Assembly (NCBI GenBank): GCA_944392595.1
Contig: CALXXD010000001.1
Location: 67,008 to 131,007 of the forward strand
DNA from: an uncultured Alphaproteobacteria bacterium
GTDB lineage: Bacteria; Pseudomonadota; Alphaproteobacteria; Rs-D84
Length of the DNA: 64,000 nt
Direction: 5' to 3'
This document shows, piece after piece, positions 1 through 64,000 of this stretch. Position numbers and translations under genes: made by a program. Every line of letters begins with the position of its first letter. The stretch's first letter is position 1. The notes beneath the pieces are model-generated. The model worked only from the letters and a program-made list of their open reading frames with translations, had not been told where the DNA came from and made no database searches.

Positions 1-2
1 TG

Positions 3-548
3 GGCGAAATGTCGGCAACCGAACGCGCAATGGCAGAATCGGCACTGCGCGCTGAAATTGCGTGGCAGATTGTTGTCGCACGCACCGTATTGCCAACCGT
101 CGAAATAACAGATTCTGATATTGCCAATATGCGTAACGAAATCGCACGCGAACAAGGTTTGCCCATTGAAATGACAATCGTACGCTTGGTCAATATTCCC
201 GCGGATGTGGCCGCAAAATTAACCAAGCCAAAATCATGCGATGACGCGATGCAAATGGCGCGCGATTTGGGTGGCGCACCGCAAAAATTCACGGCGGTGC
301 AGTACGAACTGGCGGCGGACATTCGCGACCGCGTTGTGGGATTGGCAAAATTAACATGGTCGCCGGTGGTTGATAGATCTGTGTTACTTGTGTGTGACAC
401 GCGCCGCACGGACGAGTATGGAAAACTGGATGACGCAATTGAACAAAACGCAAAATTCAAACAGGCTATGTTCATAGCAGACCAACAATTAAAACAACTG
501 CGCCGCAAAGCCGTTGTTGTTATTAACGATGACAGATACGAATTATGA
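3..548 (+). CDS. SurA-like periplasmic chaperone/PPIase, C-terminal part (5' end outside window)
   Basis: The frame is open from the left edge, so the N-terminus is missing. The visible 182 residues begin with a helical stretch (AEIAWQIVVARTVLPTVEIT, then SDIANMRNEI) that resembles the junction between the SurA N-terminal helical domain and its parvulin domain in alphaproteobacteria. A degenerate parvulin-like region follows. SurA guides outer-membrane proteins through the periplasm. The stop overlaps the rlmN start by 4 bases (ATGA), so the two are probably translationally coupled. The parvulin part is too diverged to tell whether it is active. The identification rests on weak resemblance; a different SurA_N-family protein is possible. 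Confidence 0.5.
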   Translation, partial: GEMSATERAMAESALRAEIAWQIVVARTVLPTVEITDSDIANMRNEIAREQGLPIEMTIVRLVNIPADVAAKLTKPKSCDDAMQMARDLGGAPQKFTAVQYELAADIRDRVVGLAKLTWSPVVDRSVLLVCDTRRTDEYGKLDDAIEQNAKFKQAMFIADQQLKQLRRKAVVVINDDRYEL

Positions 549-1642
549 AACCGATTTTATTTAATTTTACAGATGCCGAATTGGTCGAATATGTTACCCA
601 AATGGGCCAGCCACGATTTCGCGCAAAGCAAATTCGCGATTGGTTAAATCGTGGTGCGCCTGATTTTTTATCTATGAAAAATTTGCCGGACATGTTGCGC
701 CGCGATTTGGACGCGGTCGCCCAGACTTTGCCTGTGCGGGTGGTAAAAAAACTGGAATCGTCCGATGGCCAGACGACTAAATTTTTATTGGAATTGGGGG
801 ATGGCGAACAAATCGAATGCGTGTTGATGCGCACAAGTTATGGAAACAGTGTATGCGTCAGTTCCCAGGCTGGATGCGCCATGGGGTGTAAATTCTGCGC
901 CAGCACATTGTTGGGATTAAAGCGCAATTTAACAGTAAATGAAATTTATTCTCAAATTTTGGTCGCCCAGTGGGAACTGCGCAACGACCACACATCGCCC
1001 CGCCCCATTCGTCCAAACGGCGATGCAAATAATGGCGACGTGTCCCACATAGTCGTTATGGGCACGGGCGAGCCACTGCAAAACGTTGAAAATGTTATCG
1101 GATTTATCGAACGCGCCAATTCAGATATGGGAATCGGTTGGCGAAAAATAACTGTTTCAACATGCGGAATTGTGCCGGGAATTCGCGCGCTGACCGAATG
1201 GGGACGGCCGATAAACCTGGCGATTTCACTGCATGCGCCAACCGACGAATTACGCAGTCAAATTATGCCGATTAACAATAAATATCATCTGGACGCGGTG
1301 TTGGATGCGGCGTTTGAATTTTCAGGCCTGCATAATAGGCAACTGATGATTGAATATATACTGTTGGCGGTGCGCGGCGAAAATGGCGAACCCGTTTTAT
1401 TAAACTGCACACCCGAATATGCCGAAAAGTTATCGGATTTGTTGCGCGGCAAAAACTGTATGGTGAATTTAATCCCGTGGAATGCGGTTGATGAACGCGA
1501 TTTTGTATCACCATCGGGCAACGCAGTTCATCGTTTCCAAGATATTTTAATCAAAAACGTCATCCACACACGCATACGGCGGGAACGTGGCAATGATATA
1601 GGCAGCGCATGTGGCCAATTACGTTTGAATAATAAAAAATAA
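545..1642 (+). CDS. rlmN: 23S rRNA (adenine2503-C2) / tRNA methyltransferase RlmN
   Basis: This 365-residue radical-SAM enzyme methylates A2503 of 23S rRNA and A37 of some tRNAs. The [4Fe-4S]-binding CxxxCxxC is seen in GCAMGCKFCAST near residue 113. The conserved VVMGTGEPLQN, ITVSTCGIVPGIR and LAISLHAPTDELR blocks follow, and the late conserved cysteine is in DIGSACGQLR near the C-terminus. Length is normal for the family (about 350-380). It starts inside the stop of the preceding SurA-like gene and ends in a shared terminator with the convergent lipoprotein gene. Confidence 0.95.
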   Translation: MKPILFNFTDAELVEYVTQMGQPRFRAKQIRDWLNRGAPDFLSMKNLPDMLRRDLDAVAQTLPVRVVKKLESSDGQTTKFLLELGDGEQIECVLMRTSYGNSVCVSSQAGCAMGCKFCASTLLGLKRNLTVNEIYSQILVAQWELRNDHTSPRPIRPNGDANNGDVSHIVVMGTGEPLQNVENVIGFIERANSDMGIGWRKITVSTCGIVPGIRALTEWGRPINLAISLHAPTDELRSQIMPINNKYHLDAVLDAAFEFSGLHNRQLMIEYILLAVRGENGEPVLLNCTPEYAEKLSDLLRGKNCMVNLIPWNAVDERDFVSPSGNAVHRFQDILIKNVIHTRIRRERGNDIGSACGQLRLNNKK

Positions 1643-1661
1643 AACCCGCGATGCGGGTTTT
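1641..1661. terminator. Bidirectional terminator between rlmN and the OmpA-like lipoprotein
   Basis: A perfect 9-bp stem AAAACCCGC / GCGGGTTTT closes a GAT loop. It has A- and T-runs on both sides, so it can stop both convergent transcripts. Confidence 0.85.
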
Positions 1662-1664
1662 ATT

Positions 1665-2312
1665 TTATTTGTTTGGAATAATCTTGATTTCCACACGACG
1701 GTTTTGTTGACGACCGGTGGCGGTTGAATTATCCGCAATTGGGTTTGATGCGCCCATTGCCAAAATTTCAAATCGTGTCGATTTGACGCCTTGGCCCTGC
1801 AAGTACGCAGCAACCGCATTCGCACGACTTTGAGACAGCATTTGATTATGTGCGTCTGCACCAGTACTGTCGGTAAATCCCATAACCATAACCGTGGAAT
1901 TATCGTATTTGTTTAATACTTTGGCCACAGAATTTAACGTCGAATAAAAGCCTGCATTTATATCCGCAGAATCTGTTTTGAAAGTAATATTTCCCGGCAT
2001 AACCAAACGAATATTGTCACCATCACGAATAACACTGACACCGGTTGATGCCAATTCGGCGCGTAATTCGGCCTCTTGCGTGTCCATATAGTATCCAACG
2101 CCACCGCCAACCGCCGCGCCGGCCAATCCGCCAACCAATGCGCCCGCGCCGCGGTTATTGGATACCAATGCACCCGTCGCCGCGCCTGTTGCCGCGCCAA
2201 TCGCAGTGCCCCAAACGGCCTTTGAAGTTTGGGATTGACCCGTGTATGGATTTATTGTTGTACACGCCGCCAATACAGACATTGACGCAATTAAAACCGA
2301 TATTTTTTTCAT
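1665..2312 (-). CDS. OmpA-family lipoprotein with glycine-zipper segment (YiaD-like)
   Basis: 215 residues. The N-terminus MKKISVLIASMSVLAAC is a type II signal with lipobox LAAC. Next comes a glycine/alanine-rich zipper (AIGAATGAATGALV and GALVGGLAGAAVGGGVGYY, about residues 36-75), as in the YMGG/glycine-zipper family. The C-terminal half is an OmpA peptidoglycan-binding domain: MGFTDSTGADAHNQMLSQSR with the diaminopimelate-contacting Asp and the later Arg in GRQQNRRVEI. It likely anchors the outer membrane to peptidoglycan. The start is preceded by AAGGGG. A consensus-like promoter and a small palindrome lie directly upstream. Confidence 0.88.
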   Translation of the reverse strand: MKKISVLIASMSVLAACTTINPYTGQSQTSKAVWGTAIGAATGAATGALVSNNRGAGALVGGLAGAAVGGGVGYYMDTQEAELRAELASTGVSVIRDGDNIRLVMPGNITFKTDSADINAGFYSTLNSVAKVLNKYDNSTVMVMGFTDSTGADAHNQMLSQSRANAVAAYLQGQGVKSTRFEILAMGASNPIADNSTATGRQQNRRVEIKIIPNK

Positions 2313-2343
2313 ATTTTCCCCTTTGTGTGATTTCCAAGTGGAA

Positions 2344-2372
2344 ATTATATAAAATTTTTATCGACGGCGCAA
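2344..2372 (-). promoter_or_regulatory. Sigma70-type promoter for the OmpA-like lipoprotein
   Basis: On the minus strand TTGCGC (2367-2372) is 17 bases from TATAAT (2344-2349). A palindrome ATTTCCA-AG-TGGAAAT at 2330-2345 overlaps the downstream edge of the -10 box and could be an operator. The same TTGCGC-N17-TATAAT pair precedes fabD. Confidence 0.65.
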
Positions 2373-2397
2373 TTTATTCGTTTCTTGATGTGGTAAA

Positions 2398-3303
2398 TCA
2401 TAATTTCCACAATCGTGTTATGTTTTTATTGCGTACGCACATAAACGGAATTATGCCAAATAAATAATACCATGTTTTCGTGCGGTTTTTATCGCGTCGC
2501 GCAATAACAACGGGAATAAAGCCAAACAACCGCCAATAAGTACGCCCACGTGTCACAACGCCACGACTTAAATCGTATTGAGCCAAAAAGACATATACAT
2601 CCGCGCGCGCACGGTTATAATATACGTTCTGTAATTTTCGCGTGCTGTGCGTGGTCAGCAATGAATTCGGTCTGAATTTATACAAATATTTTGCACCTGG
2701 AACCAACACCAAGCGGTTTGAATAACAAACAACCCGGTTCATTAACAATAAATCTTCGCAATATTTCATATCGGTTGGAAATGCGAAATGGTTGCGTTCC
2801 CAAAACGCGCGTCGAATTAAATATCGCCATGAATATCCCGCTGTATCCACGTGTGTTGCATCCATTTTATCCTGTAACATGCCAAGTACAATTTCTTGGT
2901 CGAAAATAACACTGTCATTCGGCCAACGTTCATGAAAGAAAGACGACACGGCAACATCTGAATCAGTGCGCGTTGCGGCATCATATAAACTTTTATAAAA
3001 ATCAGTATTTATTACATCGTCTGCATCCATAAAGTGAATATATTCGCCTCGCGCGATGGCCAGTGCCGCATTACGCGCGTTTGATGGCCCCATATTTACA
3101 TCCGCGCGAATCGCCCGCAGATTAAATTTTGGATATTGCTTTGCATATATTGCAACCTCATCGGCGGTTGTGTCCGTGCAACCATCCAGGTAAATAATCG
3201 TTTCAATTTCACGTGAATCAAAATTTTGTGTCCGAATTAAATCCAATGTTTGGCGAATGTAACGCGCGCAATTATACACAGGTATAATGACCGAAATCTT
3301 CAT
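2398..3303 (-). CDS. Family 2 glycosyltransferase
   Basis: 301 residues, read from the ATG at 3303 because GGGGTT sits just upstream; an in-frame ATG at 3336 lacks a ribosome site. The N-terminus MKISVIIPVYNCARYIRQTL is the classical GT-A nucleotide-sugar fold. The acidic motifs IIYLDGCTDTTADE and HFMDADDVI (DxD) are present. The C-terminal third is basic and aromatic and has no clear membrane span, so it may sit peripherally on the inner membrane. It probably adds a sugar to lipopolysaccharide or another surface glycan; donor and acceptor cannot be read from sequence. No other surface-sugar genes are adjacent. Confidence 0.85.
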   Translation of the reverse strand: MKISVIIPVYNCARYIRQTLDLIRTQNFDSREIETIIYLDGCTDTTADEVAIYAKQYPKFNLRAIRADVNMGPSNARNAALAIARGEYIHFMDADDVINTDFYKSLYDAATRTDSDVAVSSFFHERWPNDSVIFDQEIVLGMLQDKMDATHVDTAGYSWRYLIRRAFWERNHFAFPTDMKYCEDLLLMNRVVCYSNRLVLVPGAKYLYKFRPNSLLTTHSTRKLQNVYYNRARADVYVFLAQYDLSRGVVTRGRTYWRLFGFIPVVIARRDKNRTKTWYYLFGIIPFMCVRNKNITRLWKL

Positions 3304-3592
3304 GATATTAACCCCATTATAAAAATTAACCGCCACAGAAATGGCGGTCGGGCGTTTTCAAAATCATAACACGAATGATCCCGATGCTTTTGGTAAAACC
3401 TGTTGTATAACACCAGACGCCCGACCAAAACGTCGGGCATAACGATGCGAAATGCACCATCTGCGAAATGGATTACGATGCAAATCGCACCGCGTGTTAA
3501 GGGTTTTGAAAGACCCGAACCCACATCCCTGTGAATTCAAACCAATCATAAACAATAAATAAAAATAAGGCAAGGAATATGAAATAAAAAAG

Positions 3593-3736
3593 CCACACTT
3601 CGCGCAAGGCTTCGTGTGGAAATCTTTGCCGTAGTGCGGTAATGAAAAAGCCACACTTCGTGCAATGTGGCGCATGGAATTTTTTATCACAGCAACAGTA
3701 ATGAAAAAGCCACACTTCGCGCAAGGCTTCGTGTGG
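3593..3736. repeat. Three tandem hairpin repeats, about 58-bp period, downstream of tRNA-Val(TAC)
   Basis: Copies at 3593-3619 and 3710-3736 are identical 27-mers that begin CCACACTTCGCGCAAGG and end CTTCGTGTGG, each able to fold on itself. A degenerate copy is at 3651-3670. The flank AATGAAAAAG also recurs, so the unit repeats every 58-59 bp. The same hairpin design follows tRNA-Val(GAC) at 24863-24889. No gene is visible in 3304-3780. Confidence 0.75.
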
Positions 3737-3780
3737 CACTAAAATTTCTTAAGCTCACTGCGTTCGCTAACGAAATTTTG

Positions 3781-3857
3781 TGGTGGATGTTGAGGGACTC
3801 AAACCCCCGACCCTCTCGGTGTAAACGAGATGCTCTAATCAACTGAGCTAAACATCC
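3781..3857 (-). tRNA. tRNA-Val(TAC)
   Basis: The minus strand reads GGATGTTTAGCTCAG at the 5' end. The anticodon stem-loop TCTCG-TTTACAC-CGAGA gives anticodon TAC, followed by a normal T-arm, AACATCC acceptor strand and an encoded CCA. All four arms pair. It decodes GTA/GTG valine codons. Confidence 0.95.
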
Positions 3858-3872
3858 GAAACAGTGGCTGAA

Positions 3873-3900
3873 TCTTAAATGATTTTTTACCACTTGTCCA
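3873..3900 (-). promoter_or_regulatory. Probable promoter of tRNA-Val(TAC)
   Basis: On the minus strand TGGACA (3895-3900) is 16 bases from TTAAGA (3873-3878), which ends about 15 bases before the mature tRNA. The -10 match is imperfect. Confidence 0.4.
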
Positions 3901-3908
3901 GTTTTTTA

Positions 3909-4205
3909 TTACGGCATCGGAACACCGGCGGTGGCTTCACCCATTACGCGGTCGATTAACTCGTCCGCTTTGGATTTGGCATCATTATACGCCAACCCCA
4001 CCATTTCCGCCACAGCCGCACCACCGCGCGATGCCAATTCATCGCTGATTTGTATCGAATTCATATCGTATTTGCCCGACATATCGATAACAACCGCGCC
4101 ATTGCCCGCAATGCCCTTGACATGCATTGTTGCCAATTTTTCCTGGGCTGCGGTTACTTTGTCTTGCAGTGCGCTGGCCTGGGCCATCAAAGATTCCATA
4201 TCCAT
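3909..4205 (-). CDS. YbaB/EbfC nucleoid-associated protein
   Basis: 98 residues, the usual family size. It shows the N-terminal coiled helix MESLMAQASALQDKVTAAQE, the central strand GNGAVVIDMSGKYDMNSIQI and the C-terminal NDAKSKADELIDRVMGE that define YbaB/EbfC. These dimers bind DNA. In many bacteria the gene sits beside dnaX and recR; here it lies alone, downstream of pnp on the same strand with a hairpin between them, so it may be partly co-transcribed with pnp. Confidence 0.9.
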   Translation of the reverse strand: MDMESLMAQASALQDKVTAAQEKLATMHVKGIAGNGAVVIDMSGKYDMNSIQISDELASRGGAAVAEMVGLAYNDAKSKADELIDRVMGEATAGVPMP

Positions 4206-4233
4206 TTGTATTTCCCCCGTAAAAATATCATGA

Positions 4234-4251
4234 TGCGCCCCGATGGGCGCA
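4234..4251 (-). terminator. Hairpin between pnp and ybaB
   Basis: TGCGCCC / GGGCGCA stem with loop CGAT. On the minus strand it is followed by a short T-run further down. It may be a weak terminator or an mRNA-stabilising end for pnp. Similar GGGCGC-type hairpins precede metG and ileS. Confidence 0.45.
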
Positions 4252-4262
4252 CCATAATGCGA

Positions 4263-6431
4263 TTATTTTTTGATTTCGGCACCTGTTTTCTGGTCGATAC
4301 CAACCATAGACATACGTGTTTTACCACGCTTGTCGGCACCCAGATAGCGGACAAATACTTTGTCGCCTTCTTTGATTTTTGTGTCTTCGATTTTTGCGAT
4401 TCTGTCACCTGTGATTTCAGAAATATGAACCATGGATTCAAAACCGTTCAAAATCTTTACAAACAATCCGAAATCTTTGACCCCAGACACAACGCCCGGA
4501 TAAATCATGCCGACTTCGGGTTCAGCCACGATATCTTTGATACGTGCGATTGCTGCATCCGCGTTTTCGCGCGTTGTGGCCATGATTTTAACCGTTCCGT
4601 CATCTTCCAAGTCAATCTGGGTATCTGTTTCGCGCGTCAAAGCCTGGATAACAGAACCGCCTTTGCCGATAACATCGCGGACTTTTTCAGGATTGATTTT
4701 CATGGTATATAACTGGGGCGCGTATTCAGACACGTGATCACGTGGTGCCTTGATAGCCTTTTCAATTTTGCCCAAAATGTGCATACGACCATCGCGCGCC
4801 TGGGCCAGTGCATGTTCCATGATTTCAAATGTAATGGATGTGATTTTAATATCCATCTGTAATGCGGTAATACCCTGGTCGGTACCGGTTACTTTGAAAT
4901 CCATGTCGCCCAAGTGATCTTCATCGCCCAAAATATCGGTCAAGATGGCGTAATCATCGCCTTCTTTTATCAAGCCCATGGCGATACCCGCAACCGGACG
5001 AGTCAATGGCACACCGCCATCCATCATCGCCAACGTTGCGCCGCATGTTGTCGCCATCGACGAAGACCCATTCGATTCCAAAATATCGGACACTACGCGG
5101 ATAACATAGTCGAATTTTTCACGGCTGGGCACCATTGGATGCAACGCACGCCATGCCAGGTTACCGTGTCCAATTTCGCGACGCCCGGGGGATTTTAACC
5201 CTTTGCATTCGCCAACCGAATATCCCGGGAAATTATAATTCAATATAAAATCGCGTTCTTCTTCGCCATCCAGGCTTTCAATCGGCAAAGCATCTTTGCC
5301 GCCGCCCAATGTCAAAGACACCAACGCCTGGGTTTCGCCACGTGTGAATAACGCAGATCCATGTGCGCGTGGCAATACGCCCAATTCGATTTCAATCGGA
5401 CGAACTGTCTTTGTATCACGGCCGTCAATACGTGGTTTGCCGGCCAAGATATTGCCACGCATAATACGCGCAGTAATATTTTCAATAATTTCATCCGCCG
5501 CGGATTCCAACGTAGATGTGGCCACGGTTGTATCCGGGAACAATTCAGGAATGCGCGCCTTGGCCGCGACATGAATCTGGGCCAATGTATCCAAACGCGT
5601 TAATTTTTCCTTGATTTGCAGTGCTGATTCGATTTCAGCCGCGAAAGATTCGAAATCTTTTTCCATCGCGACATATTCAGCCGATTTTTCGGGCACAGCC
5701 CAGCGTTCTTTGCCGGCCGCATCCGTCAATTCGTTAATTGCACGGATAACATCCTGTTGCGCATCAAAACCGAATTTAACCGCGCCCAGAACCGTTTTTT
5801 CATCCAATTCGCCAATTTCTGATTCAACCATCAACACACCGTCTTTGGTCGCTGCAACAACCAAATCCATTTCAGAATCTTCCACCATACGTTTGGACGG
5901 ATTCAGGATATATTTCCCATCCGCATAACCAACACGCGCCGCGCCAATCGGGCCTGCGAACGGCACACCAGACAAAGACAACGCCGCAGATGCAGCAATC
6001 ATCGCCAAAATATCAGGCTGGTTTTTGCGGTCATACGAAAACACTTGGACAACAATTTGAACTTTGTTTTTGAATGTTTCCGGAAACAGCGGACGAATTG
6101 GGCGGTCAATCAAACGCGCAGTCAATGTTTCTGCGGTCGATGCCTTGCCCTCGCGCCGGTCACGCGAACCTGGGATACGGCCCGCAGACGCAAATTTTTC
6201 CTGGTAATCAACGGTTAATGGGAAAAAGTCTTGGCCTTCGACCGCGGTCTTTTCCGCACAGACCGTCGCCAAAACCATTGTTCCGCCCATTGTTGCCAAA
6301 ACTGCGCCGTTGGCCTGCTTGGCCATGCGACCTGTTTCCAGACGCAGTGTTTCATCACCATACGGGATTTCAACCGCAACTGGGTTATTCAAGTGAGTTT
6401 TTTCACCTTTGTTAAATAAACCAAATAACAT
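4263..6431 (-). CDS. pnp: Polyribonucleotide nucleotidyltransferase (PNPase)
   Basis: 722 residues from the ATG at 6431, chosen because GGAGAAAAAT lies just upstream; ATGs at 6443 and 6506 have no such site. It is a phosphorolytic 3'-5' exoribonuclease. Order of domains: first RNase PH core (MGGTMVLATVCAEK, DFFPLTVDYQEKFAS), helical linker, second RNase PH core (HGSALFTRGETQALVSLTLG, FNFPGYSVGE-type NYNFPGYSVGE, CGATLAMMDGGVPL, and DILGDEDHLGDMDFKVTGT), then KH (KVRDVIGKGGSVIQ) and S1 (GVVSGVKDFGLFVKIL). All are complete. rpsO, its common neighbour, is not present. Confidence 0.97.
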   Translation of the reverse strand: MLFGLFNKGEKTHLNNPVAVEIPYGDETLRLETGRMAKQANGAVLATMGGTMVLATVCAEKTAVEGQDFFPLTVDYQEKFASAGRIPGSRDRREGKASTAETLTARLIDRPIRPLFPETFKNKVQIVVQVFSYDRKNQPDILAMIAASAALSLSGVPFAGPIGAARVGYADGKYILNPSKRMVEDSEMDLVVAATKDGVLMVESEIGELDEKTVLGAVKFGFDAQQDVIRAINELTDAAGKERWAVPEKSAEYVAMEKDFESFAAEIESALQIKEKLTRLDTLAQIHVAAKARIPELFPDTTVATSTLESAADEIIENITARIMRGNILAGKPRIDGRDTKTVRPIEIELGVLPRAHGSALFTRGETQALVSLTLGGGKDALPIESLDGEEERDFILNYNFPGYSVGECKGLKSPGRREIGHGNLAWRALHPMVPSREKFDYVIRVVSDILESNGSSSMATTCGATLAMMDGGVPLTRPVAGIAMGLIKEGDDYAILTDILGDEDHLGDMDFKVTGTDQGITALQMDIKITSITFEIMEHALAQARDGRMHILGKIEKAIKAPRDHVSEYAPQLYTMKINPEKVRDVIGKGGSVIQALTRETDTQIDLEDDGTVKIMATTRENADAAIARIKDIVAEPEVGMIYPGVVSGVKDFGLFVKILNGFESMVHISEITGDRIAKIEDTKIKEGDKVFVRYLGADKRGKTRMSMVGIDQKTGAEIKK

Positions 6432-6463
6432 ATTTTTCTCCATGTTTTTTGTTACTGTTAAAC

Positions 6464-6538
6464 GCGAAGAAAAATCATTCGTTTTTGCATTCTGTAAAAA
6501 ATGCAAGAATGAATAATTTATCCTTCGCCATCCAGCGC
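6464..6538 (-). promoter_or_regulatory. Long imperfect hairpin in the pnp leader
   Basis: Outer arms GCGAAG (6464-6469) and CTTCGC (6533-6538) and inner arms TCATTC...TGCATT (6475-6491) and AATGCA...GAATGA (6500-6512) can form a long imperfect stem in the pnp 5' leader. In enterobacteria a leader stem cut by RNase III lets PNPase repress its own mRNA; whether this one works the same way is inference. Confidence 0.4.
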
Positions 6539-6583
6539 ATTATAATTCAAAATCAACCGGATGCAAATCTTTTCGTTAATCAA

Positions 6584-6607
6584 AAAAACGCCCAATTGGG
6601 CGTTTTT
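6584..6607. terminator. Terminator at the 3' end of infC
   Basis: AAAAACGCCC / GGGCGTTTTT with loop AATT, a perfect 10-bp stem. It overlaps the infC stop and lies between infC and pnp on the same strand. Confidence 0.8.
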
Positions 6608-7155
6608 TATTTCGCAGGTGCAATTATAATAGATTTCGTGCGTTCATCGGGCTTTGATTTTGATTCCAAAGTCCCACGATCGCCAATAATCTGGACAATA
6701 TGCGCAAACAATTCAGGCACGGCATCTTTGCCACGCGCCAAAACCCGTTTGTTACCACGTGTCATCACGGCGATTTTTACTTTGTTCCCTTCGTCCAAGA
6801 ATTCAAAAACTTTTTTCATTTTGATGTTCAAATCGTTTTCTTCGATAAACGGTTTGACCCAAACTTCTTTGATTCCGACGTTTTTCTGATTTTTTCTGGC
6901 CTCGGACGCGCGTTTTTTCTGCTCGTACTTGTACTTGCCAAAATCCATTATTTTAACAATCGGCGTTGTGCCATTTGAACTGATTTCAACCAAATCCAGC
7001 CCCGAATCCATCGCCATATTCAGCGCATCAGACGTCTGCATAACGCCCAAATTTTGGCCATTTTCATCAATTACCTGGACGGATTTAGCAAAAATCCGAT
7101 TATTTACGCGCGGGCCCGTATCCCGACGATTATCACGGTTAAATTGCGGTTTAAT
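6607..7155 (-). CDS. infC: Translation initiation factor IF-3 (AUU start)
   Basis: 182 residues when read from an ATT codon at 7153-7155. No in-frame ATG exists before codon 36, and starting there would remove most of the N-terminal domain. The ATT has AAAAGGAG six bases upstream and gives MKPQFNRDNRRDTGP, then RVNNRIFAKSVQVIDENGQN, the expected IF-3 N-terminus. The C-terminal domain (VKIMDFGKYKYEQKKR, DLNIKMKKVFEFLDEGNKVK, VMTRGNK) is complete. IF-3 discriminates against non-standard start codons, so an AUU start allows it to repress its own synthesis, as known in E. coli. It lies apart from rpmI-rplT, its usual partners, found at 39216-39804. Confidence 0.95.
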   Translation of the reverse strand: MKPQFNRDNRRDTGPRVNNRIFAKSVQVIDENGQNLGVMQTSDALNMAMDSGLDLVEISSNGTTPIVKIMDFGKYKYEQKKRASEARKNQKNVGIKEVWVKPFIEENDLNIKMKKVFEFLDEGNKVKIAVMTRGNKRVLARGKDAVPELFAHIVQIIGDRGTLESKSKPDERTKSIIIAPAK

Positions 7156-7193
7156 TGTATGCTCCTTTTGATATATTATGACGCAATTATTAT

Positions 7194-7967
7194 CTATTTA
7201 TCTGGCGAATTCAACAAATTTTGTACTGTTTGCAATGCGTTCCAAGCGTCCCTTTTGGCGGCCGGTTTTAACATCAAATAATTCGGATGATAAATCGGCA
7301 TTGCCGTCACACCATTTGCCAACACAGTCGTCATTCCATGCGCACGTGGTAATGTGGCACCAATTATTTCCGTCGCCGCCAATGTGCCCAGTGTCAAAAT
7401 AAATTTTGGATGCAAAAAATCCATAATCCTGTCCATAAATGGCCGCGCAAGTTTTAATTCATCCGCCGTCGGGGTGCGACCGCCGGGCGTGCGCCAAAAT
7501 ACCATTGGCACAATTGATACCCGTTCGCGCGACATGCCAATCGCCGCCAGCATTTTATCAAATAATTCGCCGGCCGCGCCCGATAAAATACGACCGCATT
7601 CATCATCGTCACCAGACGGAATATCTGTCACAACAACCAAACCATTTGGATTTTGCGCAATATGCGGCAAAACCACATTTGTTGCCCCACCCCGCAGCGG
7701 ATGATTAAATTCAGATATCATTCGCATCAAAGCATCAATGTTCCCCGGCCGCGCCGCCATCGCCACAGCCGTTTCAACGGATACGGCCTGTTGCGGTGCA
7801 ATTGGTGGCACAATTGCGGTCTGGGTTCGCGATTGCACACCAGATGCCGGCACATCGTCATTCGACACCGTCGCCGCACGTGCGGCCGCCGCCATTGCAG
7901 TTGGCATATCGGTCAATTCCCAACGCACGCCCGCCAATAATAAATCACGCAAGTCAAAATCGTTCAT
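7194..7967 (-). CDS. Uracil-DNA glycosylase superfamily protein, family 4-like without cluster cysteines
   Basis: 257 residues. The C-terminal 170 residues follow the family 4 UDG layout: ILSGAAGELFDKMLAAIGMS, VSIVPMVFWRTPGGRTPTADE, PKFILTLGTLAATEIIG, and the HPNYLM motif near the end in place of HPAYLLR. The first active-site block, usually GEAPGxxED, reads VTDIPSGDDDECGR and is altered. Only one cysteine remains where four normally bind [4Fe-4S]. The N-terminal 80 residues are alanine-rich and unrecognised. It may still bind uracil or abasic DNA, or have lost catalysis. Confidence 0.75.
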   Translation of the reverse strand: MNDFDLRDLLLAGVRWELTDMPTAMAAAARAATVSNDDVPASGVQSRTQTAIVPPIAPQQAVSVETAVAMAARPGNIDALMRMISEFNHPLRGGATNVVLPHIAQNPNGLVVVTDIPSGDDDECGRILSGAAGELFDKMLAAIGMSRERVSIVPMVFWRTPGGRTPTADELKLARPFMDRIMDFLHPKFILTLGTLAATEIIGATLPRAHGMTTVLANGVTAMPIYHPNYLMLKPAAKRDAWNALQTVQNLLNSPDK

Positions 7968-7980
7968 TCTGCCTTTTTCC

Positions 7981-8009
7981 TTGATTTTTCAAACATCTTA
8001 AATTACAAT
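7981..8009 (+). promoter_or_regulatory. Promoter of pal
   Basis: TTGATT (7981-7986), 17-base spacer, TACAAT (8004-8009). The AGGGAG ribosome site follows at 8033-8038. Confidence 0.6.
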
Positions 8010-8045
8010 AGAACACGAGTAACAGAAACTCAAGGGAGTATTTTC

Positions 8046-8462
8046 ATGAAAATAAAAAACTTTGCTATGTTGGCTGGTGTTGCTGGGTTGTTGGCCGCCT
8101 GCGGTGGTTCTGCAATCGTTGAACCGGCTGATTTGAACGATCAACGCGTATATTTTGCGTTCGATTCGTCTGAAATCTCGGACGAGGCACGCGATAACCT
8201 GTTGGGTCAGTCGCTGTATATGAAAAATCACGCAGATACAAAAATCCAGATTGCTGGTAACTGCGACGAACGCGGTTCCACAGAATACAATTTGGCATTG
8301 GGCGCACGTCGTGCCAACGCAGCCAAGGCTGTCTTGGTTGATGACGGTATCGACGCATCGCGCATTTCCACAATTTCATACGGCAAAGAACGTCCGTTGG
8401 TCCAGGGTACTGGCGAAGAAGTTTGGAAATGGAATCGTAATGCCACAACAACAGTTAAATAA
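8046..8462 (+). CDS. pal: Peptidoglycan-associated lipoprotein Pal
   Basis: 138 residues. Signal MKIKNFAMLAGVAGLLAAC has lipobox LAAC. The OmpA-like domain is highly conserved: VYFAFDSSEIS, GNCDERGSTEYNLALGARRA, ISTISYGKERP and EVWKWNRNATTTV. Pal tethers the outer membrane to peptidoglycan as part of Tol-Pal during cell division. The linker between lipid anchor and domain is only about 15 residues, shorter than usual. No tolB or other tol gene is adjacent; the gene has its own promoter and terminator, so it is monocistronic here. Confidence 0.95.
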   Translation: MKIKNFAMLAGVAGLLAACGGSAIVEPADLNDQRVYFAFDSSEISDEARDNLLGQSLYMKNHADTKIQIAGNCDERGSTEYNLALGARRANAAKAVLVDDGIDASRISTISYGKERPLVQGTGEEVWKWNRNATTTVK

Positions 8463-8480
8463 TTGTTGTTCAAAATATGC

Positions 8481-8510
8481 AAAAAACACCGGTAAATGCC
8501 GGTGTTTTTT
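8481..8510 (+). terminator. Terminator of pal
   Basis: AAAAAACACCGG / CCGGTGTTTTTT stem with loop TAAATG. It belongs to the recurring CACCGG...CCGGTG terminator family of this window. Confidence 0.88.
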
Positions 8511-8546
8511 GTTATTTTTGCGCCCACAATTCATTTTATAAAAATT

Positions 8547-8570
8547 GCCGGCTTTTACCGGCTTTTTTTT
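8547..8570. terminator. Second hairpin between pal and parB
   Basis: GCCGG / CCGGC stem with loop CTTTTA-type spacer, followed on the plus strand by eight T. It backs up the pal terminator and may also end parB. Confidence 0.6.
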
Positions 8571-8578
8571 CACATTTT

Positions 8579-9466
8579 TTATGCGTTACGATTAACCAAT
8601 TTATCAACCAATTCATTCATTTGTGTGCGGGTGGCAAATTCAAAAATTATCTGCCCCGCCCCACCCCGCTTTTCGCGCAATTTAACCGGCGCACCAAACG
8701 CGTTGCTGATTTTGGTCTCTATTTCACGAACGGTGGCCGCGTCGATTGTTTTTGATGTATGCGCACGCGATGCGGCACGACGTGGCGCGGCGCGCACCAT
8801 TTTTTCTGTATCTGCAACCGATAAATGTTTTTCCGCGATTGCACGCGCCAATTCGGTCGGATTTTCAGCAACTGCTATCGTGCGCGCGTGCGACGCAGAT
8901 ATATCACCACGCGCCACCATTTGCTTTACATCGGCCGGCAAATCATCCAAACGAATCAAGTTGCGAATATAACTTTCCGATTTGCCTATTAACCGGGCAA
9001 CATCCGCCAATTCATATCCGCACTTTTCCATTATATTTTTATACGCAGCAGATTCCTCGACAGGGTTCAAATTTTCACGCTGGACGTTTTCAATCAACGC
9101 AATTTCCATCGCGTTTTCAGGCGTAATCTGTTTGACCAACGCGGGGATTTCCGTTAATCCCGCCAATTTACTGGCGCGATATCTGCGTTCGCCCGCCACA
9201 ATTTCATACATATACGGGCGTCCCGTCACGGCACGTAACAAAATCGGCTGTAACACACCGCGTTCGCGAATAGACGCCGTCAAATCCGCCAATTCTGATT
9301 CTGTAAATGTTTTGCGCGGCTGGTCTGGATTCGCACCGATTTGTGCCAACGGGATTTGTTTTACGACAACGCGCCCTGCCCCGGTTAATACAGATATATC
9401 CGGGATTTTTCCCATCTCGCTTTGTATATCGGCCAAACCGCGCCCCATTCCGAATTTGTTTGCCAT
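8579..9466 (-). CDS. parB: Chromosome-partitioning protein ParB
   Basis: 295 residues from the ATG at 9466; the reading frame is open further upstream but there it only overlaps parA, and AAGGTGA lies right before this ATG. The CTP-binding/N-terminal domain shows NPDQPRKTFTESELADLTAS and the GERRYRA motif (VAGERRYRASK). The helix-turn-helix is in SESYIRNLIRLDDLP and the C-terminus can dimerise. ParB loads at parS and spreads to organise the origin region. Its start follows the parA stop immediately. Confidence 0.95.
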   Translation of the reverse strand: MANKFGMGRGLADIQSEMGKIPDISVLTGAGRVVVKQIPLAQIGANPDQPRKTFTESELADLTASIRERGVLQPILLRAVTGRPYMYEIVAGERRYRASKLAGLTEIPALVKQITPENAMEIALIENVQRENLNPVEESAAYKNIMEKCGYELADVARLIGKSESYIRNLIRLDDLPADVKQMVARGDISASHARTIAVAENPTELARAIAEKHLSVADTEKMVRAAPRRAASRAHTSKTIDAATVREIETKISNAFGAPVKLREKRGGAGQIIFEFATRTQMNELVDKLVNRNA

Positions 9467-9467
9467 T

Positions 9468-10241
9468 TTATTCACCTTGTTCCAAACGTTCAACAACCTC
9501 GGTCGCGACGCGTAAATACGCCTGGGCGCCGGGGGACTTGAAATCATAAAGCAATGCAGGAATGCCGTGACTGGGGGCCTCGGACACGCGAACATTGCGC
9601 GGGATAACTGTTTTGAACACCAAATCGCCAAATGTATCACGAACATCTTTTTCAGCCTGATGCGTTTGGCCGTATCTGCGATCGTACATAGTTAATAATA
9701 TACCCAAAATTTCCAATTCAGGATTCCATTTTTCGCGAATTCCACGGATATTTGCCATTAAATCGGACACCCCCTGTAACGCAAAAAATTCGCACTGTAA
9801 CGGGATTATAACATTTGTCGCAACCGTCAGCGCATTCAAAGTAAGCGCGCCCAACGCCGGCGGACAATCCAGCAATATATAATCATAATGTTCGTAAATC
9901 GGCATCAAAGCATTACGCAATAAATATGCACCGCCATCATTGTCCATTAAATAATTTTCTGCCCCGGCCAAAACCGGTGAAGAAGGCATTAAATGCAGTC
10001 CCTTTACTTTGGTTGTTAAAATATTATCCACCGCCCGGCTTTGACCGGTCAAAACGCCATAAACGCTTTGCGGATGCGCCGCACGAACAAAACCCAATCC
10101 GGTACTGGCATTACACTGGGAATCCAAATCAATTAACAAAACACGCTTATCAATCGCCGCCAACGAAGTCGCCAGATTGATTGCAGTTGTGGTTTTACCC
10201 ACCCCGCCCTTTTGATTTGCAAACGCTATTATCTGAACCAT
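9468..10241 (-). CDS. parA: Chromosome-partitioning ATPase ParA
   Basis: 257 residues, normal for chromosomal ParA. The deviant Walker A is FANQKGGVGKTTTAINLA, the A' motif is LLIDLDSQCNASTG and Walker B is YILLDCPPALGAL. It drives ParB-parS complexes along the nucleoid. It forms an operon with parB and lies downstream of rsmG, the classic gidB-parA-parB order. Two parS-like palindromes lie in the 241-bp gap between rsmG and parA. Confidence 0.95.
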   Translation of the reverse strand: MVQIIAFANQKGGVGKTTTAINLATSLAAIDKRVLLIDLDSQCNASTGLGFVRAAHPQSVYGVLTGQSRAVDNILTTKVKGLHLMPSSPVLAGAENYLMDNDGGAYLLRNALMPIYEHYDYILLDCPPALGALTLNALTVATNVIIPLQCEFFALQGVSDLMANIRGIREKWNPELEILGILLTMYDRRYGQTHQAEKDVRDTFGDLVFKTVIPRNVRVSEAPSHGIPALLYDFKSPGAQAYLRVATEVVERLEQGE

Positions 10242-10269
10242 ATTATTAAATCCATTCCTTTACGGAATA

Positions 10270-10299
10270 AAAATAGAATAAAACAACCGATTCGGTCAA
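10270..10299 (-). promoter_or_regulatory. Possible parA promoter
   Basis: On the minus strand TTGACC (10294-10299) is 18 bases from TATTTT (10270-10275). The -10 box is weak. An AAAGGA ribosome site lies closer to parA. Confidence 0.4.
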
Positions 10300-10351
10300 G
10301 ATAATAATATTTTGCAAACTAAAAATTCAGTAAAAACAAAATATTGCATCT

Positions 10352-10367
10352 TATTTCATGTGAAATA
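10352..10367. promoter_or_regulatory. parS-like site 1
   Basis: TATTTCATGTGAAATA is palindromic except at its two centre bases and matches the parS consensus (TGTTTCACGTGAAACA) in the TTTCA...TGAAA core. It lies in the rsmG-parA gap, a common parS location. Confidence 0.65.
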
Positions 10368-10468
10368 GCACACAATAAACATTTACCGGCCAAAACGATA
10401 CTTTTGTGCGTTTTTGCCGGCAAAATTATAAAAATACGATTTTTAAGTATATTCAATTAATTATACGA

Positions 10469-10484
10469 TATTTCACATGAAATT
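10469..10484. promoter_or_regulatory. parS-like site 2
   Basis: TATTTCACATGAAATT is the reverse complement of site 1 over its central 14 bases, and ends on the rsmG stop codon. Between the two sites is a perfect palindrome TTTTGCCGGCAAAA (10412-10425). Confidence 0.65.
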
Positions 10485-11040
10485 ACCGGCCTTTTTGTAT
10501 AATTATTATGAACCCGTCGCCGGTCTTTGATGGAATCAATTCGTAATCGAATTTATATTTGCGTTTTGCGACCGAAATCTCGGCCGGTATTTCCCGGCCT
10601 TTTAATAAAAAAAGCCGGCAATTTATTTTTGCAACATAATCCAGTATTTTAACCAGCGGCGCAAACGCACGCGCTGTAAAAATATATTTACCATCACGGG
10701 GCAGGGCGGCAACATAATTTTCCACACGCCCGTGATAAATCGTAAGGTTATCCAGTTTCAATTCGTCTTTGACGGCGGTTAAAAATGCCACTTTTTTTCC
10801 AATCGATTCGATACAAACAACATCCCAACCCAATATAGCCAAAACAACGCCTGGGAATCCCGCACCACTGCCCAAATCAATTATTTGCGCGCCATGTGGC
10901 AATACATCCGCCAATTGCGCACAGTCCGCGAAATGACGGGTTTCAATATTGTCCAGCGTGCTGGGGGCGACCAAATTCATACGCCCCGACCAATCGCGCA
11001 ACATTTCAGCATATCTGACAAATTTTCCTTTATTATTCAT
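10483..11040 (-). CDS. rsmG: 16S rRNA (guanine527-N7)-methyltransferase RsmG (GidB)
   Basis: 185 residues, slightly shorter than E. coli RsmG (207). The SAM-binding motif is IIDLGSGAGFPGVVLAI, with ESIGKKVAFLTAV and a conserved FTARAFAPL block. NLVAPSTLDNIETRHFADC is the typical N-terminal signature. It modifies G527 in the 530 loop of 16S rRNA. mnmG (gidA), its usual partner, is instead at 29859. Confidence 0.93.
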   Translation of the reverse strand: MNNKGKFVRYAEMLRDWSGRMNLVAPSTLDNIETRHFADCAQLADVLPHGAQIIDLGSGAGFPGVVLAILGWDVVCIESIGKKVAFLTAVKDELKLDNLTIYHGRVENYVAALPRDGKYIFTARAFAPLVKILDYVAKINCRLFLLKGREIPAEISVAKRKYKFDYELIPSKTGDGFIIIIQKGR

Positions 11041-11066
11041 AAAGATTATTGTAGCATATTTTTAAT

Positions 11067-12683
11067 ATGAAAAAAGCACAAACATTATTTTTATCTGTTG
11101 CGGCGGTTGCAATCATCGCAGTGATTGGCGGTGCGTGTTTGTACCACAACCTGACCCGTAACAACAATGATTCACACGTATATCCAACAACACAATATGG
11201 CGCATTTTTGGCGGCCCAGCACGCAATTTACGTTAATGATTTTGAACGTGCGGCGGGGTTTGCAAATACACTGATCGATACGGATTATGCGATTGTTCAA
11301 TCGACAAAGTTTTTGTCTGAATTTTTAAGCGGCCGTATGCCCGATGGCGTAATTATATTGGAAGAAGAAAAAAATACTGCGTCACGTCTGATATATGACG
11401 CATATTTGGTGCAAAATGACAAATGGGAAGAAATGTATTCGCGCCACAAACGCGACAAATCTGCATTGGCCGCACCGTTGCGTATATGGTCAGGCGTGGC
11501 GACAAATTACATAACAAAAACACTGGAATTTATCCGGGAATTGCCGACCAATGAATCATGGAAAGATTTTGTGTCGGGGCAAATCTATGCCCAAATCGGA
11601 AAAATCGATAAAGCGGCTGATTATTTTTCCCGTGTGCGTACAGATTTTTTGAATATCAATGATTATCTGTATTTAATGTCCTTTTACACGGCGCATGATT
11701 TAACCGATGCAGCCGACCAGTTGCACGATGATTTCACATCACGGCCGGGCGGGATGTATATGCTGGATTACAACGATGTGCCGGATTGGTCTGTGTTTTC
11801 AGGATATAAAAATCAATTGGCGTTCAGTTTGGTGCAAACTGTGTCGCATACCCAGATTATGATGTATTCTGACCTGGCGATTTTATTGCTGCGGTTTGCA
11901 CAAATTGCATCGCCGGATTTTGGCCAAAACAGTGATGCTGTGAATTATTACCTGGGGCAATATTTTTACAACAACACAGGCGATTATTCCGCGTTTTTCG
12001 ATAAAATATCGCAAAGCAGTCCTTTTTATCTGTTCGCGGTACTGCGCGATGCTGAACGCGGTGGCGATATAAAAACATTGGAACGCGCAACCGCGCAAAA
12101 TCCGCTGTTTGTGCCGGCCGTTAATAAATTAATTGCGTATAATATCCAGAATAATAACAAACGCGCGGCGTTGCGTGTTATAAACGCTGCGTTGGATGAT
12201 GAAAATCTGGATGATTTGGGACGGGCGTTTTTCTTGAAAAGTCGCGCGCATATTTATTATATGTTCGGCGATTATGAAGACGCACAAAATGATTTGCACG
12301 ATGCGTCGGAAACATTGCCGCTGGATGGTGAAATTTTGGCTTTACAGGCAAAATTATGGGCCGCCCAGGGACGTAATATAGAAGACGCATACGATTATGC
12401 CATGACGTTGGTAAAAAAAGACCCAACAGATATTATGGCGTGGGACGTACTGGGGCGCGTTATAATCGTACGCGAAGGGGCACAACCTGCGTTGGATGTC
12501 GTGGCGCGCGTGGGTGAAATATCAAATTCTTGTTCGTCTTTGTTTGAACAATTGGGCGATTTGTACGTTGCATTGGGTGATGAAAAATTGGCGCTGGATG
12601 CATATCAGCGTGCGATTGACCTGTCTGATGATGGATTGGTGATTGTTAAAAAAATAGAAAAGAAAATAAGGAAATTAAAATGA
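11067..12683 (+). CDS. Membrane-anchored TPR-repeat protein, function unknown
   Basis: 538 residues. A single N-terminal membrane span (LFLSVAAVAIIAVIGGACLY, residues 7-26) is followed by a long helical region with several TPR units; clear ones are near residues 370-430 (DLGRAFFLKSRAHIYYMFGD) and the C-terminal ELGDLYVALGDEKLALDAYQ-like unit (LGDLYVALGDEKLALDAYQR). The topology places the repeats in the periplasm. Such proteins usually serve as scaffolds. It starts 26 bases from the divergent rsmG and its stop overlaps the gpsA start by 4 bases, so the two are coupled. No specific role can be assigned. Confidence 0.8.
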   Translation: MKKAQTLFLSVAAVAIIAVIGGACLYHNLTRNNNDSHVYPTTQYGAFLAAQHAIYVNDFERAAGFANTLIDTDYAIVQSTKFLSEFLSGRMPDGVIILEEEKNTASRLIYDAYLVQNDKWEEMYSRHKRDKSALAAPLRIWSGVATNYITKTLEFIRELPTNESWKDFVSGQIYAQIGKIDKAADYFSRVRTDFLNINDYLYLMSFYTAHDLTDAADQLHDDFTSRPGGMYMLDYNDVPDWSVFSGYKNQLAFSLVQTVSHTQIMMYSDLAILLLRFAQIASPDFGQNSDAVNYYLGQYFYNNTGDYSAFFDKISQSSPFYLFAVLRDAERGGDIKTLERATAQNPLFVPAVNKLIAYNIQNNNKRAALRVINAALDDENLDDLGRAFFLKSRAHIYYMFGDYEDAQNDLHDASETLPLDGEILALQAKLWAAQGRNIEDAYDYAMTLVKKDPTDIMAWDVLGRVIIVREGAQPALDVVARVGEISNSCSSLFEQLGDLYVALGDEKLALDAYQRAIDLSDDGLVIVKKIEKKIRKLK

Positions 12684-13546
12684 AGGTCGGTGTAATTGGC
12701 GCAGGTGCATGGGGAACGGCACTGGCAATTATTTCTGCACAGGGCGGGGCGGATGTTATTCTTTGGTCTTTTGACGGTGAATATAAACAATTTGATGGCG
12801 TTGATATGCCGCAAAATTTGCAGATAACACGTGATATGGCGCAAATGTCGGTGTGCGATGCTTGGTTGGTTGTGACGCCTGCGGCATTTTTCCGGACTAC
12901 AATGCGAAATGCGGCACAGTATTATAATAACCAGCCTGTCATTATCTGTACCAAAGGCGCAGAAAGCACAACCGGTGATTTTATGTCGGAAATCATCGCA
13001 TCTGAATTGCCGGCGGCAACCGATGTTGGTGTTTTATCCGGTCCCCAGTTCGCAGCCGAAGTCGCCCGCGGCGTTCCAACTGGTTCAACACTGGCGGGCA
13101 CACCACGCGCAATCGAGGCGGGCAGGGCGATATTAAACAAATTATATATCAGCCCAACCGATGACATTATTGGCACGCAAATTTGCGGTGTTGGCAAAAA
13201 TGCAGTTGCATTGATTTGCGGATATGCGTCTGTGACGGCGGCCGGCGAAAATGAACGTGCAATGATATTTACACGTGCCTGGGGCGAAGTTATGGATTTG
13301 GGTATCCGCAGTGGCGCAAAAATGCGCACATTCTTGGATTTATGCGGCATAGGCGATTTGGTTTTATCCGCCACATCATCAACCAGCCGCAATTTCGCAG
13401 GTGGCGCAGCAATCGCCAACGGAAATCCACCCGCCGGCACGGTCGAGGGCATATTCGCACTGGATGGATTAATTCGTCGCGCAAAAAATCTTGGGGTTGA
13501 TACACCGTTGTTAATCGAGATGCAGAAAAAAATGGGATTAAAATAA
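12680..13546 (+). CDS. gpsA: Glycerol-3-phosphate dehydrogenase [NAD(P)+]
   Basis: 288 residues, about 40 shorter than typical. The dinucleotide-binding motif is VGVIGAGAWGTALA at the start. The substrate blocks GVLSGPQFAAEVARGVPTG, the catalytic lysine in GTQICGVGKNAVALICG and FLDLCGIGDLVLSATSSTSR are present. It makes sn-glycerol 3-phosphate for phospholipid synthesis. The shortening lies mainly in the first third, where VILWSFDGEYKQFDGVDMP replaces a longer loop, and at the C-terminus. It overlaps the upstream TPR gene. Confidence 0.92.
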   Translation: MKVGVIGAGAWGTALAIISAQGGADVILWSFDGEYKQFDGVDMPQNLQITRDMAQMSVCDAWLVVTPAAFFRTTMRNAAQYYNNQPVIICTKGAESTTGDFMSEIIASELPAATDVGVLSGPQFAAEVARGVPTGSTLAGTPRAIEAGRAILNKLYISPTDDIIGTQICGVGKNAVALICGYASVTAAGENERAMIFTRAWGEVMDLGIRSGAKMRTFLDLCGIGDLVLSATSSTSRNFAGGAAIANGNPPAGTVEGIFALDGLIRRAKNLGVDTPLLIEMQKKMGLK

Positions 13547-13550
13547 TATA

Positions 13551-13577
13551 AAAAATACCGGCATTTGCCGGTGTTTT
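13551..13577. terminator. Bidirectional terminator between gpsA and sspB
   Basis: AAAAATACCGGC / GCCGGTGTTTTT around an ATTT loop, with A- and T-runs on both sides. A member of the window's CCGG terminator family. Confidence 0.82.
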
Positions 13578-14047
13578 TATTGCTTTCTGTTTTTACGAAA
13601 TTCGTCCAAAGATACCACACGACCGCGGTCTGGAACAATACCCGGTTTTTCATCCAATGGCAATTCCATATCGTTATCCGCCGTCGCAGCCGCCGCACCA
13701 CGTGGATGAAACGATAACATAAAATCAACGGACGGGTCTTTGAATTCAACCAGCGCAGAAAACGGCACACGGATAAAAAACGGGCGCCCATCAAATGTCA
13801 ATTGCACACCAAATTCTTTGTCCGATACGTGCAGATTGTTATAAGAATACTGTAACACAATTGTCATTATATCTGGATAACGTATGCGCAAGAAATCCGG
13901 CAATACAACACCCGGCGCACGTGTTTTGAACGTGATATAAAAATGCGCGCCATCGCCCAGGCCGTTTATTTGCGCGTGAATCAATGCCTCTTTTACAACT
14001 GATTTTAACGCGTTATCCAATAAATTTTGATAATCTATTTTGCTCAT
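13577..14047 (-). CDS. sspB: ClpXP adaptor SspB, alphaproteobacterial type
   Basis: 156 residues. The N-terminal 110 residues match the SspB fold: INGLGDGAHFYITFKTRAPG, LRIRYPDIMTIVLQY, FGVQLTFDGRPFFIRVPF and SALVEFKDPSVDFML. An acidic/flexible linker leads to the C-terminal tail RVVSLDEFRKNRKQ, which in the family docks on ClpX. SspB hands ssrA-tagged and other proteins to ClpXP. Its start overlaps the recF stop by 4 bases (ATGA), so recF and sspB are one operon. Confidence 0.88.
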   Translation of the reverse strand: MSKIDYQNLLDNALKSVVKEALIHAQINGLGDGAHFYITFKTRAPGVVLPDFLRIRYPDIMTIVLQYSYNNLHVSDKEFGVQLTFDGRPFFIRVPFSALVEFKDPSVDFMLSFHPRGAAAATADNDMELPLDEKPGIVPDRGRVVSLDEFRKNRKQ

Positions 14048-15132
14048 TTTTCCAATCCCGGTAACAGTATATTATTTATTTCGCCATCCATGCAAGTAAC
14101 AAATACTGCATCTGATACATCGGCAAAAACATTCGCATCCAATCCAGTTGCCCAAACCTGGGCATCGGATGCGGCCAAATCGCTGAACAAGCGCGCACGT
14201 GCATCTGCATCCAAATGGGCGGCGGCTTCGTCCAATAAAATAATCGGGCGGTTATGTGTTTTTTCGTGAATTAACTTGGCATGCGCCAAGATTAAATCCA
14301 GTAATGTCATTTTTTGCTGGCCGGTGCTGGTTAATTCAGCCGGCAAATTTAGTTTTTTATTAAACACGCCAAAATCTGATTTATGCGGACCATCAACCAC
14401 CATTTTATCGCCAACCAATTCGCGCGCGCCATGCAGATAATTCAAATATTCACGTTCGGCCGTGGCGGCGGTCAGGCCGTCTATTAACATTTTTTCAATT
14501 ATGCCCGATACTGTGACCGCGCAATTTTGTAAAAAATAATTTAATTGCCCCGCATAGCGTATGCGCGCATCCGCAATGGATACAGCCACACCCGCAATTT
14601 GCGCATCCAACGCATCCAGCCACCGCACGTCGCGGCCATTCTTTAACGCAAATGCACGTTCAGACATTAATTTTGAAAATCGCGCCGTACGCCCAGTATG
14701 GGGCGCATCAAACCCGGCCGCCAATCGATCAAAAAAAGCCCTGCGTTCGGCCGCCGCGTCAATAAACAATCTGTCTTCGCGCGGGGTTACCCACACCATA
14801 CGCAACCGTGCCGATAAATCAGATAATGTTGCCGCATCACCATCAATTCGCGCACGACGATTTGTATCAGCGTGTGTAAATGAAACAGATATTTCTGTGT
14901 CATCATTTAACACCGCAAATACTGAAAAACCGCCCGAGCCGCCAAAACGCGCCATATCCGGCATTGCGGCACCGCGCATACCACGATCGCCCGACAAGAT
15001 TGATACGGCTTCCAGTATTGCAGTTTTGCCCGCACCGTTGGGCCCGGTAATTATAATGTTATGCCGACCATGGGTTTGAATCCTGGACGCGGTATGGTTA
15101 CGAAAATCAGTAAGGGTAATCGTTTCAATCAT
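14044..15132 (-). CDS. recF: DNA replication and repair protein RecF
   Basis: 362 residues from the ATG at 15132. The frame is open to 15279 but that part only covers a repeat and has no family match. Walker A is IIITGPNGAGKTAILEAVS, the signature is in LTSTGQQKMTLLDLILAHA, and Walker B is RPIILLDEAAAHLDADAR. The SMC-like RecF binds gapped DNA and loads RecA with RecOR. The family's usual neighbours dnaN and gyrB are absent; it pairs instead with sspB. Confidence 0.93.
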   Translation of the reverse strand: MIETITLTDFRNHTASRIQTHGRHNIIITGPNGAGKTAILEAVSILSGDRGMRGAAMPDMARFGGSGGFSVFAVLNDDTEISVSFTHADTNRRARIDGDAATLSDLSARLRMVWVTPREDRLFIDAAAERRAFFDRLAAGFDAPHTGRTARFSKLMSERAFALKNGRDVRWLDALDAQIAGVAVSIADARIRYAGQLNYFLQNCAVTVSGIIEKMLIDGLTAATAEREYLNYLHGARELVGDKMVVDGPHKSDFGVFNKKLNLPAELTSTGQQKMTLLDLILAHAKLIHEKTHNRPIILLDEAAAHLDADARARLFSDLAASDAQVWATGLDANVFADVSDAVFVTCMDGEINNILLPGLEK

Positions 15133-15175
15133 AGCCCGATAATACACCGAGTGCATAAAAAAAACAACTGGTTGC

Positions 15176-15231
15176 TTCCAAAAAACAAAACGCCACAAGG
15201 GCGTTTTATTTTTTGGAGGCCTGGGTCGGAA
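15176..15231. repeat. Duplicate of the tRNA-Cys 3' end and its terminator
   Basis: These 56 bases are identical to 15374-15429, 198 bp away. They include the last 18 or so bases of tRNA-Cys (TGGAGGCCTGGGTCGGA on the plus strand), followed by the same ACGCC terminator hairpin. The rest of the tRNA is missing, so this is a 3' remnant. Confidence 0.85.
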
Positions 15232-15239
15232 AGTTCGCA

Positions 15240-15264
15240 TTTTTGCCGGCATATGCGGCAAAAA
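15240..15264. terminator. Bidirectional hairpin between the tRNA-Cys remnants
   Basis: TTTTTGCCG / CGGCAAAAA with loop GCATATG, a perfect 9-bp stem. It lies upstream of recF. A second long stem, ATTTTTC...GAAAAAT, is at 15301-15330. Confidence 0.55.
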
Positions 15265-15384
15265 CCGTTGCTGGCGCAACTTGACTCACCATTCGTATGG
15301 ATTTTTCGGCGCGCAGGGCGCTTGAAAAATCTGACTCATATGCGAACCGGGCCGGTTCGATGACATCCCATATTTCCAAAAAAC

Positions 15385-15405
15385 AAAACGCCACAAGGGC
15401 GTTTT
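15385..15405 (-). terminator. Terminator of tRNA-Cys
   Basis: AAAACGCC / GGCGTTTT stem with loop ACAAG, directly after the tRNA on the minus strand and followed by GTTTTTT. The duplicate copy is at 15187-15207. Confidence 0.75.
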
Positions 15406-15411
15406 ATTTTT

Positions 15412-15485
15412 TGGAGGCCTGGGTCGGAATCGAACCGGCATACAAGGATTTGCAGTCCTCTGCATAACCACTCTGCCACCAGGCC
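15412..15485 (-). tRNA. tRNA-Cys(GCA)
   Basis: The minus strand begins GGCCTGGTGGCAGAGTGG. The anticodon loop CTGCAAA gives GCA. The T-arm reads GCCGGTTCGATTCCGAC and the acceptor ends AGGCCTCCA with encoded CCA. All arms pair. Its 3' end is duplicated at 15176-15231. Confidence 0.95.
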
Positions 15486-15554
15486 AATCTGAAAGGTGTG
15501 GAACTATACTAAGCAAAAAAAAATTGTAATTCAACATAAAAATTGTACTATATG

Positions 15555-15563
15555 TGATATAAT
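15555..15563 (+). promoter_or_regulatory. Extended -10 promoter of tolC
   Basis: TGATATAAT is a perfect extended -10 element, 21 bases before the tolC start; no good -35 box is present. The identical element precedes the macB ATPase gene (18173-18181). Confidence 0.5.
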
Positions 15564-15584
15564 TGACACGAGAGAGTTTGATTC

Positions 15585-16925
15585 ATGAAAAAAATATTTA
15601 CAGTTTTGGCGGCGATGCTGCCGATTACCGCCATGGCAGGCGAAGATAATTGTCGTACAATGACAACCGTGCCGGATGGCGAATTAACCCTGCAACAGGT
15701 TATTGAACTGGGACTGTGCCGGAATCCTGAAACGGCGGCGGCGTATTTATCGTTGGAATCTGCGCGTTTTAATAAAAATTCCGGGTATTCGCAATATTTA
15801 CCGTCGGTCAGTGCGTCTGCATCCGCAAGTTTGCCGTATCGTAACAACGAATTTGCAGATTGGTCGTATGGCGCGTCGATTTCTGCATCTTATTTGATAT
15901 TTGATTTTGGAAAACGTTTGTCTGATATAAACCAGTTAATAGATACTTGGCGTGCAACCGGATTTGATTACAGCGAATCTGTCCAAAATTATGTCTATGG
16001 TGTTATTGGGGCGTATTACGCGTTGTTAAACGCCAATGCCGACGTATTTACGGCGCACGCCGTACAGCAAGTGTCACAAACCGCCAAAGATATGGCCGAT
16101 ACAAAATACAAGGCCGGCGTTGTGGCCAAGGCTGACGTATTAAAGGCCAAGGTTACATTGGCCAGCAGCGAATTGGAATTGGAACGCGCCAAAAACAATC
16201 GCGAAATTGCCAAGGGCACATTGTTGGCTAAATTGGCTTTCCCGGCCGATCAAGATATAAAAATTGCTGATATGCCCGCTGAATTTGGCAGTGCGGATGA
16301 AAACAAAAGTATTGACGAGTTAATCGAAATCGCACGCGAACGGCGGCCTGATTTACTGCGTGCAACCGCGAACAAAGACGCCGCATGGCACCGCAGAAAC
16401 AGCACGTTTTTATCAAATCTGCCAACAATTTCTGCAAGTGGCAGTTTATCGTGGAACAACACGCCATCCGATGTATATAACGCCGGATCTGACCAATGGA
16501 GTGGCAGTATCGGTATCCGTGCATCCATGCCAATATTTACCGGATTTTCCAATTTTTACAGCAGTCGCGCCGCCCAGGCAAATTATGAACGCGCAATCGA
16601 ACAAGAACGTCAAACCGTGGATAACGCAATGCTGGACGTGTTCAGCGCGTATCAGAATTATAAAACGGCGCAAACTGTGTTAAAGCAAACCGAAACTTTA
16701 TTGGAATCTGCGCGCGAGACGGAAAATGTTACCGCTGGTATGTACAAGGTTGGTAAAGCAACTATGTTGGATTGGCAGCAGGCTTTGGCAGACTTGGCCG
16801 ATGCGCACAAGCAAAACAACGCGGCAAAATACGATTTGTTCACAAAACGCGCCGCGTTGGCATTGTCAATAGGCGATATAAAAGATGGCTTAATCAAGGA
16901 CGAGGGGGAATCAACAGATGAATAA
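15585..16925 (+). CDS. TolC-family outer-membrane efflux channel
   Basis: 446 residues. Signal peptide MKKIFTVLAAMLPITAMA ends in AMA. Two internally repeated helical halves follow, each with TolC features: LTLQQVIELGLCRNPETAAAYL and the second-half RPDLLRATANKDAAW, plus GVVAKADVLKAKVTLASSEL and KVGKATMLDWQQALADLADA. Three subunits would form a channel through outer membrane and periplasm. Its stop overlaps the start of the MacA-like adaptor by 8 bases, so channel and adaptor are made together for a tripartite exporter. Confidence 0.9.
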   Translation: MKKIFTVLAAMLPITAMAGEDNCRTMTTVPDGELTLQQVIELGLCRNPETAAAYLSLESARFNKNSGYSQYLPSVSASASASLPYRNNEFADWSYGASISASYLIFDFGKRLSDINQLIDTWRATGFDYSESVQNYVYGVIGAYYALLNANADVFTAHAVQQVSQTAKDMADTKYKAGVVAKADVLKAKVTLASSELELERAKNNREIAKGTLLAKLAFPADQDIKIADMPAEFGSADENKSIDELIEIARERRPDLLRATANKDAAWHRRNSTFLSNLPTISASGSLSWNNTPSDVYNAGSDQWSGSIGIRASMPIFTGFSNFYSSRAAQANYERAIEQERQTVDNAMLDVFSAYQNYKTAQTVLKQTETLLESARETENVTAGMYKVGKATMLDWQQALADLADAHKQNNAAKYDLFTKRAALALSIGDIKDGLIKDEGESTDE

Positions 16926-18099
16926 GGAACAAAAACAACCGAAACAACACAGATTTTGGAACTGGGTACGGCGTCGTAAATGGTGGATTATTTTATTCAT
17001 TGTTGTGGCGGGTGGATTTCTGTATTTTATGGGTGGCGGTGAAAACCAGGGGACTGGATTTGCAACCGCGACAATATCGCGCGGAAACCTGCGCCAGGTT
17101 GTGACTGCTACTGGTGAAATTCAACCGCTGAACACCATTAACGTTGGGTCCCAGGTCAGTGGAACCATCGAGGCGATTTATGTCGATTATAATTCCAAAG
17201 TGAAAAAGGGCGACAAGTTATTGGAAATCGAACCGTCAGTGTTACAGGCGTCTGTGGATGAAGCGTACGCGTCGCTGGTCAGTGCCAAATCACAACTGAA
17301 TTACACCAAAAGCGAATATGAACGAAACAAAGAATTGTATGAAAAAGACTATATCGCGCGCGCAGATTTGGAATTGGCACAAACAAACTATGAACAAGCC
17401 GAACAGTCCGTTAAACGTATGCAGTCGCAATATGATCGTGCGGTGACTAATTTGGGTTACGCAACGATTACATCCCCCGTTGATGGCACTGTTATTTCGC
17501 GCCAGGTCGATGTTGGGCAAACTGTTGCTGCATCGTTCCAGACGCCTGATTTGTTCGAAATCGCCGAAGATTTGTCGAAAATGCAAATTGAAACCGCTGT
17601 ATCCGAGGCTGATATTGGTATGATTACCGAAGGGTTGCCCGTGACATTTACGGTTGATGCGTATCCAACCCAGACGTTCGAAGGCACTGTACGCCAAGTG
17701 CGTTTGTCGCCAACAATTACGTCAAACGTTGTGGTATATACCGTGGTCATTGACGTGGATAATTCTGATTTGCGTCTGAAACCTGGTATGACCGCGTTCG
17801 TGACAATTTTAATCTCTGAAAAAATTGACGTATGGAAAGTGCAAAATTCTGCGTTAATACTGCGCAATTTTGACGGAATTGTCGAAAATGCAGGTGATGC
17901 GACACCGTCCGACCATTTGGCAATCCAACGCATGATTGATGGCGTGCAGACTGTTTTATTGGTGCCATACGAAAAAGGTTTGGTTACTGCAACCGAGACC
18001 GAGATTATTTCCGACCAAATCCAGGATGGCGACAGGATTATATTCGGTCGGTATGGATTGGCATCAACCGGGTCCGCACGAATGGGACCGCCACGGTAA
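16918..18099 (+). CDS. MacA-like periplasmic adaptor (HlyD/membrane-fusion family)
   Basis: 393 residues. One N-terminal span (WWIILFIVVAGGFLYFMGG, about residues 22-40) anchors it. The lipoyl half-motifs ATGEIQPLNTINVGSQVSGT and YATITSPVDGTVISRQVDVG flank a coiled-coil hairpin (about residues 105-180). A beta-barrel domain follows (ETAVSEADIGMITEGLPVTF). It bridges the TolC-like channel and the MacB-like transporter. It is followed by a terminator, and the ATPase has its own promoter, so the exporter is encoded by two transcription units. Confidence 0.9.
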   Translation: MNKEQKQPKQHRFWNWVRRRKWWIILFIVVAGGFLYFMGGGENQGTGFATATISRGNLRQVVTATGEIQPLNTINVGSQVSGTIEAIYVDYNSKVKKGDKLLEIEPSVLQASVDEAYASLVSAKSQLNYTKSEYERNKELYEKDYIARADLELAQTNYEQAEQSVKRMQSQYDRAVTNLGYATITSPVDGTVISRQVDVGQTVAASFQTPDLFEIAEDLSKMQIETAVSEADIGMITEGLPVTFTVDAYPTQTFEGTVRQVRLSPTITSNVVVYTVVIDVDNSDLRLKPGMTAFVTILISEKIDVWKVQNSALILRNFDGIVENAGDATPSDHLAIQRMIDGVQTVLLVPYEKGLVTATETEIISDQIQDGDRIIFGRYGLASTGSARMGPPR

Positions 18100-18107
18100 T
18101 ATGAACC

Positions 18108-18131
18108 CACCGGCAAATGCCGGTGTTTTTT
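18108..18131 (+). terminator. Terminator after macA
   Basis: CACCGGC / GCCGGTG stem with loop AAAT and a T6 run. Confidence 0.88.
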
Positions 18132-18152
18132 AATTATTTACCATGTAACAAC

Positions 18153-18181
18153 TTTTCAATTTTGTAAAAAAATGATATAAT
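18153..18181 (+). promoter_or_regulatory. Promoter of the MacB ATPase/permease pair
   Basis: TGATATAAT (18173-18181) is an extended -10, with TTTTCA (18153-18158) at 17-base spacing as a weak -35. It matches the tolC promoter element. Confidence 0.55.
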
Positions 18182-18207
18182 GTGCGGGACAAGCAAGAGA
18201 ATGTAGT

Positions 18208-18951
18208 ATGAAGAAAAAATCCACAAAATCTGATGATGTAAAAATTATTTCTATGAAGAAAATCTGTAAAAGTTTCCCGGTTGAAATGGGTGGCGAGCAG
18301 CAGGTTTTATTCGATATAACATTCGATGTGCATCAGGGTGAATTTGTATCCATTATGGGCCCGTCGGGCAGTGGTAAATCCACATGTATGAACATAATCG
18401 GCGCGTTGGATACACCAACCAGTGGCACATACGAACTGTACGGACGTGACGTAACGCATTTGACGTCTGACGAATTGGCCGTTGTTCGTAATGAATATAT
18501 CGGGTTTGTGTTCCAGCAATTTAATCTTTTGGCTAAACGCAGTGTGTTGGATAATGTGATGTTGCCTTTGATGTATCGCGGTTTGCCGATGGATGAACGT
18601 ATATCACGTGCGCGCGAGATGTTAAAGCGTGTCGGGTTGGAAAATTTTGAATCTTATTTGCCAACGCAATTGTCGGGTGGGATGAAACAACGTGTTGCCA
18701 TCGCGCGCGCGTTGGCGGGCAATCCCAAACTGATTCTGGCGGACGAGCCGACTGGTGCGTTGGACAGTAAAATGGGAAATGATATTTTAACATTCTTTAA
18801 AAAATTAAACCAAGAAATGGGCATTACAATCGTTATGATTACCCACGAATTTGAAATCGCCCAATATTCGAATCGCTTGATTCACATATATGACGGACGC
18901 ATAACTTACGATGGACGCGTGCCACGTGACGAACGCGTGTTACAAAAATAA
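18208..18951 (+). CDS. MacB-type ABC transporter ATPase
   Basis: 247 residues, LolD/MacB class. Walker A is MGPSGSGKSTCMN, the Q-loop is FVFQQFNLLAKRSVLDN, the signature is LSGGMKQRVAIARALAG, Walker B is LILADEPTGALD and the H-loop is VMITHEFEIA. In E. coli MacB this domain is fused to the permease; here it is a separate gene followed after 23 bases by the permease. It powers a mechanotransmission pump that pushes substrate through TolC from the periplasm. Confidence 0.92.
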   Translation: MKKKSTKSDDVKIISMKKICKSFPVEMGGEQQVLFDITFDVHQGEFVSIMGPSGSGKSTCMNIIGALDTPTSGTYELYGRDVTHLTSDELAVVRNEYIGFVFQQFNLLAKRSVLDNVMLPLMYRGLPMDERISRAREMLKRVGLENFESYLPTQLSGGMKQRVAIARALAGNPKLILADEPTGALDSKMGNDILTFFKKLNQEMGITIVMITHEFEIAQYSNRLIHIYDGRITYDGRVPRDERVLQK

Positions 18952-18974
18952 TTTCAAAACAGGGGACGCGTAAA

Positions 18975-20192
18975 ATGACTTTTAATGATATTTTCAAAGA
19001 ATCTTGGCTGTCCATCAGCGGGAACAAAGTTCGTTCTTTTTTAACCGTGTTGGGTATTATTATCGGCGTTATGGCCGTGGTGATAATGGTTGCAGTTGGT
19101 GAAACGGTGTCAAAACAAATCAGCGACCAGTTTTCGTCCCTGGGGACTGGGACAATTATGATTCGCGCAGGCGCGGCGCAAAGCGCGGGGGTGCGTACGG
19201 GTAATCGACAAACTTTAACTATCCAAGATGCTGAATTCATCGGTCAATTGCCCGATGTCGCCGCATTCAGCCCCATACAAAATGCCGCCGCCCAGGTTAT
19301 TTATGGTAATCAAAACTGGGCAACGTCCATGGTTGGTGCATATCCTGGTTATGAACAAGTGCAAAATCTGGAAATGAAATACGGCACGTTTTTTAATCAG
19401 TCTGCCGTGCGCAATGGTTCAACATACGCCATTATCGGCCCCCAGACGGCCGAAGAATTACAAATGCCTGAAAACCCAGTTGGCGAAATTATCCGCGTGC
19501 AAAATATGCCTTTTACCATTATCGGCGTCACAAAAGAACGCGGCGATTCCATAATGGGCAGCCAGGACGATATGATTATTATCCCAATTACCACACTGAA
19601 AAAACGTTTGCAGGGCAGCCGTTTTCCAAACTCGGTTAATATGGTTACATTGAAACTGACCGATAATGCAGATAACGCGTTGGCAATTGAACAAATAACC
19701 GCACTGTTGCGCGACCGGCATAAATTGGCCGATGACGAAGCCGATGATTTCCAAATTATGGATATGAAGCAAGTGATGGAGGCCATGGATACCGTAACCG
19801 GTTATATGACAATGCTGTTAATTGCAATTGCGGCGGTGTCACTGTTGGTGGGGTCGATTGGTATTATGAATATGATGTTGGTGTCGGTTGCGGAACGCAC
19901 GCGCGAAATCGGCATACGCAAAGCCATTGGCGCACGCGAAAAACATATAATCATCCAGTTCTTGTCCGAAGCGATTTTGATATCGTTTATGGGGTCTATG
20001 ATTGGATTGGTGTTGGGTGTTGGTCTGTCCCAGGGTGTCGGGCGTTTCATAATGGATTATGAAGTACCGTTCAGTATGTGGCCGGTGATTGTATCTGTTA
20101 CGGTCGCGTTGGTTGTCGGGTTAGCGTCCGGCGTTATGCCGGCAATGAAGGCCGCAAAATTAAACCCGATTGACAGTTTGCGTTATGAATAA
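18975..20192 (+). CDS. MacB-type ABC transporter permease
   Basis: 405 residues with the MacB/FtsX layout: span 1 near residues 21-45 (VLGIIIGVMAVVIMVAVGET), a large periplasmic MacB_PCD domain to about residue 270, then three C-terminal spans (MLLIAIAAVSLLVGSIGIMN, LISFMGSMIGLVLGVGL, VIVSVTVALVVGLASGVMP). The conserved ERTREIGIRKAIGAR cytosolic loop contacts the ATPase. With the preceding ATPase, the MacA-like adaptor and the TolC-like channel it makes a complete export system. Substrate unknown; peptides, macrolides or siderophores are typical. Confidence 0.92.
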   Translation: MTFNDIFKESWLSISGNKVRSFLTVLGIIIGVMAVVIMVAVGETVSKQISDQFSSLGTGTIMIRAGAAQSAGVRTGNRQTLTIQDAEFIGQLPDVAAFSPIQNAAAQVIYGNQNWATSMVGAYPGYEQVQNLEMKYGTFFNQSAVRNGSTYAIIGPQTAEELQMPENPVGEIIRVQNMPFTIIGVTKERGDSIMGSQDDMIIIPITTLKKRLQGSRFPNSVNMVTLKLTDNADNALAIEQITALLRDRHKLADDEADDFQIMDMKQVMEAMDTVTGYMTMLLIAIAAVSLLVGSIGIMNMMLVSVAERTREIGIRKAIGAREKHIIIQFLSEAILISFMGSMIGLVLGVGLSQGVGRFIMDYEVPFSMWPVIVSVTVALVVGLASGVMPAMKAAKLNPIDSLRYE

Positions 20193-20225
20193 AAAAAAAC
20201 ACCGGCATTTGCCGGTGTTTTTTTT

Positions 20226-20226
<1 letters not shown>
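20191..20226. terminator. Bidirectional terminator between macB permease and mreB
   Basis: CACCGGC / GCCGGTG stem with loop ATTT, with nine A before and more than nine T after. It serves both convergent genes. Confidence 0.9.
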
Positions 20227-21344
<1,118 letters not shown>

Positions 21345-21413
21345 GCCGCGTGCCACATAATTTTGCGCTTTTTTATTTGATTATGCCGATATTATGGTAA
21401 TATTACCGTCGTT

Positions 21414-21758
21414 ATGCGAAATACTATTAAAAAACATGAAGATTTTTTGCCGGGCGAAAATGATATAAACGCGCAAAGCGAATTTTTCTATGTGCGTGGA
21501 ATGCCGACCAAATTCCCAGGCGACGCGCGATATGGAATTACCGCAACAAAGCGCACTTTCAAATTGGCGGTGCATCGCAATCGGGCAAAACGTTTGCTGC
21601 GCGATTGGATTCGGCATCACGAAGATTTGTTGTGCGACAACCTGGATTACGTTTTCGTTGCACGCCACGGCATATTAAACGCGACCCGCGATGCGGGGCG
21701 TACCGCCATGCGCAAGGCTTTGGCATATATCAAAAAATTAAATGCGACAAAAAAATAA
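21414..21758 (+). CDS. rnpA: Ribonuclease P protein component
   Basis: 114 residues, normal size. The RNR signature is LAVHRNRAKRLLRDWIR, with ARYGITATKRTFK before and LDYVFVARHGIL after. It assists the RNase P RNA in cutting tRNA 5' leaders. rpmH, which usually precedes it, is not present in the gap to mreB. A 12-bp palindrome GGTAATATTACC (21396-21407) lies just upstream and may regulate it. It overlaps yidD by 17 bases. Confidence 0.92.
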   Translation: MRNTIKKHEDFLPGENDINAQSEFFYVRGMPTKFPGDARYGITATKRTFKLAVHRNRAKRLLRDWIRHHEDLLCDNLDYVFVARHGILNATRDAGRTAMRKALAYIKKLNATKK

Positions 21759-21978
21759 CATTTTTCAAAAGATGGCAATCTCGTTGGTGCGAATGTACCA
21801 ATTGTGCATATCACCATTTATTGGTGGGCGCGCGGCGTGCCGTTTTACCCCAACGTGCAGTGAATATACCGCAATTGCAATCGAAAAATATGGTGTTTGG
21901 CGCGGGACAATTATGGGATTGCGGCGGATATTACGCTGTCGGCCAGGCGGTGGATTTGGGTACGATCCCGTCCCTTGA
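21742..21978 (+). CDS. yidD: YidD, membrane-protein insertion efficiency factor
   Basis: 78 residues. The family core is ISPFIGGRAACRFTPTCSEY followed by TAIAIEKYGVWRGTIMGLRR and RILRCRPGGGFGYDPVP. The N-terminal amphipathic helix binds the inner membrane, where YidD helps YidC insert proteins. It follows rnpA as usual, but yidC does not follow; the accBC genes do. Its 3' end contains the accB promoter. Confidence 0.93.
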   Translation: MRQKNNIFQKMAISLVRMYQLCISPFIGGRAACRFTPTCSEYTAIAIEKYGVWRGTIMGLRRILRCRPGGGFGYDPVP

Positions 21979-22002
21979 CATGCGCGTCGATTGTGCTAGA
22001 AT
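21975..22002 (+). promoter_or_regulatory. Strong promoter of accBC inside the yidD 3' end
   Basis: Perfect TTGACA (21975-21980), 16-base spacer, TAGAAT (21997-22002). It leaves a leader of about 60 bases before accB. Confidence 0.75.
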
Positions 22003-22071
22003 TTTAGTTACGTTGAAATTCAGGACAGATTCTGATATAAAAGAAAGTATAGATACATAAAAGGATTAAAA

Positions 22072-22524
22072 ATGTCATTTCGTGCAACCGTTGAGTCTAT
22101 GTCGAAAATAATGGATGAAATGGGGATTACTGAATTGGATTTGGAACGCCAGTTTTTGTTTGGCGTTTATCGCAAACATATTCACCTGTCTAAACAGCAG
22201 GCGGCAGCCGTTGCTATGCCGAATTTTCCGGTGGCGGCTGAATCCAAAAACACAAACAGCGAACCGGCCGGTGGCGAGAATGCCGTTAATGGTTACGCGT
22301 TAAAATCGCCAATGGTGGGCGTTGCTTATTTGGCCCCGGAGCCCGGCGCAAAGCCATTTACATCGGTCGGCGCACAAATCAAGGCCGGCGATACGGTCGC
22401 TTTAATCGAGGCCATGAAAACATTTAACCCGATTAAATCTGATAAAGATGGCGTGGTAAAAGAAATCTTGGTTTCCGATGGCCAGGCTGTGGAATTCGAT
22501 CAACCGATTATTGTTATTGAATAA
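22072..22524 (+). CDS. accB: Biotin carboxyl carrier protein of acetyl-CoA carboxylase
   Basis: 150 residues. A helical N-terminus (MSKIMDEMGITELDLERQF), a short variable linker, then the biotinyl domain from about residue 75: SPMVGVAYLAPEPGAKPF with the protruding thumb, and the biotinylated lysine in LIEAMKTFNPI. The usual motif is EAMKMMN; the TF here is a mild change. It carries carboxybiotin between AccC and AccAD in fatty-acid synthesis. It is 7 bases from accC. Confidence 0.95.
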   Translation: MSFRATVESMSKIMDEMGITELDLERQFLFGVYRKHIHLSKQQAAAVAMPNFPVAAESKNTNSEPAGGENAVNGYALKSPMVGVAYLAPEPGAKPFTSVGAQIKAGDTVALIEAMKTFNPIKSDKDGVVKEILVSDGQAVEFDQPIIVIE

Positions 22525-22531
22525 TTAAAAA

Positions 22532-23890
22532 ATGTCTCAAATAAAAAAAGTCTTGATTGCCAATCGCGGGGAAATCGCGCTGCGTATTATTCGCGCGTGC
22601 CGCGATATGGGTATTCGCACGGTTGCAGTATATTCAACCGTCGATAAAAACGCCATGCATGTACAATTGGCGGACGAATCTGTGTGTATCGGTCCGGGCC
22701 CCAGCAAGGATTCTTATCTGAATGAATCTGCGATTTTAACCGCGGCGTTATTGACCAATTCGGACGCAATTCACCCGGGTTACGGATTTTTATCCGAACG
22801 CGCAGATTTTGCCCAGAAAGTCGAACAACATGGTTTAATCTGGATTGGGCCATCGGCCGCCATGATTGAAAAAATGGGCGATAAAGTTAATGCAAAACGT
22901 ACTGCTATCGAATGCGGATTGCCCGTTGTGCCGGGGTCTGATGGCGCGGTTGAAACGTTGGAAGATGCGTATGCGTGGGCCGAAAAAATCGGTTATCCCG
23001 TTATGTTAAAGGCCGCCGCAGGTGGCGGTGGGCGCGGTATTCGTCCGGTTATGAATGCCGACCAGATGGCCGAAGCGTTTCAGATGACAAAGAACGAGGC
23101 CAAATCTGGATTCGGCGATGATACACTGTATATGGAAAAATTATTGTTGCATCCGCGTCATATTGAATTCCAGGTATTGGGCGATACACATGGCAATGTT
23201 GTGATTTTTGGTGAACGCGATTGTTCGCTGCAACGCAAAAATCAAAAAGTTATGGAGGAATGCCCCGCCGCAATTCTGACCCAGAAACAGCGCGACGATA
23301 TGATTGAAATCTGTAAAAACGCCGCGAAAAAAATGGGATATGTCAATGCGGGTACGTTCGAATTTATGTTCGAAGATGGCAAATTTTATTTCTTGGAAAT
23401 GAATACGCGTTTGCAGGTTGAACATCCTGTTACTGAAATGGTTTATGGTGTTGATTTGGTGCGCGAACAGATTCGCGTCGCGGCCGGTGAAAAATTGGGA
23501 TATACGCAATCTAATGTCGTTCCACACGGTCATGCGATTGAATTCCGCATAAATGCCGAAGACCCAGAAAACTTTATCCCAAATCCGGGCAAAATAACGC
23601 TGTATGCGCCGTCGGGCGGGATGGGCGTGCGCGTGGATAGTGCCGTTTATACAGGATACACTATTCCGCCGACATACGATTCCATGATTGCAAAATTGAT
23701 TGTGCATGCGCCGTCGCGGCCGGCGTGCATAATGCGTGCAACACGTGCGTTGGACGAATTTGTTATCGAAGGCGTAAAAACAACGATTCCGTTACAGCAA
23801 AAATTATTAAAAAATCGCGATGTAAAAACGCTGAATTTTGATAATCATTGGTTGGAATCTTATTTGAAATCGGAAAAAGAAAAGAAATAA
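22532..23890 (+). CDS. accC: Biotin carboxylase subunit of acetyl-CoA carboxylase
   Basis: 452 residues, full length. The N-terminal biotin-carboxylase domain is KVLIANRGEIALRIIRACRD. The ATP-grasp glycine loop is LKAAAGGGGRGIRPV, catalytic residues are in FLEMNTRLQVEHPVTEMVYG, and the C-terminal domain begins around GHAIEFRINAEDP. It carboxylates the biotin on AccB using ATP and bicarbonate. It ends at a CCGG-family terminator. Confidence 0.97.
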   Translation: MSQIKKVLIANRGEIALRIIRACRDMGIRTVAVYSTVDKNAMHVQLADESVCIGPGPSKDSYLNESAILTAALLTNSDAIHPGYGFLSERADFAQKVEQHGLIWIGPSAAMIEKMGDKVNAKRTAIECGLPVVPGSDGAVETLEDAYAWAEKIGYPVMLKAAAGGGGRGIRPVMNADQMAEAFQMTKNEAKSGFGDDTLYMEKLLLHPRHIEFQVLGDTHGNVVIFGERDCSLQRKNQKVMEECPAAILTQKQRDDMIEICKNAAKKMGYVNAGTFEFMFEDGKFYFLEMNTRLQVEHPVTEMVYGVDLVREQIRVAAGEKLGYTQSNVVPHGHAIEFRINAEDPENFIPNPGKITLYAPSGGMGVRVDSAVYTGYTIPPTYDSMIAKLIVHAPSRPACIMRATRALDEFVIEGVKTTIPLQQKLLKNRDVKTLNFDNHWLESYLKSEKEKK

Positions 23891-23893
23891 AAA

Positions 23894-23917
23894 ACGCCGG
23901 CAATCGCCGGTGTTTTT
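23894..23917 (+). terminator. Terminator of accBC
   Basis: ACGCCGG / CCGGTGT stem (one G-T pair), loop CAATCG, then TTTT. Confidence 0.8.
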
Positions 23918-23989
23918 GTTAAAAATTTTCGTTATATTTATGAACTAAAATTATTGTTATATAAGAGTATTTTTTATACTCTGTATTAT

Positions 23990-24310
23990 ATGAAAGAATA
24001 TCATTTCTGGGTTTATATATTATTTAATGAACGCGCCAAGGCAACCTATATTGGCGTTACAAATAATCTGGAACGCCGTATGATAGAACATAAAATGGGG
24101 TTAATTCGCGGATATACAAAAACACATAAAATTGATAAGTTGGCATATTTTGAACATTACAAATACATAGACGACGCTATAAAACGCGAAAAGATATTAA
24201 AAAAATGGAATCGCGCTTGGAAATATAGGTTAATAGAAACAATGAATCCCAATTGGGATGATTTGGCCGTCGGGCTGGATGAATATATAAAAAACATGGT
24301 CGATGTATAA
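23990..24310 (+). CDS. Small GIY-YIG endonuclease-domain protein (YhbQ/UPF0213-like)
   Basis: 106 residues from the ATG at 23990. The nuclease signature is HFWVYILFNERAKATYIGVT followed by NNLERRMIEHK, with conserved Tyr, Arg and the late Glu in a KREKILKKWNRAWK helix. Single-domain proteins like this are widespread; some cut branched or damaged DNA, most are uncharacterised. The leader has a small hairpin AGAGTAT/ATACTCT (23964-23982). The gene is followed directly by REP-like palindromes, a frequent association for such nucleases. Confidence 0.88.
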   Translation: MKEYHFWVYILFNERAKATYIGVTNNLERRMIEHKMGLIRGYTKTHKIDKLAYFEHYKYIDDAIKREKILKKWNRAWKYRLIETMNPNWDDLAVGLDEYIKNMVDV

Positions 24311-24336
24311 AATATAATCACGTATTTACTATGTTT

Positions 24337-24363
24337 GTCATTCCCGCGCAGGCGGGAATAGGG
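24337..24363. repeat. REP-like palindrome, compact copy
   Basis: GTCATTCCCGCGCAGGCGGG plus AATAGGG: arms TTCCCGC and GCGGGAA can pair. This is the compact member of an inverted pair with 24471-24518. Confidence 0.75.
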
Positions 24364-24470
24364 TCTATTAAATTTGTGATGTGGATTACATATAAATAAA
24401 AACACAACGCTGAATTATTCCCCTGATTAAATAACTAATAACAACCCAAGCCCTATTCCCGCCTTAACCA

Positions 24471-24518
24471 CCCCACAAATACGTTCGTATTTGCGGGGAC
24501 CCCGGGCGCGGGAATGAC
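24471..24518. repeat. REP-like palindrome, inverted copy invaded by a second palindrome
   Basis: It starts CCTATTCCCGCC and ends GCGCGGGAATGAC, the inverse of the compact copy, but its loop holds an extra palindrome CCCCACAAATACG / CGTATTTGCGGGG. A further decayed relative (GTATTTCCCCAC ... GGGAATGAC) follows at 24546-24602. Apart from these repeats and the tRNA promoter, 24311-24703 shows no gene. Confidence 0.65.
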
Positions 24519-24653
24519 AAGTTAAGGGACTAAGTGACTAGTCACGTATTTCCCCACACACACGCCCCAATCACCCACGCGACACGTCGCCTGGGAATGA
24601 CAAAGTCAAATGTGTGTTTTAATCGAATAAAGCCGAATAAAAACAATTTAATA

Positions 24654-24681
24654 TTGCAATCTGAAATTTGTTTGGTATAAT
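24654..24681 (+). promoter_or_regulatory. Promoter of the tRNA-Val(GAC) region
   Basis: TTGCAA (24654-24659), 16-base spacer, TATAAT (24676-24681). It lies just upstream of the decayed tRNA, so that copy would be transcribed ahead of the intact one. Confidence 0.65.
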
Positions 24682-24703
24682 TTATGCGCTTTGTAAGAGT
24701 TTT

Positions 24704-24777
24704 GGGTGGTTTGTTCAATTGGTAAGCCGCGTACGTTGATATCGTAAAGGTCGCTGGTTTCATGGACAAATCACCAG
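24704..24777 (+). pseudogene. Decayed tRNA-Val-like copy
   Basis: It starts GGGTGGTTTGTTCAATTGG and shares TACGTTGA-ATCGTAAAGGTCG with the intact tRNA-Val 85 bp downstream. The anticodon triplet now reads GAT, the T-arm (GCTGGTTTCATGGAC) no longer pairs and the acceptor 3' strand is disrupted. It appears to be a tandem duplicate that has lost function. Confidence 0.7.
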
Positions 24778-24788
24778 GAAACGGTTTT

Positions 24789-24865
24789 GGGTGGTTAGCT
24801 CAGTTGGTTAGAGCGTTACGTTGACATCGTAAAGGTCGTTGGTTCGAGTCCAATACCACCCACCA
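24789..24865 (+). tRNA. tRNA-Val(GAC)
   Basis: GGGTGGT acceptor strand, D-arm TTAGCTCAGTTGGTTAGAG, anticodon stem-loop TTACG-TTGACAT-CGTAA (GAC), T-arm GTTGGTTCGAGTCCAAT, then ACCACCC-A-CCA. All arms pair and CCA is encoded. Confidence 0.95.
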
Positions 24866-24889
24866 CCCTTCGCGAAACGCTTCGGGTGG
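24863..24889. repeat. 27-bp hairpin repeat starting at the CCA of tRNA-Val(GAC)
   Basis: CCACCCTTCGCGAAACGC then TTCGGGTGG folds on itself and has the same design as the hairpins at 3593-3736 downstream of the other tRNA-Val. A degenerate copy is at 24927-24953. No gene is seen in 24866-25091. Confidence 0.7.
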
Positions 24890-25042
24890 CAAGCCACCTA
24901 TTCGCAGGGCTATTTGGTTGTAAGTTGCCCATTCACGGAATGTTTCGGGTGGCGGGTCGCAAGGCATAGTAAAAAAAATAAAGTTATAAAAAATGATGCG
25001 AATGTATAAATAATCTTAATCAAAAATTCTGACGGGATTCGG

Positions 25043-25064
25043 TGGGCGCCCCGTTGGGCGCCCA
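25043..25064. terminator. Strong hairpin upstream of metG
   Basis: TGGGCGCCC / GGGCGCCCA, a perfect 9-bp stem with loop CGTT, 28 bases before metG. Without a strict T-run it could be a terminator for the tRNA transcript or a leader structure. Confidence 0.5.
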
Positions 25065-25091
25065 TATTGTTTTAATAAAAGGTATAAACAC

Positions 25092-27101
25092 ATGACAACG
25101 AATAACAAAAAACAAAAATATTTAATTACATCCGCATTACCGTATGTGAATGGTGAATTACACCTGGGGCATTTGGTGGGATGTTGGTTGCCGTCCGATG
25201 TATATGCACGTTTCTGCCGTGCGCGCGGACGCGATGTATTATATGTCTGTGGCGCAGACGAACATGGTACCCCCGCCGCGGTCGGCGCAATAAAAGAAAA
25301 TATGCCCATTTTGGAATACACCGATAAATATTATGAAAAGCATTTGCGCGCGGTACGTGATTTTGAATTATCATTTGACCTGTATGGCCGCACACATACC
25401 CAATTACAAGAAAAATTGGTCCAGGATTTATTTACACGTCTGGACACATTGGGATTAATTGATGAACGTGAAACTTTACAGCCATTTTCGGTCGATGATA
25501 ATATGTTTTTGGCCGACAGGCAAATCGAGGGCACCTGTCCAAAATGCGGTTATGACGCCGCACGTGGTGACCAATGCGATAAATGTGGCGCAACGTACGA
25601 GGCCGAAGAATTATTAAACCCACGCAGCACAATTTCTGGCAGTACAAATATCGAACTGCGCCCGACAAAAAATTTATTCTTTTTGGCGGCCAAGGCGCAA
25701 AAACTGTGGGATGATTGGTTAAAGACTCATTCGGATGGATGGTCAAAAACTGCGAAAAGCATCGCGTACGGATGGCAAAAAACAGGTTTGTTGGATTATT
25801 CCATTACGCGTGATTTATCATGGGGCGTGCCGGTAAATAAGCCGGGGTATGAAAATAAAGTATTCTATGTATGGTTTGAGGCACCGTGGGGCTATGTTTC
25901 TATATCCCAGGCCGTAACCGATGACTGGGCGTCTTGGTGGAAAAATCCAGATTGTCATTATGCGCAATTTATGGGCAAAGATAACGTGAAATTCCACGCC
26001 GTTTTATTCCCAGAACAACAATTGGCGTTGGCGGATAATTGGAAAACTGTCGATCAATTAAAGGCCATGAATTTCCTGAATTTTGAAGGCGGCAAGTTTT
26101 CCAAATCACAAAATCGCGGTGTGTTTTTGGATGATGCGATTTCAATCGCGCCGGCGGACGCGTGGCGATATGCGCTGATGGCATCTGCGCCCGAGACCGA
26201 CGATACGAATTTTACTTTTGAACGGTTTGCAGATATTGTAAATAAAGACCTGAACGGTATGTTGGGTAACTTTGTTTCGCGCGTTTGCAAATTAACAAAT
26301 AAAAACTTTGGCGATACTGTGCCAAACGCTGCTGCGCGTGATGCGGCGTTGGAAAAACAAATAAACGAAAAATTGCGCGAATTGACCGATGCGCTGGATG
26401 CGTGCGAATTCCGCAATGCAATTGTTGCGTTGCGTGGGCTGTATGCGATTGGCAACGAATATATGACCGTGCGCGAACCGTGGGCGCTGGTTAAAGGCGG
26501 TGATATGAATGCGGCTGGCGCGGTGCTGAATCAGTGTTTCCAACTGATTGATTTGTATGCGCGTGTGTCTGTGCCGTTTATACCAAACGCTGCGAAAAAA
26601 ATCCGCGCCATATTCACAGATTCGGATTTGGATTTATCTTGGCCGGACGAATATGCGCCGCGTGTGGCCGATGGCGCGCGATTTGTTGTGCCTGAAAACC
26701 TGTTTTCACGCATAGATGATGAAACGGTTGCGGACTTAATACAAAAATATGTACCGAAAACCGATGACACGCCACAACCAATCGTGGCAAAAATTGTGGA
26801 TGTCAAACCGCATACGACGCGCGATGATTTGCATATACTGACCGTTGATGATGGCGAACATCATGATTTGCAAATTGTGTGTGGTGCGCCGAATGTACGT
26901 GTTGGCTTGGTTGGTGTTTTGGCGCCAATTGGTGCAAAATTACCCGGTGCAAAAAAGCCCATTGTTCAACGCACGGTTGCGGGTGTTGAATCATTCGGCA
27001 TGTTATGCAGTGCGGCCGAGGTTGGCGTGGGCGACGATGATAAAAATATCATCGAATTGCCAGCGGACACAAAAATTGGCGTGGTGTACAACAACAAATG
27101 A
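25092..27101 (+). CDS. metG: Methionyl-tRNA synthetase
   Basis: 669 residues, the long form. The class I signature is YVNGELHLGHLVGCW and KFSKSQNRG replaces KMSKS. A zinc-knuckle CPKCGYDAARGDQCDKCG (about residues 146-163) is of the two-CxxC type. The anticodon-binding helical domain spans about 380-540. A C-terminal tRNA-binding EMAP/Trbp111 domain (KIVDVKPHTTRDDLHILTVD to the end) completes it. It charges tRNA-Met. The stop overlaps the start of queH by 4 bases. Confidence 0.97.
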   Translation: MTTNNKKQKYLITSALPYVNGELHLGHLVGCWLPSDVYARFCRARGRDVLYVCGADEHGTPAAVGAIKENMPILEYTDKYYEKHLRAVRDFELSFDLYGRTHTQLQEKLVQDLFTRLDTLGLIDERETLQPFSVDDNMFLADRQIEGTCPKCGYDAARGDQCDKCGATYEAEELLNPRSTISGSTNIELRPTKNLFFLAAKAQKLWDDWLKTHSDGWSKTAKSIAYGWQKTGLLDYSITRDLSWGVPVNKPGYENKVFYVWFEAPWGYVSISQAVTDDWASWWKNPDCHYAQFMGKDNVKFHAVLFPEQQLALADNWKTVDQLKAMNFLNFEGGKFSKSQNRGVFLDDAISIAPADAWRYALMASAPETDDTNFTFERFADIVNKDLNGMLGNFVSRVCKLTNKNFGDTVPNAAARDAALEKQINEKLRELTDALDACEFRNAIVALRGLYAIGNEYMTVREPWALVKGGDMNAAGAVLNQCFQLIDLYARVSVPFIPNAAKKIRAIFTDSDLDLSWPDEYAPRVADGARFVVPENLFSRIDDETVADLIQKYVPKTDDTPQPIVAKIVDVKPHTTRDDLHILTVDDGEHHDLQIVCGAPNVRVGLVGVLAPIGAKLPGAKKPIVQRTVAGVESFGMLCSAAEVGVGDDDKNIIELPADTKIGVVYNNK

Positions 27102-28186
27102 AACTTGTTTTAATGTCTTGCTGTGCGCCGTGCAGCGCGGGCGCGATAAAACAACTGGCCGACGGGCAAATCCCCGGGGTGGATGATTTTATTGTGTTGT
27201 TTTTTAACCCAAATATTTTCCCGGCCGCCGAATATGATAAACGATTGGCCGAACAAATACGGTACTGTGAAAAATTGGGGGTAAAATATGCCATCGGCGA
27301 ATATGACCACGCGGCATGGCGTGATGCAGTACGCGGAATGGAGGATGCCCCCGAACGCGGCGTGCGGTGCAGCGCGTGTTTCAAATTCAGATTTGAATAC
27401 GCGCGCCAGTGGGCGGCCGAGCATGGTTATGATGCGGTTACGTCTGTATTCGGGGTATCACGCCACAAAGACCAATCCCAAGTAGATAGAGCAGGGTACG
27501 ATGTATTTCCCCACCCCCCGTCATCGCAGGCGATGACACCCCCCGCCCCAAGTGCCTGGGGCGGTGGGCATTCTGACGCGGCACAAGACAAAAGATATAC
27601 CCAAAAAGCGTTATCATTATCACGATATTTGAAACGTAATATGACCGATGCAGAACGATTATTATGGCATTATCTGCGCGGCCGGCATGATTATTCTTTT
27701 CGCAAACAAGCCCCGATTGGTGATTATGTTGTCGATTTTTTATGTGTGGGTAAAAAGTTAATTATTGAACTGGACGGTACGCAACACGGCGACGATAAAC
27801 ATCGCGCACATGACGCGGTACGCGATGAAATTTTAACACAAAAAGGTTACCACATCATTCGTTTTTGGAACGATGAAATATTAAAAAATATGGATGCGGT
27901 ATTGCATTCAATATATGCTGCGTTGGAATGCCCACCGCCGTCCGGGTCCCGCGCAAACACTGTTTGCGTGGGTGGAAACACGGCGGGGGGTGGCGCGGCA
28001 CAGAATGTGACGCGACGGGGGGTGGAAAATATTCAATACATCCCCATAAAGTGGGACGAGGGGTTGCGGTGCGAGATAAATCGTGCGTCTGATTTTTACC
28101 GGCAAAAATACTGTGGGTGCGAGTTTTCCATGCGGCGCGATACAGACAAAGTAAAAAACATCGACAAAATCGTGCCCGTCAGATAA
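27098..28186 (+). CDS. queH: Epoxyqueuosine reductase QueH interrupted in frame by a DUF559 nuclease-like domain
   Basis: 362 residues. Residues 1-136 are QueH N-terminal sequence: SCCAPCS (two Cys), FFNPNIFPAAEYDKR, the CxxC in GVRCSACFKFRFEYA, then SVFGVSRHKDQSQVDRAGYD. QueH resumes at residue 310 with IQYIPIKWDEGLRCEINRAS and the final cysteines YCGCEFSMRR. Together these two parts are about 190 residues, the normal QueH length. Between them lies a complete DUF559 domain (RNMTDAERLLWHYLRGR, SFRKQAPIGDYVVDFLC, KLIIELDGTQHGDD, YHIIRFWNDEIL) of the restriction-endonuclease-like fold, with low-complexity Pro/Gly linkers. QueH makes queuosine from epoxyqueuosine. Whether the protein is spliced, tolerated as a fusion, or inactive is unknown. 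Confidence 0.88.
   Translation: MKLVLMSCCAPCSAGAIKQLADGQIPGVDDFIVLFFNPNIFPAAEYDKRLAEQIRYCEKLGVKYAIGEYDHAAWRDAVRGMEDAPERGVRCSACFKFRFEYARQWAAEHGYDAVTSVFGVSRHKDQSQVDRAGYDVFPHPPSSQAMTPPAPSAWGGGHSDAAQDKRYTQKALSLSRYLKRNMTDAERLLWHYLRGRHDYSFRKQAPIGDYVVDFLCVGKKLIIELDGTQHGDDKHRAHDAVRDEILTQKGYHIIRFWNDEILKNMDAVLHSIYAALECPPPSGSRANTVCVGGNTAGGGAAQNVTRRGVENIQYIPIKWDEGLRCEINRASDFYRQKYCGCEFSMRRDTDKVKNIDKIVPVR
27506..28028. mobile_element. Palindrome-bounded DUF559 insertion inside queH
   Basis: The DUF559 stretch is framed by near-terminal inverted repeats TTTCCCCACCCCCCGTC (27506-27522) and, on the other strand, TTTCCACCCCCCGTC (28014-28028). A second inverted pair is GCGGTGGGCATTC (27561-27573) and GAATGCCCACCGC (27926-27938), exact. 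The left flank also holds palindromes GTCATCGC-AG-GCGATGAC (27520-27537) and CCGCCCCA/TGGGGCGG (27543-27564), the right flank CGCAAA/TTTGCG (about 27952-27967). The insertion keeps the queH frame open. Exact boundaries need an uninterrupted relative. Confidence 0.7.
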
Positions 28187-28189
28187 TAT

Positions 28190-28218
28190 TTGCGCACGGC
28201 GCATTTCAATTCTATAAT
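28190..28218 (+). promoter_or_regulatory. Promoter of fabD-fabG-mnmG
   Basis: TTGCGC (28190-28195), 17-base spacer, TATAAT (28213-28218), just after queH. Confidence 0.7.
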
Positions 28219-28249
28219 ACCCCAGACGTTTAATAACAAAGGAGTACAA

Positions 28250-29125
28250 ATGTCTTCTGTGCTGGTTTTCCCAGGCCAGGGTTCTCAATCCGTTGGTATG
28301 GGCAAAGAATTATACGACAATAATCCAGTCGCACGCGCCGTGTTTGACGAGGTTGATGACGCGTTAAATCAAAAATTATCTGATATTATTTTTAACGGGC
28401 CAATGGATGAATTAACATTAACCACAAATGTCCAGCCTGCAATTATGGCCGTATCAATTGCGATGTTACGTGCATCAAACATTGAATTAACACAATATGT
28501 TGCGGGGCATTCGTTGGGTGAATATACCGCGCTGTGTGCGGCGGGGGCGTTATCAGTTGGCGATGCGGCGCGATTGTTGCGTCTGCGTGGTGATGCTATG
28601 CAGCGCGCAGTGCCGGTTGGCGCGGGTCTGACCGCAGTTATATTGGGATTGGACATTGAAAAAGTCCGCGAAATTTGCGCACAAACAGATTGCGATGTTG
28701 CAAATGATAATTCCCCCGGCCAGGTTGTTGTTTCAGGCGCAAAAGATATTGTTGAAAAAACACTGGAATTGGCCAAAGGGGCGGGCGCAAAACGCGCAAT
28801 GCCGTTGGCTTTGTCTGTACCCGTTCATTGTCGTATCCAGGCACCTGCCGCGGATGAAATGCGTGCAGCATTGGAAAAAATAGAAATCAAAACACCAAAC
28901 GCAATTTTGATTTCGAATAAAACCGCTGCGCCGATGTCTGACCCGGCTGAGATAAAAGAAGCGTTGGTATATCAGATTACACATGGCGTGCGTTGGCGCG
29001 AATCTGTGTTAAAAATGCACGAGTTGGGTATAACCGAAACCATCGAGGTTGGACCTGGTTCCGTCTTAACCGGCTTAACACCGCGTATTTGTCCCGATAT
29101 GACAGCAAGAAAATTGGAGATATAA
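28250..29125 (+). CDS. fabD: Malonyl-CoA:ACP transacylase
   Basis: 291 residues from the ATG at 28250, preceded by AAAGGAG. N-terminal VFPGQGSQSVGMGKEL, nucleophile serine in AGHSLGEYTAL, catalytic histidine in LSVPVHCRIQ and the C-terminal GPGSVLTGL block are all present. It loads malonate onto ACP for fatty-acid elongation. fabG follows directly and mnmG after it, with gaps of 1 and 3 bases; acpP and fabF, which often follow, are absent here. Confidence 0.96.
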   Translation: MSSVLVFPGQGSQSVGMGKELYDNNPVARAVFDEVDDALNQKLSDIIFNGPMDELTLTTNVQPAIMAVSIAMLRASNIELTQYVAGHSLGEYTALCAAGALSVGDAARLLRLRGDAMQRAVPVGAGLTAVILGLDIEKVREICAQTDCDVANDNSPGQVVVSGAKDIVEKTLELAKGAGAKRAMPLALSVPVHCRIQAPAADEMRAALEKIEIKTPNAILISNKTAAPMSDPAEIKEALVYQITHGVRWRESVLKMHELGITETIEVGPGSVLTGLTPRICPDMTARKLEI

Positions 29126-29126
29126 A

Positions 29127-29855
29127 ATGTTTGAATTAAATGGCAAAGTTGCTTTGATTACTGGCGCAACCGGTGGTATTGGTGGCGCAATTGCAAAACG
29201 TATGAAAGATGCGGGCGCGACGGTCGTTGTGTCTGGGCGCAGCATGGATAAATTAAATGCGCAATTCGATGATTCTTATGTCAAAATTCCAATCGATTTG
29301 GCGGCTGATAACGGCGCGGTTGATTTGGTTAATGCCGCAATAGAGGCGGCCGGAAAAATCGATATTGTTGTAAATAATGCCGGCATTACCAAAGATACAT
29401 TACTGATGCGTATGACGGACGAGCAATTTGATGATGTTATTAACACAAATCTGCGGTCTTGTTTCAAGATGTGTCGCGCGGTTATTATGCCCATGATGAA
29501 ACAACGCAACGGACGTATTATCAACATGGCGTCCATTATCGGTGCAATCGGCGGCCCAGGTCAGGCGAATTATGCCGCGTCCAAGGGCGGAATGATTGCG
29601 ATGACTAAATCCATTGCGGCCGAGGTTGCATCCCGTGGCATAACAGCAAACTGTATCGCACCGGGATTTATCAAAACACCTATGACCGATGTTTTGTCCG
29701 ATGATTTGAAAAAGACTTATTTGGCACAAATACCCGCCGGCCGTTTTGGCGAACCAGATGATATTGCGGCCGCTTGCGTGTTTTTGGCGTCAGACGATGC
29801 ATCGTACATAAATGGCCAGGTATTACATATTAACGGCGGTATGGGACGTTTTTAA
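29127..29855 (+). CDS. fabG: 3-oxoacyl-ACP reductase
   Basis: 242 residues, classical short-chain dehydrogenase. The cofactor loop is LITGATGGIGGAIAKRM, then VNNAGITKDTLLMRM, catalytic Ser in INMASIIGAIGGPGQ, and YAASKGGMIAMTKS with Tyr and Lys. The C-terminal NCIAPGFIKTPM and SDDASYINGQVLHINGGMG are typical FabG. It reduces 3-ketoacyl-ACP using NADPH. It is the middle gene of the fabD-fabG-mnmG unit. Confidence 0.96.
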   Translation: MFELNGKVALITGATGGIGGAIAKRMKDAGATVVVSGRSMDKLNAQFDDSYVKIPIDLAADNGAVDLVNAAIEAAGKIDIVVNNAGITKDTLLMRMTDEQFDDVINTNLRSCFKMCRAVIMPMMKQRNGRIINMASIIGAIGGPGQANYAASKGGMIAMTKSIAAEVASRGITANCIAPGFIKTPMTDVLSDDLKKTYLAQIPAGRFGEPDDIAAACVFLASDDASYINGQVLHINGGMGRF

Positions 29856-29858
29856 TAA

Positions 29859-31508
29859 ATGAAATCATTTGATGTAATTGTTATCGGTGGCGGACATGCC
29901 GGGGTCGAGGCCGCATGTGCATCTGCGCGGCGCGGTGCGCGTACATTGTTGATAACCCAACGCGAATCTGATTTGGGGGCTATGTCGTGCAACCCGTCTA
30001 TCGGGGGTCCGGGCAAATCACAAATGGTGGCTGAGATTGACGCACTGGGTGGAATTATGGGGCGCGCGGCGGACGCGGCCGGAATTCATTTTCGTACGTT
30101 AAACGCGTCACATGGCGCGGCAACCCAGGCACTGCGCGCACAAATCGATCGCGAATTATATCATAATGAAATTGTTAAAATATTGCGTGATTATCCGAAT
30201 TTAACTGTGCAATTTGAAATGGTTAAATCGCTGGACGTCGCGAAAATGTGCATCAACAACGAATATGCCGCGCGCGCAATAGTATTGACCACGGGGACTT
30301 TTTTGAATGGCTTGGTAACACGCGGGGTCGAAAAAATTTCATCTGGTCGCATCATGGACGATGGACAATACCAGGCGGCGGATGAAAATATATCGGGGGC
30401 TTTGGTGGCGGCCGGGTTCAAAATTATGCGCCTGAAAACGGGCACGCCCGCGCGTATCGACAAATCGTCCATAGATTATTCTGTGTGCGAAGTGCAACCG
30501 GGCGACGCGCCACACGATTGGTTCAGCGCACCAAATCCGACAAATAATTATGATGCCGTTTGCTATATCACGCACACGACACAAAGAACGCACGATTTAA
30601 TTCGTGAAAACATCCGTAATGCGCCGATGTATAATGGCGACATTCGTGGCACTGGCCCGCGGTATTGCCCCAGTATAGAAGACAAGGTTATGCGTTTCCC
30701 CGAACACACATCGCACCATGTTTTTCTGGAGCCTGAGGGAATACGCAGCGATTTAATCTATCCCAACGGTATTTCCACAAGTTTTGGCGCGGATGTTCAA
30801 GACGCATGGATTCGCACAATTCCAGGATTGGAAAACGCGCGCGTCGTGCGGTATGGTTATGCGATTGAATATGATGCAATTGACGCACGCGCGCTGCGCG
30901 ACACATTGGAATCCAAAGATATTCCGGGATTATTCTTTGCCGGGCAAATTAACGGCACATCTGGATATGAAGAGGCCGCAGCCCAAGGCATCGTTGCGGG
31001 CTGTAACGCCGCCGCACGCGCGCTGGGGTTAGCACAGATGCAACTGGACAGAACAAACGCGATGATTGGTGTGTTGATTGACGATATTACGACACTGGGG
31101 GTGGATGAACCATATCGGATGTTTACATCACGTGCGGAATATCGGTTACGTCTGCGGGCGGATAATGCAATTGCGCGACTGGGCGATATGGCGGTTAAAC
31201 TTGGGATGTTGGATGCGTCTGCGCGGGATGAAAAATACGCATATCGCGCCGATAAAATTCGCGAAAATGATAAATTCTATGCCGGATATATCCAGCGCAA
31301 CGAACGGGAAATTGCGGCATATCGGCGTGACGCTGAATTAAAAATACCAGTCAATTTTGAATACCGGGGCCTGCCGGGACTGACCAATGAATTGGTGGAA
31401 AAATTAACCGCCACGCGGCCGGAAAATATTGCCGACCTGGGGCGCATTCCGGGTATGACACCGGCCGGCATAATGGTTGTATTGCGTAAAATTAAATGTG
31501 GAAATTAA
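29859..31508 (+). CDS. mnmG: tRNA uridine-5-carboxymethylaminomethyl modification enzyme MnmG (GidA), short form
   Basis: 549 residues against about 620 in most bacteria. The FAD-binding motif [39 protein letters not shown], the cysteine-containing [14 protein letters not shown] and [16 protein letters not shown] are conserved. The C-terminus ([29 protein letters not shown]) is intact, so the loss is internal: most of the helical segment between [13 protein letters not shown] and [11 protein letters not shown] is missing. With MnmE it modifies U34 of several tRNAs. mnmE is not in the window. Confidence 0.93.
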
Positions 31509-31537
31509 AAAAAACTTATATTATGATATGGCGGTAT

Positions 31538-31613
31538 GCCGGTGTAGCTCAGCTGGTAGAGCATCTCATTCGTAATGAGGGGGTCGTAGGTTCAAGTCCT
31601 GTCACCGGCACCA
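31538..31613 (+). tRNA. tRNA-Thr(CGT)
   Basis: Acceptor GCCGGTG / CACCGGC, anticodon loop TTCGTAA (CGT), T-arm CGTAGGTTCAAGTCCTG, encoded CCA. All arms pair. It reads ACG codons. Confidence 0.95.
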
Positions 31614-31689
31614 GAAATAAAATAAACATGAATAACACGGCAATAATTATTATAAGATAAACTGGCACATGCGCTTCTGCACGTGGCTG

Positions 31690-31712
31690 GGGCGCATGGG
31701 CGCCCGTTTTTT
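31690..31712 (+). terminator. Terminator after tRNA-Thr, upstream of ileS
   Basis: GGGCGC / GCGCCC stem, loop ATGG, then GTTTTTT. It ends the tRNA transcript 28 bases before ileS. Confidence 0.75.
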
Positions 31713-31739
31713 ATAATCGCGCAAAAGGAGCATATTAAA

Positions 31740-34700
31740 ATGGCGTACCCAAAAACAGAACCCAAGGCAGATTTCCCAGCGTTGGAACGTGAAACGTTGG
31801 AATTTTGGCGCAATGACGATACTTTTCATAAATCTTTGAACAAAACCAAACAGGGACACCCGTTTTCGTTCTATGACGGACCACCGTTTGGAAATGGTTT
31901 GCCGCACTGGGGGCATTTGGGCGTATCCGCGATAAAGGATATGGTCGGTCGTTACCAGACAATGCGCGGACGCCACGTCGTGCGCGAACTGGGGTGGGAT
32001 TGCCATGGTTTGCCGGCCGAAATCTCGGTTGAAAAAAAGCAGGGCAAGCAGGCCAAGGATATCGTGGCTGATCAGGGCATCGATGCGTTCTGTGATATGT
32101 GCCGGACGGATATTTTGACATACACCCACGAATGGGAAAAATTTATTGAACGTATTGGCCGCTGGGTTGATGTTGGTGATGGATACGGATATCGCACCAT
32201 GGATAAAAACTATATGGAATCCGTGATGTGGGCGATAAAGGAACTTTATAACAAAGGTCTGTTGTACAAGGATTATCGTGTAAATCCATATGATTGGAAA
32301 TTGGGTACTGTGTTATCCAATTCCGAGGCATCCAGTGAATACATGGACGTTGTTGATGACGCGATTACAGTCTGGTTTGAATTGGAAACAGGCGACCGCG
32401 CGTTGGCATGGACAACAACGCCTTGGACATTGCCGGCGAATTCTGCGCTGGCGGTAAATCCGAATATGACTTATTTGCGTATGCGCGACAGCGATGGGGC
32501 AGTATATATCATTGCTGAATCGCGACTGGCCGCGTATGCAAAACAATTCGAAAACGCAGAAAAAATCGGTACAGTTATGGGGACTGAATTGGTTGGTTTG
32601 CGTTATACACCGTTGTTTGATTACTATGCGGGCACGTCTGATTTGTTATATAAAATCATACCCGCTGATTATGTATCGGATGCGGACGGCACCGGAATCG
32701 TGCATATAGCGCCCGCGTACGGCGAAGACGATTTTTGGGCGGCGAAAAATATCGACCCAAAATTCCCAGTTTTGTTAAATGTTGATAGTTATGGAAACTT
32801 TGATGAAACTGTGCGTGATTGGGCCGGTGAAAATATTTTTGAAGCCAATCCGAAAATTATTCAACACCTGCGTGAAAACGGTCACCTAGTAAAGAAAGAA
32901 CAATATAAGCACAGTTATCCATACGGCCCACGCAGTAAAGAAAAGTTAATTTATCGTGCAACAGATTCTTGGTATGTTGATGTACCAAAAATCCGTGATG
33001 CTTTAATTGAAAATAACAAAAAAGTAAATTGGACATCTGCTGGTAATCGTTTTGCATCTTGGATTGAAGGTGCACGCCCTTGGTCTATTTCCAGAAATCG
33101 TTTCTGGGGAACACCGCTGCCAATATGGGAAAAAGACGGTGAATATAAAGTATTCGGCTCTATCGCAGAATTGGAAGAATTCTTTGGTGTAAAAATCGAA
33201 GACCTGCACAGACCAATATTAGATAAACTAACAAAAGACGGTTGGCACCGCATTACAGACGTTTTAGATTGTTGGTTTGATTCTGGCTCTATGCCATTTG
33301 CGTCTTTGCATTATCCATTCGAAAACCAAGATAAATTTGAAGCGACATTTCCGGCAGATTACATTATTGAAGGTCAGGACCAAACACGTGGTTGGTTCTA
33401 TAACTTAATGATTCTGGCAACTGTTTTGTTTGATAAGCCGGCGTTCAAGACGGTTTCCGCAAACGGTATGGTTGTTGACGAAAACAAAAAGAAGTTTTCA
33501 AAATCATTGCAAAACTTTGTGAACCCAGAACAACAAATAGAACAATTCGGCGCAGACGCAATTCGACTGTTTATCCAGGGGTCTAATTTTATGAAGGCCG
33601 AACCAGTTCCCGTTGATAAAGAGGGTCGCGTTTTTGCCGAATCAACAAAAACTATTTTGACACCATTGTGGAACGCGTATCATTTCTTTACGCTGTATGC
33701 GAATGCAGGCAATGTTACGGCACGCGCTGAATCCGTGGGGACGGGCGCGTTGGATAAATACATTGTTGCGGAATTAAACGAACTGATTGCGGTTGTATCC
33801 GCGGCGTTGGATGAATATAAACCAGATGTGGCAATCAAAGAATTTGTAAGATTCTTGGATGTGTTAAACAATTGGTATATCCGCCGCGGGCGCGCGCGTT
33901 TCTGGGACGAAGACCAAAGTGCGTTTGACACACTGTACACCGTTTTGACGACACTGTGCCGTGCGCTGGCACCGTTTGCGCCGTTTATATCTGATTATAT
34001 TTATCGCAATTTAACCGGTGGCGTCAGCGTGCATTTGCAATCTTTCCCGATTGCGGTGGATTATGACAAACAAATTGTGTCTGATATGCGGCGCGTACAA
34101 ATGATTGTATCCGTTGGAAAACAATTGCGCGAACAATATAAACTGCGTAATCGTTTGCCGTTGGCAAAATTGACTGTGGCGGGAACTGATTTATCCGCGT
34201 ACAGCGATATTATTCGCGACGAATTAAATGTTAAATCCGTCGAATTTACGGACAGTTACAGTGATGTCGCGGATGCGTTCGTATATCTGATTACGCCAAA
34301 AATTGGTGCGCGATTGGGTGGGGCGTTGCGCGAAATTATACCGGCGGTAAAACGCGGTGAATACACGATTTCGGGCGATACATTGAATGTTGGTGAATAC
34401 ACATTGAACGCGGACGAATTTGAAAATCGTTTGACTGTGCGCGATGGCGTGACCGGTGCGGCGTTGCCGGATAACACGGCCGTGGTTGTGTTGGATACAG
34501 AAATAAATTCTGAATTGGTTGCCGAAGGTTTGGCAAATGACGCATTGCGTTTTATCCAGGACACGCGCAAGGCAATCGGATTGGATGTATCTGACCGTAT
34601 TAATATGACATACAGTGCTGCGCCTGCTTTGGCGGCGGCAATAGAACAACATCGCGATCGTATTATGCGTGACGCGCTGATAAAAAATATGTCACAAAAT

Positions 34701-34766
34701 GAAAACGAGGTGTATAATACATCTGTCGAGGGTTATGATTTATCAATAAATATTGAAAAAGCATAA
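31740..34766 (+). CDS. ileS: Isoleucyl-tRNA synthetase, type 2 (eukaryote-like)
   Basis: 1008 residues from the ATG at 31740 (AAAAGGAG upstream). It has the class I motif LPHWGHLG and KKFSKSLQN in place of KMSKS, the editing-domain TTPWTLPANSALAVNP, and a long C-terminal helical region. FYDGPPFGNGLPHWGH and GWDCHGLPAEISVEKKQG place it with the type 2 enzymes found in eukaryotic cytosol, Rickettsiales and mupirocin-tolerant bacteria. Positions of about 32880-33540 use AGA and CTA codons and are visibly AT-richer than the flanks. Confidence 0.95.
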   Translation: MAYPKTEPKADFPALERETLEFWRNDDTFHKSLNKTKQGHPFSFYDGPPFGNGLPHWGHLGVSAIKDMVGRYQTMRGRHVVRELGWDCHGLPAEISVEKKQGKQAKDIVADQGIDAFCDMCRTDILTYTHEWEKFIERIGRWVDVGDGYGYRTMDKNYMESVMWAIKELYNKGLLYKDYRVNPYDWKLGTVLSNSEASSEYMDVVDDAITVWFELETGDRALAWTTTPWTLPANSALAVNPNMTYLRMRDSDGAVYIIAESRLAAYAKQFENAEKIGTVMGTELVGLRYTPLFDYYAGTSDLLYKIIPADYVSDADGTGIVHIAPAYGEDDFWAAKNIDPKFPVLLNVDSYGNFDETVRDWAGENIFEANPKIIQHLRENGHLVKKEQYKHSYPYGPRSKEKLIYRATDSWYVDVPKIRDALIENNKKVNWTSAGNRFASWIEGARPWSISRNRFWGTPLPIWEKDGEYKVFGSIAELEEFFGVKIEDLHRPILDKLTKDGWHRITDVLDCWFDSGSMPFASLHYPFENQDKFEATFPADYIIEGQDQTRGWFYNLMILATVLFDKPAFKTVSANGMVVDENKKKFSKSLQNFVNPEQQIEQFGADAIRLFIQGSNFMKAEPVPVDKEGRVFAESTKTILTPLWNAYHFFTLYANAGNVTARAESVGTGALDKYIVAELNELIAVVSAALDEYKPDVAIKEFVRFLDVLNNWYIRRGRARFWDEDQSAFDTLYTVLTTLCRALAPFAPFISDYIYRNLTGGVSVHLQSFPIAVDYDKQIVSDMRRVQMIVSVGKQLREQYKLRNRLPLAKLTVAGTDLSAYSDIIRDELNVKSVEFTDSYSDVADAFVYLITPKIGARLGGALREIIPAVKRGEYTISGDTLNVGEYTLNADEFENRLTVRDGVTGAALPDNTAVVVLDTEINSELVAEGLANDALRFIQDTRKAIGLDVSDRINMTYSAAPALAAAIEQHRDRIMRDALIKNMSQNENEVYNTSVEGYDLSINIEKA

Positions 34767-34778
34767 AAGGAGAATATC

Positions 34779-35162
34779 ATGCATATACACAGTTCTTTAC
34801 ATTGGATGGCGGGCGTTATCGGCGTGTTGCTGGTGTTTATGGCGGGGTTTTATATCGGGACGCTGGATGCCGAAGAACACACGATAAAGGTTACCGGTCA
34901 ATGCGCAGGCATTGGTGTTGAAAAAAGTTTTTCATCAAACTTTGAATCTGTTAATGGAAAAGTTATTCGCGATGAAAAAACAAATTCAGAAACATATACC
35001 GCGCGCTGTTTGTGCTTTGCGTCCGATGCAGCGCATGAAAATGCGTGGGTTGATACTGTCGAAATCAGTGGCGACAGCAAAGATAATGTTCAAACAGAAT
35101 GCTCGACAAATTGCCAGGCTTTGTGCGAAGAACGTTTGACCGGATTTGTTTTTGCGGATTAA
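34779..35162 (+). CDS. Membrane-anchored cysteine-rich protein of unknown function
   Basis: 127 residues with a good AAAGGAG ribosome site. One span (MAGVIGVLLVFMAGFYIGTL, residues 10-29) anchors a periplasmic domain of about 95 residues with seven cysteines (GQCAGIG, ARCLCFAS, TECSTNCQALCEE), so disulphides are likely. It matches no family I know. It lies 12 bases after ileS and ends 1 base before nth, suggesting one operon. Confidence 0.7.
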   Translation: MHIHSSLHWMAGVIGVLLVFMAGFYIGTLDAEEHTIKVTGQCAGIGVEKSFSSNFESVNGKVIRDEKTNSETYTARCLCFASDAAHENAWVDTVEISGDSKDNVQTECSTNCQALCEERLTGFVFAD

Positions 35163-35163
35163 A

Positions 35164-35826
35164 ATGACTTTGACGCCTGATATTTATTTCAAGCATGTTC
35201 CGACCGTGGTTGATATGTCAATCCGGTCGGAGTTATATTCTGTGAATGAATTCACATTTGCTGTGGCGGTTATTTTGTCCGCCCAGGCAACTGATAAAAA
35301 AGTAAACGAAGTTACACCTGAATTATTTCGTGTGGCACCGTCACCCGCAAAAATGTTGGCGTTGGGCGAAGATGGTTTGAAACAGCATATTCGCGTATTG
35401 TCTTTCTTTAACAACAAAGCCAAAAGTATCATGGGATTGGCGGCGGTGTTAATGAATGATGCAAATGGCGCGGATGATAATTATAAATTTCCAAATAAAT
35501 ATCATAATCGGGATGCTTTGATGAAATTGCCGGGCATCGGGCAAAAAACCGCAAATGTTATAATGAATGTTTTATGGGGCGCGCCAAACATAGGTGTTGA
35601 TACTCATGTTTTCCGCAATGCACATCGGTATGCTTGGGTTGGAGCGGATGCAAATACCCCAGAAAAAGTCGAGGAACAATTATTAAAAATTATTCCAAAA
35701 AAATATCACCCGATTGTAAATCATGTAATGGTTTTACATGGCCGTTATATTTGTCGTGCGCTGCGGCCAAAATGCGGTGAATGTCCGGTTGCACGTTGGT
35801 GCAATGCGCCGGATAAAACAGTATAA
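35164..35826 (+). CDS. nth: Endonuclease III (DNA glycosylase/AP lyase)
   Basis: 220 residues from the ATG at 35164. The helix-hairpin-helix with catalytic lysine is MKLPGIGQKTANVIMNVLWG, the catalytic Asp is in GVDTHVFRNAHRYAW. The [4Fe-4S] ligands follow Cx6Cx2Cx5C in CRALRPKCGECPVARWC. It removes oxidised pyrimidines. All catalytic parts are intact. Confidence 0.96.
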   Translation: MTLTPDIYFKHVPTVVDMSIRSELYSVNEFTFAVAVILSAQATDKKVNEVTPELFRVAPSPAKMLALGEDGLKQHIRVLSFFNNKAKSIMGLAAVLMNDANGADDNYKFPNKYHNRDALMKLPGIGQKTANVIMNVLWGAPNIGVDTHVFRNAHRYAWVGADANTPEKVEEQLLKIIPKKYHPIVNHVMVLHGRYICRALRPKCGECPVARWCNAPDKTV

Positions 35827-35835
35827 AAATATATT

Positions 35836-35865
35836 AAAAAACACCGGTAAATGCCGGTGTTTTTA
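35836..35865. terminator. Bidirectional terminator between nth and pheT
   Basis: AAAAACACCGG / CCGGTGTTTTT stem with loop TAAATG, identical in core to the pal terminator. Confidence 0.88.
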
Positions 35866-35868
35866 TGT

Positions 35869-38172
35869 TTATTTATCACGAATTTTTGCGTTGCATTTCT
35901 TTTCTACATTTTCAATGACGTCTGTTTGCAATTTCTGCAAATCTGTGTCAGACATTTTGTCGGTTGGTGTAATCGTTACAGTAAATGCAATCGATTTTTT
36001 CCCATCCGTCAAATCAAATGCGTCAAATACAACGACATCCGTTATACGCGAATCAGCACATCGCGCGACAGATGTTAATTTTTCAGCCGGCGTTGCCGAA
36101 TCCACAACGAACGCAAAATCACGCGTTATCGGTTGAAATTCAGACAATTTCGGTTCATGAACTTTGCGAATTCCCGGCAAGTTTTCAACATCATCAACAA
36201 TCGCGATATTAACATTTGTTTTTATCTTTAACGCACGTGCAACAGACGGATGCAACTGTCCAAATTCAGCAATCTTTTTTTTGCCCTGCATCACCGCGCC
36301 ATATCTGAACGGATGCGCCCAACGTGGCGGGTTATCCGATGCAATTGTAAAGTTTTGTCCATGCAGCAATGCAATCAAATCCGCTTTGACATCATAAATG
36401 TCTGTGGCGCGATTACGATGCGTCCAATGGCGTGGCGCAATATCGCCTGTGCGAACAATACAAATTTGTGTATGTTGCGCGTTTGGCGTGTCCCCATCAA
36501 ACACAGTTCCCAATTCAAACAAATTCAAATCTGGGTATCCGCGTTTTTCATTTTCGGCAACAAAGTGCAACATATTACCCAATAGACCGTTACGCGCCGT
36601 ATCCATATTTGCAACAATGGGGTTCGCAACCCGCACAATCGGTTTGTCGGACAACAGGGTTTCTGTTTTTGAATTACCGAACCCGAATGATTTTGCCTCG
36701 TTCAAGCCACGCGATGCCAATTCATGCTTAAAGCGCATAAAATAATCATTATACGGCGCAGAATCCGACGGTGTGTGTTTGGCTGTATTTGCAATGTTAT
36801 CATATCCGTAAATACGAATAAGTTCGGAAATTATATTTTCTGCAATCACAACATCCACGCGGGCAGAGCGGGGTGTTATTTTCCACGCATCGCCATGTGT
36901 TGTGACAACAAATCCCAAATTTTCCAAAATTTCACGTTGTTTTTCAGCAGGCATATCAACACCTGTTTTTATTTTGAACAAATCAGGCGTGTATTCAATG
37001 CTGCGGTTTTCAGTTGGCAATTCGCCACCCAATCCAGTTCCAACAATTTCGCCACCACAGGCATCCATTATAATATCCGCCGCGCGCGCCAGCGCAATCC
37101 CGGTTATAGTCGGGTCAATACCACGTTCATAACGATATGAAGAATCAGTTAATATTCCCAAACGTTTTGCGGTTTTACGAACTGATACCGGGTTAAAATA
37201 AGCACTTTCCAAAATAATATTTTTTGTTTTTTCGGTTGTCATACCGCGTGCGCCACCAACCACACCCGCCAATGCCAATATACCAGTATCATCTGCGATT
37301 ACCATATCGGTTTCACACAAAGTATGTTCGGCACCGAACAAGTCTGTAAATTTTTCACCAGATGTCGCCATGCGTACAGTTATATCGCCATGGATTTCGT
37401 CTGCATCAAAACAGTGCATCGGCTGCCCCATGTCATAACAAATATAATTTGTTGTATCAACCGGCGCGTTTTTCGGATTTATCCCAATTGCCCCCAGGCG
37501 CGATTTTATTTTCGGTGTGCTGTCTGAAACGGTGATTCCATGAATCTCGCAGAACTGATACACAGGGCATTTATCCGTTTTGATATTTACACTGCGTGCC
37601 GATTTTACCGGTTTTAATTCGGTATCATTCGGCGCAATGTATTTGCCGGCCCCACATGCCGCCAGGTCACGCGCTATCCCGCGCACCGCCAAATAATCGG
37701 GCCGATTTGGCGTTATTCCTGCATCAAAAACCGTTTCCATATTCAATACAGGCGAACCGATTTTTGTATTCGCGTCCAATTCAATAATTCCGCTGTGGTC
37801 GTCACCAATACCCAATTCACGCGCACTGCACATCATACCGTTTGACATAACACCACGCAATTTGCCGGCCTTGATTTCGTGACCTTCTATAACACAACCA
37901 GGTAACGCCAGCGCAGATACTAATCCAACACGCGCGTTTGGCGCGCCACAGACAACCTGGCGCAATGTACCCGAACCATCATCGACCTGTAAAATATGCA
38001 GATGGTCACTGCCGTCCATCGGGTTGCATTCAACGATTTTTGCCGCAATTGGTGCAATTGGCGCGGACAAATCTTCGACTTCCAATCCTGTACGGGTTAA
38101 TGTATCGGCAATTTGCTGGGCCGACATGTCTGTTTCCAGATAATCTTTTAACCAATCATAAGTCCATTTCAT
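35869..38172 (-). CDS. pheT: Phenylalanyl-tRNA synthetase beta subunit
   Basis: 767 residues. N-terminal start MKWTYDWLKDYLETD, then the OB/tRNA-binding domain (AKIVECNPMDGSDHLHILQV), the B3/B4 editing module, the B5 domain, the class II-like core and the C-terminal ferredoxin-fold anticodon-binding domain (REFQPITRDFAFVVD-type block FQPITRDFAFVVD). Length is in the usual range. It lies 15 bases downstream of pheS and forms the alpha2-beta2 enzyme with it. Confidence 0.96.
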   Translation of the reverse strand: MKWTYDWLKDYLETDMSAQQIADTLTRTGLEVEDLSAPIAPIAAKIVECNPMDGSDHLHILQVDDGSGTLRQVVCGAPNARVGLVSALALPGCVIEGHEIKAGKLRGVMSNGMMCSARELGIGDDHSGIIELDANTKIGSPVLNMETVFDAGITPNRPDYLAVRGIARDLAACGAGKYIAPNDTELKPVKSARSVNIKTDKCPVYQFCEIHGITVSDSTPKIKSRLGAIGINPKNAPVDTTNYICYDMGQPMHCFDADEIHGDITVRMATSGEKFTDLFGAEHTLCETDMVIADDTGILALAGVVGGARGMTTEKTKNIILESAYFNPVSVRKTAKRLGILTDSSYRYERGIDPTITGIALARAADIIMDACGGEIVGTGLGGELPTENRSIEYTPDLFKIKTGVDMPAEKQREILENLGFVVTTHGDAWKITPRSARVDVVIAENIISELIRIYGYDNIANTAKHTPSDSAPYNDYFMRFKHELASRGLNEAKSFGFGNSKTETLLSDKPIVRVANPIVANMDTARNGLLGNMLHFVAENEKRGYPDLNLFELGTVFDGDTPNAQHTQICIVRTGDIAPRHWTHRNRATDIYDVKADLIALLHGQNFTIASDNPPRWAHPFRYGAVMQGKKKIAEFGQLHPSVARALKIKTNVNIAIVDDVENLPGIRKVHEPKLSEFQPITRDFAFVVDSATPAEKLTSVARCADSRITDVVVFDAFDLTDGKKSIAFTVTITPTDKMSDTDLQKLQTDVIENVEKKCNAKIRDK

Positions 38173-38187
38173 TTTTTGCCCCTGTGA

Positions 38188-39135
38188 TTAAAAACCTGTT
38201 TTCTGTAACCAACGTACATCACCATCATACAATTGACGTAAATCGTTCAGACCGTATTTTAACATTGCCAAACGGTCCAACCCAAAGCCAAAGGCGAATC
38301 CCTGGTATTCATCCGGATTAATATTGCAGTTACGCAAAACATTCGGATGCACCATACCGGCCCCCATTATTTCCAGCCATTTTTTGCCCTGCCACATCAT
38401 ATCGATTTCTATGCTGGGTTCTGTAAATGGGAAATAAGACGGCCGAATACGTAATTTAATATCATCCATTTCAAAAAATCGTTTCAAAAATTCGCGCACA
38501 TCGGCAAACAAATCAGACATAGTGATGTTTTTATCTATGTATAAACCTTCGATTTGATGAAACATTGGGCCGTGTGTCGCGTCCATTTCTTTGCGGTATG
38601 TGGCACCAATGCCAAACATTTTTATTGGCGCACCTGTTTTTTCCATACTGCGGATTTGAATGGCGGATGTTTGCGTTCGCATAACATTGCCGTTTTCCAA
38701 GAAAAACGTATCCTGCATATCGCGGGCAGGGTGATATTCCGGTGTATTTAGCGCGGTAAAGTTATGCCAATCATCTTCGATTTCTGGGCCGACCCACATT
38801 TCGTATCCAAAAGATTCAAGGATAGAAGATATATCCGCCAAAGCGGTTGTTAATGGGTGCAAAGTGCCACGATTTTCAGGCAATGGATTTAACGACGCGT
38901 CCAATTTCTGGGATTCCAATGCCGCCATCATAACCGCATTTTCAATTTCCGTCTGGCGCGATTTGAATAATTCGCGCAATTCAGCGTTTTCACGATTTAA
39001 TTCGGCACGTGCATCATTATCCAAATTTTTCATATTTTTTAATTTGGCCGTCATAGTGCCATTTTTTCCGAAAGTTGCAGTGTATAAAGATTGCAATTCT
39101 TCCAATGTTTTTACGTTTTTTATCTGATTCTGCAT
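38188..39135 (-). CDS. pheS: Phenylalanyl-tRNA synthetase alpha subunit
   Basis: 315 residues from the ATG at 39135 with CGGGGT upstream. The N-terminal coiled coil is short. Class II motifs: HPLTTALADISSILESFGYE, DTFFLENGNVMRTQTSAIQ and the final GFAFGFGLDRLAMLKYG (motif 3). It activates phenylalanine and charges tRNA-Phe with PheT. rpmI-rplT lie upstream on the same strand, separated by a terminator, so attenuation or an independent promoter is likely. Confidence 0.96.
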   Translation of the reverse strand: MQNQIKNVKTLEELQSLYTATFGKNGTMTAKLKNMKNLDNDARAELNRENAELRELFKSRQTEIENAVMMAALESQKLDASLNPLPENRGTLHPLTTALADISSILESFGYEMWVGPEIEDDWHNFTALNTPEYHPARDMQDTFFLENGNVMRTQTSAIQIRSMEKTGAPIKMFGIGATYRKEMDATHGPMFHQIEGLYIDKNITMSDLFADVREFLKRFFEMDDIKLRIRPSYFPFTEPSIEIDMMWQGKKWLEIMGAGMVHPNVLRNCNINPDEYQGFAFGFGLDRLAMLKYGLNDLRQLYDGDVRWLQKTGF

Positions 39136-39161
39136 AACATTACCCCGTGTTATAAAAACAT

Positions 39162-39183
39162 AAAGCCGTCGTTTGACGGCTTT
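39162..39183 (-). terminator. Terminator between rplT and pheS
   Basis: AAAGCCGTC / GACGGCTTT stem with loop GTTT; the minus strand then reads ATGTTTTT. It may act as an attenuator for pheST. Confidence 0.75.
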
Positions 39184-39215
39184 ATAATACAAAATAAAGT
39201 ACCAACCGCCAAGGC

Positions 39216-39584
39216 TTATTTAGCATCCGCGGCAGTAAATCGTTTTGCTGTTTCAACCAATTTTGCAAAGTTTGCATCGCCCGCATAGGCCATTTCGGCC
39301 AATACTTTGCGATCCAATGCAACACCGGCCCGTTTCAGACCATTCATGAATTGGCTGTATGTCATACCATTTGCACGCGCTGCGGCGTTGATACGCACAA
39401 TCCACAAACCACGAAATTCGCGTTTTTTCACACGACGATCGCGATATGCGTATTGTCCCGCTTTTTCAGTTTTTTCACGGGCGGCACGATATGTCGAATG
39501 ATGACGGCCCAGGTAACCCTTGGCACGTGCCAATATTTTATTGTGTTTTTGTTTTACGGTTGTACCGCGTTTAACCCTTGCCAT
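39216..39584 (-). CDS. rplT: 50S ribosomal protein bL20
   Basis: 122 residues, normal size. [60 protein letters not shown] and the [20 protein letters not shown]-terminal domain are clear. It is an early assembly protein that binds 23S rRNA. It is 16 bases after rpmI. Confidence 0.98.
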
Positions 39585-39600
39585 AACTTGCCCCCTTTAA

Positions 39601-39804
39601 TTATTTCAAACCATACGGGGCCAAGATTTTCGCCTGTCCCTTCATGTTATCGTTCAAATACTGTGGTTTTGATCCAGCCTTGTTTGCACGCTTGGATTTA
39701 TTACGCAACAGTTTTTTGTGAGCATTTCTGGCAACGCGGATTTTACCGGTCGCAGTCATAGATGCGCGCTTTTTCAAGTACGACTTTGTCTTTAATTTTG
39801 GCAT
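39601..39804 (-). CDS. rpmI: 50S ribosomal protein bL35
   Basis: 67 residues from the ATG at 39804 (the open frame upstream has no family match). MPKLKTKSYLKKRASMTATG, RNAHKKLLRNKSKRANK and the end KILAPYGLK are typical. It pairs with rplT; infC, normally first in this operon, is at 6607 instead. Confidence 0.97.
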   Translation of the reverse strand: MPKLKTKSYLKKRASMTATGKIRVARNAHKKLLRNKSKRANKAGSKPQYLNDNMKGQAKILAPYGLK

Positions 39805-39906
39805 TTTGTATCCTTTTTTATTACACCTGATGGCATGCCTGTGCCATTTCGGCGCGTTTAACACGGGTGTTATTTTGGCATAATTAAATGAAAAATCAAG
39901 TTTTTA

Positions 39907-39935
39907 TTGAATATCTGGATTTTAGCGTTTAAACT
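39907..39935 (+). promoter_or_regulatory. Possible promoter of the mreC operon
   Basis: TTGAAT (39907-39912), 17-base spacer, TAAACT (39930-39935), 9 bases before mreC. Confidence 0.4.
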
Positions 39936-39944
39936 TACCACGCC

Positions 39945-40766
39945 ATGAACCAAAATAAAATATCCGACAGATTGAAAAATATTATAAAATCCGCCGCTGC
40001 CGCCGCGGTGTTGCCGGTATTGTTTATATATATAATGATTGCAAAGCCCGACTATGCGTTAATGAACAGTTTGGCGCATGTCGTGTTACCGGTTGCAAAT
40101 TGGGTTGGTGATGTTATAACGTGGCCTGTGCGCGCGGTTGGGAACGGGATTGAAAATCTGCGCGAATTAGCAAATCTGAGGACTGAAAACGAAGAATTAC
40201 GCGCGCAATTGGATGCGGCTTTGCGTAATAAAAATGCCTGTGACGTGGCAATTGCTGAAAATCAAAAACTGTCACGCGAATTGGATATAGTTCAATCCCA
40301 GCCACGGGGCGCAATTGTTGCAGATGTTACATACGATAATACCGCAATCCATCACAGTACTTTCTTTATTAACAAAGGCGTTAAACACGGATTGGAAAAT
40401 GGAATGGTGGCCATATCCACAGATGGATATTTGGTTGGCGTTATAACCGATGTGGCACCAAATTTTTCACGTGTGCGGGCGTTAAACGATGCAAATACAA
40501 ATATTGCTGTGCGTGTTGCTGGCACGGATGTATATGGATTTTTACAGGGAAATGGTTCCGCCACGCCAACCGTTGGGTTATTCAGTGACCCTGATTTTCA
40601 ACCATCAGATGGTGTCAAATTAATTACAAGCAGTATCAGCGGCGTATTACCAAGTGGCATAACAGTCGGTGAAATTACCGAAAATACGTATGTGCATGTA
40701 ATAAAACCTGACAGTTTATCACGCGTGATATTATTGGATTTTGACGAAGAAAATAAATATAAATGA
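39945..40766 (+). CDS. mreC: Rod-shape-determining protein MreC
   Basis: 273 residues. One N-terminal span (AAAAVLPVLFIYIMIAKPD, about 17-35), a coiled coil (ENLRELANLRTENEELRAQL to about residue 110) and the two-barrel periplasmic domain with STFFINKGVKHGLENGMVAI and ALNDANTNIAVRVAGT. It links MreB to the periplasmic wall synthases. It opens a four-gene shape operon (mreC, mreD, mrdA, rodA) with overlapping ends; mreB itself is 18 kb away. Confidence 0.94.
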   Translation: MNQNKISDRLKNIIKSAAAAAVLPVLFIYIMIAKPDYALMNSLAHVVLPVANWVGDVITWPVRAVGNGIENLRELANLRTENEELRAQLDAALRNKNACDVAIAENQKLSRELDIVQSQPRGAIVADVTYDNTAIHHSTFFINKGVKHGLENGMVAISTDGYLVGVITDVAPNFSRVRALNDANTNIAVRVAGTDVYGFLQGNGSATPTVGLFSDPDFQPSDGVKLITSSISGVLPSGITVGEITENTYVHVIKPDSLSRVILLDFDEENKYK

Positions 40767-41224
40767 CACGGGATAAAGTTATAAAGTTTTTACGAAATAT
40801 TTTTCCTTTTATCACAGTAATTGTACTGTGGCGGTTGTCTGTGTATTTTTGGAATCCGGCCGGAATTTTGGCGATTATCCCAATATTTTATTGTTCATTT
40901 GTGCGGCCTGTGCCTTGGTTTGCGCCATTTGCATTGTTATTTTGTTTTTTGATTGATTATAAATTCGACACGTTGGTTTATTGGACGGCAATGTATTGCA
41001 TATTTTATGCGATAAATGGATTTCAAAACTTTTTTGATTTGACGCGCGTCGATAAAAACGCAATACATATATTTATGATTTTTTTTGGCGTGGCGATTAT
41101 GATATTGACCATGCTGGATTTAAACATATCGAATGTGATGTGGGCAATATGGCTGTTTGCATGGGTATCGGTGCTGTATATCCCAATTACAGCACTGCTT
41201 AGGTTAGTGGATAATGATAGATAA
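40763..41224 (+). CDS. mreD: Rod-shape-determining protein MreD
   Basis: 153 residues, hydrophobic, with about five spans (FITVIVLWRLSVYFW, GILAIIPIFYCSF, WFAPFALLFCFLIDY, IFMIFFGVAIMILTMLD, WAIWLFAWVSVLYIPI). Primary-sequence matches in this family are weak; position between mreC and mrdA and the span pattern decide it. It overlaps mreC by 4 bases and mrdA by 11. Confidence 0.85.
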   Translation: MTRDKVIKFLRNIFPFITVIVLWRLSVYFWNPAGILAIIPIFYCSFVRPVPWFAPFALLFCFLIDYKFDTLVYWTAMYCIFYAINGFQNFFDLTRVDKNAIHIFMIFFGVAIMILTMLDLNISNVMWAIWLFAWVSVLYIPITALLRLVDNDR

Positions 41225-42989
41225 AGAAGTTGCACGCACTTTTGACAGACGCAGCGCACTGTTTTTAACAGCGGGTGCAGTACTTACATCTGCGTTGGTG
41301 TTGCGTATGTTACAAATGCAATTATTTAACTATCGCGAATATACACAAAAAAGCCAAAGCAATTCATTTCGAATCCAAATTAATATGCCGCAGCGTGGGC
41401 GGATTTTATCTGCGTCTGGGGCACCAATCTCACGCGATGCGGAAATATACAGAATTTATGTAATCCCAGAAGAAACAGATGATATCGACGCTGTGATAAG
41501 TACAGTGGCGGCCGAATTAAAATTAAACAAAAAACGTATTGCACGAATATATGCGCGAATAAAAAAACAGCAGCCCTTTCAACCTGTTCTGGTCAGTGAA
41601 AATTCAAATTGGTCTGAATTGGCCGCATTACAGGCAAAAAATATACCGGGTCTGCATGTACGCAGCGGTTTTGCACGCGTATATGAAATGGGGCCGGCTG
41701 GCGCACAAGTATTTGGTTATGTCGGCGACCCAAACACCCCCGTCGCAAATACCCCGTTTTTTACAACCGGGATTACGGGACTGGAACGCAGATTTAATGA
41801 TCAACTGTCGGGAATTCCCGGTCAAACTGTAATGATTACAAATGCTGTTGGGCGTGTAACAGGCGAAGATAAAACTCAATTTCGGGCGGCGATTGCGGGT
41901 TCTGATTTACAAACAACGATAAATGACGATGCCCAGCGCACAATGTATGATTATCTGATGCAGCATCGTGCCGGATGCGGGGTTGCACTGGATATAGAAA
42001 ACGGCGATATTTTGGCGATGGTTTCCACCCCCAGTTTCGATGCAAATATGTTTGGTGCCGACGATGGCGAAGAATATATTGATTCGCTGCGCAATGATTA
42101 TATGAAACCTTTTATGAATAAAACAATCGAGGGTCTGTATCCACCCGGTTCAACATTCAAAATTGTTGTGGCTTTGGCTGCGCTGGAATCTGGGGCAATT
42201 ACCCCGAATGAAAAAATACACTGTCCAGGATACTGGGATTATGGCGACAGACGTTATCATTGTTGGGAAGATCATGGGCACGGATGGGTTGATTTGGCGG
42301 GCGCGTTAAAGCATTCTTGCGACATTTATTTTTATCAATTGGCGTTGCGTATCGGTATTGATTCCATCAAAGAAATGGCACTCAAACTGGGGCTGTCGCA
42401 AAAATATATGGATGGCATATTATCCCGGGAAATGCCGGGGGTAATTCCAGACAGATATTGGAAAGAAAAAGCAATTGGTTACAGTTGGGTTCATGGTGAT
42501 ACCATTATTTCTGGTATTGGTCAGGGATTTATATTAACCAATTGTTTGCAGTTGGCTGTTATGATGGCACGAACGGCATCAAATCGTGTTGTCGTGCCGC
42601 GTTTAATTTTAACCGCCGATACACCAAAATTTGAAAGTTTGGGATTACAAAAAAAGAACGTGGATGCAGTCCTGCGTGGCTTAGAGCAAGTTACACGTCG
42701 TGGGGGTACCGCCGCAGGCAGTGCGATAAATGTTAATGGTGCGCGTATGGGTGGTAAAACAGGTACGTCCCAAGTGCGCAGTATTTCACGCGCAGAACGC
42801 GAAAGCGGTGTATTATCAAACGAAGAATTAAAATGGAATATGCGTAACCATGGTCTGTTTGTTGGCTATGCACCAACAAATAATCCAAAATACGCTGTAT
42901 GCGCGATAACCGAACATTCCGGCGGCAGTGGTCTGGCCGGGCGCACAGTGGCGGCGGTTATGCGCGTATTATTGGGGGATAAAAAATAA
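41214..42989 (+). CDS. mrdA: Peptidoglycan transpeptidase PBP2
   Basis: 591 residues. One N-terminal span (SALFLTAGAVLTSALVLRML). The dimerisation domain has MPQRGRILSASGAPISRD. The transpeptidase motifs are SxxK in YPPGSTFKIVVALAALE, SxN-equivalent SCD in LKHSCDIYFYQLAL and KTG in GGKTGTSQVRS. It cross-links the lateral wall with RodA. The second motif SCD is a known variant in PBP2 proteins. Confidence 0.95.
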   Translation: MIDKEVARTFDRRSALFLTAGAVLTSALVLRMLQMQLFNYREYTQKSQSNSFRIQINMPQRGRILSASGAPISRDAEIYRIYVIPEETDDIDAVISTVAAELKLNKKRIARIYARIKKQQPFQPVLVSENSNWSELAALQAKNIPGLHVRSGFARVYEMGPAGAQVFGYVGDPNTPVANTPFFTTGITGLERRFNDQLSGIPGQTVMITNAVGRVTGEDKTQFRAAIAGSDLQTTINDDAQRTMYDYLMQHRAGCGVALDIENGDILAMVSTPSFDANMFGADDGEEYIDSLRNDYMKPFMNKTIEGLYPPGSTFKIVVALAALESGAITPNEKIHCPGYWDYGDRRYHCWEDHGHGWVDLAGALKHSCDIYFYQLALRIGIDSIKEMALKLGLSQKYMDGILSREMPGVIPDRYWKEKAIGYSWVHGDTIISGIGQGFILTNCLQLAVMMARTASNRVVVPRLILTADTPKFESLGLQKKNVDAVLRGLEQVTRRGGTAAGSAINVNGARMGGKTGTSQVRSISRAERESGVLSNEELKWNMRNHGLFVGYAPTNNPKYAVCAITEHSGGSGLAGRTVAAVMRVLLGDKK

Positions 42990-42990
42990 A

Positions 42991-44139
42991 ATGGCGGCAC
43001 GTCAAACACGCGTTTCAAATGCCAGTATGATGAGTTTTCCTGAAAAACTTGGCCGTTTTTCGTGGGCCCTGTTTATCCCAGTATGTTTGATCTGTGCAAT
43101 TTCAATCGTTGTGCTTTATTCCGCGGGTGGCGGTGCATGGCGGCCATTTGCTTTGTCGCAATTGATAAAGATTATTTTGGGATTCGGTGTATTTTTCTTT
43201 GCGGCATTTACAAACATAAAAACTTGGATTAAATCAGCATATTGGATTTATGCAATCGCGCTGATTATGATTGTTTTGGTTACGTTTGTCGGACATACAG
43301 GTATGGGCGCACAACGTTGGCTGAATTTGGGATTTTTCCACGTGCAACCGTCTGAACTGATAAAAATAGCACTGGTATTGGCATTGGCGCGATATTTTGC
43401 GTGGATGAATTCCGTCGAATTATCACAGTTAAAAAATTATGCTTTACCTGCGGCAATGTTATTGGTGCCGTTCATATTAATTGTGGCCCAGCCCGATTTG
43501 GGGACTGCATTATCATTGGGTATGATTACTGTTGGAATGTTTTACATTGTTGGCGCACAAAAAAAATGGTTTATTATCGCAATTATTTTGGGATTGATGG
43601 CCGCGCCTTTGATGTGGTATGGCGGGTTGCATGATTATCAACGTGACAGAATTATAACTTTTATAAATCCTGACCATGATGCCCAGGGTGCAGGTTATCA
43701 AATTAACCAAGCAAAAATTGCGTTTGGTTCGGGCGGTATGCTGGGCAAAGGTTATATGGCGGGCACACAATCGCAACAGTCTTTTTTGCCCGAAAAACAA
43801 ACTGATTTTATATTTACCATGCTTGGTGAAGAATTCGGTTTTGTTGGGGCTTTTTCGTTGTTGGTGCTTTATACAATTATAATACTTGTTTTATTTTGGT
43901 GCGCAAAAACATGCCGAAATCGGTTTGGGCAATTGGTATGTTTTGGTTTTATGTTGAACTTTTTTATTTATTACTTTATAAATATATCCATGGTTCTGGG
44001 ACTGATGCCAACCGTTGGTGTGCCATTACCGTTAATGTCATACGGCGGCAGCAGTTTGTTATCACTGATGTTTGGGTTCGGCCTGTGTCAGAACGCACAT
44101 ATTCACAAAGACCAACAATTATCTGCCAAAGGAAGTTAA
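42991..44139 (+). CDS. rodA: Rod-shape peptidoglycan polymerase RodA
   Basis: 382 residues from the ATG at 42991, 1 base after mrdA. SEDS family with about ten spans. Conserved blocks: GHTGMGAQRWLNLGFFHVQP, VAQPDLGTALSLGM, INQAKIAFGSGGMLGKGYM, and EKQTDFIFTMLGEEFGFVG with the catalytic Asp, then PTVGVPLPLMSYGGSSLLS. It is the glycosyltransferase partner of PBP2. Confidence 0.95.
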   Translation: MAARQTRVSNASMMSFPEKLGRFSWALFIPVCLICAISIVVLYSAGGGAWRPFALSQLIKIILGFGVFFFAAFTNIKTWIKSAYWIYAIALIMIVLVTFVGHTGMGAQRWLNLGFFHVQPSELIKIALVLALARYFAWMNSVELSQLKNYALPAAMLLVPFILIVAQPDLGTALSLGMITVGMFYIVGAQKKWFIIAIILGLMAAPLMWYGGLHDYQRDRIITFINPDHDAQGAGYQINQAKIAFGSGGMLGKGYMAGTQSQQSFLPEKQTDFIFTMLGEEFGFVGAFSLLVLYTIIILVLFWCAKTCRNRFGQLVCFGFMLNFFIYYFINISMVLGLMPTVGVPLPLMSYGGSSLLSLMFGFGLCQNAHIHKDQQLSAKGS

Positions 44140-44143
44140 TATC

Positions 44144-46405
44144 ATGAATCTGCTTATTGTTGAATCTCCGTCCAAGGCAAAAACCATTGAAAAATACCTG
44201 GGTGCTGGGTGGCGCGTTATTGCGTCGGTTGGACATGTACGTGATTTGGTTCCTGAAAACGGCAGTGTTGATACAGCGCATGATTTTGCTATGCGGTGGC
44301 AAATTATGCCGGGTAAAGAAAAACAAATTAAACAAATTACAGACGAATTAAAAAAAGCTGATGCTGTATATTTGGCATCCGACCCTGATCGCGAGGGCGA
44401 GGCCATCGCATGGCATATACTGGATATATTAAATTCCAAGCATGTTTTGGATGGCAAAAAAGTTTATCGTGTTGCTTTTCATGAAATTACAAAAAACGCT
44501 GTGATGGACGCAATTGCCCATCCACGTGAAATTGATAAAAATCTGGTTGATGCGTATCTGGTGCGGCGTGCGTTGGATTATTTAATTGGCTTTGGAATTT
44601 CACCATTATTGTGGCGGCGCAATCTGGGGCGCAGCGCGGGACGTGTTCAATCCGTTGCGGTTAAATTGGTTGTTGATCGCGAACGTGAAATTGAAAGTTT
44701 TAAACCTGTTGAATATTGGTCTGTGGGTGCAAAATGCAATCATAATGATGCGAAATTCAATGCGCAATTGTCAAAATTCGGTGATACAAAAATCGAAAAA
44801 ATGACAATAGAAAACAACGCGTATGTGCATGAAATCTTGGAAAAAATAGGCGAACCTGAAATTGGCGCGACTGTTTTTGATATTGATAAACGCAAAACAT
44901 CACGTCGCCCAACCCCGCCATTTACCACCAGTACTTTACAACAAGAAGCGGCGCGTAAATTATACTTTTCATCAAAGCGCACAATGGCAACCGCTCAAAA
45001 ATTATATGAACAAGGTTTGATTACTTATATGCGTACAGACGCAACAAATTTGTCGGCCGATGCGGTGACTGAAATTCGCGCGTATATTGCAAATAACTAT
45101 GGTGATGCGTTTGTGCCACAAAAACCAAATGTATATGTTACAAAATCTAAAAACGCCCAGGAAGCGCACGAGGCAATTCGTCCGACTCATTTTGATGGGA
45201 AAAAGCCGGAAATTACCGGGGATGAAGCACGTTTATATGATTTGATTTGGAAACGCACAATCGCGTGCCAGATGACAAATGCTGAATTCGACAGTGTGGC
45301 GGTTGATATTAAAACTGATAATAATGCGGCTGTTTTTCATGCCGTTGGTACAACGCGTACATTTGATGGATTTATGCGCGTTTATACAGAAGACAAAGAT
45401 GACGCAGATGATGTAAATGAAGCCAAATTGCCGCCGTTAAATGTTGGGGATAAAATTTCAATCACTGAAATTTTACCAGAACAACATTTTACACAACCAC
45501 CCGCACGATATACCGAGGCGTCACTGGTGAAAAAATTGGAAGAATTGGGAATCGGCCGTCCATCAACATACGCAACGATTATGAGTACCATTGTTGATAG
45601 AAAATATGTCGAACAAGACAAACAACGGCGTTTTCATCCAACGCCCGGTGGATGGGTGATTGCGGCATATTTATCAAAATATTTTAATGATTTGGTTGAT
45701 GTGAATTTTACTGCCAAAACAGAAGATACTTTGGATGATGTATCGAATGGGAAACGTGATAAATTGGACGCTTTGCGCGCATTCTGGACACCTACATCGG
45801 CAATGATTGATGGTGCGCACGATGTTAAAACGTCTGAAATAATCGGTACTATCAACGAAATTATGCATAATCACTTGTTCCCAGACGGCAATGATAAATG
45901 TCCGAAATGTGGTGGAAAATTGGGGATAAAATTATCAAAATACGGTGCATTTATTGGATGCGAAAATTATCCCAAATGCGATTATATCGCGCGGTTAAGT
46001 GACGCTGATGTTGTTGCATCTGATAATGAAAAAGAAGAAAAGCCACGCAATACATCTGTTGATTTGGGCGATGGGATTTCTTTCCGTGTTGGAAAATTTG
46101 GACCGTATGTAACAGACGGCAAAAAAAATGTTCCCGCAAAACAATATACGGCCGAAACAATCACTTTGGATGTGGCGCGTGATTTGTTGGAAAATGGAGT
46201 GAAAAAGGCCGAGCCAATTAATCTGGGCGAAAATCCTGTGACGGGAAAGCCTATATTTTACTATCCGACCGGGCGTTATGGCGCATACATTTCATCAAAT
46301 CGTGTTAATGTTTCGGTCAAAGATCAACCAAGTCTGGCCGAGGCTATCGATTTAATTAATAATAAAAAATCATCCACGCGTTTCAAAAAAGGTTCGCGTA
46401 AATAA
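44144..46405 (+). CDS. topA: DNA topoisomerase I
   Basis: 753 residues from the ATG at 44144, shorter than E. coli (865). The Toprim domain has LLIVESPSKAKTIEKYLG and LASDPDREGEAIAWHI. The catalytic tyrosine is in GLITYMRTDATNL. RRALDYLIGFGISPLLWRR and EAHEAIRPTHF are conserved. The C-terminus has one four-cysteine zinc finger (CPKCGGKLGIKL, GCENYPKCDY) plus a zinc-less repeat (GPYVTDGKKNVPAKQY and GRYGAYISSNRVN). It relaxes negative supercoils. It overlaps dnaG by one base. Confidence 0.96.
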   Translation: MNLLIVESPSKAKTIEKYLGAGWRVIASVGHVRDLVPENGSVDTAHDFAMRWQIMPGKEKQIKQITDELKKADAVYLASDPDREGEAIAWHILDILNSKHVLDGKKVYRVAFHEITKNAVMDAIAHPREIDKNLVDAYLVRRALDYLIGFGISPLLWRRNLGRSAGRVQSVAVKLVVDREREIESFKPVEYWSVGAKCNHNDAKFNAQLSKFGDTKIEKMTIENNAYVHEILEKIGEPEIGATVFDIDKRKTSRRPTPPFTTSTLQQEAARKLYFSSKRTMATAQKLYEQGLITYMRTDATNLSADAVTEIRAYIANNYGDAFVPQKPNVYVTKSKNAQEAHEAIRPTHFDGKKPEITGDEARLYDLIWKRTIACQMTNAEFDSVAVDIKTDNNAAVFHAVGTTRTFDGFMRVYTEDKDDADDVNEAKLPPLNVGDKISITEILPEQHFTQPPARYTEASLVKKLEELGIGRPSTYATIMSTIVDRKYVEQDKQRRFHPTPGGWVIAAYLSKYFNDLVDVNFTAKTEDTLDDVSNGKRDKLDALRAFWTPTSAMIDGAHDVKTSEIIGTINEIMHNHLFPDGNDKCPKCGGKLGIKLSKYGAFIGCENYPKCDYIARLSDADVVASDNEKEEKPRNTSVDLGDGISFRVGKFGPYVTDGKKNVPAKQYTAETITLDVARDLLENGVKKAEPINLGENPVTGKPIFYYPTGRYGAYISSNRVNVSVKDQPSLAEAIDLINNKKSSTRFKKGSRK

Positions 46406-48021
46406 TGACGAAATATGACCGCAATTTTACCGATGAACTGCGCACACGGTTATCAATCGTGGATATAGTCGGTCGCCGTGTGCCTTTGGTAAAAAAAGGT
46501 CAAAATTATTGGGGATGTTGTCCGTTTCATAATGAAAAAACACCAAGTTTTTCTGTGAATGAAGATAAAGGTTTTTACCATTGTTTTGGATGCGGGGAAC
46601 ATGGCGATATTATTTCATTTGTTATGAAATCTGAAAATGTGGATTTCAAAACTGCCATCACAGAATTGGCGGCCCAGGCCGGATTAAAAATGCCTGATTA
46701 TAAACCCAAACCCGCCGAACAGGTTGCACGCGAAGAATCTTATATACAAATTATGTCTGGGGCGTGCGATATATATCAAAAATTATTATTCGATGCGGTT
46801 GGTGCGAATGCGTTGGAATACGTGCGTCGGCGCGGTTTTTCTGATGATATGATAAAAAAATATCGTATTGGATATGCGCCAAAAAATAATGTTATCGCAA
46901 ATAAATTTGTAAATGTAAAACAAGATAATTTATTGGCAACCGGCATGTGTCGGCGTGGCGATTATGGTATGTATGATTTTTTTCGTGATAAATTAATGTT
47001 TCCGATTTTTAATGCACGCGGGCAAATTGTTGCTTTTTCAGGCCGCAGCCTGGACGGCAGCGAACCCAAATACATAAACACCACAGATACAGAATTATTT
47101 CATAAACGGCGGACTATATTCGGATTTAATTTTGCGCGCGATGCAATACACCGCGCAAATCGCAGTATTGTAGTCGAGGGTCAAATAGACGCCATTCAAA
47201 TGCAATGTAATGGTTTTCCTGAAACTGTTGCGCCATTGGGAACCGCTTTGACCGAAGATCATATTGCAATGTTATGCAAAGCAAATCGTAACATAGTATT
47301 TTGTTTTGATGGGGACGCGGCCGGACAAAAGGCCGCCGCCCGCGCGTGTGATATTGTTATGCCTTTTTTGCGCGATGTGTCCGATGTACGTTTTGCTTTT
47401 GTCACCGGTGGCAAAGACCCGGACGAGGTATTAAAATCATCTGGCGCGGACGCCATGCGTAAAATAATAGATGACGCAACACCACTGGTTGATTTTTTGT
47501 GGCATATTGCAAACGCCGGATTTAATGTATCCACACCGGGTGGGCGCAGTCAATCTGAAAAATTTATCAAACAAAAAACTGATAAAATTACCGATGCAAA
47601 TTTACGTGCTGAATACGAACAAGAATACAAGCAACGTATATTTAACAATTGGCATAAATGGAAAAAAAATTCACAAAATATCCCGCGCATCGATATGCCA
47701 ACAGTTGATGATATAACAAAAAATACTGTTATTTTTATCGTGAATAATTATCCGCAAATTGCGGAAAGATATGGTGATTTTTTGGCAACATTAAATATAA
47801 ATTTTGATGAAAATGCGCCTGATATAAATATGGATGAAAAAGCGGCTGAAAAATATATAGTATCGTTAAAGTTGCAAAAATGGCTGGAAACACTGCATAT
47901 ACAGAAAAAAGAATTAACGGCGAAATTATTAAATGGCGAAGATGTATCCGATAAAATTGATGATATAAATAAAAAAATTATTGATGCACAATCGCGAATC
48001 GATACATTAATTTCAATATAA
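46405..48021 (+). CDS. dnaG: DNA primase
   Basis: 538 residues, at the short end. The CHC2 zinc domain is GCCPFHNEKTPSFSVNEDKG then YHCFGCGEHGD. The Toprim core includes FSGRSLDGSEPKYINT, VVEGQIDAIQMQCNGF and IVFCFDGDAAGQKAAAR with acidic metal ligands. The C-terminal helicase-binding part is reduced and rich in Asn/Lys. It lays RNA primers at forks. rpoD, its frequent neighbour, is absent. Confidence 0.95.
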   Translation: MTKYDRNFTDELRTRLSIVDIVGRRVPLVKKGQNYWGCCPFHNEKTPSFSVNEDKGFYHCFGCGEHGDIISFVMKSENVDFKTAITELAAQAGLKMPDYKPKPAEQVAREESYIQIMSGACDIYQKLLFDAVGANALEYVRRRGFSDDMIKKYRIGYAPKNNVIANKFVNVKQDNLLATGMCRRGDYGMYDFFRDKLMFPIFNARGQIVAFSGRSLDGSEPKYINTTDTELFHKRRTIFGFNFARDAIHRANRSIVVEGQIDAIQMQCNGFPETVAPLGTALTEDHIAMLCKANRNIVFCFDGDAAGQKAAARACDIVMPFLRDVSDVRFAFVTGGKDPDEVLKSSGADAMRKIIDDATPLVDFLWHIANAGFNVSTPGGRSQSEKFIKQKTDKITDANLRAEYEQEYKQRIFNNWHKWKKNSQNIPRIDMPTVDDITKNTVIFIVNNYPQIAERYGDFLATLNINFDENAPDINMDEKAAEKYIVSLKLQKWLETLHIQKKELTAKLLNGEDVSDKIDDINKKIIDAQSRIDTLISI

Positions 48022-48047
48022 AAAGACCGGTTTTTACCGGTCTTTTT
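48020..48047. terminator. Bidirectional terminator between dnaG and ychF
   Basis: AAAAAGACCGGT / ACCGGTCTTTTT, a perfect 12-bp stem with loop TTTT. Confidence 0.88.
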
Positions 48048-48048
48048 A

Positions 48049-49128
48049 TTAATTATTGAACAAGAAATGACAAATATCGCCATCCTGCATGATATATTCT
48101 TTACCAACAAGCCGCATTTTGCCGGCTTCTTTTACCGCAACTTCGCCACCCAATTCAATAAAATCAGATGGTGAAATTATTTCGGCACGAATAAATCCAC
48201 GTTCAAAATCTGTATGAATTTTTCCGGCCGCCTGGGGCGCGGTCATACCACGTGTGATTGTCCATGCGTGTGCTTCTTTGGGCCCGACAGTATAAAATGT
48301 TTGCAGTCCCAATGTTGCGTAACCTGTGCGAATGATTTTGTCCAAACCTGATTCATTTAATCCCAAATCATTCAAAAACATTTTACGTTCATCAATATCT
48401 ACTATCTGGGCTATTTCCATCTCGATTTTTGACGAGATTACCAGTACAGGCGCATCTGCGCCATATTTATCGCGCACAGCGTCTGAATATTTGTTTCCGT
48501 TTGCGGCCGCGGATTCTTCCACATTGCAAACATAAATAACTGGTTTTGCGGTCAATAAATTAAAAGGTGTGGCATCAATATCCGACGCACGCGCAGGCAC
48601 GCCACGCGCCAAACCATCGCGAATTTGATTCGCATCCGCCAATAATTTTATTGCGACTTTATCCAAACCGTGCGCTTTCTTTTCAAGATTTTTAATTTGC
48701 TTATCCAGACTTTCCATATCCGCCAACATTAATTCTGTTTCAATGGTGTCTATATCGGACAAAGGGTCTATTTTCCCATTTACATGAACAATGTCATCGT
48801 TTTCAAAACAGCGCACAACATGAATAATCGCGTCAGTTGATAATATGTTGCCCAAGAATTTATTTCCCAATCCTTCGCCCGCAGATGCGCCCTTTACCAG
48901 ACCTGCAATATCAACAATTTCCAACTGGGTGGGGATTATTTTTTGCGATTTTGCAACATCCGCCAATTTATGCAGTGTTTCATCCGGCACAACAACACGG
49001 CCTGTGTTTGGCTCGATCGTACAAAATGGGTAATTTTGCGCGTCAGCCGCGGCACTTTGTGTCAAAGCGTTAAATAAAGTAGATTTACCAACATTTGGCA
49101 ATCCAACAATTCCACAATTGAATCCCAT
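48049..49128 (-). CDS. ychF: Ribosome-associated ATPase YchF (Ola1 family)
   Basis: 359 residues. G1 is GLPNVGKSTLFNALT, G3 is DIAGLVKGASAGEGLGNKFL, and the G4 equivalent NVEE (VIYVCNVEES) is the ATP-specific form. The C-terminal TGS domain ends with FERGFIRAEIISPSDFIELG and GKEYIMQDGDICHFLFNN. It binds ribosomes and ATP rather than GTP. pth and rplY, common neighbours, are absent. Confidence 0.96.
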   Translation of the reverse strand: MGFNCGIVGLPNVGKSTLFNALTQSAAADAQNYPFCTIEPNTGRVVVPDETLHKLADVAKSQKIIPTQLEIVDIAGLVKGASAGEGLGNKFLGNILSTDAIIHVVRCFENDDIVHVNGKIDPLSDIDTIETELMLADMESLDKQIKNLEKKAHGLDKVAIKLLADANQIRDGLARGVPARASDIDATPFNLLTAKPVIYVCNVEESAAANGNKYSDAVRDKYGADAPVLVISSKIEMEIAQIVDIDERKMFLNDLGLNESGLDKIIRTGYATLGLQTFYTVGPKEAHAWTITRGMTAPQAAGKIHTDFERGFIRAEIISPSDFIELGGEVAVKEAGKMRLVGKEYIMQDGDICHFLFNN

Positions 49129-49155
49129 TTTTATTTCCTTTATAATGCCAATAAT

Positions 49156-49836
49156 ATGTCATACATGTGGGACGAATTCAATATAAAAACCTTTGACGCG
49201 GAAACAGTGGTTTATCGCGATGGTGTGTATTGTCCCGAATTATCGACAATTGTTGGGACTGATTTTCGGGAAAATTATCCGCGCCCAATCCATATTATTT
49301 ATGTTGGCGAAATTACCGGTAATTGCCGGCTGGATATTAATATTTTTGTCGAAAATCAGCCGGTATTTTTATCGGCGAAAATAAAAAATAAAAAGCCGGC
49401 CTTTTTGAACATTTTTATCAAAAATGCCGGGAAAAATTCTGAATTTCGTGGTCATGTAATTATGCACAACGAAAATGATTTGAAATTCAATTGCAATGCG
49501 TTGCATACCGCACCAAATACAACAATTTTATTAAAAGCAAAATTAATCGCCGGTCGAAACAGTATTTCAAAATTAACGGGCACGGCAGAAATTGAAAAAA
49601 ATTGTAATGATGTAAATTCTGATATATCTTTTTGTGCGTTGGCCGATAAAACCGCACGAATTGAATTTATGCCGGCGCAACGTATATCCGCGGTGCCGGT
49701 ATCTGCTGAACACAGTGCATCTGTTTATCAACCGACCGTGCAACAAATAGAATATTTACGCGGCGCAGGATTATCCGGGGCCGAGGTTGATGATGCCATG
49801 CGGATGGCGTTTATGAATGATTTTTCGCTGTTTTAA
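49156..49836 (+). CDS. Orphan SufD/SufB-like protein, truncated
   Basis: 226 residues. The second half resembles the SufBD beta-helix core and C-terminus: NALHTAPNTTILLKAKLIAG, a repeated strand pattern, then SAEHSASVYQPTVQQIEYLR and GAGLSGAEVDDAMRMAFM, which line up with the (C/E)HGATVG...FYLRSRGI...A...AF end of SufD. The N-terminal helical domain of SufD is missing and the usual Cys/His ligands are mostly changed (an SAEHSA sequence is in place of CSHGAT). SufBCD assembles Fe-S clusters; no sufB, sufC or sufS is adjacent. It may be a reduced SufD whose partners lie elsewhere, or a repurposed paralogue. Confidence 0.6.
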   Translation: MSYMWDEFNIKTFDAETVVYRDGVYCPELSTIVGTDFRENYPRPIHIIYVGEITGNCRLDINIFVENQPVFLSAKIKNKKPAFLNIFIKNAGKNSEFRGHVIMHNENDLKFNCNALHTAPNTTILLKAKLIAGRNSISKLTGTAEIEKNCNDVNSDISFCALADKTARIEFMPAQRISAVPVSAEHSASVYQPTVQQIEYLRGAGLSGAEVDDAMRMAFMNDFSLF

Positions 49837-50759
49837 TCGCGTTCCTGGACTTTTGCCGGAATCATATCGGCAATCATCAAAGATTTTGTAGCGTTTTTTA
49901 ATTTATCTGTGCGATGTTTATTTAACATTTTTTCAACGCGCGCGTTAAATTTGGTAATTCTGTCGCGATAATATGCAATCCAACGACGCGCAAAACGCGC
50001 GGGTGTTTCACCCTGTCGTGCCGGGATATACGATATTGTTTTCATACATTTTTGCCAATCGTCGGGTGTTGCTGTTTTTTCTATTTCGTCCAGATAAGTA
50101 CTGACTGTATCAATCAATAATTTACCGCGGCTGTCTTTGATGTTGCCGCCAGCGGCCAAAAATGTTTTAATTCCGGCAAGTTGGGCGTATGCCTCGTCTT
50201 CTACCAGGGCATAACCAACCCAGCGCATTTTTTCATAAATATTATCCGCACCGCCGGTCGGCATTGTTTTGTCGTACGAATTATAACGTTGGAATATGGT
50301 ATATTTTTTATTTGATTTTTTGCGTTTTACAAAATTCAAAAATGAAAAATCAAATTTATAATGTCCTGCGGCCAATTCCCTGGATTTACGGTATGCATGC
50401 GTCAATTCGTGTGTCACCAATTCCGCCATCATTGGTCTGTCCAGATATGTTTTATCACCATCGACCCGAACCGGCATATTTACATTTAATTCCAGTTTGA
50501 TTTTTCCATTTTTTAATGAATTGCCGTTGTGAAAGGTGGCGTCCGCAAAACTTTGTGCGCCACCATCGTCATATTCCTGGGGGGATAATCTGTAAAAGCA
50601 AAACGCTATGCGTGACGCGTCGTCGCGGGCAAAACCAGACCCCAATCTCGCAGCATCACTGGACGGTAACATATATATCGTTTCGTATTTTTGCGATTTT
50701 TCAGAATTATATTTGTTTATGTATTTATCGATAACGGACAGTATTTCTGCGGTTTTCAT
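49833..50759 (-). CDS. Putative zinc metallopeptidase, cytosolic (HELTH motif)
   Basis: 308 residues with no signal peptide. A zinc-peptidase HExxH is in MAELVTHELTHAYRKSRELA near residue 118, and ALVEDEAYAQLAG about 75 residues later offers the third ligand Glu, as in gluzincins. The rest is basic and rich in Lys/Arg with no family I recognise. It converges on the SufD-like gene, overlapping by 4 bases. Function unknown; proteolysis is inferred only from the motif. Confidence 0.6.
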   Translation of the reverse strand: MKTAEILSVIDKYINKYNSEKSQKYETIYMLPSSDAARLGSGFARDDASRIAFCFYRLSPQEYDDGGAQSFADATFHNGNSLKNGKIKLELNVNMPVRVDGDKTYLDRPMMAELVTHELTHAYRKSRELAAGHYKFDFSFLNFVKRKKSNKKYTIFQRYNSYDKTMPTGGADNIYEKMRWVGYALVEDEAYAQLAGIKTFLAAGGNIKDSRGKLLIDTVSTYLDEIEKTATPDDWQKCMKTISYIPARQGETPARFARRWIAYYRDRITKFNARVEKMLNKHRTDKLKNATKSLMIADMIPAKVQERD

Positions 50760-50785
50760 GAAAAATTCCCCATAAAAAAAAGAAA

Positions 50786-50804
50786 AACCCCATGTTCAGG
50801 GGTT
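50786..50804 (-). terminator. Terminator of rpmJ
   Basis: AACCCC / GGGGTT stem; the minus strand continues TTTTTCTTTTTTTT. Confidence 0.75.
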
Positions 50805-50816
50805 ATTCATATATAA

Positions 50817-50951
50817 TTATTTTTTTCTGAAACCCTGTTTCGCCTTTAACTTTGGGTTATTTGGGTCAATCAGGATAACCTGTTTCCCACGGCGGATTTG
50901 TTTTACATTGCCGCGTTTTTTCCAGGCTTTTAATGAACTTAAAAACTTCAT
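50817..50951 (-). CDS. rpmJ: 50S ribosomal protein bL36, zinc-free type
   Basis: 44 residues starting MKFLSSLKAWKKRGNVKQIR and ending LKAKQGFRKK, with AAAGGA seven bases upstream of the start. The middle RRGKQVILIDPNNP matches the bL36 core (RRxGxVYVINKxNPRFKARQG). The C-type zinc ligands are absent, so it is the C-minus paralogue type common in alphaproteobacteria. It is monocistronic with its own terminator. Confidence 0.9.
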   Translation of the reverse strand: MKFLSSLKAWKKRGNVKQIRRGKQVILIDPNNPKLKAKQGFRKK

Positions 50952-51047
50952 GTCTTAATCCTTTGTTGTGTGGCTATTATAAACGGTTTTTATGAAAAAT
51001 CAAATAATAATATTAATTATTGTTGTTTTTATTGGGGCTGTTGGTAT

Positions 51048-51233
51048 TGTTGAAAGCTTTTTTGAACTTTTTATTAACAGTTTTTCAACAATTTTTTGTT
51101 GGATTTCTGTGGGTTGTATGTTTTGATGTTGAAAAACACTGGTGTTTAATAAACAGTTGAAAAAGACACAGTTTTCAACAATTTTAACAATTTTTTGAAA
51201 ATGCTTTTTATGCTTGTTGAAAACTGTTGAAAT
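51048..51233. repeat. Cluster of TGTTGAAAA-type repeats upstream of virB3-virB4
   Basis: Seven copies of (T/C/A)GTTGAAA in both orientations: 51048-51055, 51082-51090 (inverted), 51127-51135, 51155-51164, 51172-51180 (inverted), 51214-51223 and 51224-51233. GTTGAAAA at 51156 and TTTTCAAC at 51172 can pair. The 320-bp gap 50952-51272 holds only these repeats and a promoter; the most 3' copies overlap the -35 box. Confidence 0.7.
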
Positions 51234-51242
51234 TGTTATAAT
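51214..51242 (+). promoter_or_regulatory. Promoter of virB3-virB4
   Basis: TTGTTG (51214-51219), 17-base spacer, TATAAT (51237-51242). The spacer is made of two direct TGTTGAAA copies, so a repeat-binding protein would control it directly. Confidence 0.6.
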
Positions 51243-51272
51243 TTAACAAAAGCAGGGGGGATTAATCCAAAA

Positions 51273-51569
51273 ATGCGACAGCAAGTATTAAAAGCTTTGG
51301 CAAATCCAGCGCGTATTTTTTACGTGCCATATACGTTGGCCGTGATTAATTTTGCTGCGCAATTCATTGTTTTTATTATAGTTTTTTTGATTGATTTAAC
51401 GGTTAATGGTGCGGATGTAAAAACATCACCTTTGTATTTTTTGGTGTCTGTTATTGTTGTGCATGCAATATTGGCGTTTTATTCCAAGCGTGACCCCCAG
51501 TTGGGACAAATTATATCTGCGCAAATACAATTGTTGAAAAAAAAGATACCTGGAAGATTGGCGGCGTAA
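51273..51569 (+). CDS. virB3: Type IV secretion protein VirB3
   Basis: 98 residues. One or two hydrophobic segments (YTLAVINFAAQFIVFIIVFLI and YFLVSVIVVHAILAFY, about residues 22-43 and 52-68) and the family end KRDPQLGQIISAQIQ. VirB3 sits in the inner membrane and associates with VirB4 ATPase in DNA- and effector-translocating systems. The AGGGGGG ribosome site is at 51253-51260. It is 3 bases before virB4. No other virB gene is in the window. Confidence 0.85.
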   Translation: MRQQVLKALANPARIFYVPYTLAVINFAAQFIVFIIVFLIDLTVNGADVKTSPLYFLVSVIVVHAILAFYSKRDPQLGQIISAQIQLLKKKIPGRLAA

Positions 51570-51572
51570 AAT

Positions 51573-53990
51573 ATGAATGGATTTTTTGAACATTTTGCAG
51601 GCGGTGAATTTCCTTTGACAGCCATGATTATGGTGATGGTTGTTGTATTCTTGTTCATTGTTTTGATGATGTATATACCCGCTTTGACACGCCGTATATT
51701 TCCAAAATTTGGATATGCGCGGTATTCACAGTATTTGCCGTTTGGGACCGTTTATACCGACAATACAATGACATTAACAGATGGCAGTATTATTCGTGTT
51801 TATCATGTTGATGGTGTTCAATCCAGTATGCAGGATGATGAAACGCGTGCCAAGTTTTTAGATTTGCGGGCGCAATTATTTAATCAAATTCGTGATCCGA
51901 ATGTTATTTTGCGTTTTTATACAGTGCGCGATGCGGTTGGTGAAAATACAAATTACGAATTCGATAATGCGGTGCTGCAAAAAATATACGACAAATGGCG
52001 CGCCCAAGGATTACGAATTTTTACAAATAATTATTACATAGTTTTATCAGTTGGTGGCGCGAACGCACGCGAAAAATTAAATCAATATGGAAATTACATA
52101 GAATCTGTGTTGGCGGCATATCGGCCACGTGTGTTGAAGAATAATTCTGATGATAATATGGCGCGGTTTTTGGGGCGGATTTTATCGCCTGTTACAAAAC
52201 CCAGTCCGAAAAAATGCCCGCAAAATCTGGGCGATGTGGTGACGGTTGATGATGTTGAATTTATCAAGAATGGGATTATTAAATATACTGGGGCGGGGCG
52301 GCAAAGTTTTGCGGCCGCGATATCATTCAAGACTTCGCCGGATTATTTGGATGAAGAATTCTTTAATTCTGTTTATACAATTCAAACAGAAATGATTTGT
52401 ATGAATGGTTTTCAAATTTTGGGCGCGGCCGAGACCGAGGTTGCACTGCGCCAACGTCGTTCAACAACCGAAGAAAAAGAAACGTCTGCCGCTGAACAGT
52501 TATATGCCGCAGAATCCGCCATGGATGAAAATATTTCAGGAAATCAGACTTTGGTAAATTATTATCCTTTGTTTTTGATTTTCGGCGCAACGTTGGAAGA
52601 ATTGGAAAAGTATATAGATGAATTTAATAAAATTGCCGCGTCGTTTGGTGTATCGCCAATTGTTGAAAGTTTTGCAGCAAAGGTTTCTTGGTTTGCGCAA
52701 ATTCCAGGATTTGATACATTCCCGCGCAGTTTCAAAATGTTGTCGCGTACCGCCGCCGTTGCGATTCCTATGTCCAGTACGCCACGCGGTGTTTCAAATT
52801 CTGATTGGGGTCCGGGGCCTTTGGTGGTATTCCCGACCGCCCAGGGCACACCATATCAATTCCAATTCCATGTATCAGACAAGCCTGCGGCTGTGGCGCA
52901 TACTTTGACCATTGGGCCGACCGGCGGTGGTAAAACTACTTTATTCAGTTTCTTGATCGCGCAATCTTTGCGACATCCGAAATTAAAGGCGTTTTTCTTT
53001 GACCGTAACAAAGGGGCCGAGATATTTACTTTATCTGTTGGTGGTAAATATGTGACCATGTTGGGCAAGGATAAAAAAGATAAATCCGCCGATACATTTT
53101 TAACACATTTAAATCCGTTGAAAATGGCTGATACCCCGAATAATCGCGCGTTTTTGCGCCGTTGGTTAGCGATGATTACAGGTAACAGTGATGCGAATTC
53201 CGCCGATGAAATTGCGCGTGCTGTGTCGGTTAATTTTGATTATTTGGCCGATAAAGACAGATTGTTGAAAAATTTATGGGAAAGTTGTTTTGCGTCGTCT
53301 GGGAATATGCGGCCTGCGTTGAAAAAGTGGGTTGATCCGTTGCAGTATGGCGACATATTCAATGAAGATTCAGATACTTTGGATTTGCATTCGCGTTTGA
53401 CTACGTTCGATTTTACAGATATTTTAGCGGACGAAACGTTGGCGCCGGCCGTGATTTCATATATATTACATCGTATAAATAATGATACTGTGTCGGGCGG
53501 AAATCCATCGTTGATTATGATTGACGAAACTGCGCCTATGTTGGAAAACAAGATGTTCCGTGATAATTTTATCGTTGGTTTGCAAGAGGGACGTAAAAAT
53601 CGCCAGGCTTATATGGTTGCGTTCCAACGTGCGAATGTGTTGGATAAACTGGGGATTGGTGACGTTGTTCGTGGCCAGGCGCAAACTGTGTTATTCTTCC
53701 GTAATCCTGCGGCCGATGCGTCTGATTACCAATATTGGAATTTGAATCCTTTGGAAATGGCGTTTATTCAAGGTAAAGCGTATCCAAACTTGAAACGTGC
53801 GGTATTGTTATCACGCCCGGTTAATGGCGAGTCTGTGATATTAAACACTGAATTGGGTGGTTTGGGGAATTTATTACGTTTGTTTGAATCAGGGCGTTCA
53901 TCTGTGTTATTGGCCGAAGAGTTATATAAACAATATGGAAATGCGTTCGTTGCAGAATATTTGAAAAAGCAAGGGGCGGGCGATTTATAA
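51573..53990 (+). CDS. virB4: Type IV secretion ATPase VirB4
   Basis: 805 residues. N-terminal span (MIMVMVVVFLFIVLMMYIPA), the CagE/TrbE/VirB N-domain, then the ATPase core: Walker A GPTGGGKTTLFSFLI at about residue 447, Walker B SLIMIDETAPML near 646, and the later GLQEGRKNRQAYMVAFQ block. Length is normal. VirB4 energises substrate transfer and pilus assembly. In Rickettsiales the rvh genes are also scattered, with virB3-virB4 ahead of virB6 copies; here virB6 does not follow. It starts 3 bases after virB3. Confidence 0.93.
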   Translation: MNGFFEHFAGGEFPLTAMIMVMVVVFLFIVLMMYIPALTRRIFPKFGYARYSQYLPFGTVYTDNTMTLTDGSIIRVYHVDGVQSSMQDDETRAKFLDLRAQLFNQIRDPNVILRFYTVRDAVGENTNYEFDNAVLQKIYDKWRAQGLRIFTNNYYIVLSVGGANAREKLNQYGNYIESVLAAYRPRVLKNNSDDNMARFLGRILSPVTKPSPKKCPQNLGDVVTVDDVEFIKNGIIKYTGAGRQSFAAAISFKTSPDYLDEEFFNSVYTIQTEMICMNGFQILGAAETEVALRQRRSTTEEKETSAAEQLYAAESAMDENISGNQTLVNYYPLFLIFGATLEELEKYIDEFNKIAASFGVSPIVESFAAKVSWFAQIPGFDTFPRSFKMLSRTAAVAIPMSSTPRGVSNSDWGPGPLVVFPTAQGTPYQFQFHVSDKPAAVAHTLTIGPTGGGKTTLFSFLIAQSLRHPKLKAFFFDRNKGAEIFTLSVGGKYVTMLGKDKKDKSADTFLTHLNPLKMADTPNNRAFLRRWLAMITGNSDANSADEIARAVSVNFDYLADKDRLLKNLWESCFASSGNMRPALKKWVDPLQYGDIFNEDSDTLDLHSRLTTFDFTDILADETLAPAVISYILHRINNDTVSGGNPSLIMIDETAPMLENKMFRDNFIVGLQEGRKNRQAYMVAFQRANVLDKLGIGDVVRGQAQTVLFFRNPAADASDYQYWNLNPLEMAFIQGKAYPNLKRAVLLSRPVNGESVILNTELGGLGNLLRLFESGRSSVLLAEELYKQYGNAFVAEYLKKQGAGDL

Positions 53991-53993
53991 AAT

Positions 53994-54614
53994 ATGAGAT
54001 TTGAAAAAATTTTATATTTATTTGCATGTTTGTTTGTGATGCCTGCGTATGCAGATGTTGATTGTTTGCCTTATAAATTAACACCAAAGATTGTATTGGA
54101 AACACCAAGTTGGTCCAAAGAAGTTGTGCAACCGTTCGAACAAATGGAATTATTACACGGCAATGTTGTTGCGACTTTTGTTGATAATTATGATATTGTT
54201 GCCGATATTACAAATATAGAAGATGGATATTGTGTGACATTAAAATCAGTCTATGCAACAGTGGGATACAGTGATTTTTTGGTTCAGATAGATATTCGCA
54301 ATGCGCCGGAATCATGCACATACAACGCGATTTTATCACATGAAGATGAACATATTCGTGCGTATTTATCCGTTATGGATGATTTCAAAAAAGAATTAAC
54401 AGATTCGATATATGTTGCGGCCGATTCAATCCCGCCGATTTTTGTGCGCAGCCCAAATGATATAGACGCCGCAATCGATGAATTAAATGCGGAATTACAG
54501 GCACACCCTGATTTAATTTTGGTTAAACAAAAAATAAAGGCAGCCGAAGAAATCAGAAACAAGCGTGTTGATCAACACGATCGCGGCCAATCTTTACAGA
54601 AATGTTTTGAATAA
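53994..54614 (+). CDS. Secreted HExxH protein, possible periplasmic metallopeptidase
   Basis: 206 residues. Signal peptide MRFEKILYLFACLFVMPAYA. A HExxH motif is in ILSHEDEHIRAYLSVMDDF near residue 115, the pattern of DUF922-like proteins whose peptidase role is suggested but unproven. Four cysteines could form disulphides. It starts 3 bases after virB4, so it is probably in the same transcript, and might trim the wall or process a substrate during secretion; that role is inference from position alone. Confidence 0.65.
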   Translation: MRFEKILYLFACLFVMPAYADVDCLPYKLTPKIVLETPSWSKEVVQPFEQMELLHGNVVATFVDNYDIVADITNIEDGYCVTLKSVYATVGYSDFLVQIDIRNAPESCTYNAILSHEDEHIRAYLSVMDDFKKELTDSIYVAADSIPPIFVRSPNDIDAAIDELNAELQAHPDLILVKQKIKAAEEIRNKRVDQHDRGQSLQKCFE

Positions 54615-54618
54615 ATTT

Positions 54619-56232
54619 TTATTCTTTTGTATTTGTTTGATAATAATATTCCAGTAATTCGTGTGAATATTCTTCTATTTTTCCACTTGGTAAAACAAGC
54701 ATTCTGGTAATACCGATTTGTTCAACAAATTCAGGGTTATGGCTGACAACGATAATTGTGCCATTGTAATCATGGAAATTATCGCCGATTATCATTTGGG
54801 TTTCTGGATCCAGGTGATTTGTTGGTTCGTCCAGTATTAACATATTTGCACGCTTTAATAACATTTTACACAATGCAACACGTGCCTTTTCACCCGGGGA
54901 TAATACTGATACTTTTTTGAATACATCCATATCAAAAAATAAGAAATTTGCCAATATTGTTCTTAATTGTTGGTCTGTATAATCAGGTGTTGTCACGTTT
55001 TCCAATACTGTTTTATTTTCGTCCAATAATTCCAATTCTTGGGCGTAATATGCAATATCTGTTTTGGGGTTTATTGTTATTGTTCCGCGTTCAGGTTGTA
55101 ATTGTCCGAGTATTAATTTTAGTAGCGTTGATTTACCTGTGCCGTTTTCGCCAACAATTAAAAATCTTTCACCGCCCGTTATATAAAAAGATAATTTTCT
55201 GTACAGTAATTTTGCGCCTGGGTATCTGAACCACAAATCTTCAACAAAAACAGGATGGCGCGAACCGGGGGTTAATGGTGTTAAATCCATATTTATCTTT
55301 TTATATGTTTGTGTGCGAACTGTTCGATTGGCCAAAATTTTTTCCAATTGTTTTTCGCGTGTGTGCCCAATGCGTTTAATACTGTGGTTTGTGGGACTGG
55401 CGGCGCGCGCTTTTTCTATGAATTCAGTCAAATGTTCGATTTGTCTTTCTTCGGATTCGATTTGTTTTTCGCGGCGATGTTTCATTTGCGCAAGTTTGTT
55501 TTTATAATCATCGTAATTGCCATCGAACACAGTTGTTTTATGTGATACTTTATCGACCAGCAATATTTTATTTACTATTTTATTCAAAAATTCTGTATCG
55601 TGGCTGATGATTAAAACCATGCCTTTGTATTTTTTCAGGTATTCACAAACCCAATCTTTGGTATTTATATCCAGGTGATTGGTTGGCTCGTCCAATAATA
55701 AAATCCCAGAACCAGAATACAACAGGCGCGCAAATGCGACTTTGGATTTTTGTCCGCCAGACAAGTTTTTTAATTTCATATCCAGTATGGCTGAATCGAT
55801 TTGCATATTGTCGATGATTTCCAATAATTCATCTTCGGCATGATAATAATTATAATGTTCCAATTGTTCTTGGGTTTGCGATATTTGTTGCATTATATCC
55901 AAATCATCTGGGGTGGTGGCGATTTGTTCGTATAATGTTTTTAATTTATTTTCCAAAATCGCAATCGGGCGACCTGTAATTAAAAAATCCCAAACTGTGA
56001 TATCAGGGTTGGATATTTCCAATTGTTGGGGCAGATATGCGATATTTGCGTCATTTGTATCGATATATCCGGCGTCTGGTTGTATTTGCCCCAGTATTAT
56101 TTTGAATAACGTTGTTTTGCCCGCGCCATTTACACCGACTATGCCGACTTTGTCGCGTGGCAACAGATTAAATTCAGCATTGTCGTAAATGACGTTTGAA
56201 CCAAATGATAAAGATAAATTTACTGCTTTCAT
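54619..56232 (-). CDS. ABC-F family ATPase
   Basis: 537 residues with two ABC domains and no membrane part. Walker A motifs are GVNGAGKTTLFK and GENGTGKSTLLK; signatures are LSGGQKSKVAFARLL and LSPGEKARVALCKML; Walker B are ILLLDEPTNHLDINT and MLILDEPTNHLDPET. The basic linker (KRIGHTREKQLEKILANRTV) separates them. ABC-F proteins act on ribosomes, some giving antibiotic protection. The exact subgroup (EttA, Uup, YbiT or a resistance type) cannot be fixed. It converges on the HExxH gene. Confidence 0.92.
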   Translation of the reverse strand: MKAVNLSLSFGSNVIYDNAEFNLLPRDKVGIVGVNGAGKTTLFKIILGQIQPDAGYIDTNDANIAYLPQQLEISNPDITVWDFLITGRPIAILENKLKTLYEQIATTPDDLDIMQQISQTQEQLEHYNYYHAEDELLEIIDNMQIDSAILDMKLKNLSGGQKSKVAFARLLYSGSGILLLDEPTNHLDINTKDWVCEYLKKYKGMVLIISHDTEFLNKIVNKILLVDKVSHKTTVFDGNYDDYKNKLAQMKHRREKQIESEERQIEHLTEFIEKARAASPTNHSIKRIGHTREKQLEKILANRTVRTQTYKKINMDLTPLTPGSRHPVFVEDLWFRYPGAKLLYRKLSFYITGGERFLIVGENGTGKSTLLKLILGQLQPERGTITINPKTDIAYYAQELELLDENKTVLENVTTPDYTDQQLRTILANFLFFDMDVFKKVSVLSPGEKARVALCKMLLKRANMLILDEPTNHLDPETQMIIGDNFHDYNGTIIVVSHNPEFVEQIGITRMLVLPSGKIEEYSHELLEYYYQTNTKE

Positions 56233-56278
56233 ATTTTGAATATATTGTATAATATTATGAATAATAAAAGGGGAAACA

Positions 56279-56626
56279 ATGAAAAAATTATTATTTTTAT
56301 GTTTTGGGTTGATTTTGGCCGCATGCGGGGAAAATTCGAATATCCAGGGTAAATGGATTGAACATGTACCAAGTATGCCCGGGGTAATCCAAGGGTTTGA
56401 TTTAGAGCAGGGCGGTGTTGCAGAATCTATAAATATGGCGACTTTGCAGTATAACGCGTGGCGTGTGGATGGAAATAAGTTGATTTTATCCGGGGAAAGT
56501 ATCGGAAATCATCAGATAATCGAATTTACCGAAGAATATGAAATCGTGAGTGTTGATGATAATACTTTGGTATTAAAGAATGGTGACAATGTTCGCGAAT
56601 TTACACGCTATACAGATGGTGAATAA
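56279..56626 (+). CDS. Lipocalin-like lipoprotein
   Basis: 115 residues. Lipobox signal MKKLLFLCFGLILAACG. The mature part follows the Lipocalin_4-type layout: GKWIEHVPSMPGVIQGFDLE, SINMATLQYNAWRVDGNKLI, LSGESIGNHQIIEFTEEYEI and NTLVLKNGDN. The family folds as a small beta-barrel; ligand unknown. It has its own AGGGG ribosome site and a terminator right after it, and is the last chromosomal gene before the island. Confidence 0.82.
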   Translation: MKKLLFLCFGLILAACGENSNIQGKWIEHVPSMPGVIQGFDLEQGGVAESINMATLQYNAWRVDGNKLILSGESIGNHQIIEFTEEYEIVSVDDNTLVLKNGDNVREFTRYTDGE

Positions 56627-56630
56627 ATAA

Positions 56631-56658
56631 AAAATACACCCCAAACGGGGTGTATTTT
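56631..56658 (+). terminator. Terminator of the lipocalin-like gene
   Basis: AAAATACACCCC / GGGGTGTATTTT, a perfect 12-bp stem with loop AAAC. It ends 10 bases from the tRNA-Met fragment. Confidence 0.88.
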
Positions 56659-56668
56659 TCATTTTAAC

Positions 56669-56713
56669 TGGTTGCGGAGTGTGGATTTGAACCACAGACC
56701 TTCAGGTTATGAG
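56669..56713 (-). pseudogene. 3' fragment of an elongator tRNA-Met gene, probable attachment site
   Basis: The minus strand from 56713 to 56669 reads as the 3' half of tRNA-Met: anticodon loop CTCATAA, variable region, T-arm CTGTGGTTCAAATCCACA and acceptor end CTCCGCAACCA. The 5' half is not there; beyond 56713 the sequence turns AT-rich. Integration into a tRNA 3' end leaves just such a fragment at one border and an intact tRNA at the other. The other border must lie beyond the right edge. Confidence 0.75.
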
Positions 56714-56894
56714 AAAACAACTTTTTTGAATTTTTAATAAAATTTTTATTGTAAAAACAAAGTATTATATTTAATAAAGTGATTTTATTTGATTAATGTT
56801 TAATTTTGAATATCAAGGCGAAATAAATATTCTTTTTTCAGATAGTTATTCCTGATTGTATATGGATATATATTGATTTTATTGGATGGGCAAA

Positions 56895-56914
56895 GTTGCC
56901 CCACGGTTGCCCCA
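56895..56914. repeat. Tandem GTTGCCCCA repeats near the island border
   Basis: Two direct copies of GTTGCCCCA, 56895-56903 and 56906-56914, 11 bp apart. Helically phased direct repeats beside an attachment site are typical of recombinase arm-binding sites. No tyrosine integrase gene remains. Confidence 0.5.
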
Positions 56915-56979
56915 GGTAATATTTTGTATAAAATTTGAATATCTAATTACCCTATACCTAAAATGGACATTGGAATACC

Positions 56980-57018
56980 TGTCTAAATAAACCCCTTAAT
57001 AAGCTTGACTTTTAGACA
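56980..57018. promoter_or_regulatory. Possible resolution/crossover site of the serine recombinase
   Basis: TGTCTAAA (56980-56987) and its inverse TTTAGACA (57011-57018) are separated by 23 bases, a 39-bp dyad 68 bp upstream of the recombinase. Serine recombinases bind dyads of such size; the assignment is inference. The rest of 56714-57085 shows no gene. Confidence 0.4.
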
Positions 57019-57085
57019 CTTTCGAGCCAGGTTACAGCTGAACTTAAATACTCTATTTGGATTTATTAAACAAAAGGGGAATGTT

Positions 57086-57646
57086 ATGGCAATCGTATTG
57101 TATGCTCGTGTCAGTTCAATCGGTCAAAATCTGGATCGCCAATTACAGGATTCTGATAAATACGATCGTATCTTTGAAGATAAATGTTCTGGTAAAAATA
57201 CCGACAGACCTGCTTTACAAGAAATGTTAAACTATATCCGCGAAGGTGATGAAGTATATGCCCACGAACTGTCGCGGTTGGCCAGAAACACTTTTGATTT
57301 AATAGATTTAGTAAATAAAATTCTGGCCAAGGGTGTTTCAATTCATTTTATCAAAGAAAACCTGCATTTTTCGCCAGACAAAGATGATGCCACCAGCCAG
57401 TTGATATTGACTATATTGGCATCTATTGCACAATTTGAAAGGACTTTGATACGAACCCGCCAGCGAGAAGGCATAGCAATCGCCAAAGCCAATGGTAAAT
57501 TCAAGGGGACTAAGAAGCGATTGACCGCGGCACAAATTCAGGAATTAAAAGAACTGGCACAGAACAGGATTGTTTGGCCAATATCTGAACTGATGAAACG
57601 ATATTCCATCAGCCGTGCATCTGTGTATAATTATTTGAATGGGTAA
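57086..57646 (+). CDS. Serine recombinase (resolvase/invertase, Tn3 family)
   Basis: 186 residues from the ATG at 57086, preceded by AAAAGGGGA. The catalytic Ser10 is in MAIVLYARVSSIGQNLDRQL, followed by the dimer-interface helix and ARLAR-type motif (HELSRLARNTFDLIDLVNKI), ASIAQFERTLIRTRQREGIA and the C-terminal helix-turn-helix (RLTAAQIQELKELAQNR, SISRASVYNYLNG). It cuts and rejoins DNA at a short paired site. It opens the island and has its own terminator. Confidence 0.95.
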   Translation: MAIVLYARVSSIGQNLDRQLQDSDKYDRIFEDKCSGKNTDRPALQEMLNYIREGDEVYAHELSRLARNTFDLIDLVNKILAKGVSIHFIKENLHFSPDKDDATSQLILTILASIAQFERTLIRTRQREGIAIAKANGKFKGTKKRLTAAQIQELKELAQNRIVWPISELMKRYSISRASVYNYLNG

Positions 57647-57674
57647 AATAGGGGGGATTTTCCCCTATTGTTTT
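57647..57674 (+). terminator. Terminator of the recombinase gene
   Basis: AATAGGGG / CCCCTATT stem with loop GGATTTT, then GTTTTT. Confidence 0.82.
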
Positions 57675-57709
57675 TAAGAAATATTGTGTAAAAATCTTAA
57701 GAGTGTATT

Positions 57710-59764
57710 TTAAATTTCATATTTTGTAGAATCGTTTATTAGGTCTAATAATTCAGATTTCGCATTATTTTCTGATATACCAGCATCTGGTAATTTGCTT
57801 ATTGAATTAATTTCTTTTATTAGGAATCTTTTTAATTTGTTTAAAAAAGTATTTGAGTTATCCAGAAGTTTTATCGTGGAATCGTGATATGTGATAGTGA
57901 CTCCATATGCTAAATATCGCATAATGTTGATGAATTTTGAATATTCATTCTTTTTCATATTAGATAAATCTTTTTTGTATTTTGTATCAGTTGCCAAAAC
58001 AAAAAGATAAACAAGACCAGTACTATCTGTATAGATGTCTTGGTAAGTATCAAAGAAGTTTTTGTCGGCTTTGGCTAATTCTATAGCATTTTTTAGTCCA
58101 AGTCGTTTGAATTCTTTGTTTAGATATTCAACAGCTTTGGGATATTCTTGCTGTTTTTTGTCCCTTTTTGTTGTGTCAGTTATAAATATTAGATTATTGT
58201 ATGGATGAATAAATTCATTTAATTTTAGGTTAGATTGGTTTTGTTTTATAAACTTTTCCATAACTTTTAATATATTTACAAAATCTTTTTCAGAAAATTT
58301 ATCATTTAATAATTCATATTTACAGCTGCAATAAAGTCCTAATACTCCTCCCATGCTTGACATAGAAGTAAATGGATTTTCTTCTTTTATCATAGATTCG
58401 TATATTTGTTGAATCTTTGATTTGATTTCATTCGTTCTGCATTCTATTGGTCTAAACATAGCAAATTTTTCTGTATCGGTGATATACTCGTTAATGGTTA
58501 TGGAACCGTTCAATTGTTTGCTATCTAATAATTGTTTTATTTGTAATAATTGTTCATATTTTAATGGTTGTTGAATAATAAATATATTACCTATATGTTT
58601 TTTATTTCCTAATTTAAAGTTTATAGGTTGTGTATAGTATGCATCATATAATGTTTTTATTTCGTTGATTTCTATAAAATATTTATTTTTTTCGTTTGAA
58701 TTTTCATTATCAGGTGTATCATTTTTCTTTAAAGATGTTTGTAATTCTTCAAAATAACTATATACAGTATAAAAACCGATAAAAGATAGTATTGATTCTA
58801 GGGTGTTTTGTTGCAAAGAATTGTATTCTTTTAGATATTTTCGTACAAATAGTATATTTTTTATAATTATTTTTATTAATCTGTAATTAATTTTTATTTT
58901 CTCCTGGATTAATGATTTTTCTTCTTCAGAATAATTTTGAATATCATTATCAAAAAGTGATAAGTTATTATAAATATTATGTAGATATTTTATTTCTTGT
59001 TCATTGAGAGAATATTCACTCAAAATAGAATTTAATATGCTTGGATTATCTGTTTGTATACAATCATCTGTTATTACTTTTTCTTTGAAAATATTCCAGA
59101 TATTTTGTCTGTCTTCATTTTTTGGAATTTGATTTGGGTTTAAAATGAGTAATATTGGGTATCCAATATTTTTTAGTTCTTCTATAAAACCAAAAATATT
59201 GTCGCTAGTTTGTTTAGATCTGATTCTTTCTATATCATCAAAACACAAGACAATGTTATTTTTATAAAAATTTGAAAACTCTATATTATTGTTATCTACC
59301 CCAATGAATTTATTTGCGAGATATTTTACTAGAGTGTCATATAAAGAACCCACTAATAAACAATATAAAGCAAATATAATTAAGCCGGCACCAAAGGAAA
59401 AAGTCAAACCATTCATATTAAAAATAATGCCACAAGTAAGTATACACAATATAATCGCTAAGATAAAACAAATAATAAACTGTATACCTGGATGTTGTAT
59501 TTTTATAATTTGATACAATAGTTCCAATTTAATATCGCATAATTGACTTTTCCCGAAGCAAGATATATAAACGGTTTTGAATTTTTTTGCTTTTAGTTCC
59601 TGTGCAATAACATTGTTCCATCTGTATGTTTTTCCAATTCCCAAATTACCGGTTAGAGATACACATATCCCTTCTTTTTTTGGTCCAGAAGTTAAAATAT
59701 CTGTAATAATATCTGTCTGTTCATCCTGTGACTGTTTTGTGTGATTAAGAATGGAAAATGACAT
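57710..59764 (-). CDS. Membrane-associated KAP-type P-loop NTPase
   Basis: 684 residues. Walker A is GNLGIGKTYRW (residues 39-49) and Walker B is IVLCFDDIERI (171-181). Between them are two membrane spans (about 94-115 and 124-142), the hallmark of KAP NTPases, where the P-loop domain is interrupted by a membrane hairpin. The C-terminal 480 residues are helical and rich in Asn/Lys with no family I know, and probably sense or act. Codon use is far AT-richer than the chromosome. It is third in an operon after the AAA and RloB genes, 16 bases from rloB. KAP proteins occur in anti-phage systems. Confidence 0.78.
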   Translation of the reverse strand: MSFSILNHTKQSQDEQTDIITDILTSGPKKEGICVSLTGNLGIGKTYRWNNVIAQELKAKKFKTVYISCFGKSQLCDIKLELLYQIIKIQHPGIQFIICFILAIILCILTCGIIFNMNGLTFSFGAGLIIFALYCLLVGSLYDTLVKYLANKFIGVDNNNIEFSNFYKNNIVLCFDDIERIRSKQTSDNIFGFIEELKNIGYPILLILNPNQIPKNEDRQNIWNIFKEKVITDDCIQTDNPSILNSILSEYSLNEQEIKYLHNIYNNLSLFDNDIQNYSEEEKSLIQEKIKINYRLIKIIIKNILFVRKYLKEYNSLQQNTLESILSFIGFYTVYSYFEELQTSLKKNDTPDNENSNEKNKYFIEINEIKTLYDAYYTQPINFKLGNKKHIGNIFIIQQPLKYEQLLQIKQLLDSKQLNGSITINEYITDTEKFAMFRPIECRTNEIKSKIQQIYESMIKEENPFTSMSSMGGVLGLYCSCKYELLNDKFSEKDFVNILKVMEKFIKQNQSNLKLNEFIHPYNNLIFITDTTKRDKKQQEYPKAVEYLNKEFKRLGLKNAIELAKADKNFFDTYQDIYTDSTGLVYLFVLATDTKYKKDLSNMKKNEYSKFINIMRYLAYGVTITYHDSTIKLLDNSNTFLNKLKRFLIKEINSISKLPDAGISENNAKSELLDLINDSTKYEI

Positions 59765-59780
59765 ATATAATCCTGTGTGT

Positions 59781-60434
59781 TTAGCTGTTTTTGATTTGTT
59801 CTGTTAATTTGTAAATACCGGCGAATATATGTGCTGTGTATTCTGGATCGCCATTTAGTGAATGTTCCCATTGCTTTGCCTGTGTGATTGCAAAATCATA
59901 ACCAGATTCCATTGTATTAAAATCAAAATGTGGGCTGGTTTTAGGTGATTTTTTATGGCTGTAATTAGGCATTGTTGGGTGGCATAACTGTTGTTGGTTT
60001 GTTTTGGCATTTGTGGATATTTTAGTAATCCCACAACATAACAGACCAAATGTTTCAATACTTGGTGCATTAAATGCAATATTTATATTCAAATATTTGG
60101 TCGAATTGTTTTTTAATGAATTGTTATATTGTTCCGCGGCTTCAAATGCCATATGAACCCTGTCAGGAATATCATTATCAAATATAACCCATAAGTGGGA
60201 ATTTGGTCTGGCTTCCTGTAATTTAGAGAAGTTAATCGCAGTTTGTACAAGTTGTAAAGGATCATTTAATGGTTTGGGATATACCCAAACAATTGAGCAA
60301 TTATAATGATCGCATAATTGTTTGATGTATGTCCCTTCTGTTCCATTAGAGCCCCCTTCGCAGGCAACATAAATCACCTGTTTTTTTATTGGGCGGCCAG
60401 TTCTGGTATTGTTTATTTTATAATTTCTTGCCAT
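59781..60434 (-). CDS. RloB-family protein (predicted nuclease, Toprim-like)
   Basis: 217 residues. The RloB pattern is seen in VIYVACEGGSNGTEGTYIKQ (Glu26, Glu33), the acidic LWVIFDNDIPD (Asp86, Asp88) and NIAFNAPSIETFGLLCCGI, matching the family's SNPxFExW block. RloB proteins pair with AAA ATPases in AbiL-type abortive infection and within restriction loci. It overlaps the AAA gene by 22 bases, so the two are translated together. The role as nuclease effector is inferred from the family fold. Confidence 0.78.
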   Translation of the reverse strand: MARNYKINNTRTGRPIKKQVIYVACEGGSNGTEGTYIKQLCDHYNCSIVWVYPKPLNDPLQLVQTAINFSKLQEARPNSHLWVIFDNDIPDRVHMAFEAAEQYNNSLKNNSTKYLNINIAFNAPSIETFGLLCCGITKISTNAKTNQQQLCHPTMPNYSHKKSPKTSPHFDFNTMESGYDFAITQAKQWEHSLNGDPEYTAHIFAGIYKLTEQIKNS

Positions 60435-61684
60435 ACTTGTTCACCCCCCAGGAATGGAACAGCACCATAACGACCATTGATGTAATCTCGTTCCAGATTT
60501 TTATCAAACCTTGGGTTTATATCTGTCAATGGATACAAACGGCTTACACCTTCTTGGTCTTTTTCGGTGAACCATATCTCATCAACCCTCCATATTTCAT
60601 GTGACAATAGCAATGTATTATGAAGAACCGCTATAATCTGCCCCCCCATAGGATTGTTTAATAAACTTTGTAACAATACTTTGGATAGAAATGGGTGGAA
60701 TAAACTGTCAAATTCGTCCAGCAATAATAACTTGCTGCCTTCACTTTTTTTGAATGAATACAGCATAAAGCCAAGTTTGAACAGTTTCATTGTTCCAGCA
60801 GATTCGCGATTTGTTGGAAATGTTGCATCTCCGTGGTACATAACCAATTGACGGCTTATGATTTTACCATTTTCAAACGAGAAGAAGAAGTAATCTTCAT
60901 CAGCTTGGTGGCATAAAACACTTCCTTGGGTTAAAGGTGATAGATTAATAGACATCAATTTAGAATGTGGAAAATCAACTTCTTTGAAATCTATATCTGT
61001 TATCCCAAAATCGGCCTGTACCAATAAATTCATCAAGAACTTTTTGAATTCTGGAAATTTAAAATTGTGGTAAATATTCACTGGGTTGATATTAGTTTTG
61101 GGATCAAAATATCCGATACCCCGCAAGAATTGTACGGTATTCAATATATGTTGTTTATTTTCAACATTATTGTCAGCGATACCATCTATCAATAATTTTG
61201 ATATAACCGTTCTGTTTTTGGCAAAAGTACAATTCTTGTAGAACTTGTCTGTAAAGTTTTTACCAAATTCTTTTTCTATACCACTTCGTTTGAATACCAG
61301 ATGTTCTTTGTTCTTTTCAGCAAAATACAGTTCTTCATTGCTGATTTCTGTCTCTGTGACAGATATTTTATAACAATATCTGATATTATTAGATATGAAA
61401 TTGACTTCAAATTCTATTGGTTCTTTGTTGTTTAACATAAAGCGGTTAGAATTTAATACGGCAACTAAATCTCTATCACCTACGACAGTGAATTCTGGCA
61501 GCATTCTGATGCTGTGTAATAAATTACTTTTTCCGCTGGCATTTGCACCATAGATACCAACCCCAGACAATAACCCTTTGTCTAATATGTGTTCAGGGTG
61601 TTTCTGGATGGGTGTTTTTTCCATAGATAATGTAATTTTGTCCTTGAAAGATGAAAAATTAGAAACAGAGAAGTTTATAAGCAT
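60413..61684 (-). CDS. AAA15/21-family ATPase (AbiLi/RloA-like)
   Basis: 423 residues, OLD/AAA_15-like. N-terminal strand pair MLINFSVSNFSSFKDKITLS, Walker A IYGANASGKSNLL (46-53 core), a signature-like NRESAGTMKLFKLG (about 292-305), and Walker B KLLLLDEFDSLFHP (318-331). The D-loop and His-switch region QIIAVLHNTLLLS follows. Unlike OLD, no Toprim domain is fused; the next gene, RloB, probably supplies it. First gene of a three-gene operon, with a good promoter and palindrome upstream. Confidence 0.85.
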   Translation of the reverse strand: MLINFSVSNFSSFKDKITLSMEKTPIQKHPEHILDKGLLSGVGIYGANASGKSNLLHSIRMLPEFTVVGDRDLVAVLNSNRFMLNNKEPIEFEVNFISNNIRYCYKISVTETEISNEELYFAEKNKEHLVFKRSGIEKEFGKNFTDKFYKNCTFAKNRTVISKLLIDGIADNNVENKQHILNTVQFLRGIGYFDPKTNINPVNIYHNFKFPEFKKFLMNLLVQADFGITDIDFKEVDFPHSKLMSINLSPLTQGSVLCHQADEDYFFFSFENGKIISRQLVMYHGDATFPTNRESAGTMKLFKLGFMLYSFKKSEGSKLLLLDEFDSLFHPFLSKVLLQSLLNNPMGGQIIAVLHNTLLLSHEIWRVDEIWFTEKDQEGVSRLYPLTDINPRFDKNLERDYINGRYGAVPFLGGEQVWQEIIK

Positions 61685-61706
61685 ATTTTACCTCTTGTTT
61701 GATGCC

Positions 61707-61735
61707 ATATTATCAAAAAACGACTAAAAAGTCAA
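61707..61735 (-). promoter_or_regulatory. Promoter of the AAA-RloB-KAP operon
   Basis: On the minus strand TTGACT (61730-61735), 17-base spacer, TAATAT (61707-61712), then an AGAGG ribosome site before the AAA gene. Confidence 0.7.
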
Positions 61736-61738
61736 GAT

Positions 61739-61759
61739 AAATGTGATTTTTTCACATTT
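61739..61759. promoter_or_regulatory. Palindrome next to the -35 box of the AAA-RloB-KAP operon
   Basis: AAATGTGA (61739-61746) and TCACATTT (61752-61759) with a TTTTT spacer. It touches the -35 box, so it could be an operator, or a terminator of a plus-strand transcript. Confidence 0.5.
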
Positions 61760-61804
61760 AATTGTAAAAAATGCAATTTTTTTCATTTTTTTTAACTAAA
61801 AATG

Positions 61805-62070
61805 GTTCTTGTGTTTTCTTAGTTCTTGTGTAAAAATTCACCTTGAATCCAATGGGAATTGGGTTCGGGGCCGTAGCTGGCTTGTTTAAATCCGGTGCAG
61901 AAGCATCGATCCGGTGTTTTTTTGGTGTTTTTGCACCGTTAAATACCCCTGACTGATGGTCGGGGAGCTGATTGTTATACAACAGAATTAAATTCGAAGG
62001 CAATCAGGAGCAACATTGATTTAAACTGCTCAGCTAACTTTCCCGACCGCCTTTCCTTTGGCGGTTTTCT
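61805..62070 (+). other. Structured intergenic DNA, possible small RNA ahead of the DEAH helicase gene
   Basis: Tandem GTTCTTGTGT (61805-61814 and 61822-61831) are followed by direct ATCCGGTG copies, a CCCC...GAC/GTC...GGGG stem near 61948-61966, a CTGATTG/CAATCAG stem spanning about 61969-62007, and a terminator-like ACCGCC/GGCGGT hairpin (62046-62065) ending in TTTT. No convincing protein is encoded; a minus-strand frame (61758-62003) would need a TTG start. The order of repeats, stems and terminator fits a non-coding RNA of about 230 bases, but no known RNA family is recognised. Confidence 0.4.
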
Positions 62071-62115
62071 TATTGCCGTTCCCAGATGGATTTCAAAAAG
62101 GGGAATCTGGCTGCT

Positions 62116-64000
62116 ATGTCAAGGAAAATGCTTATTTATTGGTATACCACAAATAAACCATTTCAAGATATTGAACCTTGGACAACATATTGTTTGGGTG
62201 AAGTTGATCCGTATGCGAAAAAATATTTTGGAATGTCAAATGAAAATGCCGTTATTGCCAGAATAAAAGAAGAATTAGGTCGTTCAGCCAAAGATGGTGC
62301 CAGAATACGGTACAGTGATATTGAAAATATTGGCTATCAGTTGGTTGATTTCCCTAATCCTAAAAATAAAGAAAATCATTTTGATAAAGATGTATTTGCT
62401 GTTTTAAGAAATATAAATTGTCGGCAGATTTCTACGGAATGGTTTAATACTTCGCCAGATGAAATTAAACGAGTATTAAGGCATATAGAAACTGGCGAAC
62501 CATTAGGCGGAACATATACATTAAGAGCCAGACAACAAGAAGCCATTGATAAATTCAAACAGACAATTGATAGCAATCAAGATAGATTTGGTTTATTTGC
62601 TATGCCCAGATTCGGCAAAACAGTGGTATCGTTTGAAATGATAAATTATTTGTTCGAGAAATTCCCGGATAAAAAATATGTATTTTTTATATCCGCTAAA
62701 CTGGATGCCAAACAAGCGGTTCGTGAAGATTATTATAAATTTGATCAGTCGTGCAAATTCAAATTGTTTATATATGATTCTGATCAGATTGCTGGACCTG
62801 CGGAATTGGGAACTGATAAATGGTTGTTTTTTGCCAGCAAGCAATGGTTTGATAATAAGAGTATAGATGATATACATAAAATATTTCCGTCAGTAAATTC
62901 GGATGATTGTGCCGCGGTATTGTTTGATGAAGCTCATTTTTCCAGATTAACTCCGCGGGCAACCAGAACGATTGATATACTAAACCCAAAGGTGAAAATA
63001 GATATAACAGGAACTCCGTTCAGATTAAAATCCAATGAAGATTATAATGATAATAATTCGTATGTATATAGTGTATTGGATGAAGCAGAAGATTTTGAAC
63101 GGACGACAAATAAAAAAGAATTCAGATTAAAAAATCCGGAATTGATATACATAACACCTGAAAATGAATTCTTTAAGACGGATAGTAGTTTTTCTGATTT
63201 TTTTGATTCAGATGGTGCAAACGAACAAATTAAAAAATGGGTCAAGGCTACATTTTGGGGAGGCAAATTACATATAGAAGGTCAATCGCTGAATGTTCAG
63301 AATGCAATCGTTGTTGTGCCGCCCAGAAAACGGTATTGCGATTTGTTTGCAAATGCGGTCAATGAATTGGCACGGGACGAACATTTATCTATAATATGCA
63401 CCAGAACATCAACAACAGACGAAGATGATGATACATACATATCTGATAATGAATTACGGTTCAGGGAATGGAATCGTGAATGCAAAATAGATAAACAAAA
63501 TATACATTTATTGGTGACAATAGGTAAAGGGTTACAGGCTGTTTCTTTTCCAGATTGTCATTCGGTGATAATGATTTCTGATATGACTTCGCCAGAAAGT
63601 TATATTCAGGCAGCATTTCGTTGTAAAACCCCAAACGGAGTAAAAACAGAAGCATATGTAATTGACTATAATAAGGGTAGAACCTTGCAAATGATAGATA
63701 CATTTATTAAAAATCATTTGTATGTCAGGGCTTGTGATAATAATTATAAACAAGAATACGAAAAAGCATTATCAACAATTCAAATTCGTGATCATACACT
63801 GACTCGTCAGAATTATACTTTTGAAGAAATTTTCAATACTTTTACTTCCAGTTGGAAAATAGAAAAAATTACAGATTCTGTTGATTTTGATATTGCACGA
63901 ATTGCCAGTAAAATAGATTTATCAAATGTAAAATTAAGTGATTTACAAAAACCACATGCACTGCAATTACAGTTATCTGACCGTGGGGACGATTATGAAG
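62116..64000 (+). CDS. DEAD/DEAH-box helicase of restriction type (3' end outside window)
   Basis: 628 residues are visible and the frame runs off the right edge. From the ATG at 62116 (GGGG 12 bases upstream), the first 145 residues contain a T5orf172/GIY-YIG-reminiscent end (STEWFNTSPDEIKRVLRHI), only weakly recognisable. Helicase motifs: Walker A-like FAMPRFGKTVVSFEM at about 161-175, DEAH in VLFDEAHFSRL at 271, TGTPFRLKS, and motif VI-like YIQAAFRCKT. Such proteins are restriction or defense translocases. It is transcribed away from the AAA operon. An internal ATG at 62128 is an alternative start. Confidence 0.8.
   Translation, partial: MSRKMLIYWYTTNKPFQDIEPWTTYCLGEVDPYAKKYFGMSNENAVIARIKEELGRSAKDGARIRYSDIENIGYQLVDFPNPKNKENHFDKDVFAVLRNINCRQISTEWFNTSPDEIKRVLRHIETGEPLGGTYTLRARQQEAIDKFKQTIDSNQDRFGLFAMPRFGKTVVSFEMINYLFEKFPDKKYVFFISAKLDAKQAVREDYYKFDQSCKFKLFIYDSDQIAGPAELGTDKWLFFASKQWFDNKSIDDIHKIFPSVNSDDCAAVLFDEAHFSRLTPRATRTIDILNPKVKIDITGTPFRLKSNEDYNDNNSYVYSVLDEAEDFERTTNKKEFRLKNPELIYITPENEFFKTDSSFSDFFDSDGANEQIKKWVKATFWGGKLHIEGQSLNVQNAIVVVPPRKRYCDLFANAVNELARDEHLSIICTRTSTTDEDDDTYISDNELRFREWNRECKIDKQNIHLLVTIGKGLQAVSFPDCHSVIMISDMTSPESYIQAAFRCKTPNGVKTEAYVIDYNKGRTLQMIDTFIKNHLYVRACDNNYKQEYEKALSTIQIRDHTLTRQNYTFEEIFNTFTSSWKIEKITDSVDFDIARIASKIDLSNVKLSDLQKPHALQLQLSDRGDDYE

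Follow-up and report, generated by a model that had tools for sequence, protein, structure and literature searches.

A non-AUG start codon for infC in an uncultured alphaproteobacterium and its relatives

Introduction

Where does translation of infC, the gene for initiation factor IF3, begin in an uncultured alphaproteobacterium in which the usual start codons are missing from the beginning of the gene? The gene lies in the window analyzed here, a 64,000-nt stretch of contig CALXXD010000001.1, in a draft genome of 977 kb that is 98.7% complete and held in 15 contigs. In Escherichia coli, IF3 discriminates against any start codon that is not AUG, GUG or UUG, and a shortage of IF3 increases the translation of infC, as described in passages of a published study (PMC5472188). 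An earlier note on the window had read an ATT as the start of infC and had regarded it as an enterobacterial autoregulatory device, surprisingly kept here after infC had left the rpmI-rplT operon.

Results

The infC reading frame

Read from the ATT at 7155-7153 on the minus strand, infC (6607..7155) encodes an IF3 of 182 aa, which is identified by the NCBIfam model TIGR00168 (171.2 bits, cut-off 60), by PF05198 (102.8 bits, the single match in its own genome) and by its relatives. Read directly on that strand, the sequence runs from an in-frame TAA (7200-7198) to CAAAAGGAGCATACA-ATT (7155-7153)-AAACCGCAATTT. No ATG, GTG or TTG occurs between this stop and the IF3 N-domain, and there is no table-11 start in frame from the ATT (7153..7155) back to the TAA. 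Two ATA codons (7179-7177 and 7176-7174) also fall within the open frame, both without a Shine-Dalgarno (SD) sequence. The ATT itself is preceded by the SD AAAAGGAG (7162..7169, minus strand) with a 6-nt spacer; within this SD, AAAGGAG is a 7-base match to the complement of the 16S rRNA 3' end; the anti-SD is present, as the organism's own 16S rRNA ends in GGATCACCTCCTT. In some relatives, such as L003, L007, L008 and L012, a stop codon lies immediately 5' of the SD.

A mechanical open reading frame finder instead begins infC at the TTG of codon 36 (7048..7050, minus strand), yielding a frame of 147 aa (6607..7050) that is 35 residues short of that from the ATT. Because the IF3_N match (6898-7107) starts upstream of this TTG, the short form would truncate the domain. 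The ATT thus stands, as previously proposed, as the only start that gives a whole IF3 N-domain and has its SD six bases upstream, while the predicted automated clipping of 35 residues holds for a finder restricted to ATG, GTG and TTG. Folding of the infC 5' region, in search of a structured RNA where the gene begins, revealed no unusual RNA fold (z 0.44); an Rfam scan to the same end matched only tRNAs, and a promoter scan gave hits, none of which was tied to infC. In the initiator tRNA, AGG/CCU takes the place of the three G-C pairs in the stem, a feature that is usual among alphaproteobacteria.

Conservation of the start codon in the host family

Within the host family, we read infC in 50 genomes (its own, 29 fetched by search and 20 chosen across genera; 133 of 142 had a match) with a rule fixed for all loci, by which the start is the candidate codon with the best SD match 4-11 nt before it. 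Canonical-start counts obtained in this way are upper bounds, as some long open frames are called wrongly, for instance those of L230, L262 and L271, where a weak far-upstream hit outscores the conserved ATT. By this rule, the host-family starts are ATT in 43 loci, ATC in six and TTG in one, and 22 of the 49 loci with a closed frame contain no ATG, GTG or TTG before the domain. The lone TTG call, retained in the count, is that of L080 (contig C60 of genome G027), where infC sits at a contig end just behind a sequence resembling what we take to be an Illumina adapter tail; it looks like an assembly artefact and no real exception.

The pattern of divergence among the 33 host-family loci with the same spacing is that of an untranslated region followed by coding sequence. 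In the 30 nt before the ATT, loci differ pairwise at the first, second and third codon positions by.44/.53/.47, versus.23/.23/.51 (codons 2-16),.23/.20/.54 (codons 17-35) and.23/.18/.53 (codons 36-100). Coding constraint therefore begins at the ATT, which is where the alignment of the 5' region in relatives, suggested in the earlier note, places the onset of coding-type third-position divergence. The codon also does not behave as an ordinary isoleucine codon, given its low drift: it reads ATT in 32 of these 33 loci and ATC in the other, whereas six other well-conserved isoleucine codons of infC mix ATT, ATC and ATA. By parsimony on a tree of 49 host-family loci (ATT 43, ATC 6, ATA 0), the start codon changes four times, as compared with 10-18 changes at five internal isoleucine codons, in which all three codons are used. 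We found no relative in which codon 36 is an ATG serving as the true start, and no frameshift is needed, as the frame is common to the relatives and shows the usual codon periodicity from codon 2 onward; these were the two objections that had been anticipated. The reading of AUU as the start of infC is well supported. The nearest named relatives (L193-L198) are uncultured proteobacterial metagenome-assembled genomes, for some of which the titles give rumen or horse faeces as the source.

The genomic neighborhood of infC

Directly upstream of infC, separated by 38 nt, is a gene for a family-4-like uracil-DNA glycosylase (7194..7967, minus strand; TIGR00758 101.1 bits, under the cut-off of 125.3). 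This gene occupies the same position in 40 of the 50 host-family loci versus none of the 110 class loci sampled outside the family, and the two genes are likely co-transcribed. Just 3' of infC, a terminator-like ACGCCC-AATT-GGGCGT followed by a T run (6582..6603, minus strand) was seen directly and is missing from the listing of the promoter scan. The downstream neighbor is an ATG-started frame (4263..6443, minus strand) that we take, from its sequence, to be pnp. It adjoins infC in only 2 of the 50 host-family loci, with only three loci scorable, and pnp was dropped as a control gene.

Compared with the thrS-infC-rpmI-rplT arrangement kept by E. coli, the infC gene here follows a uracil-DNA glycosylase gene and is not followed by rpmI and rplT. 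The frame presumed to be rpmI, the E. coli operon partner of infC (39601..39804, minus strand), and rplT (39216..39584, minus strand; PF00453 145 bits) form a pair at 39804-39216, about 32 kb away, which bears out the earlier view that infC is unlinked from them. In none of the 50 host-family loci, 46 of which had over 900 nt to search, does rplT appear in the 2.5 kb that follow infC, whereas rplT lies downstream in 28 of the 110 class loci outside the family and in 16 of 16 non-alphaproteobacterial loci (some of the loci being short). Non-AUG infC starts are found both with and without rplT nearby, and both the separation of infC from rplT and the non-AUG start are class-wide.

Non-AUG infC starts outside the host family

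Our class sample outside the host family consists of 110 genomes (30 plus 80 loci from the best-scoring matches listed; infC was matched in 368 of 385 genomes). Here, the infC starts are ATA in 55, ATC in 20 and ATT in 10 (85/110 non-AUG), with 16 canonical and 9 left uncalled by the rule, and 44 of the 110 loci offer no ATG, GTG or TTG before the domain. The same is true of 29 of 64 infC loci from named alphaproteobacteria (two being duplicate proteins of L064 and L072), in which the starts are ATA 37, ATT 14, ATC 5, CTG 2 and canonical 6. All 16 non-alphaproteobacterial loci are likewise non-AUG (ATC 7, ATA 4, ATT 4, CTG 1). With the same script, the control gene rplT starts with ATG in 29 of 31 loci and GTG in two, and since none of these 31 lacks a canonical start, the missing ATG, GTG and TTG in infC are not due to chance. 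The script also calls E. coli infC, our positive control, as ATT.

Along a tree built from the IF3 proteins of alphaproteobacteria (222 sequences), the identity of the start codon changes 56 times, versus a shuffled mean of 102.6. The same tree gives 18 switches between canonical and non-canonical starts, probably an overestimate in view of the wrong calls that the rule makes in some long frames. The non-AUG start appears to be dispensable, in that several class loci look like real reversions. Clear-looking reversions to ATG occur in L045, L086 and L105, all three from a single family whose genomes are larger, and in L127, L151 and L147; class genomes in which infC is seemingly back at ATG or TTG include L082, L137 and L244, several of these genomes being small.

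A non-AUG infC start is therefore the rule in the Alphaproteobacteria sampled, with AUA being the commonest. A search of the open-access literature for infC starts in this class found no paper on point; one survey concerns, by its title, genes that prefer non-AUG starts and probably includes infC. In other bacteria, excerpts of published studies give an ATT start in Xanthomonas, by peptides (PMC5559785), ATC in Streptomyces (PMC5472188), AUA in Staphylococcus aureus by Ribo-Ret (PMC13009471), ATT in Listeria (PMC13068326) and AUU in Bacillus subtilis (PMC1805508). As far as these excerpts go, such cases share with ours the gene and the class of codon that IF3 rejects, with some of the starts mapped directly, but they lie outside the Alphaproteobacteria, where AUA predominates in our sample. 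The start described here belongs to an already known type, and the idea of an enterobacterial device surprisingly kept in this organism is too narrow in light of the 85 of 110 class genomes, the 16 non-alphaproteobacterial loci and the cases reported outside enterobacteria.

IF3 in the host family

Of 41 columns conserved among alphaproteobacterial IF3s, each host-family protein departs at 10-14 from the consensus of the other 168 sequences, whereas those 168 differ at no more than five (median 0). The RFRGRE signature is gone from the C-domain (6607-6900, minus strand, in the window) in the 50 aligned host-family members. R133, which is arginine in 168 of 168 other alphaproteobacterial sequences, is retained in only 5 of 50; E134 is lysine or arginine and R129 is methionine or tryptophan in all 50; and R116, which is not conserved across the class either, is glutamate in 49. 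Largely kept are R131 (R/K in 44/50), G132 (48/50) and K110 (50/50), and the alignment rows that we printed show extra residues after the RFRGRE site. A genome of the sister family (G421, locus L336) keeps RFRGREM and has an AUA infC start; this genome gave no match to the 790-loop pattern described below.

16S rRNA in the host family

A pattern search for the 790 loop of 16S rRNA matched 37 of 142 host-family and 75 of 385 class genomes, those without a match being uninformative, as they may lack an assembled 16S rRNA or diverge further. A786-U796 is present in all 37 host-family matches and in two family members among the 75 class matches, while the remaining 73 class genomes have G786-C796. 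In the 14 host-family genomes for which both genes were read, A786-U796 always occurs with a non-AUG infC start (ATT 13, ATC 1).

We also aligned 30 host-family (L275-L304, with L294 being that of the organism itself) and 30 other class loci against E. coli rrsH. At 21 of 776 positions that are invariant elsewhere, the host family is fixed for a different base. With the pairing partners assumed here, several of the changes amount to swapped pairs that can still form: 786-796 (GC to AU), 1404-1497 in h44 (CG to UA), 1514-1521 and 1515-1520 in the stem of the h45 tetraloop (GC to CG), as well as 47-361, 53-358 and 1048-1209. At 1409-1491, too, the host family has an A-U pair, but so do four class loci. 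With limits of the IF3 site that were in part chosen after looking, 6 of the 21 changes fall at this site when counted by position (expected 2.06, P 0.012), versus 3 of 13 events when paired changes are merged (P 0.13, not significant); the IF3 site plus the top of h44 holds 8 of 21 positions (P 0.003) and 4 of 13 merged events (P 0.08). In the portions of the sources at hand, IF3 contacts h23, h24 and h45 (PMC3130014, PMC5187519), and the 790 loop and h44 are where mutations that raise non-canonical initiation are concentrated (PMC5187519). The coupling between IF3 and 16S rRNA is suggestive, a pattern and not proof of co-evolution, because the host-family 16S rRNA is divergent in general and, once paired changes are merged, the enrichment at the IF3 site falls short of significance.

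The full-length host-family loci carry 21-26 private 16S rRNA changes, compared with 31, at positions that do not otherwise vary in the class sample, in L317 (genome G387, 0.6 Mb), of which only position 686 lies within the IF3 and h44 sites. Loss of KsgA, which modifies h45, was considered as a cause of the h45 changes and rejected, as ksgA is present. As for universal 16S primers, the host-family 16S rRNAs that cover the respective sites have one mismatch to 806R (30/30) and 1391R (28/28) and two to 785R (30/30) and 1492R (28/28). Given the mismatches to 806R, 785R and 1492R, amplicon surveys may under-count the family.

Discussion

Feedback by IF3 and the alternatives

We consider it very probable that translation of infC begins at an AUU preceded by a strong SD, with negative feedback by IF3 as in E. 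coli. The genes of the two organisms share an AUU followed by AAA and an upstream SD (GGAGG in E. coli), and the parts common to the two schemes are the AUU, a strong SD, the anti-SD in 16S rRNA and IF3. By homology, IF3 would repress its own translation through the AUU. It would destabilize 30S complexes formed at any codon but AUG, GUG or UUG, such that AUU initiation of infC would pass when IF3 is scarce and be shut off when it is abundant, a translational negative feedback in which the strong SD would set the basal rate. The selected property is most likely that of being a codon that IF3 rejects rather than AUU as such, because AUH and CUG starts persist class-wide regardless of operon context and because interchange among AUA, AUC and AUU is commoner than a shift to a canonical start. 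The host family holds AUU more tightly than the class, where these three codons interchange.

Unlike in E. coli, however, both the IF3 C-domain and its 16S rRNA site are altered here, and rejection of AUU cannot be assumed in the host family, because its IF3 is without RFRGRE and its 16S rRNA is changed at the 790 loop, h44 and h45. The AGG/CCU stem of the initiator tRNA, the ordinary fold of the infC 5' region and the apparent reversions in the class also weigh against the feedback reading. The AUU start could thus be real and only set a low, constant expression, with the feedback weakened or lost through this remodeling. Such an account would fit the 10-14 departures from the conserved IF3 columns and the altered pairs, two of the regions concerned being those in which, according to part of one study, mutations for non-canonical initiation cluster (PMC5187519). 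It sits less well with the third base of the start codon, which is more constrained than in other isoleucine codons, with the retention of R131, G132 and K110 in most or all members, and with the finding that no host-family locus is clearly at ATG, as expected if the codon still works. On balance, we judge the loss of feedback to be rather unlikely.

We give very little weight to a true start elsewhere, at the TTG of codon 36 or an upstream ATA, with the ATT being an ordinary isoleucine codon. Although the TTG is the sole table-11 start within reach and the ATA codons are in frame, the former would cut the IF3_N domain and leave the coding constraint over codons 2-35 unaccounted for, a stop lies 4-5 codons 5' of the ATT in some relatives, and codon 1 is free of the drift seen at other isoleucine codons. 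That a canonical start is hidden by an assembly error or a frameshift is more improbable still: the assembly is a draft of 15 contigs, but the same arrangement is found in 49 of 50 host-family genomes.

Implications

The start reported here puts right the N-terminal end of an essential protein, and start callers limited to ATG, GTG and TTG will miscall infC in many of the genomes sampled. Among these genomes, the non-AUG infC start, mostly AUA, survives loss of the ribosomal-protein operon. The divergence of IF3 and the 30S subunit is a more interesting lead than the start codon itself. It is conceivable, if still doubtful, that IF3 and its 30S platform changed together in the host family, whose genomes are about 0.5-1.1 Mb, with the AUU start kept throughout. 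If so, the changed IF3 and the changed 30S contact pairs would provide a system for testing which contacts the rejection of non-AUG codons needs, and the host family would show, as an experiment of nature, whether discrimination among start codons can be re-established through other contacts.
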